IMG/VR virus record: IMGVR_UViG_3300000270_000003
Location: 1 to 24,080 of that record
Direction: 5' to 3' (one strand)
Source: a virus
DNA: 24,080 nt
Position numbers and translations under genes: made by a program. Below the pieces are notes generated by a model, which saw only the letters and a program-made list of their open reading frames with translations, was not told the origin of the DNA and ran no database searches. Numbering within the stretch: the first letter of the stretch is position 1; each line of letters starts with the position of its first letter. Positions 1 through 24,080 of this stretch are shown here, one piece after another.

Positions 1-10
1 ACCAATTATC

Positions 11-364
11 TTAAGGTAACGTGTTTTCTATTAGGTGTTTTTTTGCCGCTTGTATTGCCGTTAACCCGTCATATTCTGGGCCTAGATTTGAAAAGCTAAA
101 GTCTTCCATAAACTCTACTGTATTTCTCAACTTGTAAGGCTCCAGGTTTGCTTCTTTCGCTTCCTGGTTGATCCAGTAAAACACTTCATAGGATAAGAAC
201 GTAACGGCTGAGTTAATCAGCTGCGGCTCCTGGTCCGTGTGTTTGTAATTAATTTCGTATGAATTACCGCTATCCTTTCGAATTTCGGCACGGGTAATTA
301 AGATTACTGCGTCCGTATGGGTTGCACCCTGCGGATCCGTAAATGTCTTTTGAAATGTTGTCAT
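11..364 (-). CDS. Hypothetical tail-region protein, 117 aa
   Basis: Complete gene with AAGGA about 8 bases before the ATG, placed directly after the stop of the Ig-like protein. It begins MTTFQKTFTDPQGATHTDAV with a strand-rich start and a helix FLSYEVFYWINQEAKEANLE near residue 57. The N-terminal wording (a short tag, then DPQGATHTDAVI) resembles small proteins that follow tail fibre genes in marine phages, sometimes fibre assembly factors. I cannot assign a function. Confidence 0.65.
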   Translation of the reverse strand: MTTFQKTFTDPQGATHTDAVILITRAEIRKDSGNSYEINYKHTDQEPQLINSAVTFLSYEVFYWINQEAKEANLEPYKLRNTVEFMEDFSFSNLGPEYDGLTAIQAAKKHLIENTLP

Positions 365-379
365 TTTGATTTTTCCTTA

Positions 380-841
380 TTATCTTGGTTGCCCGTGTGT
401 GTGTGTGTAACTAGCTGATTTTGATTTAACCTGGGTTCCACTTGTTACCTTACAAGTTACAGTCCCTCTTTTCTCTCCTGTTGTCGCTACTGATTCAACA
501 ACTACGCTGCGGCCCGTTGTGCTTGTGCTAAATGTTGCTAACCCGGTTTTTGTCCATGAATAGGTATAAGATCCAGTCCCACCAGAAGCCGTAACCGTAA
601 AGCCGCTGGTGTTGCGGCAATTGGTAGTAGTACACATTCTATTCGTGTTTGCTGTGATACTTACTGATAGCGGTAGAAAGTCTTTGCCCCTTAAATGGCT
701 CATTGATATAGATCCCGACGCTCTACCTGCCAGGCTTCTTATATCGGTATCATGTAAAGAACAAGTGGAACCACTGGCCCCCAAAACTTCTACGTGGATC
801 TGGTTCATTGTTATAGATCCCGTACTAGGTAATCCTGCCAT
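380..841 (-). CDS. Small Ig-like tail-associated protein, 153 aa
   Basis: The N-terminal 55 residues (MAGLPSTGSITMNQIHVEVL, then DIRSLAGRASGSISMSHLRG) form a segment I recognise from many phage tail-fibre-associated proteins. The remainder is a single Ig/PKD-like beta domain (FTVTASGGTGSYTYSWTKTG, then TGEKRGTVTCKVTSGTQ) with a Cys pair in CTTTNC. It overlaps the fibre gene by 17 bases, so expression is coupled to it. Probably a host-range or fibre cap protein; the exact role is unknown. Confidence 0.7.
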   Translation of the reverse strand: MAGLPSTGSITMNQIHVEVLGASGSTCSLHDTDIRSLAGRASGSISMSHLRGKDFLPLSVSITANTNRMCTTTNCRNTSGFTVTASGGTGSYTYSWTKTGLATFSTSTTGRSVVVESVATTGEKRGTVTCKVTSGTQVKSKSASYTHTHGQPR

Positions 842-3560
842 TTTCCAACCTCTCTACTCTGCTGGTTAGTTGTCTTTTTTCCCTGTTAAGCTCTTTTATT
901 CCTTCAATTAAAAGTGCTACCAGGTTGCCGTAAGCTACTGAATAATGCCCTTGTAAATCCTTTTTAGTTGGGCCGCCTGTAACCGCTTCTGGTAAGACTT
1001 TTAAGACTTCCTGGGCGATTACTCCAACGTGTCGATCTGTTGGATTGTGTAGTGCTGGGGCTTCGTCTGGATCCGGCGTGGTGTCGGTTCTGTCGTAGGT
1101 GTAACCATTTAAACGGTCTATTTTACCCAGGGCATTAACCAGGCGCTTTAAGTTCTTTTTAACTCGAATATCTGAATAGGCCGTAACGTTGCCACTGGTC
1201 CATATATTCGTGCCCAGGGCAGCTTTAGGGGAACCGTTCTGGCACCAGACCATTTGGTGCCCACCTGCCATCGAGCCACCAGTGCCATTGTTAGTGTGTT
1301 TGTACGCTAGACCGTAAAGATTACCGAAGTTAGCACCAGTTGCGCTGATAGCGTAAGCAGTCCCCATAGACCAAATATGCCCTGTCTTATAGGAATTATA
1401 TAGGCCGTACATTCCTGCCTGCCTGTAACTAGTACTGATTATACTGATCTTGCCCGTACTTGGCTGATATTGGACACCGCGACTCGATGTGTTATACACC
1501 GTATCTCCCGATGACCAAAGCATAGGGAATACCCCAGTTGATGTGCTTGTGTTCACATCCACTTTATCCGCCCATGTAGCTGTTGCAGCATTGCCTGTAA
1601 CACTTATACCCCAAGTCCCACTTACACCTGCACCATCCGTTGTAGCTAGTTGCTTCCAAGCAGACCAAGAACTGTTGTTACGCTGCCTTATGTGTATTTC
1701 GTTTTGGTGGAAATCGTGAAAGCTTTGCACCCCGTATGAAGCAGCATCCCACATTTTTGTTGTAAGCAGACCATCATTTGCACCACTAGGTTCACCTGTG
1801 CCTGCGGATACGTCTAAAGCTTTCACTGAGTTGTATAAGATAGCATCAGGTGAAGATATACGGGAACTTAAACTACCTAAACCGTAACCATTAAGTGCCG
1901 TTGTAGTAACATACTCACTATGTGTATGCGAGTTCTTGGTTGAGCCTTGATTCAATATATACGGTGCTAAAGATGCAGGAGTATAATAACGTAAATAAGA
2001 ATCTTGAGAACAGTAAATGCGTGCAGGTGTGCCACTAGCCACTCCAGACGTAGTATTGATCCAACCTGCCTGTATGTAACCACTACCGTCTGTTCTAACT
2101 ACTCTATTGGCAAGATTGTTTCTGCCTGTATGTAAGGATAATCCCCCTAATTTGTTGGCATTATCAATCGTAGTAGGTTTGTTTATTATGTCCGTGTTCC
2201 AGTCGTGTTGGTGGGCTGCGACTACTGCGCTGGCTGGCTCGTCGGCAATAAACGAAGTCATAGAACTATTAACCGAAGAATTTAAGTTAATTTGGCCCAC
2301 GGTCTTAGTTACCACGGCCCGGACCTGGTAGTATTTGCCGTCTACGGTGCCCACTGGTTCCGTAACATTTAAACCTATGCTTTGGGTTGCTAAGTAGTAA
2401 TTTGTATAACCTGGCTCGCCGCCAAAGTCTTGATAATCATTTGAAATGGATCCGGTAATTGTTTTTAGCGTTCCTTCTGGTTCCCACTGGCCCCAGGTAG
2501 AATTATTTGTGCTGGTTCTAATGTAAAACTGTACCGTTATTTTTGGAATTTGGGTTGATTGGGTGCTGCCGTTATTCCAGTCTATACTTGCGGATCCCTG
2601 TAGCCGTAAAGTCATAACTTTACCACCGGAAAAAATAGATTCGTGGGTTATTTGAAAGTCGCCAGTTATTTTGGCCCCTACCCCGTCCGATATAGTCCCG
2701 CCAGTTGGTGCGCTTGGCTCTAATAAGCCTAGTCTTGCTCTCATGCTGGAAACTCCAGCAGCCGTTAAAAAGTAAGCGTCGCTTACGATATTGTTAGCCA
2801 GGCGACCATTAAAAAATACTTCTACGTCGCTGCCGCCGTCTTTGGTAGTGGTACCAAAAATAAGCGAGTTATTATTATTGTAAACTGCCAGGGGTACATC
2901 GGAATTACTAAGCACTACCCGCTTGCCACTTGTTGCCGTTCGTACAGTGGATCCAGTCAAGATCCCGCCTTCTAGTTCGCCAACATTTGCGCTTATTGCT
3001 GCCAGGTTATTTACTGCTATTTTTTCAGCAGATAAACTTTTTTCAACAATTAAGTTACCAGGGATAACTTGATCAATAGTTGCCCAGGCTCCACCGTCCC
3101 AGAATCGTTCTTCCGCGTAGCCCTGGGCCGTATTCGTTAATGTTACCCGATCATTAGGTTGGTTTTGTGCAAACCCGGCGTTAGTTACTGCGTTGTTTGC
3201 GTGGGTATTGTTCCAGGTTGTCCCGGTAGTTGTTGCGTAAAAATGCTGGCTACCTCGAAGTCCGGGGTTTCCTTTGTCGCCAGGGATCACGCTTTCGGAA
3301 ACTGGACCCCAGGCCCCGTGGCTCCAGCTGCTACCGTTGTGATTGTAGCGGGTAGAAGTCACCCAGGTTTTAACGCCCTGGACGTAAACAGAATCAACAC
3401 TCCAGCCGGAAGGCGGCGTTTCGGTTGTACCGTTAAAGCTGCCCCCAGATGGTAAGCTGGGTTTACTTGCGCTGCTCTTATATATAAAGCTAGTGAAAGC
3501 CCCTTCGGGGCCGTCTGCTATATCGTATAAAGTAGCGGTGCCAATAGCTGTTCTAGCCAT
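825..3560 (-). CDS. Tail fibre with S74 intramolecular chaperone, 911 aa
   Basis: The C-terminal 116 residues are an S74 (endosialidase-type) auto-chaperone: YSDIRVKKNLKRL at 795-807, RHVGVIAQEVLKVLPEAV near 843-860, and a terminal coiled coil KELNREKRQLTSRVERLENG. Ser796, followed by D-x-R-x-K-K, is the expected self-cleavage point after trimer folding. Upstream there are fibre motifs (FHQNEIHIRQRNNSSWSAWK, and a T4 fibre-like GYIQAGWINTTSG). The N-terminal part has the tip-associated SAEKIAVNNLAAISANVGEL. It is the main receptor-binding fibre candidate. Its stop overlaps the next gene by 17 bases. Confidence 0.85.
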   Translation of the reverse strand: MARTAIGTATLYDIADGPEGAFTSFIYKSSASKPSLPSGGSFNGTTETPPSGWSVDSVYVQGVKTWVTSTRYNHNGSSWSHGAWGPVSESVIPGDKGNPGLRGSQHFYATTTGTTWNNTHANNAVTNAGFAQNQPNDRVTLTNTAQGYAEERFWDGGAWATIDQVIPGNLIVEKSLSAEKIAVNNLAAISANVGELEGGILTGSTVRTATSGKRVVLSNSDVPLAVYNNNNSLIFGTTTKDGGSDVEVFFNGRLANNIVSDAYFLTAAGVSSMRARLGLLEPSAPTGGTISDGVGAKITGDFQITHESIFSGGKVMTLRLQGSASIDWNNGSTQSTQIPKITVQFYIRTSTNNSTWGQWEPEGTLKTITGSISNDYQDFGGEPGYTNYYLATQSIGLNVTEPVGTVDGKYYQVRAVVTKTVGQINLNSSVNSSMTSFIADEPASAVVAAHQHDWNTDIINKPTTIDNANKLGGLSLHTGRNNLANRVVRTDGSGYIQAGWINTTSGVASGTPARIYCSQDSYLRYYTPASLAPYILNQGSTKNSHTHSEYVTTTALNGYGLGSLSSRISSPDAILYNSVKALDVSAGTGEPSGANDGLLTTKMWDAASYGVQSFHDFHQNEIHIRQRNNSSWSAWKQLATTDGAGVSGTWGISVTGNAATATWADKVDVNTSTSTGVFPMLWSSGDTVYNTSSRGVQYQPSTGKISIISTSYRQAGMYGLYNSYKTGHIWSMGTAYAISATGANFGNLYGLAYKHTNNGTGGSMAGGHQMVWCQNGSPKAALGTNIWTSGNVTAYSDIRVKKNLKRLVNALGKIDRLNGYTYDRTDTTPDPDEAPALHNPTDRHVGVIAQEVLKVLPEAVTGGPTKKDLQGHYSVAYGNLVALLIEGIKELNREKRQLTSRVERLENGRIT

Positions 3561-3570
3561 TAAATCCCCC

Positions 3571-4602
3571 TTAAGACGACGTTACAACACAAGAGTATTG
3601 ATCACTTGAATTATCGGCAATATCCGACGCTGTAACCGCTATTGTTTTGGCTGTTTTACCTGCTAAGGTTGCGCCGTTCTTTTCCCATTGGTAAGTAAGG
3701 CCCGTTGTTATTTCGCTGCCGTCTGCCATATCGAAAACATAAGCTGTAAGCGTCTTGGTTGCTCCAGCATTGTTTTTAAATACAAAACCATTATTGTTCG
3801 ATTTTATGTTTACAATGATTGCAGCTGCGCCCGTGTTGCCGTCCTGGATCCGAATAATACTTACAACATCAGCCCCACCGACTAACCCTTCAACTTTAAT
3901 GCTCATTACGTCATTAGTGCCAAAGTTAGCTTTAGATATTACGATCTGGTCGTTGCCGCCGGATCCGTCAATATCAATGGTTTTTGCTTTGTTGGCTGTT
4001 GTGCCAATTGCTAAAGCTGTCCAGGTGTTATTACCATTAGTGGCATAGTAAGCCGATAAGGAACCGACGTTACCAGCTGCGCGAACCGGGATCACTATGT
4101 CGCCGTCTGTGCTGCTTCCGTTCTCGTCAAACTGGAAGGTTTGGCGTGAAGGTGTTAATTCAACAATAGCGCCGTTAGTACCTTCCACGGCTTTAGCCAG
4201 GGAGATAACCGCGTCAATCGTTGTAATGTTGCCCAGGTAGTTTTTAATTTCTACCGTTACGCTAAACGTACCAGATTTATTCGTCACTCCACCAGGCACC
4301 GTCGAAGCTGTAATAATTAGCTGGTTGCTCGTTGTTGTTTTGGTATGTGCCCAGCCGCTAGAATTAACCACCGTTACTTTGTACGTGTTATTTGCTGGTG
4401 TTGCTGCGCTGTCATACGTTGCGCGAGTGTCGCCAATATAAGCGAATATTTCACAACTAAACTTGCCACGCTCGCCGCTTGTCACTGTCCCGGCTGTATC
4501 AGCTGCGAAGGTGTGCGACTGGTTACTTAAAACCATACTTATAGGGTGTATTCCGTCTTTAATATCTGTGATTGATACTGCGCCAACTGCTGTTCTGGTC
4601 AT
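3571..4602 (-). CDS. Ig-like tail protein, 343 aa
   Basis: This Ser/Thr/Asn-rich beta protein appears to contain three Ig-like modules. The last (about 265-343: IKSNNNGFVFKNNAGATKTL, then TYQWEKNGATLAGKTAKTI and SSDQYSCVVTSS) is paralogous to the C-terminus of the preceding tip protein. It opens MTRTAVGAVSITDIKDG, similar to the start of the following fibre (MARTAIGTATLYDIADG), suggesting a shared attachment peptide. AAAGGA lies before the ATG and overlaps the previous stop. It probably decorates or extends the tail tip and binds host surface glycans. Confidence 0.7.
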   Translation of the reverse strand: MTRTAVGAVSITDIKDGIHPISMVLSNQSHTFAADTAGTVTSGERGKFSCEIFAYIGDTRATYDSAATPANNTYKVTVVNSSGWAHTKTTTSNQLIITASTVPGGVTNKSGTFSVTVEIKNYLGNITTIDAVISLAKAVEGTNGAIVELTPSRQTFQFDENGSSTDGDIVIPVRAAGNVGSLSAYYATNGNNTWTALAIGTTANKAKTIDIDGSGGNDQIVISKANFGTNDVMSIKVEGLVGGADVVSIIRIQDGNTGAAAIIVNIKSNNNGFVFKNNAGATKTLTAYVFDMADGSEITTGLTYQWEKNGATLAGKTAKTIAVTASDIADNSSDQYSCVVTSS

Positions 4603-4615
4603 TGCTTTTATTCCT

Positions 4616-6898
4616 TTATATGTTTGAGATTTCGCACGTTAAATTTAAGTTTTCTTCGTGGCTAACATCGTTAGGATCCACGTTGATAGTTTGGAAGTTT
4701 AGGCCGCCTGGATCTTCTCCATTCGCTGCGTATAAACTGCCGCCTGGTTTTATGTCTACATAGTCGCCAGAAGTATTTACATATACTTGTTGCCCACTAC
4801 TAAGCCATTTGTATTTATATTGATCGTGTAGCCCGGATAAAACGCCGTTAAGTGCTACCTGGGCCGTAATTGCTTTCGTGGCTCCAGTGTTATTTTTAAA
4901 GGAAAAACCATTCGAGCTAACCAGCTGGACGCTAATATTTACGCCTTCCTCGCCCTGGTCGCCTTTTTCTCCTGGTTGCCCGTCTTCACCTTTATTTTTA
5001 AACCAGGTGTAATCGGCTGGGTTGTTGCTGGCTACTTTGGTTTCTTTGTTAGCTGCTACGCCCTGCCAGGCTTTCCCGGTTGGATCTTCGCTAATGTTCA
5101 AACCGTCCACGTTATCGGCCCAGCGGATCCAGGTGTAACGTGTTGCTAGTGGTGCGGCTGCTATCGTTATTTCTTTAGTTGCCGGATCCGTTCTGTAAAG
5201 TGCGTTTTGGCTGTAAACTTTTAACGTGTAAGTACCCTTTTGAATTGTCGTAATATCAAAAGTTGTATTAGGTGTTGAAGCACTAAAAATAATTGTGTTA
5301 CCTAAGAACAACTGGACCAGGTAATCTTTTACCATTATGTCGTCTACGCCTTCCCAGGATAAATAACCCTGGCGAAGCTCGCTGTTTATGTCTTCGTGAT
5401 AAGCCAGGGCCGTTGGTGGTTCTATGTCTGTCGGCTGGTTGAAATACGTGTCCGGTTCGTCCTGGGCGACTGTTGAAACGCTCCACGGGTAAATAGAATT
5501 TTGATGCTCTACCAAAACAAATTTTACGGTTGCTGGTGTTAGCTGATCCGCTTCCTGGATCCTAAAAGATTTTTTAATCCAGCCCCGGTGTGTGTCGGTA
5601 ATGTCCACAATGTCGCCAGGCTCCAACATTAAAGCCGTGCTGTTTCCAACTAAAGTTACCTTAAGGTCCTGGCGGCTGCGGTACGCGACCAGCTGGGCCA
5701 TTTGCATAGCTTCGGCTTTGTTGGTAATAGAATCAAAACTAAAGGACCTTTCCAGTAATTCGCCGTTGTCTTCTGCCAGCCAGTCGGTTGCTAATTGGCT
5801 GCCAGGAGCCGGGAATATTACTTCGTCCAATTCATAGGATAAAAGCGTATTAGCGAAGCGAACTATTACCCGGTTAAATCGTGATTTTTTACCACCAGCG
5901 CTGGAAGAAAGCCCCCCTATGATATTGTCCTGGTTAAATGAAAAAATGCTGCTGCCTTCGGTTTCGGCCTTTAGTCGGATCCGTCCGTTATCCAGGGGCA
6001 TAATTGCGCGCATACCACTTAAAAAAGTTTTACAGTTATCTAAAACACTTTTGCCTGTATTGATCACGGCGTTAAATGTCATTTGTTTAGTGGTAATGGT
6101 TGTTGTTACTGGTTCCTCTCGCCACAAGCCTTCTTCTTCGCCGTCTACTACGTCTTCCCGGTATCGTGCTTTTACACTTGTAACGGTTTCTTCATAACCT
6201 ACAACCGTGTCGCAAAAGTCGGCTGTGTCTTTAAATGATTGAATAACCATGCGGCCCGGCTTAATGCCTTTGCCGTATTTGGTCGAAGTTAAATAGTCGT
6301 AATAACAAACCGCTGGATTTTCAGAATAAGCAAAAGTCCCGGTGCGTGGATCCGTTACCTTTTTGCCTTTTATCTTGGCTTTAATGGTTGGCTCGCCTTG
6401 CCAAACGTTCTGATCTTTGTTCTGGGTTAACTTAACGTAGATATAGCAAAGGCCGCTTAATTTGTGCGCTGCTGTCCATATGTCCGGGAAGTGTTCGAGC
6501 ATAGCCGGGCTTGCTGTCTGATTATCTTTGCCCAGGTGTCGTTCAATTGTTAGATACTTGCTCTTTTTCTTATGCTCTGAAATATCATTAAAAAATACTT
6601 CCTGGATCGCTTCTACTTCACCTTCGCAAAAAACGCATAAAATGTGTAAATGCTCGTTTTTAGCGCCCTTTCTGGTGTCGGAAGTGTTCTTAAATATCTT
6701 AATGGCTGGCACTTTACGGGTGCCATAAACTACCGGGATAGACTGATCGGTACCTTGCTTTTCAACTAATACCCCAGGCGCGTCTATATCTGGGTTTAAC
6801 CAGTCGTTTAATTTTTCGTGTAACTTACTCGCTAATCCAAACGTTATAAACTTGTCTGTAAATTTAACTAGCTTCTTAAAGCTTGAGCCTATACCCAC
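4616..6898 (-). CDS. Central tail tip protein (lambda J-like), 760 aa
   Basis: The region about 40-480 matches J-type tip proteins: VPVVYGTRKVPAIKIFKNTS (residues near 53-72), CEGEVEAIQEVFFND, TKYGKGIKPGRMVIQSF, and ALMLEPGDIVDITDTHRGW near 425-443. A fibronectin type III-like module follows (about 490-580), then the fibre-type motif YTWIRWADNVDGLNISEDPT with GKAWQGVA, a short collagen-like stretch (GEDGQPGEKGDQGEEG, near 641-656) and a C-terminal Ig-like domain. It forms the tail tip and host-contact spike. The C-terminal Ig-like domain resembles that of the next gene product. Confidence 0.85.
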   Translation of the reverse strand: MGIGSSFKKLVKFTDKFITFGLASKLHEKLNDWLNPDIDAPGVLVEKQGTDQSIPVVYGTRKVPAIKIFKNTSDTRKGAKNEHLHILCVFCEGEVEAIQEVFFNDISEHKKKSKYLTIERHLGKDNQTASPAMLEHFPDIWTAAHKLSGLCYIYVKLTQNKDQNVWQGEPTIKAKIKGKKVTDPRTGTFAYSENPAVCYYDYLTSTKYGKGIKPGRMVIQSFKDTADFCDTVVGYEETVTSVKARYREDVVDGEEEGLWREEPVTTTITTKQMTFNAVINTGKSVLDNCKTFLSGMRAIMPLDNGRIRLKAETEGSSIFSFNQDNIIGGLSSSAGGKKSRFNRVIVRFANTLLSYELDEVIFPAPGSQLATDWLAEDNGELLERSFSFDSITNKAEAMQMAQLVAYRSRQDLKVTLVGNSTALMLEPGDIVDITDTHRGWIKKSFRIQEADQLTPATVKFVLVEHQNSIYPWSVSTVAQDEPDTYFNQPTDIEPPTALAYHEDINSELRQGYLSWEGVDDIMVKDYLVQLFLGNTIIFSASTPNTTFDITTIQKGTYTLKVYSQNALYRTDPATKEITIAAAPLATRYTWIRWADNVDGLNISEDPTGKAWQGVAANKETKVASNNPADYTWFKNKGEDGQPGEKGDQGEEGVNISVQLVSSNGFSFKNNTGATKAITAQVALNGVLSGLHDQYKYKWLSSGQQVYVNTSGDYVDIKPGGSLYAANGEDPGGLNFQTINVDPNDVSHEENLNLTCEISNI

Positions 6899-6901
6899 TT
6901 T

Positions 6902-7447
6902 TTAACGTCCCCACTTATATTCTTTTCCGGCTTCTGCTGCGAACTCTAAACCCCGATCATTTGGGAAAAATTTATGCTGGCTGCTGCTGGTTGTTCGTCT
7001 GCCAATAGTCTTTTTAAAGTCGGCCCATTCGCTCGCTATGGACAATTCAATCGCGTTTACTTTGTCGCTGGTCTTGTGGTTAAATTCAGTAATTAACCCG
7101 GTCCATATCGTTAGCGGTTCGTCGATTATCTCGCCTTCGTCGTCTAAGTAAATGCGCTGTATGGTTACGGTTCTATTAACCTGGCTGGCTCCTAACAAAA
7201 GACTTACCAGGGACGGATCCCCGGCTAACGTTATTTTAAAAGTGCCTACGGTTATGTCCGATTTCGTTTTGATATTATCAATATCTAAAAGCAGCCCGTT
7301 ACCAAGGAAATTGCCGCCTGTTAAATCAAGGTCCCAAGCGTTATCGGTTACACGGAAAATACCCCCGACCAGATCAAGCGTTACCAGGTGGGCATATTCG
7401 TGGTTGCCTGTAATTGCTGCCAGGATCCCGGCTGAAAATACTTTCAC
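6902..7447 (-). CDS. Tail tip/baseplate hub-associated protein (DUF2163-like), 181 aa
   Basis: It opens with an N-terminal helix followed by HLVTLDLVGGIFRVTDNAWD, a beta region with VTIQRIYLDDEGEIIDEPL, WTGLITEFNHKT, and the closing SSQHKFFPNDRGLEFAAE. The last element (Q-x-F-F-P-x-D-R-G-x-E-F) is a signature that I know from small tail-tip proteins between the distal tail protein and the J-like hub. No cysteine cluster is seen. It is directly adjacent to both neighbours (stop to start 0 and 3 bases). Confidence 0.68.
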   Translation of the reverse strand: MKVFSAGILAAITGNHEYAHLVTLDLVGGIFRVTDNAWDLDLTGGNFLGNGLLLDIDNIKTKSDITVGTFKITLAGDPSLVSLLLGASQVNRTVTIQRIYLDDEGEIIDEPLTIWTGLITEFNHKTSDKVNAIELSIASEWADFKKTIGRRTTSSSQHKFFPNDRGLEFAAEAGKEYKWGR

Positions 7448-8044
7448 TTAAAACACTTCCTCGCAGTCGAATTCAAACCTAGTTAATAGGCCGCCTTTCT
7501 TTGTGAATTTTTGAATATCACGGGAAAGGGCCACGGTAAATAAAACGTTTTTCGTGTTTACGTTTGTGTCGTTAGGTACTGCGTTTAATAAAGGTGCTGC
7601 CAGGGTTAAAGTTGCCTGGCCCGAAGCGTTGCTGTCTGCGTCGATTGCTACCTGGTAAACTTTGGAATGATTGGCGAAGCTGATAAAATCCCCAGCCATT
7701 ACGGATCCCGGCTGATTAGCTGCCAGGCCGTCTACTGTTATGGTTTTGGTTCCAGCTGATAAAGCGCCATTAACCTTGGCAAATAACGCCACGCCCCGAC
7801 TATCTGAATAGATAGGTAACTTAACCTGGAAAGGATTAAACCGACCTTCCAGGGAGCTAATAAAGCCGAATAAACCACGGCTTTTATTGTCGTCCATTGC
7901 TTCTGTTTTTAGTGTGAATTCCCAGCGGTGCCCAGGAAGCTTGCTTTTAATCTGCTTAAAAGATTGCGTTTCGTTCACAATAGTACGCGTCACTAATCGC
8001 GGCGTAATTGAAGAAAATTTTACATTATTAGGAAATACCAACAC
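7448..8044 (-). CDS. Distal tail protein-like (minor tail), 198 aa
   Basis: This is the first gene after the tape measure, where distal-tail or lambda M-type proteins lie. The region KSKLPGHRWEFTLKTEAMDD followed by FGFISSLEGRFNPFQVKLP resembles the distal-tail strand and helix that describe replacing a native tail surface. An inserted beta domain (about 95-165) with TVDGLAANQPGSVMAGDFIS looks like the hydrophobic-repeat insert seen in such proteins. It should form the ring joining tube to tip. Only 3 bases separate it from the tape measure stop. Confidence 0.7.
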   Translation of the reverse strand: MLVFPNNVKFSSITPRLVTRTIVNETQSFKQIKSKLPGHRWEFTLKTEAMDDNKSRGLFGFISSLEGRFNPFQVKLPIYSDSRGVALFAKVNGALSAGTKTITVDGLAANQPGSVMAGDFISFANHSKVYQVAIDADSNASGQATLTLAAPLLNAVPNDTNVNTKNVLFTVALSRDIQKFTKKGGLLTRFEFDCEEVF

Positions 8045-8047
8045 GGC

Positions 8048-10849
8048 TTAAAACTCCTTGCCTATTTCGTTTTGTGCGTCCTGGACCAATGAATAAATAA
8101 GGTCCCGGTTGTTTAAAATCATTTCGGCCCCGGTGCTGTCGTCTGGGGCTTGTATGGTTAAATTTACGTTAGCGTTGTTGGTGCTGTTACCAGTCTTTTT
8201 GCCCAGGAAGCCTTTAAGGTCTGCGTTAGTTCTGCTGTCTACTACTCGCTCGCCTTTATCAAGTAACCAGGTTCCTTCCCTTGGTACGTTGTCGATCCCG
8301 TCGTGGGCCATACCAGCCAGGGCGAATCCTTCCGATAAACCAACGGTTGCAGTAAGGCCAGCCATTGCCGGGGCTGAGTTAGAACCAAAGCTCATAAGCG
8401 ACGCTAGGGCTGCGGGAACGGCGTAAGCGGTGCCTAATGCTGTGGCTGTTGCTACGCCCGTGGCTGTGCTGGTTGCTGCGCCACTAACGGCTATTGATTT
8501 TTCGATTGCTGCCAGGGCTAATTTTTTAACGCCAATTTGAACAAAGCCGCTGATCAGTTCTTTAATTACTGACTTGGTAATATTTCGCATTGCGTCGTTG
8601 AAGTTCTCGCCTTCTACCACGGCAGTTCCTACGGCATCACCGATCCCCTGGGCGAAGTTGTTAAACGTGCTTCCCCACATTGCATCAAAGTTGGTTGTAC
8701 TGTCTGAAATATGCTGTTCTAAAGCTTCCCAGAACGGCAGCTGTGCTTCTTCCAGGGCCACGGTTGCGTCTGCCTGTTCTGCCAGTAACGTTAACTTTTC
8801 CCTTAGTAGATCATTAATGCCCTGTAACTTGCCGTGTTCTATCTCATAGTTAAGCTTTTGCACTTCGCTGGCATCACTTGAAAGCAGCGAAGTTTTAGCT
8901 AAGTTTTGCGCGTAGCTCTGGGCTGTAGTGGTTAATTCCTTGGCGCTTTTACTTGCTTCTTTGTCCAGGTCGATTAATTGCGCTTTTTTATCTGCTGCTT
9001 TTGCCAGGCGTAATAATTCGCTTTTCTGGGCTGGCTCCAGGTTTATATATTTACCGTTTTCTACTTCGTATTGTGCCCGTGCTAATTCGGTAGTTTGGCC
9101 CATTAAGGCTATTTGTTCCCGGTACCCAGCAGCACGATCATTAAAGGCTTTTAACTCTTTGTCTGTTTGCGGTGTTTCAGTAACGGCAGCTTTGGGCTTG
9201 GCTGCTTTGTCCGGCTCTCCCCCGGCTTCCAGGTGCCCTAACTGGGTAAGTAAGTTTTTCTGTAACTCCAGCTGTTTATTTAGCTCAATTACTGCCGTTT
9301 CTTTTGCTGCTTCGGCCTTGATTATTTTGTCGGCCCCAGCTTTGGTTTGCGTTGGTAATTCTACCCAGCGCTTAAGTTCTTTATCGTAATAACCTTTACT
9401 GGTATGGCCCAAGGTTAGGATCTGGTTGTTAAGGCTTTTAACTTCGTCTTGCTGGTTGGCTATGCTTTGGGCCAGGTCTATTTCTTTGGCTTTTAATTGC
9501 GCCAAAGTTAAGGTTTTAAAGCTTTCCCCTAGCTGGTCGATTTCGCCTTTTAATTCAGCCGCGGATCCGGCTGCGTCGTCTGAGCTACCAGAAAAAGTAA
9601 ATAGAGAAAATGCGGCAATAGCCAGGATCCCAGGAAGTCCACCTAATGCGCCAACCAAACCAGTAGCCGCACGGCTAACCACGTTTAATCGGGTTGTTGC
9701 TGCTGTTAATTGGTTTCTGGCTGCTGTTAATCGAATTTCCGCTGCGGTAGCTTGTCCGGCTCCCAGGGCTGCGGCTCTTGCTGCTGTTGCTCGCTTAATT
9801 TCAGTTTGTGCCAGGATAATATCTGCCTGGGCTGCCTGGCGGCTTATAATTATATCTCTCGCGGTTGCTGCTGTTTTATTGTAAATAGCCCCGGTTGCCA
9901 GTCCAGCCGCCGTAACTAAACCAATTTGCATTACGGTAATAACTTCTTCTACGTGCTTACTTAAAAACTCTAAGCCTTCCGCTGTACCGTCAAGACCTGG
10001 CAGTAAAACCGAATTGATCGGCACTTCCAGGGCTTTTGCTAATAAGGTGTATTGGGTTTTAATATCAGCAAATTTGGCGTTTATATTGTCGCCCATTGCT
10101 GCGGCTTTGCCTTCGTATTGGCCCAGGGCTTTTACTAACATTGTGCCGAAAACTTCGGAAGTTAATTCCCCGTCGCCTATCATTTTTTTAAGACCAGCGC
10201 TGGTGTCGTGTCCGGCGATTTTAGCAACCTTAGCCATTAAGTCTGGTAAAGGTTCTGTTACTTGCCTAAAGTCTTCCATATTGACAACCCCGGCACCTAA
10301 CGCCTGGCTTAGTCCATAGTAAACGCGGCCCAGGTCTTCGGCATTGGCACCATTGGCACTGGCGGCATTACTTAAGCCTTCAAGCATACTTCTAGCTGCT
10401 TCGTCGCTTACTATGTTTTCATTTACCAGGGTAGATAAGCGGCTGTAACCGTCGCCTAGTCCGGTAAGTTCTTTGTGGTGTCTTTTTGCCAGGTCAATTA
10501 ACCAGGCTTCTTTATCTGCGTAATCTGCGGCATCAGCGGAAAGGCCCTGTAATCGGGTTCTAATATCCTGGAATTCTGCCAAGTTTCGAGTAAGTGAAGA
10601 TCCGATCTGGAAGGCACCAAAACCCGCAGCCATACCAATAAGGGATCTGGTTACGGTTTGGGCCAACTTATTAGTAACTGCCATTTTGTTATTAGCATTA
10701 TCGGCACTACTCGCAAATTGATTGTTACTTGTCGAAGCCCTTTTAGTGGATCCGCTAAGTTGATCTATTCCTTTGGCTGCGCCTTTTACGTCGCTATTAA
10801 ATTTTCCAGTTTGAGCGTTAAATTTTACGCTAACATTGTAGTTACTCAT
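8048..10849 (-). CDS. Tail tape measure protein, 933 aa
   Basis: The N-terminal region (about 75-300) carries the tape-measure domain pattern: FQDIRTRLQGLSADAADYAD, then LVNENIVSDEAARSMLEGLS, GANAEDLGRVYYGLSQALG, and GVVNMEDFRQVTEPLPDLM. Hydrophobic helices occur near 305-330 and 395-420, long helical Ala/Gln/Lys-rich stretches fill the middle, and another Ala-rich hydrophobic region lies near 785-860. The protein sets tail length and is ejected with the DNA. It is short for a tape measure. It contains many CCWGG sites (27 counted by eye). Confidence 0.92.
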   Translation of the reverse strand: MSNYNVSVKFNAQTGKFNSDVKGAAKGIDQLSGSTKRASTSNNQFASSADNANNKMAVTNKLAQTVTRSLIGMAAGFGAFQIGSSLTRNLAEFQDIRTRLQGLSADAADYADKEAWLIDLAKRHHKELTGLGDGYSRLSTLVNENIVSDEAARSMLEGLSNAASANGANAEDLGRVYYGLSQALGAGVVNMEDFRQVTEPLPDLMAKVAKIAGHDTSAGLKKMIGDGELTSEVFGTMLVKALGQYEGKAAAMGDNINAKFADIKTQYTLLAKALEVPINSVLLPGLDGTAEGLEFLSKHVEEVITVMQIGLVTAAGLATGAIYNKTAATARDIIISRQAAQADIILAQTEIKRATAARAAALGAGQATAAEIRLTAARNQLTAATTRLNVVSRAATGLVGALGGLPGILAIAAFSLFTFSGSSDDAAGSAAELKGEIDQLGESFKTLTLAQLKAKEIDLAQSIANQQDEVKSLNNQILTLGHTSKGYYDKELKRWVELPTQTKAGADKIIKAEAAKETAVIELNKQLELQKNLLTQLGHLEAGGEPDKAAKPKAAVTETPQTDKELKAFNDRAAGYREQIALMGQTTELARAQYEVENGKYINLEPAQKSELLRLAKAADKKAQLIDLDKEASKSAKELTTTAQSYAQNLAKTSLLSSDASEVQKLNYEIEHGKLQGINDLLREKLTLLAEQADATVALEEAQLPFWEALEQHISDSTTNFDAMWGSTFNNFAQGIGDAVGTAVVEGENFNDAMRNITKSVIKELISGFVQIGVKKLALAAIEKSIAVSGAATSTATGVATATALGTAYAVPAALASLMSFGSNSAPAMAGLTATVGLSEGFALAGMAHDGIDNVPREGTWLLDKGERVVDSRTNADLKGFLGKKTGNSTNNANVNLTIQAPDDSTGAEMILNNRDLIYSLVQDAQNEIGKEF

Positions 10850-11163
10850 TAAGTGGCCTTGTTAATCGTTTTGGCATAGGTAAGGCCCATTAGTCGTAGG
10901 CCGTCAAAATGTTTTTTAGTGTTGTCACGTTGGGCCAGATCCGCTTCGGCTTTTACCTGGGCCAAGTCCAGGCCCAGGCATTGCCCGTCGAATCTCCAGT
11001 TAAGAAGATCCGCGACTTCTCTAAACCACAATAAAATAGGCCAATTCATCGGTAAAACTTCGATAACTTCTGGCCTGGTGATCTCGTCGATTAATTCCTG
11101 GGGCGCGCCTAGCTTTTCCATTTCGCTAACCGTTTCCGCTTTGTTAGGTTGTGGCGTAGCCAT
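10849..11163 (-). CDS. Tail assembly chaperone, T-like extension (DUF1799-like), made by -1 frameshift
   Basis: The frame is shifted by one base from the short form. It is open from the slippery site through seven linking codons (LKDVAEG) to the ATG at 11163, giving a predicted fusion of about 218 residues. Its sequence (LPMNWPILLWFREVADLLNW, then RFDGQCLGLDLAQVKAEADL) fits the DUF1799-type proteins found at this position. In lambda the GT fusion links chaperone to tail tube. The ATG lies in a hairpin and lacks a good ribosome binding site, so fusion is the more likely expression route. The stop overlaps the tape measure ATG (TAATG). Confidence 0.82.
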   Translation of the reverse strand: MATPQPNKAETVSEMEKLGAPQELIDEITRPEVIEVLPMNWPILLWFREVADLLNWRFDGQCLGLDLAQVKAEADLAQRDNTKKHFDGLRLMGLTYAKTINKAT

Positions 11164-11190
11164 TCCTTCGGCTACGTCTTTTAGTTTTTT
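11155..11190 (-). promoter_or_regulatory. Programmed -1 ribosomal frameshift signal
   Basis: The heptamer A AAA AAC occupies 11190-11184 in the phase needed for tandem slippage (GCA AAA AAC). A 7-base spacer follows, then a perfect 7-bp stem: CGTAGCC (11176-11170) pairs with GGCTACG (11161-11155) around an 8-base loop GAAGGAAT. All three parts match the known bacterial -1 frameshift design. Confidence 0.92.
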
Positions 11191-11504
11191 GCTGGTGCCC
11201 CGCTTGCGGCTTCCATATAGCCACGAATAAGGCCAGTTCTAACGAAAGGTATATTTATCAGGGCTGTTAAGTTCTCCTGGTTATATTCCATTTCGTCGCC
11301 GTTCTCGTCGCCAATTCCACGCCAACCAGTAACCAGGTTTGTTAATAACGTTTGGTCGCCTTCGTTAGCCAGCTGGTTAAAAATGTCTTGCTCTTTTATT
11401 TCAAATTCAACCTGGCATTTGTGCTGGGTAGTTGTCCCGCCGTCTGCTGGTTGGTGAATTGTTACGGGCCAATAAACCCGGTTGTTTTTTAGTAATTTAA
11501 ACAT
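11181..11504 (-). CDS. Tail assembly chaperone, short form (gpG analogue), 107 aa
   Basis: This gene lies between the tube and tape measure genes, as does lambda G. The product is a small beta/alpha protein (VEFEIKEQDIFNQLANEGD near 32-50) and ends in GAPAKN directly before a TAA. The last three codons GCA AAA AAC form the heptamer A AAA AAC in the correct phase for -1 slippage, so a fraction of ribosomes should continue into the next frame. The short form should be the abundant chaperone that coats the tape measure before tube polymerisation. Confidence 0.82.
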   Translation of the reverse strand: MFKLLKNNRVYWPVTIHQPADGGTTTQHKCQVEFEIKEQDIFNQLANEGDQTLLTNLVTGWRGIGDENGDEMEYNQENLTALINIPFVRTGLIRGYMEAASGAPAKN

Positions 11505-11527
11505 TAAATATTTGCCCCTATTTATTG

Positions 11528-12451
11528 CTATTCGAAGGTAAAGCTAACTTCGTCGTTACCCGCTTCCGAAGGTACTAAGATCAAGTTAACTTCAAGAGTT
11601 GCCACGCCGTTAGCGTCGCCATACTTAGGTGATTCCAGCTGCACGTTTGGAGCCGAAACTTTACAAATTGCGCCAGGTGTTGCGCCGTGCTGGATTTCGA
11701 TTAAGCCTTGTTCTGCTGCCAGGATTGAAGCGAAATAATCTTTTTGCGCCAGGGTTGGTGCTTCGATAACTACCGAACCAGATCCGCTTCGGTCTGTTAG
11801 CATTACTTCATGGCTTGTTAGCGTTTCCACGTATTCAACGTTTTGTGCTACGTCCATTTCCAACTTATGCGGTTTAGCAGCATAGCCAAGCATTGAAAAG
11901 CCAGAAGTGCGGCCTTCGCCTGTTGGTGTTGGTTTCTTCCAAGCGCTCCAGTCTGGTGCTGGTGAAGTGCCAGTAACCGGGGCCACGTATAACGCCAGGA
12001 AGTTAAACGCCAGGTATGGGATCCCTTTGTCCATTTCCAATTTAACCGAACCACGGGCACCGTTAGCTTTGTGTAAGTTGCTGCCGATATAAAAGAAGAA
12101 GCTTGCGCTTTCTAATGCGCTGCTTGCCAGGTCGTAATCTACTTTAGTGGTTGCCGTGATCGTTTCAGCGAAGCCAGCTGCACGAAGTAAAGGACCAAAC
12201 GCCGGGGCTGTGCCAGCTGTGCCGGATCCCTGTAATTCAACTTTAAAGCTAATTGAAATATGTTCGCCTGTAATTATTTTTGATTCTGCGCCCAGGTAAG
12301 GCTTAATTAATCCGCGCTCAATAGCGTTGGCTTCAAGTGGTAAGAATTCAACGTCTTTGGCTAAGATTGCGTTTGTACCTTCTAAGGCTTCGGTTGTGCC
12401 GTAAACGGATTCAATACCCGCTAATAGCGTTTTTTCTCTAAATTTAATCAT
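11528..12451 (-). CDS. Major tail tube protein, 307 aa
   Basis: It opens MIKFREKTLLAGIESVYGTT, with GTNAILAKDVEFLPLEANAI and a PAFGPLLRAAGFAET segment near residue 85, which are hallmarks of siphophage tail tube proteins. A later region (YAAKPHKLEMDVAQNVEYV near 188-206) matches the second half of the same family. It is located right before the frameshifting chaperone pair, as in lambda (V before G/GT). No sheath gene is present, so the tail should be non-contractile. Confidence 0.83.
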   Translation of the reverse strand: MIKFREKTLLAGIESVYGTTEALEGTNAILAKDVEFLPLEANAIERGLIKPYLGAESKIITGEHISISFKVELQGSGTAGTAPAFGPLLRAAGFAETITATTKVDYDLASSALESASFFFYIGSNLHKANGARGSVKLEMDKGIPYLAFNFLALYVAPVTGTSPAPDWSAWKKPTPTGEGRTSGFSMLGYAAKPHKLEMDVAQNVEYVETLTSHEVMLTDRSGSGSVVIEAPTLAQKDYFASILAAEQGLIEIQHGATPGAICKVSAPNVQLESPKYGDANGVATLEVNLILVPSEAGNDEVSFTFE

Positions 12452-12581
12452 TGTTAACTACCTTTTTGCTGCTGGTTTCTTTTAGGGTTTCTTCGCCTTT
12501 TTGCGTGGTCTTACTAACCAGCTGGGGCTTGCTTGTTGGCTTGGCTTTTAAATAGCTGCCGCCAGGTCTTTTGTTCATCAT
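12444..12581 (-). CDS. Tiny basic protein between tail terminator and tail tube, 45 aa
   Basis: This frame starts ATGATG, overlapping the TGA of the previous gene, and ends in a TAA that overlaps the first codons of the tail tube gene. The upstream gap between known genes is filled exactly. The product begins MMNKRPGGSYLKAKPTSKPQ, is rich in Lys, Ser and Thr, and is probably unstructured. Mu-like phages carry a small gene (gp38/DUF2635) in the same place, but I cannot claim homology. The perfect coupling on both sides supports real translation. Confidence 0.65.
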   Translation of the reverse strand: MMNKRPGGSYLKAKPTSKPQLVSKTTQKGEETLKETSSKKVVNND

Positions 12582-13000
12582 TGGGTTGCTTCCTCATAGG
12601 TTCGCGTTTTGAATTGGTCCAGCCAATAAATTAGGCCGCCGTCCATTACCAGTAATTCACCACCAGCCAATAAAATTGGATCGTGTTCTGTCGTCGGCTG
12701 CCAGCCATAAATAGCGTTTCTAACGGCTAACCTGGCGTTGTGTAAGTCTTCTTCGCTTCGCTCGCCTGTTGCGTCGTTACGGACGTTTAAAAGGATTAAT
12801 ACGCCGAAGGTTTTAGTTACTCGCTGGCACGTTGGCCCGGTATCTCTTAAGCTTTCTTCGTGGGCTTCTGCCATTGGGATAACGAAAGCTTGTTCCCTGG
12901 TGCTTCTAGTTGTCGCCTGGGCTGATTCCAGGCTTAAGGCAAAGGCCACGTTATGAAAGTGCTTTGCGCTATTAATCTTGTTTACAATCGCTTTAAACAT
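12578..13000 (-). CDS. Gp37-like protein, probable tail terminator, 140 aa
   Basis: The pattern of an N-terminal helix, AFALSLESAQ, ATTRSTREQAFVIPMAEAHE, then FGVLILLNVRNDATG, LHNARLAVRNAIYGWQP and a final LLVMDGGLIYWLDQFKTRTY agrees with the Mu gp37 family (PF09646). Its fold and position suggest the ring that caps the tail end and docks to the neck. Its stop codon TGA overlaps the ATG of the next tiny gene. Confidence 0.82.
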   Translation of the reverse strand: MFKAIVNKINSAKHFHNVAFALSLESAQATTRSTREQAFVIPMAEAHEESLRDTGPTCQRVTKTFGVLILLNVRNDATGERSEEDLHNARLAVRNAIYGWQPTTEHDPILLAGGELLVMDGGLIYWLDQFKTRTYEEATQ

Positions 13001-13472
13001 TACCTAAAATTCCTTTGATGTAACCGCGCAAGGCGTTAGCTACTCGCTTTTCCTGGCGTGGGCCGTAACCTATAAACTGCCTGGCTGGTAATACGGATCC
13101 GTTAAGTGAAAACCAGCGACCACCAGCAAAAAAATTTAATTTACCACCAGGCTTCTTCGGCTTAATTACTGCCCCGTGTTGGTGGTATGGGGCGTAAGGT
13201 ATATTGGTGCCGACTTCAACCGTATTTCCTTTAATCGTAAAAGTTATTGAGCGTTGAAGTGCCCCGGTCTTTCTTAGTGGCTGCCCCTGGCGAAGTTTCA
13301 ATTTTTCCCAGGCTTTGCCCTGGGGATCTACGCCGCGTTTAAATCCCATTTGTATATCAGAAACAATGGCCCGGCCTATGGCTTCAAGTGCTGGCCTGGC
13401 TGCGTCACTGTCTACCGAATTAAGGCGATCAAATAACTTTAAAACCGCTTCATTTTCCAGGGATATAGCCAT
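12993..13472 (-). CDS. Phage virion morphogenesis protein (Mu G-like, neck/tail completion), 159 aa
   Basis: The segment GFKRGVDPQGKAWEKLK, then RKTGALQRSITFTIKGNTVE, VGTNIPYAPYHQHGA and PARQFIGYGP gives the full set of landmarks of the phage virion morphogenesis family (PF05069 type): a W-x-x-L region, a G-x-L-x-x-S-I strand, the Y-x-x-x-H-Q-x-G loop and the terminal P-A-R-x-F-I-G. These proteins complete the neck and prepare it for tail joining. The stop overlaps the next start by 8 bases. Confidence 0.87.
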   Translation of the reverse strand: MAISLENEAVLKLFDRLNSVDSDAARPALEAIGRAIVSDIQMGFKRGVDPQGKAWEKLKLRQGQPLRKTGALQRSITFTIKGNTVEVGTNIPYAPYHQHGAVIKPKKPGGKLNFFAGGRWFSLNGSVLPARQFIGYGPRQEKRVANALRGYIKGILGNV

Positions 13473-13894
13473 TAAAATTCGCTTAAAGTGTCTGCCGTAA
13501 AGATCCGGTTTGCTCTTGTTTTCGTTACAACCGCTTTGGCTTCTGATAACCCAGAAGCTTTTTCTTCGCCCAGGTGTATATCGCCTTTAGCCGCTGCCTT
13601 TAAAAATTCTATTGCTTCTTCGTGTCGCTTTTCGGCCTGGTCTGTTGGCCTGTCGTCCATTAAAAAATAACGGGAAAGATCGCAACAACGACGAACCAGG
13701 GCCACGGGTTTAGGATCCACCAGGTTTTTAAGCACTCCACTTAAATAGGTGTCAATTTCTGCCGTGGCATCGGTTAGGGCTGCGTTTACTTTCGTTAAAT
13801 CGTATTCGCTAGGATCCTGGTCGTTAGGGGCAAGAACGATAAGCTCCTGTTTCCCTACTCGACTTTCCAGGTCTGCCGCTGTTGCGTAAGTCAT
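13472..13894 (-). CDS. DUF1320 (Mu gp36-like) head-tail connector protein, 140 aa
   Basis: The N-terminal MTYATAADLESRVGKQELI, the acidic turn, KVNAALTDATAEIDTYLSG and the helix ALVRRCCDLSRYFLMDD fit the DUF1320/gp36 family pattern, and the length (about 140) is normal. Members form the connector ring beneath the portal. It overlaps the next gene by one base (TAATG), a sign of translational coupling. The final third is Lys/Glu-rich and helical. Confidence 0.85.
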   Translation of the reverse strand: MTYATAADLESRVGKQELIVLAPNDQDPSEYDLTKVNAALTDATAEIDTYLSGVLKNLVDPKPVALVRRCCDLSRYFLMDDRPTDQAEKRHEEAIEFLKAAAKGDIHLGEEKASGLSEAKAVVTKTRANRIFTADTLSEF

Positions 13895-13901
13895 TTCCCA
13901 A

Positions 13902-14237
13902 TTACTCCAGGATTAATTCGATTAATTCGGCTTTTGTCGCCTTGCTTGGGTATGCTCTGCCGCCTTTGTCCAGGATTGCTTTAAGCTCTTTTGCGCTTAA
14001 GGTGTCCAGGTCTACGCCTTCGCCTTCGCCTTCGCCTTCGCTGCCTTCTTCGCCCGTGATAATTTCCGGCTCTGCGACAACTAACGGTTCTTCGATTAAT
14101 GGCTGGTCCATTTCTGCTACGGCTCCAGCTGCTAAAAGGTCTTGTGCGTTTTGTTCGTCAAGTGCTACGGTTTTGTGGTGCAAAGTGCCCATTGTGCGTA
14201 CTGGCATTAAGCAGAGATATAATTTTTTATCGTTCAT
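13902..14237 (-). CDS. Small head-joining protein with C-terminal SAP/HeH-like helix motif, 111 aa
   Basis: The first 45 residues are a small beta-type module ending DLLAAGAVAEM, a pattern common in phage proteins next to the capsid gene (position of Mu gp35). A disordered acidic linker follows, including an EG repeat encoded by four tandem copies of a hexamer (14015-14038). The last 35 residues (LSAKELKAILDKGGRAYPSK, then ATKAELIELILE) form a SAP/HeH-like helix-extension-helix, which in other proteins binds nucleic acid. AGGGG lies near the ATG. It is probably a minor head or head-vertex protein; the exact role is unknown. Confidence 0.7.
   Translation of the reverse strand: MNDKKLYLCLMPVRTMGTLHHKTVALDEQNAQDLLAAGAVAEMDQPLIEEPLVVAEPEIITGEEGSEGEGEGEGVDLDTLSAKELKAILDKGGRAYPSKATKAELIELILE
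14015..14038. repeat. Four tandem copies of a hexamer encoding Glu-Gly
   Basis: CGCCTT is repeated four times without change on the plus strand, giving EGEGEGEG in the linker of the small head-joining protein. Copy number could vary between related phages by slippage without breaking the frame, since the unit is six bases. Confidence 0.85.
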
Positions 14238-14270
14238 GTTCGCCCCTAAAATTAGGTCTGAAAGTTAGTT

Positions 14271-14298
14271 AAAAAAAAGGGCCAGGCTATCCCGGCCC
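14271..14298 (-). terminator. Strong rho-independent terminator after the major capsid gene
   Basis: In the minus-strand transcript GGGCCGGG pairs with CCTGGCCC (one G-U pair) around a four-base ATAG loop, followed directly by eight T. It lies 21 bases after the capsid stop. The next gene starts 33 bases further on without a visible promoter, so the terminator is probably leaky and sets capsid-to-neck protein stoichiometry. Confidence 0.9.
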
Positions 14299-14319
14299 CA
14301 TTCGTTTTGGTGCTATCGG

Positions 14320-15240
14320 TTAGATAACGCCTTTTAAGAAATAACCCGCTTCTTTAGCTAGGATAATTTCTTTTACTGATTCACCAACACGTACACGGCG
14401 ACCACCACGTAAGCCGATATTCTCGTCTTCTGAGTCACCAGCTACTTTGCTGCCCCATTCGGCAGTAATACCAAAAGTAACGTCGTCTTTAACTTGTGCA
14501 ATTGGGTTGATGTAAAGTAACGCTGCGCCGCCAGTCCAAAGCTTGCTTAAGCTCATTGCTTGGCCTTTGTTCGCTGTGTTGTGCTTCGCAGAACCAACAA
14601 TAATTTGCTCTAAACCAAGCTGTAAACGTACCCATTCAAGAGGGACTAAGCCGTCGTCGCCTAAAGTACCGTTAAACGATTTAACTACCGACGGGTTGCG
14701 ACGTAGTTCTAAAGCTTCCTGGCGTGATAAAACCATAACGTTTGGCGCTACCATTGGCGTTTCGATTGCGTCTGCAATTTGTACCAGTGGTTTAGCTGTC
14801 GAAGCTGTCCACTTGTCATCAGCTGCCAGCGTTTCTTTATGCGTGTAATTGCTGTCGGTCATGATCAAGTCAGAAACACGTTTTTCACGGTCTAACAAAA
14901 TCAATTCTGTTAACTTCGACGTTGCACGGTTTAACGGGTTAAATGATGGGTGCCCAGCTGCCGCGTCAATATCATGCTGTGGGATCTCGTCGTCTAAACC
15001 GTAATCATTTACAAAGCCGCTTTTTTCTTCTGCGCCAAATTCAACGGTATTAGGGCGACCTTTACGGCCTACTGCTGTGTTTGGAATAGTGAAAGAATCA
15101 GCTACGTTAAATTCGGTATAACGAAATTCACGGCTCATTACTGGAGCGCGTGGCATAACTAGATCCGCAACAAATTGCTTATTGCTGTAACCCAGGGCGA
15201 TTGCTGTTAAAACAGAATTCTGTTTAAAAGGTGTGTTCAT
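14320..15240 (-). CDS. Major capsid protein, 306 aa
   Basis: Size, position after scaffold and cement, a strong AGGAGC ribosome binding site and a powerful terminator after the stop all mark the main virion protein. The sequence contains PMVAPNVMVLSRQEALELRR near residues 160-180, typical of the central strand-helix in phage coat proteins, and EWGSKVAGDSEDENIGLRGG near 263-282 in the C-terminal domain. An HK97 fold is expected, but it does not look like the Mu T sequence itself. CCWGG sites are nearly absent (2 counted) and GGATCC is absent, unlike the rest of the window, which fits different codon selection in a highly expressed gene. Confidence 0.85.
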   Translation of the reverse strand: MNTPFKQNSVLTAIALGYSNKQFVADLVMPRAPVMSREFRYTEFNVADSFTIPNTAVGRKGRPNTVEFGAEEKSGFVNDYGLDDEIPQHDIDAAAGHPSFNPLNRATSKLTELILLDREKRVSDLIMTDSNYTHKETLAADDKWTASTAKPLVQIADAIETPMVAPNVMVLSRQEALELRRNPSVVKSFNGTLGDDGLVPLEWVRLQLGLEQIIVGSAKHNTANKGQAMSLSKLWTGGAALLYINPIAQVKDDVTFGITAEWGSKVAGDSEDENIGLRGGRRVRVGESVKEIILAKEAGYFLKGVI

Positions 15241-15251
15241 GTTCTAAGCTC

Positions 15252-15611
15252 CTAGTGCTTGTTAATTTCAATGCTGATAACGTCACCAGCTGCCGACGCT
15301 GCCGTAAGTGCAAAACCTACTACGTTGTCCGTTGCGGTAGTTGTTGCTTTTGCTTTGCCGTCTGCGTCCGTTGTAATACGTGCGCCTTTGCCAATAGCTG
15401 CCGAAGCTTCAACTTCTACAATGCCCTGGAAAATTACGTCTACTGCTCGACCTGCTTCAATGTCTGCGGCATCGTCTGAAACGCCCATTAAGCGGTCTGC
15501 TACATCAGAAGAAAGCGCTACTGCGTTGTCTGCTGCGTCAAGTTTTACAATTCGACGCTTTGGAATAGCGCCGGACGCTGTAAACGTCTTGGTTAGTTGT
15601 TGGTTTCGCAT
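15252..15611 (-). CDS. Capsid cement/decoration protein (DUF2190-like), 119 aa
   Basis: This is an Ala- and Val-rich beta protein with the DUF2190-type pattern: an N-terminal TKTFTASGAIPKRRIVKLD, then a strand with ADRLMGVSDDAADIEAGRAV, GIVEVEASAAIGKGARIT, and a final AAGDVISIEINKH. Members of this family decorate or cement the outside of HK97-fold capsids. The position directly between the scaffold and the major capsid gene agrees. CGGAG lies about 9 bases before the ATG. The gap to the capsid gene is only 11 bases, and AGGAGC for the latter sits within it. Confidence 0.78.
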   Translation of the reverse strand: MRNQQLTKTFTASGAIPKRRIVKLDAADNAVALSSDVADRLMGVSDDAADIEAGRAVDVIFQGIVEVEASAAIGKGARITTDADGKAKATTTATDNVVGFALTAASAAGDVISIEINKH

Positions 15612-15630
15612 TTTTTGCTACTCCGTTGGG

Positions 15631-16113
15631 TTATGAATTATTTTTGCTTGCAATAACGTGTTGTACTGCTGCGTCGATTGTGATTACTCGGCCTTCTTTG
15701 GCTTCGTTCTCTTGGAAGTCTTGGGCTTCTTTAGCTAACTGCTGCGAAGTGATTTCTTCCGGCTCGTTGCCTTCGTTGTTGCTGTGTTCGTTAAAGTCCA
15801 CTTGATTAGGGAAAGTACCTAAGAAAGCAGCGAAAGCGTCTGGGCCAGTTTTTGAAACTGTCGCGTCACCTTCTGCGAACTCTACTGCTACGTCGTTGCC
15901 TTCCAGCATTTCCATAAATGAAGCTACTTGCGCTTCCTGGGCTGGTAAGATTTTGCCGTCAGTGATCAAGCCAGTAATAACCGCTTTACGGGCTGCTGCT
16001 TTTAGCTTGTTTTCACGGTTAGAAATTTCTTCTTCACGCTCTGAAAAATCGGTATTCTTTTGCTTTAATGCTGCATTTTCCGCTTGCATTGCTGCGATTT
16101 CTTCTTTGTTCAT
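15631..16113 (-). CDS. Nested scaffold protein (Mu Z-like internal start), 160 aa
   Basis: Inside the protease gene and in the same frame, an ATG at 16113 is preceded by AGAAGGA with a 9-base gap, a better ribosome binding site than that of the full-length gene. The product would begin MNKEEIAAMQAENAALKQKN, right at the start of the coiled coil, and shares the protease C-terminus. This is the arrangement known for Mu I/Z and lambda C/Nu3. It would supply many scaffold copies per protease copy. Confidence 0.75.
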   Translation of the reverse strand: MNKEEIAAMQAENAALKQKNTDFSEREEEISNRENKLKAAARKAVITGLITDGKILPAQEAQVASFMEMLEGNDVAVEFAEGDATVSKTGPDAFAAFLGTFPNQVDFNEHSNNEGNEPEEITSQQLAKEAQDFQENEAKEGRVITIDAAVQHVIASKNNS

Positions 16114-16773
16114 GGGGCCGTTTCCTTCTGAGTAATTAGGCTGGTTATGTGCTTGGTCTATGCGGCGTTGCGCCCCACGTTCTAAACCTTCAATGGCATA
16201 GCTTGGGATCACTTCGTCGGCATCTTCTTTACTAAATTTATCTATAATAAATTCGCGTAGTTTTCGGAAGATCCCGGCTGAGTCCTGGGCTTGCCAAGCT
16301 GCGTCTATGTCTTCTTCAAATTCGATTAATACGTCTTCGCCGTTGCCAGTCTTAAACATTTCCTGGCCTTCGCTAAACTCCAGGGCTTGAAGTCCTTTTA
16401 TTGCTGGTGGCTGGGCACCTAAAAAACCAACGTGGCGCAAGTAGTAATTGCCTGGGTTTGGATTGTTAGGGCTGTCCGGGCTGTAGAAGCTGGCAGATAC
16501 TTTTTTAAAGCTGCCGTTTTTAACTGCTTCCGCGAAGTCGTCATTAAGCTGGTGCGGTATTGCGTGGATCCCGTCTGCTTCGGAAAACTCTAAACCTTTA
16601 ACCCAGCCAAAAGCCGGGCCATTGTCTTTCGGGTGTCCGATAACTATTGGGGCTTCGTGGTTCTCTGGATCGTAACCGTCCACCATAGCTTTTAGGCTAT
16701 CTTCGCTAAAATCTAAAGTGGCTCCACCAGCGCTGGTATGCGTTCCTGGTTTAAATATATGTACTCGTTTCAT
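15631..16773 (-). CDS. Mu I-like head maturation protease fused to scaffold (380 aa)
   Basis: The N-terminal 130 residues match the Mu gpI-type protease: MKRVHIFKPGTHTSAGG, then SEDSLKAMVDGYDPENHEAP, GHPKDNGPAFGWVKGLEF, and SASFYSPDSPNNPNPGNYYL with LRHVGFLGAQPPAIKGL. The C-terminal third is a Glu-rich predicted coiled coil (residues about 221-265) and a flexible acidic region, as in a scaffold. The full-length protein should cut head proteins during maturation; the C-terminal part should organise capsid assembly. It is first in the capsid transcription unit and is followed by the cement and major capsid genes. An internal start produces the scaffold alone (separate entry). Confidence 0.88.
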   Translation of the reverse strand: MKRVHIFKPGTHTSAGGATLDFSEDSLKAMVDGYDPENHEAPIVIGHPKDNGPAFGWVKGLEFSEADGIHAIPHQLNDDFAEAVKNGSFKKVSASFYSPDSPNNPNPGNYYLRHVGFLGAQPPAIKGLQALEFSEGQEMFKTGNGEDVLIEFEEDIDAAWQAQDSAGIFRKLREFIIDKFSKEDADEVIPSYAIEGLERGAQRRIDQAHNQPNYSEGNGPMNKEEIAAMQAENAALKQKNTDFSEREEEISNRENKLKAAARKAVITGLITDGKILPAQEAQVASFMEMLEGNDVAVEFAEGDATVSKTGPDAFAAFLGTFPNQVDFNEHSNNEGNEPEEITSQQLAKEAQDFQENEAKEGRVITIDAAVQHVIASKNNS

Positions 16774-16888
16774 GCTAGGGCGTTCCTTATGCGTTCTATG
16801 GCATATAAAAACGAATTTTGGGATCTTTTATTAGGTGTGTTTTTGCACTTGCTTAAAATGGCTGTGAAGGGCTTTAAATTTTGGGCAT
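16774..16888 (-). other. Non-coding leader of the head operon
   Basis: This stretch of 115 bases lies between the island terminator and the protease start. It contains an AAGGA about 10 bases before the protease ATG and two close copies of GAACGC on the minus strand. TATATG and TAATAA elements are present, but none has a convincing -35 partner, so a late promoter needing a phage factor is possible but not demonstrated. Confidence 0.4.
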
Positions 16889-16910
16889 AAAAAAAGGCCC
16901 GTTAGGACCT
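16889..16910 (-). terminator. Rho-independent terminator ending the accessory island
   Basis: In the minus-strand transcript AGGTCC pairs with GGGCCT (one G-U pair) around a TAAC loop and is followed by a seven-base T run. The first bases of the stem belong to the TAG stop codon of the zinc-finger gene. It separates the island from the protease/capsid genes. Confidence 0.8.
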
Positions 16911-17727
16911 ATTTAATTTTAGTTTTACGCCGTTTGGCTGAATTTGATTTAAGAATTGTTCGACAAGGTTTGCTACAAGTCGCGGTCCTTTTTGCTATCC
17001 AGCCAGGCAAAGTAAAAAGCTCCTTACAAACAACACAATTTTTAGTTATGTTCTTCTGCTTGCCTTCGCCCATACATTTTCTTGAACAGTAGTTCTTTTT
17101 ATTTCGCTTGGTATGACAATTATTTTTAATAAATGCCTTGTTGCAATTACTACATTCAACCGTTGAAGCCGGGTTCTGTTTTGCAGAATTACTTTGCGCC
17201 TGGATTAGTTTTTCTTTTAAATTATCATCTCCATACTTTGCCACAAAATCGAAAAGCTCTGCGCTTCGGTGATTGATAGAATATATGCTTACATGGTCGC
17301 TTATACTCTTGTCTATAATGCGTTCGTACTCTTGCCATTTATCCTTAATAAACTCGGCTTTTGTTTTGGTTACTTCACCTTTTGCGTTTACCTTTACTCT
17401 GGGATCCATTCCTTTTTCGTTAACCAGGTGAAAGTTATCTTTCCCCTGGGCCACTTTAAGCGCTCGGTAATTATCACCAATAAGGCCCACGCCTACTGGA
17501 ATGTTAAATTTTACTTTGTACTCCCTGGCCGTTATCCCGTGGACCATGTAAACATGATTACCAAGTGCGCGGAAAAACTTACCGCAAATTAAACATTCTA
17601 TTTTTTCACCAGTTAAGTAAGTGGCTACCTTTTCCCTGGCTCGTTCCTTATAATCTGATTTTGAGATCCGCAAGTCTGGATCCAGTGGTGTAATGCCGTC
17701 TGGTGTTTTTATTCTGATTGGTGCCAT
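16909..17727 (-). CDS. Ros/MucR-type zinc-finger protein with two extra zinc clusters, 272 aa
   Basis: Cys45-x2-Cys48-x9-His58-x4-His63 reproduces the spacing of the prokaryotic Ros/MucR zinc finger exactly, and the sequence after it (HGITAREYKVKFNIP) follows the MucR pattern. The C-terminal half adds two CxxC...CSxxC ribbons (ECSNCNK to CSRKC, and NCVVCKE to CSKPC), which MucR proteins lack; such ribbons are common in HNH-type phage proteins, though no HNH motif is visible here. The likely role is DNA-binding regulator, less likely a decayed homing-endonuclease relative. The frame could begin at a TTG at 17766, but the ATG at 17727 with GGGGG just upstream is preferred. It is the last gene of the island; its stop is part of the terminator stem. 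Confidence 0.7.
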   Translation of the reverse strand: MAPIRIKTPDGITPLDPDLRISKSDYKERAREKVATYLTGEKIECLICGKFFRALGNHVYMVHGITAREYKVKFNIPVGVGLIGDNYRALKVAQGKDNFHLVNEKGMDPRVKVNAKGEVTKTKAEFIKDKWQEYERIIDKSISDHVSIYSINHRSAELFDFVAKYGDDNLKEKLIQAQSNSAKQNPASTVECSNCNKAFIKNNCHTKRNKKNYCSRKCMGEGKQKNITKNCVVCKELFTLPGWIAKRTATCSKPCRTILKSNSAKRRKTKIK

Positions 17728-17825
17728 GCTGCCCCCATTCCTAAAACTAGAAACATAAAAATACAACCAGCGGTAAACGATATTAGCAACGGATCCCCTG
17801 GTACCATTTCAATTAGTTCATACAT
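17709..17825 (-). CDS. Small single-span membrane protein, 38 aa
   Basis: This short frame fits between the PapB-like gene, which it overlaps by 13 bases, and the zinc-finger gene, which it overlaps by 19 bases. AAGGGG lies 7 bases before the ATG at 17825. The product begins MYELIEMVPGDP and continues with an uninterrupted hydrophobic stretch from about residue 13 to 33 (PLLISFTAGCIFMFLVLGMG), then ends AAWHQSE. One transmembrane helix with an acidic N-terminus and short tail fits a holin-like, lysis-control, superinfection-exclusion or host-membrane-modifying peptide. No family recognised. Confidence 0.6.
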   Translation of the reverse strand: MYELIEMVPGDPLLISFTAGCIFMFLVLGMGAAWHQSE

Positions 17826-18112
17826 TGGAAAGCCCCTTCTTTTTCTTCTGTTATGGTTAGTTTGTTAACCAGGTGCGCGGTGTCCATTTCCTTTATATCT
17901 TCTACGATCCTGGCTACCCGGTTTAACTCGTTTAAGCATTTAGTAAAGTTTGAGTTATCTACGTCGTTGATCACGGCTGCCACGTTAGCTGGGCGGCCTT
18001 TTACCAGGTGATATTTAAGCGCTGCTATCTTGTTTTCGCTTTTAATGCTGGTAAGGCTTAAAAGCTTGTCTATGCGCTTTTCGCTTTCCATTCCGGCTAG
18101 TAATGTTTTCAT
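17813..18112 (-). CDS. PapB/FocB-family-like transcriptional regulator
   Basis: This is a 99-residue protein. Residues 17-65 run LLSLTSIKSENKIAALKYHL, then VKGRPANVAAVINDVDNSNF, then TKCLNELNRV. This lines up with the PapB core as I remember it (LISITPIHSEKVINALRDYL, then VHGYSRKQACEKYQMNNGYF, then STTLGRLIRL), keeping the helix-turn-helix spacing and the aromatic residue before the recognition helix. PapB-type proteins are small oligomeric DNA-binding regulators of fimbrial operons; phage copies probably control phage or host surface genes. AGAGGA lies 5 bases before the ATG. The gene overlaps the following membrane-peptide gene by 13 bases. The alignment is from memory; the call is moderately secure. 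Confidence 0.65.
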   Translation of the reverse strand: MKTLLAGMESEKRIDKLLSLTSIKSENKIAALKYHLVKGRPANVAAVINDVDNSNFTKCLNELNRVARIVEDIKEMDTAHLVNKLTITEEKEGAFQCMN

Positions 18113-18122
18113 AATTCCTCTA

Positions 18123-18467
18123 TCAACAATTCATAATTGTATTGCGTTGTTTGGTTTTGCTTTTCTGGATCCGCTGTAGCCTGTCCGTCATTGCCTGGGC
18201 CTTTTCGTTGCTGCCTTGTTTCGCGGCTGCTACTTGCTCGGCCCTGGTCTTGATCTTGTCCCGGTACTTCTTCGCCAGTTCGTGTAAATACGTGTTAGCT
18301 TCCCTGCGCTCTTGCTGGCTTCCTTTGCCGTATAATCCTTCGTAATGCTCGCTAACGTCGTGCTTAAGGTGGTCTGGGATAACTGCCATTCGTAACTTAA
18401 TGAATGTTCCGTCCGTGTTATCCCTGCCCCGGTAGTGATACCTAATAGGCCCCTTTTTTTTACGCAT
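18123..18467 (-). CDS. Hypothetical basic protein, 114 aa
   Basis: This is a Lys/Arg-rich protein with a very basic start (MRKKKGPIRYHYRGRDN) and a long predicted helix from about residue 50 to 105 (RREANTYLHELAKKYRDKI and onward). It may bind nucleic acid, but I see no defined motif. It begins 3 bases after the previous gene's stop codon. Its own stop codon is immediately followed by the AGAGGA ribosome binding site of the PapB-like gene, so the two are tightly linked. Confidence 0.65.
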   Translation of the reverse strand: MRKKKGPIRYHYRGRDNTDGTFIKLRMAVIPDHLKHDVSEHYEGLYGKGSQQERREANTYLHELAKKYRDKIKTRAEQVAAAKQGSNEKAQAMTDRLQRIQKSKTKQRNTIMNC

Positions 18468-18470
18468 TTA

Positions 18471-18920
18471 TTACCCCACGTAATATTTATTTCTGGTACC
18501 GCAGCCCAGGCAGTTTGGTTCGCTGGTATACATTACGAAGCTACACTGGCAAGGGTTAGATTCTTTAATGCGGTGGTTGCTATACATTCCTTTAAAGTCC
18601 GGGTTACGTCGCTGTCCGTAGCTATAACCAAGCGTCCATACGCTGCTTAAAAAGTTGCCGTATTCTTCGTTTTTATTAGCAGCATTTTTAAAGTTGTCGT
18701 ACTTCATTTCGTCGATTTGCTGAGTAAGTAAACGGTTAAACTTTTCTTTACTGATAACTAAGCGCCACGGGTAATCGCCGCCTTCAACCTGGTAAATGGT
18801 GCTTAGGTCTTCGGTAAGCTGGTTAAGGTGAGATTTAACACGGGCACGAACCATTAATAATTCGTTGTCGTCACGGTGTGCTACTGCGCTGATAAAACCT
18901 GCTGTTGTCATGATCCACAT
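18471..18920 (-). CDS. Conserved phage hypothetical protein, 149 aa, with C-terminal cysteine cluster
   Basis: It opens with MWIMTTAGFISAVAHRDD followed by LMVRARVKSHL, an opening that I recall from a widespread family of small phage proteins of unknown role (short strands, then a V-R-A-R strand-helix). The C-terminus holds four cysteines in NPCQCSFVMYTSEPNCLGCG, a possible zinc site. A ribosome binding site, AGGAT, lies about 9 bases before the ATG. It follows the acidic gene by 7 bases. No function known to me. Confidence 0.7.
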   Translation of the reverse strand: MWIMTTAGFISAVAHRDDNELLMVRARVKSHLNQLTEDLSTIYQVEGGDYPWRLVISKEKFNRLLTQQIDEMKYDNFKNAANKNEEYGNFLSSVWTLGYSYGQRRNPDFKGMYSNHRIKESNPCQCSFVMYTSEPNCLGCGTRNKYYVG

Positions 18921-18927
18921 AATATTT

Positions 18928-19164
18928 TTATCCTTTGGTTTGGTTGTTTTGTTTGTTTTGTTGTTCGTAAAGGTTGGCGGCGTATTCTTCCGCTTCCAGG
19001 GTTGTAAGCTCGTAAGCTTCGTTTTCCGCTTCTTCTTCTAAGCGGTCTTGCTCTGCCTGGATCTCTGCTTCTTCTTGCTCAAGTTCCCGGCTTAGCTCGT
19101 CTTCATGGTCCTTGGGGTTGAATATCTCCCCGAAGCCGAATGGTTGATTGTGTGCTTCAAACAT
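18928..19164 (-). CDS. Small highly acidic protein, 78 aa
   Basis: The protein is dominated by Glu and Gln: from about residue 20 to 62 it is one predicted acidic helix (ELSRELEQEEAEIQAEQ and onward), followed by an Asn/Gln-rich tail. It overlaps the previous gene by 8 bases. Acidic proteins of this size in phages include DNA mimics and polymerase or nuclease inhibitors, but low complexity makes any assignment unsafe. Its place in an antirestriction island makes the DNA-mimic idea worth keeping. Confidence 0.6.
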   Translation of the reverse strand: MFEAHNQPFGFGEIFNPKDHEDELSRELEQEEAEIQAEQDRLEEEAENEAYELTTLEAEEYAANLYEQQNKQNNQTKG

Positions 19165-19585
19165 TGTTATTAATCTCCTTTAGTAACCAGGCTTTTTGCT
19201 GGCCTATGCCCAGCCCTTTTAATGGAAGTTCAAGGGCTGCCGCTTCTACCAGCTGCGCGGCCTTCGCGTATTTTTTACCAGCCAGGCAAATAATTTTTAC
19301 CGGACCTTTGATTAAATTTTTAAGCTGCTGCCCGGTAGCTGCTGCCCAGGTGCGTAATTCCTGGGCCGTCATATCGTTTAAGGTAACGTCGTAAGGCCCC
19401 ACGTTGTCGCTGTGCTTCATCAGTCCATGAAGGGCACTTAATACGAATATTTCTGATTGCTTCGCGCCGCAGCTGGTGGCGTACTGGACAGACTTTTTAA
19501 ACAAGTCGCCTTTGTAAAGATCCAGTGCCGTTGTTGCTTTGTGGTGCTTCTGGGCCGAACAGCCCACTAAATAAATTGTTTTCAT
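19157..19585 (-). CDS. DUF6884-like (YaaA-related) protein, 142 aa
   Basis: The N-terminal strand ends in LVGCSAQK (6-13). It is followed by ALDLYKGDLF (20-29), the strand and loop FVLSALHGL (47-55) and GPYDVTLNDM (63-72). This series (GCS/GCG, LY-x-G-x-LF, LSA-x-HGL, PYD-x-TL) is what I recall of the DUF6884 family found in phages, distantly similar to YaaA. The biochemical activity is not established; relatives are discussed in connection with nucleic-acid binding or base modification, but nothing in this window shows that. AAGGAAG precedes the ATG and overlaps the end of the previous gene. The stop overlaps the next gene by 8 bases. Confidence 0.6.
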   Translation of the reverse strand: MKTIYLVGCSAQKHHKATTALDLYKGDLFKKSVQYATSCGAKQSEIFVLSALHGLMKHSDNVGPYDVTLNDMTAQELRTWAAATGQQLKNLIKGPVKIICLAGKKYAKAAQLVEAAALELPLKGLGIGQQKAWLLKEINNNV

Positions 19586-19587
19586 AA

Positions 19588-19869
19588 TTACGCTTCCTTG
19601 TTGTAAGTGTTGTAAAAGTCAAAAGCTCGCTGGGTTGGCTTGAACTGGTAGCCCTTAACGTGTTTTATTTTGTGGCGCGTCACGTAACCAGTGCTGGCTA
19701 ATACTGCGTGGGCTTCTCTCATTTCTTTGGCGAACATTCCCGAAGTCATACCGTCGAAGCGGTCCGGTAACATATTCATATAATGTGAAATATGGCCCGG
19801 TGCTGGGTGACAATGTAAAAATATTAAAAGGTGCCTAAGAGATAATCGCTGGCCTTTGTAATCAATCAT
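19588..19869 (-). CDS. Hypothetical protein, 93 aa, possible winged-helix
   Basis: It is a compact basic protein rich in histidine. The order of segments (LRHLLIFLHCH, then TSGMFAKEMREAHAVLASTGYV, then KHVKGYQFKPTQRAFDFY) resembles a helix-turn-helix followed by a beta wing, as in small winged-helix DNA-binding proteins, but no family signature is clear. AGGGG lies about 6 bases before the ATG. The stop is followed within 2 bases by the next start, so the two are translated as a couplet. A regulatory role is a guess from the fold pattern. Confidence 0.6.
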   Translation of the reverse strand: MIDYKGQRLSLRHLLIFLHCHPAPGHISHYMNMLPDRFDGMTSGMFAKEMREAHAVLASTGYVTRHKIKHVKGYQFKPTQRAFDFYNTYNKEA

Positions 19870-19878
19870 GATCAGCCC

Positions 19879-20154
19879 CTATCGTTGGTTGTAAGTAATT
19901 AGCCATTTAGACTTATTAATAAACTGTCTTGCCATTTCGTTTGAACCGTGGGCGATTGCTTCCTGGGCATCAGATAAAATGCTCATTGCTGCCAGGTTCA
20001 TTGCTTTGTCATTGCTTCCAACGTGCATATTCATCTTTACTAAAAATTCTAAATCGGCGCACATTTCGGCTTCTGTTTGCCCGTACATTTCGACCTGATT
20101 TTTTAGGACTTCCGGCGTTAACTCTCTTGTTGTTCTTGGTGATAATATTGTCAT
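19879..20154 (-). CDS. Hypothetical protein, 91 aa
   Basis: This small, helical, methionine-rich protein starts at an ATG with GGAG 8 bases upstream. Residues 14-45 look like a helical segment with several acidic residues (YGQTEAEMCADLEFLVKM); the C-terminus is basic and ends NKSKWLITYNQR. No cysteine pairs, membrane segment or recognisable domain is seen. It is the second gene of the accessory island, 39 bases after the antirestriction gene and behind the UUCG hairpin, so it may be expressed at a different level from that gene. I do not recognise the family. Confidence 0.65.
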   Translation of the reverse strand: MTILSPRTTRELTPEVLKNQVEMYGQTEAEMCADLEFLVKMNMHVGSNDKAMNLAAMSILSDAQEAIAHGSNEMARQFINKSKWLITYNQR

Positions 20155-20173
20155 GGTGATTACTCCAGTAAGC

Positions 20174-20187
20174 GGGGCCGAAGCCCC
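20174..20187 (-). other. UUCG-capped RNA hairpin between genes
   Basis: In the minus-strand transcript GGGGC pairs with GCCCC around a TTCG tetraloop, just after the stop of the antirestriction gene and about 20 bases before the next ATG. UUCG loops on G-C stems are exceptionally stable. There is no T tract behind it, so it is more likely an mRNA stability, processing or attenuation element than a terminator. Confidence 0.55.
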
Positions 20188-20193
20188 TATAAA

Positions 20194-20613
20194 TTAGTCG
20201 ATTAACGAAAGAAACTGGCTTGCTTCTTCTGCGTTTAAATTGTCTAAAGCGGCATCTTTGGCAGCGTAGTAAAGATCAGCAAAAAACTTGCTGCTTCTGT
20301 GTTCGCCTTGGCTGTGGAATTTATGGCATAAAGCGTTTAGCCCTATAACCGTAGAAACTGCGCCGCTAACTTTGCCGTTAACTTCCTGGGTGAATTGTGC
20401 GCCTTGGTTAGTTAAAACCTTGTCGCCGTCTAAAAAGGTAGTGGTGATTTGTAAGCCGTTTTCAGTCTTCTTGGCTCTAATGTTCCAGCAGCCGCCGTTG
20501 TAATCTTCTGCGGTGTGGTCCATTGCTGAGTAAATAGCGCCTTCGATAATCATTGCGATCTGCCCTGGTAAGGCTGAGTAAAGGCTTCTAGCTGTTGCTT
20601 GTAAGTTTTTCAT
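20194..20613 (-). CDS. ArdB/KlcA-like antirestriction protein
   Basis: This is a 139-residue protein. The stretch AIYSAMDHTAEDYNGGCWN (residues 26-44) matches the pattern Y-x-x-M-D-x(5)-D-Y-x-G-G-x-W that I know from ArdB/KlcA antirestriction proteins, and the length suits that family (about 140 residues). The second half contains GAVSTVIGLNALCHKF, comparable to the conserved helix that follows in KlcA. Family members block type I restriction-modification enzymes without a DNA-mimic charge pattern. It is the first gene behind the strong promoter, which fits early expression after DNA entry. The ribosome binding site is weak: GGGA about 13 bases before the ATG. The family call rests on motif recall, not a database search. 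Confidence 0.65.
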   Translation of the reverse strand: MKNLQATARSLYSALPGQIAMIIEGAIYSAMDHTAEDYNGGCWNIRAKKTENGLQITTTFLDGDKVLTNQGAQFTQEVNGKVSGAVSTVIGLNALCHKFHSQGEHRSSKFFADLYYAAKDAALDNLNAEEASQFLSLID

Positions 20614-20659
20614 AGGTGGTTAGTCCCGTTTGGTTGTTGTTTGCTTGTTTACGGGTTCC

Positions 20660-20688
20660 ACTATAGGGATCAAATAATCCCTTGTCAA
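20660..20688 (-). promoter_or_regulatory. Sigma-70 promoter of the accessory island with internal operator-like dyad
   Basis: Read on the minus strand, TTGACA (20688-20683) matches the -35 consensus exactly. A 17-base spacer follows, then TATAGT (20665-20660), one mismatch from the -10 consensus. The spacer contains AGGGAT-N6-ATCCCT (20682-20665), a perfect 6-bp inverted repeat that reaches the first base of the -10 element. A start point near 20653 would give a leader of about 40 bases before the ATG at 20613. This is the only near-consensus promoter I found in the window. The dyad suggests control by a repressor that would block polymerase binding. Confidence 0.8.
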
Positions 20689-20706
20689 ATTATTTTATTC
20701 CGTTTT

Positions 20707-20722
20707 GGTTACTTTACTAACC
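20707..20722. promoter_or_regulatory. Inverted repeat GGTTA-N6-TAACC
   Basis: Perfect 5-bp arms flank a 6-base spacer, the same geometry as the dyad inside the nearby promoter spacer, although the arm sequence differs. It lies about 20 bases upstream of the -35 element, where an activator or second repressor site would be expected. Function inferred from position. Confidence 0.35.
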
Positions 20723-20754
20723 TAAAATGTGTGTAAATGTTCCACAATGGGCGT

Positions 20755-20774
20755 TTTAACTGGGATCTGTTAAA
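20755..20774. promoter_or_regulatory. Inverted repeat TTTAAC-N8-GTTAAA
   Basis: Perfect 6-bp arms (20755-20760 and 20769-20774) flank an 8-base spacer in the non-coding gap upstream of the antirestriction gene. The size and AT-rich arms fit a binding site for a dimeric regulator. No terminator-like T tract follows. A role as operator is inference. Confidence 0.35.
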
Positions 20775-20849
20775 TAAAAAGTTTTCTTAGCGGGATTTTA
20801 TCTGGTAGTCTTGTTTCGAAGTGTAATTCCGTACTTCTCCTTGCTTTTG

Positions 20850-20880
20850 ACCGCCAGGCTGCAACCAGGCGGTTTTTTTT
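20850..20880 (+). terminator. Rho-independent terminator oriented for plus-strand transcription
   Basis: On the plus strand, ACCGCC (20850-20855) pairs with GGCGGT (20868-20873), with two more G-C pairs inside after one mismatch, followed by eight T (20873-20880). Seen from the minus strand the A-tract comes before the stem and no U-tract follows, so it should stop plus-strand transcripts better than the minus-strand genes around it. No plus-strand gene or promoter was found upstream of it. Confidence 0.6.
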
Positions 20881-20883
20881 CGT

Positions 20884-21306
20884 CTAAATTAAAGTCATTT
20901 CGCCAGGTATGGTTTTGTCTAAGCGTTGTAACTCTCTTTCTTCTTCTATGGTTCGCCCTACCTTTTTTAAATATTCCTCAAAGTTAGCCAGGGACTTTAA
21001 CACCGCTGGATCTGTCGGATTTGTTAAATATACGTCGTGAAATTCGTTAGCAAAAAGAAAAACGCTTGTGCCGTCCTTTTGATTTACTACGCTAACTTCT
21101 TCGTCTATGACTCTGGTGTCTGGGTAGCCTGGCCCATAAGGATCCGTGTAATTTGGTGAAACCCAGTAAAAACCACCTTCTTTAATTCGATATAAAAACA
21201 CGACGGCCCTGTAAATTATTTCCGGCTCTAGTTTGCCCATTAGCATAACTTCGCCCCCTATGCCGCTTAAGGGTCCACCGTATAAGTTTAAATATTTATC
21301 TTTCAT
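20884..21306 (-). CDS. Hypothetical protein, 140 aa, following the effector
   Basis: It starts 11 bases after the effector gene stops, with GGGG about 5 bases before the ATG, so it is probably co-transcribed with the effector. The N-terminus carries NLYGGPLSGIGGEV, like the GGP-x-x-G opening of many small phage proteins of unknown role. A beta-rich, aromatic middle follows (FYWVSPNY near residue 45) and the C-terminus is helical and charged (EEYLKKVGRTIEEERELQ). No signal peptide, membrane segment or cysteine cluster is visible. Being the last gene before the regulatory gap, it could be a partner or neutraliser of the kinase/ADP-ribosyltransferase protein, or simply a head-associated protein. 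I do not recognise the family. Confidence 0.65.
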   Translation of the reverse strand: MKDKYLNLYGGPLSGIGGEVMLMGKLEPEIIYRAVVFLYRIKEGGFYWVSPNYTDPYGPGYPDTRVIDEEVSVVNQKDGTSVFLFANEFHDVYLTNPTDPAVLKSLANFEEYLKKVGRTIEEERELQRLDKTIPGEMTLI

Positions 21307-21317
21307 CTTTGCCCCAT

Positions 21318-23993
21318 TTATAAATTAGCTGCTTGTATAACGTCCTCAAGCTCTCTGCCGTCCGGCCATTTATTGTAATTCCTATCACGTAACCATTGGA
21401 TTATTTCTAGCCTGTCGGTTTCATTTACAACGACAATTTTTTCCAGGTCGTCAAATAAACTTAAGCCGTCCTTAAATATAGTTTCGTCCCTATCTCGGCC
21501 AGCGTGGTTCGCCCATACTTCCGGCGTTTCGGCTCTCTGTTGTAAATAATTTTCTTTTTGTGAACCGAAGTGATCTGTGTTGTAACTTACGCGGTCCATT
21601 CGTTTCATGTGTTTATGCGGCTTAAAGTATAACCCGGCAGCGTTAAGCCCGTTATAATTTTTGCTTTTGCGGCTCTTGATCCTGGTAAAAATAAACCCGG
21701 CCCCGCCGCCTTTATAATCGGTGTCTAATGCCTGGTCAGACTCTAAAATCCCCCTACGGTGCCTTTCAAGTAAGCTAATAAGCGTTCCACCACCGTCGAA
21801 AATAATTTTAAGCTGCTCCATCATAACTTGGCTGTTATGCGTCCCGCCTTTATCTAGGGTTCCTATAGCGTGGTAAAGTACATGATCTTTAGCCCATTTA
21901 TCATACTCTGGGGTGTCTAGATCCGTCCGTATTAAAACATTTCTTCCATGCCCAAAAGCTTGCGTAGCTTCCTTGGTCGCCCAGCCAGGTCTTTTCGATA
22001 TGTCGTAACCTACATCGTCATTGATAAATTTTAACTTAGCTACTTGTCGTTCTTTTACGTCGTCAATCTTATTTAATGCTATAAAGTCGTCGTGCTTACT
22101 CTGTTTTAAATGTGCCCAGCGACGATAAGCCGTCTGGTCTAAAAATAGTTCGGTCCTTACTGCCTTGGTCGTCCTAACATTAGGGATCCCCATTGCCTTT
22201 ATTTGGTCCAGGGTTTTATTTAATGCGGCCAGTCCTGATCCTTCTACTTCTATTTCAACATACCCATTATTATATAAATAACTTTCATCGTTAAACATTC
22301 TTATCTTTACGCCGTCTTCCGGGTTCGCTGCTAAATGTCGCCCCCCGTTTGTGTGGTGACGCTTAGAAGGATCAACCGTTATTTTTGATTTGTGGGTATT
22401 CATAGCCTTGTATTCATAACCATTTTTTTGCACGTAACTAAGGCCCTTCACAATACCTTCGACTAACTTACTAAATATCATATCTGGCAAGTCGTTGGTG
22501 TCCATCATAAAGGACCAGGGTGTAGCTGGCTTGCCTACACTCATGGTTTGATACATTCGCTTTAGCTCGACTTTCCAGTCTTCTAGCTTTGTTAATAGTT
22601 CGGGGGTTATATTCCCTTTTTCTTTCGCTTTTTTTATAACGTTTGTTATTTCAATAAGAGCATGATTAACCCTTTGAACATCGACTAATCTAAAATCGTT
22701 TCCATCACGGACCAGCGCACCAATACCACGCCCCGCGACGGTGATTTTATCTTTTAAATCAGCTAAAGCTATGTCCGGGCCTTCTTTTCCTGATACGTTG
22801 CTTTCTACTTGTTTCTGGCCTTTATCCGTAACCTTAAAAATTGCTACTGTAACTTCCTTTCCTTTTTCGTTGGTATAAGTTGAAAATCTAACGTTATGGT
22901 CTTCTATTAAATCGTCGTCTATGCTTATGCTATGCCCGTTTACTCTTGCTTCTTCCATGCTTTTTACGTCTGCAAGGGTAGCGCCTTTCGGTTTTTCCAC
23001 AATAGGGGCTACTTTTACTTCCAGGGCTTCCGGGTAAAGTTTCGCTAAATGTTCGCGCCTGGCCTTCATGGTCGCTTTAAGTGCTAACGCGTCAAACGGA
23101 TCCCTTGGCCCGTGTGTATCTATTAGATCGTCGATCTGTTCATCAGTAATTCGAAGGACTTTTTTAACGCCGATTATTAGCTGATCATGTGTACCATTTT
23201 TAAATACGCTGGCCGATTGATAATTCAATCCGTGATCCAGGAAGGTTTCAAGTTCTATTACTTTATCGTTAAATTGGTTAGGCCCTTTTAATGTGCCCAT
23301 TGCTCTATATCTTAAAGCGCCCCCTGGGTCCATTCTCACGGCTCTATTATTTACAATGACTAAGTTATCATAGTTAAGGCCCACTACGTCCCAGTTTGAT
23401 AGCCACGCGTCAACGGCGAAATTTTCGTGGATATTATCTACCAGGTTGCCAGTTAATTTGGCTTGGCTCTCGCTTATTCCTTCGATAACTTCACTAGCTA
23501 CAAAGTGCTGTCCATCTTTAGGCATATAATGATATTTAGGCGCTTCGACTCCAGCCGACTCGTAAAGCCTGGACGCTAATACTTCGTTTCGTGCTATATC
23601 TTCGGTTTTCAGCGTTTTAATGTAGTAACTTTTTCCAGTCGTGGTGTCTTTATAAAATGCGCCTGGGTTGCCCCCTGCTGATTTATCCTTATACCAAACC
23701 ATGTTATCCATATCTAATGGCCCGTCTATAACTACGTCGGGCTGTTTAACTCCGTCCAGGGCATCTTTTAGCTGTTGTTCTAGCTCGGTAGCCGTATATA
23801 ACGCCGCGTTTTTCTCGTCCTGGGCTTTGGTTATAGCTGCTTTTATTTCGCCTTGTTCCTGGTCCGTTAATTGGTCGAAGATTTCTTTTTGTTTAGGCGT
23901 TGGGATCTGTCCAGCAATCGCCTTCTTTTTATAGCCGTTAATGTGTTTCGATTTTTCCTTAAGCGCTTGTTTTTCATTTGCCAATTTCTCCAC
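21318..23993 (-). CDS. Kinase-like plus ADP-ribosyltransferase-like virion effector (891 aa, start uncertain)
   Basis: Residues 1-80 are charged and probably coiled coil. Residues about 95-330 resemble a divergent protein/lipid kinase fold of the HipA/PI-kinase-like type: Lys126 in YYIKTL, Glu137 in ARNEVL, a catalytic-loop-like stretch 195-210 (D195, NWD at 200-202, DN at 209-210) and a DFG-like MDPGG at 221-225. The C-terminus (about 700-891) resembles ADP-ribosyltransferase-type domains: LYHA at 706-709, LLERHRRGI near 742-750, GGGAGFIFTRI near 763-773 and DETIFKDGLSL at 836-846, with Glu837 a candidate catalytic residue. The middle (about 340-690) is unrecognised. Such domains occur fused to or beside MuF-type minor head proteins and can be packaged and injected, like T4 Alt. 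The start chosen is GTG at 23993; no good ribosome binding site precedes it, and an in-frame TAG lies at 24044-24042. The function is inferred from motifs only. Confidence 0.7.
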   Translation of the reverse strand: MEKLANEKQALKEKSKHINGYKKKAIAGQIPTPKQKEIFDQLTDQEQGEIKAAITKAQDEKNAALYTATELEQQLKDALDGVKQPDVVIDGPLDMDNMVWYKDKSAGGNPGAFYKDTTTGKSYYIKTLKTEDIARNEVLASRLYESAGVEAPKYHYMPKDGQHFVASEVIEGISESQAKLTGNLVDNIHENFAVDAWLSNWDVVGLNYDNLVIVNNRAVRMDPGGALRYRAMGTLKGPNQFNDKVIELETFLDHGLNYQSASVFKNGTHDQLIIGVKKVLRITDEQIDDLIDTHGPRDPFDALALKATMKARREHLAKLYPEALEVKVAPIVEKPKGATLADVKSMEEARVNGHSISIDDDLIEDHNVRFSTYTNEKGKEVTVAIFKVTDKGQKQVESNVSGKEGPDIALADLKDKITVAGRGIGALVRDGNDFRLVDVQRVNHALIEITNVIKKAKEKGNITPELLTKLEDWKVELKRMYQTMSVGKPATPWSFMMDTNDLPDMIFSKLVEGIVKGLSYVQKNGYEYKAMNTHKSKITVDPSKRHHTNGGRHLAANPEDGVKIRMFNDESYLYNNGYVEIEVEGSGLAALNKTLDQIKAMGIPNVRTTKAVRTELFLDQTAYRRWAHLKQSKHDDFIALNKIDDVKERQVAKLKFINDDVGYDISKRPGWATKEATQAFGHGRNVLIRTDLDTPEYDKWAKDHVLYHAIGTLDKGGTHNSQVMMEQLKIIFDGGGTLISLLERHRRGILESDQALDTDYKGGGAGFIFTRIKSRKSKNYNGLNAAGLYFKPHKHMKRMDRVSYNTDHFGSQKENYLQQRAETPEVWANHAGRDRDETIFKDGLSLFDDLEKIVVVNETDRLEIIQWLRDRNYNKWPDGRELEDVIQAANL

Positions 23994-24009
23994 TTCTGCC
24001 AGTAAGCTT

Positions 24010-24080
24010 TTAGCGTCCTGGGAAGTCGTGGCCGTCTTTTTCTAGCTTGGTAAAGATTGCCTTTTTAATACTGGCTTGCT
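24010..24080 (-). CDS. 3' end of upstream gene, probably minor head protein (partial)
   Basis: An open frame enters from outside the window and ends at a TAA at 24012-24010, giving 22 codons that finish in KLEKDGHDFPGR. It lies directly before the kinase-like gene. In Mu-like gene order the gene before the protease region is the portal or the F-like minor head protein, so this is probably the tail end of one of those; that is inference, because only the last residues are visible. The reading frame is offset by one base from the following gene, and a run of five A (24037-24041) sits where the two frames cross. The two could therefore be one gene interrupted by an indel. Confidence 0.5.
   Translation of the reverse strand, partial: QASIKKAIFTKLEKDGHDFPGR

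Follow-up and report, generated by a model that had tools for sequence, protein, structure and literature searches.

Two short genes of an uncultivated virus, G and T, are very probably joined by a programmed -1 ribosomal frameshift of the lambda G/GT type. They lie in an IMG/VR virus contig of 24,080 bases (the window). The preliminary description of this DNA had proposed such a frameshift between the tail chaperone genes, and gene order, family matches and the presence of the signal in 84 homologous loci strongly support it. The features of the region are as follows:

11528..12451, minus strand: tail tube protein, upstream of G (PF18906 Phage_tube_2, E 2.4e-10)
11181..11504, minus strand: gene G, tail assembly chaperone, 107 aa, ending ...GAPAKN* (from the ORF, family matches and homologues)
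11184..11190, minus strand: slippery heptamer A_AAA_AAC, in phase with G (read from the sequence)
11181..11183, minus strand: 0-frame stop TAA (stop 'intercodon'), the codon adjoining the 3' side of the heptamer
11155..11176, minus strand: hairpin with a 7-bp stem and an 8-nt loop, 7 nt past the heptamer (from folding energy)
11161..11163, minus strand: in-frame ATG across the loop/stem border, abutted by AAGGA; unconserved
10849..11184, minus strand: T domain in the -1 frame (LKDVAEGMATPQ...NKAT*), 111 codons after the slip (from the open frame and phrog_680)
8048..10849, minus strand: tape measure protein (PF20155, E 1.9e-35), its ATG overlapping the T stop

The tail genes on the minus strand run in the order tail terminator (PF23840), tail tube, G, T, tape measure and distal tail protein, with G and T between the tube gene upstream (PF18906) and the tape measure gene downstream (PF20155). 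The G protein matched phrog_569 (E 4.9e-13) and phrog_313, 'Tail assembly chaperone' (E 1.9e-5). The T protein matched phrog_680 (E 3.9e-14), with DUF1799 falling below threshold (E 0.017). PHROGs calls both phrog_569 and phrog_680 'tail length tape measure protein'. Since their members here (11504-10849) are the G and T chaperone parts, these labels look copied from the adjoining gene. An AlphaFold model of G was confident (pLDDT 87), and its top VIA-align row was the HK97 chaperone 2ob9, a weak match (Z 3.1, 77 aligned, rmsd 4.7). Foldseek with the G model gave no significant match, and PDB sequence searches returned chance hits only. At the end of T, its stop overlaps the tape measure start as TAATG (10851-10847, minus strand), and the two signals are close together in most relatives, with the tape measure gene starting between about -17 and +8 nt relative to the T stop. 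This closeness might link synthesis of the tape measure protein to the small number of ribosomes that have frameshifted. Elsewhere on the minus strand of the window are a 285-aa protein with a ROS/MUCR zinc finger (PF05443, E 1.7e-9) and more Cys-rich motifs (16909-17766), encoded immediately upstream of the head protease gene; an 891-aa ORF beside the contig end that has no Pfam match (21318-23993); and a tail fibre-like protein of 911 aa with a C-terminal Peptidase_S74 chaperone domain (825-3560).

The 3' end of G reads GCA CCA GCA AAA AAC TAA, which puts the heptamer in the phase X_XXY_YYZ. As the preliminary description had stated, A_AAA_AAC (11190-11184, minus strand) is in the correct phase before the TAA of G, the spacer between heptamer and stem is 7 nt long (TAAAAGA, 11183-11177, minus strand), and an open -1 frame leads into the second gene. 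This frame runs CTA AAA GAC GTA GCC GAA GGA ATG ... to a TAA at 10851-10849, and is translated as LKDVAEG and then MATPQ.... The predicted junction is ...PAKN-LKDV..., and the 107 codons of G with the 111 codons past the slip would give a G-T fusion of 218 aa. The bare string AAAAAAC is not rare, with 9 copies in the window compared to 17.5 expected. In phase, A_AAA_AAC has one other copy in the 13,442 G and T codon positions of 59 distinct loci. This sole extra copy lies in the window (11490-11484, minus strand), at about codons 5-7 of G; the -1 frame from it shuts after 25 codons and would yield a short dead-end product.

Neither G nor T recovered any relatives when searched as a single protein against viral contigs. 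A search with a four-member alignment did; 80 of 170 viral contigs were kept, along with two Photobacterium genomes and further contigs, and 84 loci including the window were analysed. Homologues of G were present in the isolate phages vB-Vv-ZX4290 (Vibrio), S-CBS1 and S-LBS1 (both Synechococcus). All 84 loci carry A_AAA_AAC where G ends, and in each the -1 frame continues open into T, for about 100-116 codons where the contig was complete. The 0-frame stop was the very next codon in 83 of the 84, and one codon later in the remaining locus, L005. The signal is thus present across diverged relatives, with about 25-40% protein identity. In a more distant clade (L090-L098) the site reads G_GGA_AAC|TGA, with another valid X_XXY_YYZ heptamer in the same arrangement, and in L087 the stop lies a few codons past the heptamer. 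The -1 frame was also compared at the protein level in a T-domain alignment of the window and 16 relatives; a 17-member alignment was too diverse for a pattern search. Similarity (LxxAxxx) begins at the slip point, where LKDVAEG of the window aligns with LIDAVRS and LIEAAEH. These residues precede every start codon in the frame, and similarity across them is what their translation would predict.

These loci also bear on two other origins for the frame break. One gene could have been split by an indel, through decay or through a sequencing error, for which a homopolymer is the typical site. However, the same break occurs at the same heptamer in 84 loci that include isolate phages and two bacterial genomes; this conservation refutes an error or a decayed gene, whose probability is negligible. 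Transcriptional slippage on the A run, yielding mRNAs with an altered number of A that put T in frame, is highly improbable. The run of six A at the site and runs of seven or eight in a few relatives (L001, L005) would suit it, but in most relatives the run stops at exactly six A, with a C next, and the A runs usually needed for transcriptional slippage are longer than six. The distant clade, moreover, has just GGGAAAC, and the hairpin and the exact codon phase are conserved although polymerase slippage needs neither.

The perfect 7-bp stem with an 8-base loop that had been described downstream of the heptamer was confirmed at 11176-11155. Its arms are CGTAGCC (11176-11170) and GGCTACG (11161-11155) and its loop is GAAGGAAT (11169-11162, all minus strand). 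The hairpin has a folding energy of -11.8 kcal/mol in a 34-44-nt context, compared to a shuffled mean of -4.3 for the 44 nt after the heptamer, and none of 200 dinucleotide shuffles was as stable (z about -4.3). Against synonymous recodings, the window sequence by itself was less striking than against the shuffles (z -1.54, p 0.075). Synonymous-codon controls on 51 relatives gave a mean z of -1.90, with 94% below zero, showing that the hairpins are stronger than predicted. An 81-nt fold of the window alone was nothing unusual (z -0.96), and the stability signal is local.

Among relatives, the letters of the stem vary (CGTAGCC/GGCTACG, GCCGCTG/CAGCGGC, TGCCGT/ACGGCA) and the spacer is near-constant: 28 of 49 distinct sequences have their best simple stem starting 7 or 8 nt downstream of the heptamer. 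Column by column, RNA covariation was modest to weak, since there are two registers, 3 nt apart, in which the 3' arm pairs; each sequence was therefore folded individually and compared with synonymous controls instead. The hairpin was weak or absent in L051, L054, L058, L059, L065, L070 and L082. Since some relatives have no convincing stem, the hairpin looks like a helper rather than a requirement.

Separate translation of T, or termination at the TAA 11181 stop followed by reinitiation, would produce a free T from the ATG at 11163 (or 11121), with the hairpin modulating access. An in-frame ATG does lie 18 nt past the stop, the second gene is a separate entry in GenBank for the Vibrio phage relative, and an ATG also lies within the hairpin of Acinetobacter phage vB_AbaS_Loki. 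Even so, this route is very unlikely. AAGGA touches the 11163 ATG directly, leaving no usable Shine-Dalgarno spacing in the window; the similarity between T proteins begins upstream of the ATG, at the slip point; and the published Loki annotation is a joined frameshift gene. The hairpin ATG recurs in the Vibrio phage clade (L001, L019, L020), but it is missing in the close sisters L007 and L089, which have GTA or ATA, and the first 36 codons of the -1 frame contain no ATG at all in 38 of 59 distinct relatives. The tape measure starts of many of the same loci have a good Shine-Dalgarno, up to TAAGGAG. On this evidence, the family as a whole does not have T as an independent gene. The preliminary description had taken the ATG in the stem-loop as the only candidate start of the second gene, which folding would hide to favour the fusion. 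A second in-frame ATG of T is found at 11121-11119 (minus strand), and in the hairpin the A and T of the first are in the loop, with only the G in the stem. The idea of a hidden start is unsupported here. The ATG at 11163 is probably not a functional start, and a simpler reading of the sequence would be that T has no independent start to hide.

By analogy with lambda and related phages (PMC5009743), we infer the slippage itself, its rate, which tRNAs move and when, and its role in assembly. In the programmed frameshift, most ribosomes would translate G and terminate at the TAA (11183-11181), giving the 107-residue chaperone. The hairpin 7 nt downstream would slow ribosomes while their Lys and Asn tRNAs occupy A_AAA_AAC, and a minority would slip back one base. 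The two tRNAs would slip in tandem from AAA-AAC to AAA-AAA, and C-TAA would then be read as CTA AAA..., yielding the 218-residue G-T fusion. In lambda, G covers the tape measure protein while the T part brings in tail tube subunits; if the same holds here, the slip rate would set the ratio between them. A_AAA_AAC is much less shifty in E. coli than A_AAA_AAG (PMC5009743), and in a bacterial reporter slippage fell when the heptamer was followed at once by a stop (PMC4373837). The weak heptamer and the adjoining stop suggest that the slip rate may be low, and a heptamer that is weak in bacteria fits a low fusion ratio.

Of the remaining features, the most interesting is the stop conserved immediately past the heptamer; it may throttle slippage via release factors. 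It was found in 58 of 59 distinct loci, and its position is unchanged when the heptamer becomes G_GGA_AAC. Given the -1 residues, the Leu codon was always one that creates a stop, both where the second -1 codon begins with A (53/53) and where it begins with G (5/5; 58 distinct loci in all), although the loci are related and the joint probability of this codon choice is therefore not a real probability. The five distinct loci whose next -1 codon begins with G all use CTA, a rare Leu codon (11% of CTN), which creates TAG. The distance from slip site to stop averages 26 nt across SEA-PHAGES genomes and 36 nt for the Xu set (PMC10885494), and compared to these tail chaperone sets a next-codon stop is unusual. 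Placing a stop after the heptamer of a bacterial -1 site makes it sensitive to RF2 and reduces its efficiency (PMC4373837). Here, a release factor might compete with slippage while AAC is in the P site. We tentatively raise the possibility, which at present seems doubtful, that the stop is itself a selected part of the signal, holding the chaperone:fusion ratio low and responsive to release-factor supply. Because the stop is near-universal, these loci form a natural test set for the tuning of bacterial -1 frameshifting by release factors.

A 0-frame stop directly 3' of the heptamer is also known from the -1 sites of Rous sarcoma virus and barley yellow dwarf virus (PMC4373837), but these are eukaryotic viruses with other heptamers and unrelated genes. 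The Mu-like phages of P. aeruginosa were considered as close kin and rejected, their site being T_TTT_TTC, 43 codons before the stop (PMC4378225). The G/GT -1 frameshift is described as conserved in dsDNA tailed phages (Levin 1993; Xu 2004, as cited in PMC5009743 and PMC5313236). The window shares with lambda the order tail tube, G, T, tape measure, a heptamer near the end of G, a -1 shift, and a short chaperone with a fusion, both of which are predicted from sequence here. It differs from lambda in its A_AAA_AAC, its next-codon 0-frame stop and its strong simple hairpin. In gp12/gp13 of Loki, AAAAAAC directly adjoins the stop codon that ends the first of the two chaperone genes (PMC5313236); an AAAAAAC adjoining a stop is therefore already published. 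As in the window, the Loki stop is TAA and a hairpin follows, of -18 kcal/mol in a 53-nt stretch with the ATG inside. Both G proteins match phrog_313, although BLAST of Loki G against window G gave no significant pairwise similarity, the best family is phrog_313 for Loki G and phrog_569 for window G, and Loki has an extra gene between T and the tape measure. The S-CBS1, S-LBS1, vB-Vv-ZX4290 and Photobacterium loci, at 23-40% protein identity, have a homologous G, A_AAA_AAC, an adjoining stop and a downstream hairpin, the stop lying one codon later than in the window in one Photobacterium locus. In the records of ZX4290, S-CBS1 and S-LBS1 the frameshift is unannotated, and G and T are given as separate, mostly hypothetical genes; a clean example would let annotators write the G-T fusion correctly across this phage family. 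The site in the window is a new, unannotated example of the well-known lambda G/GT device.
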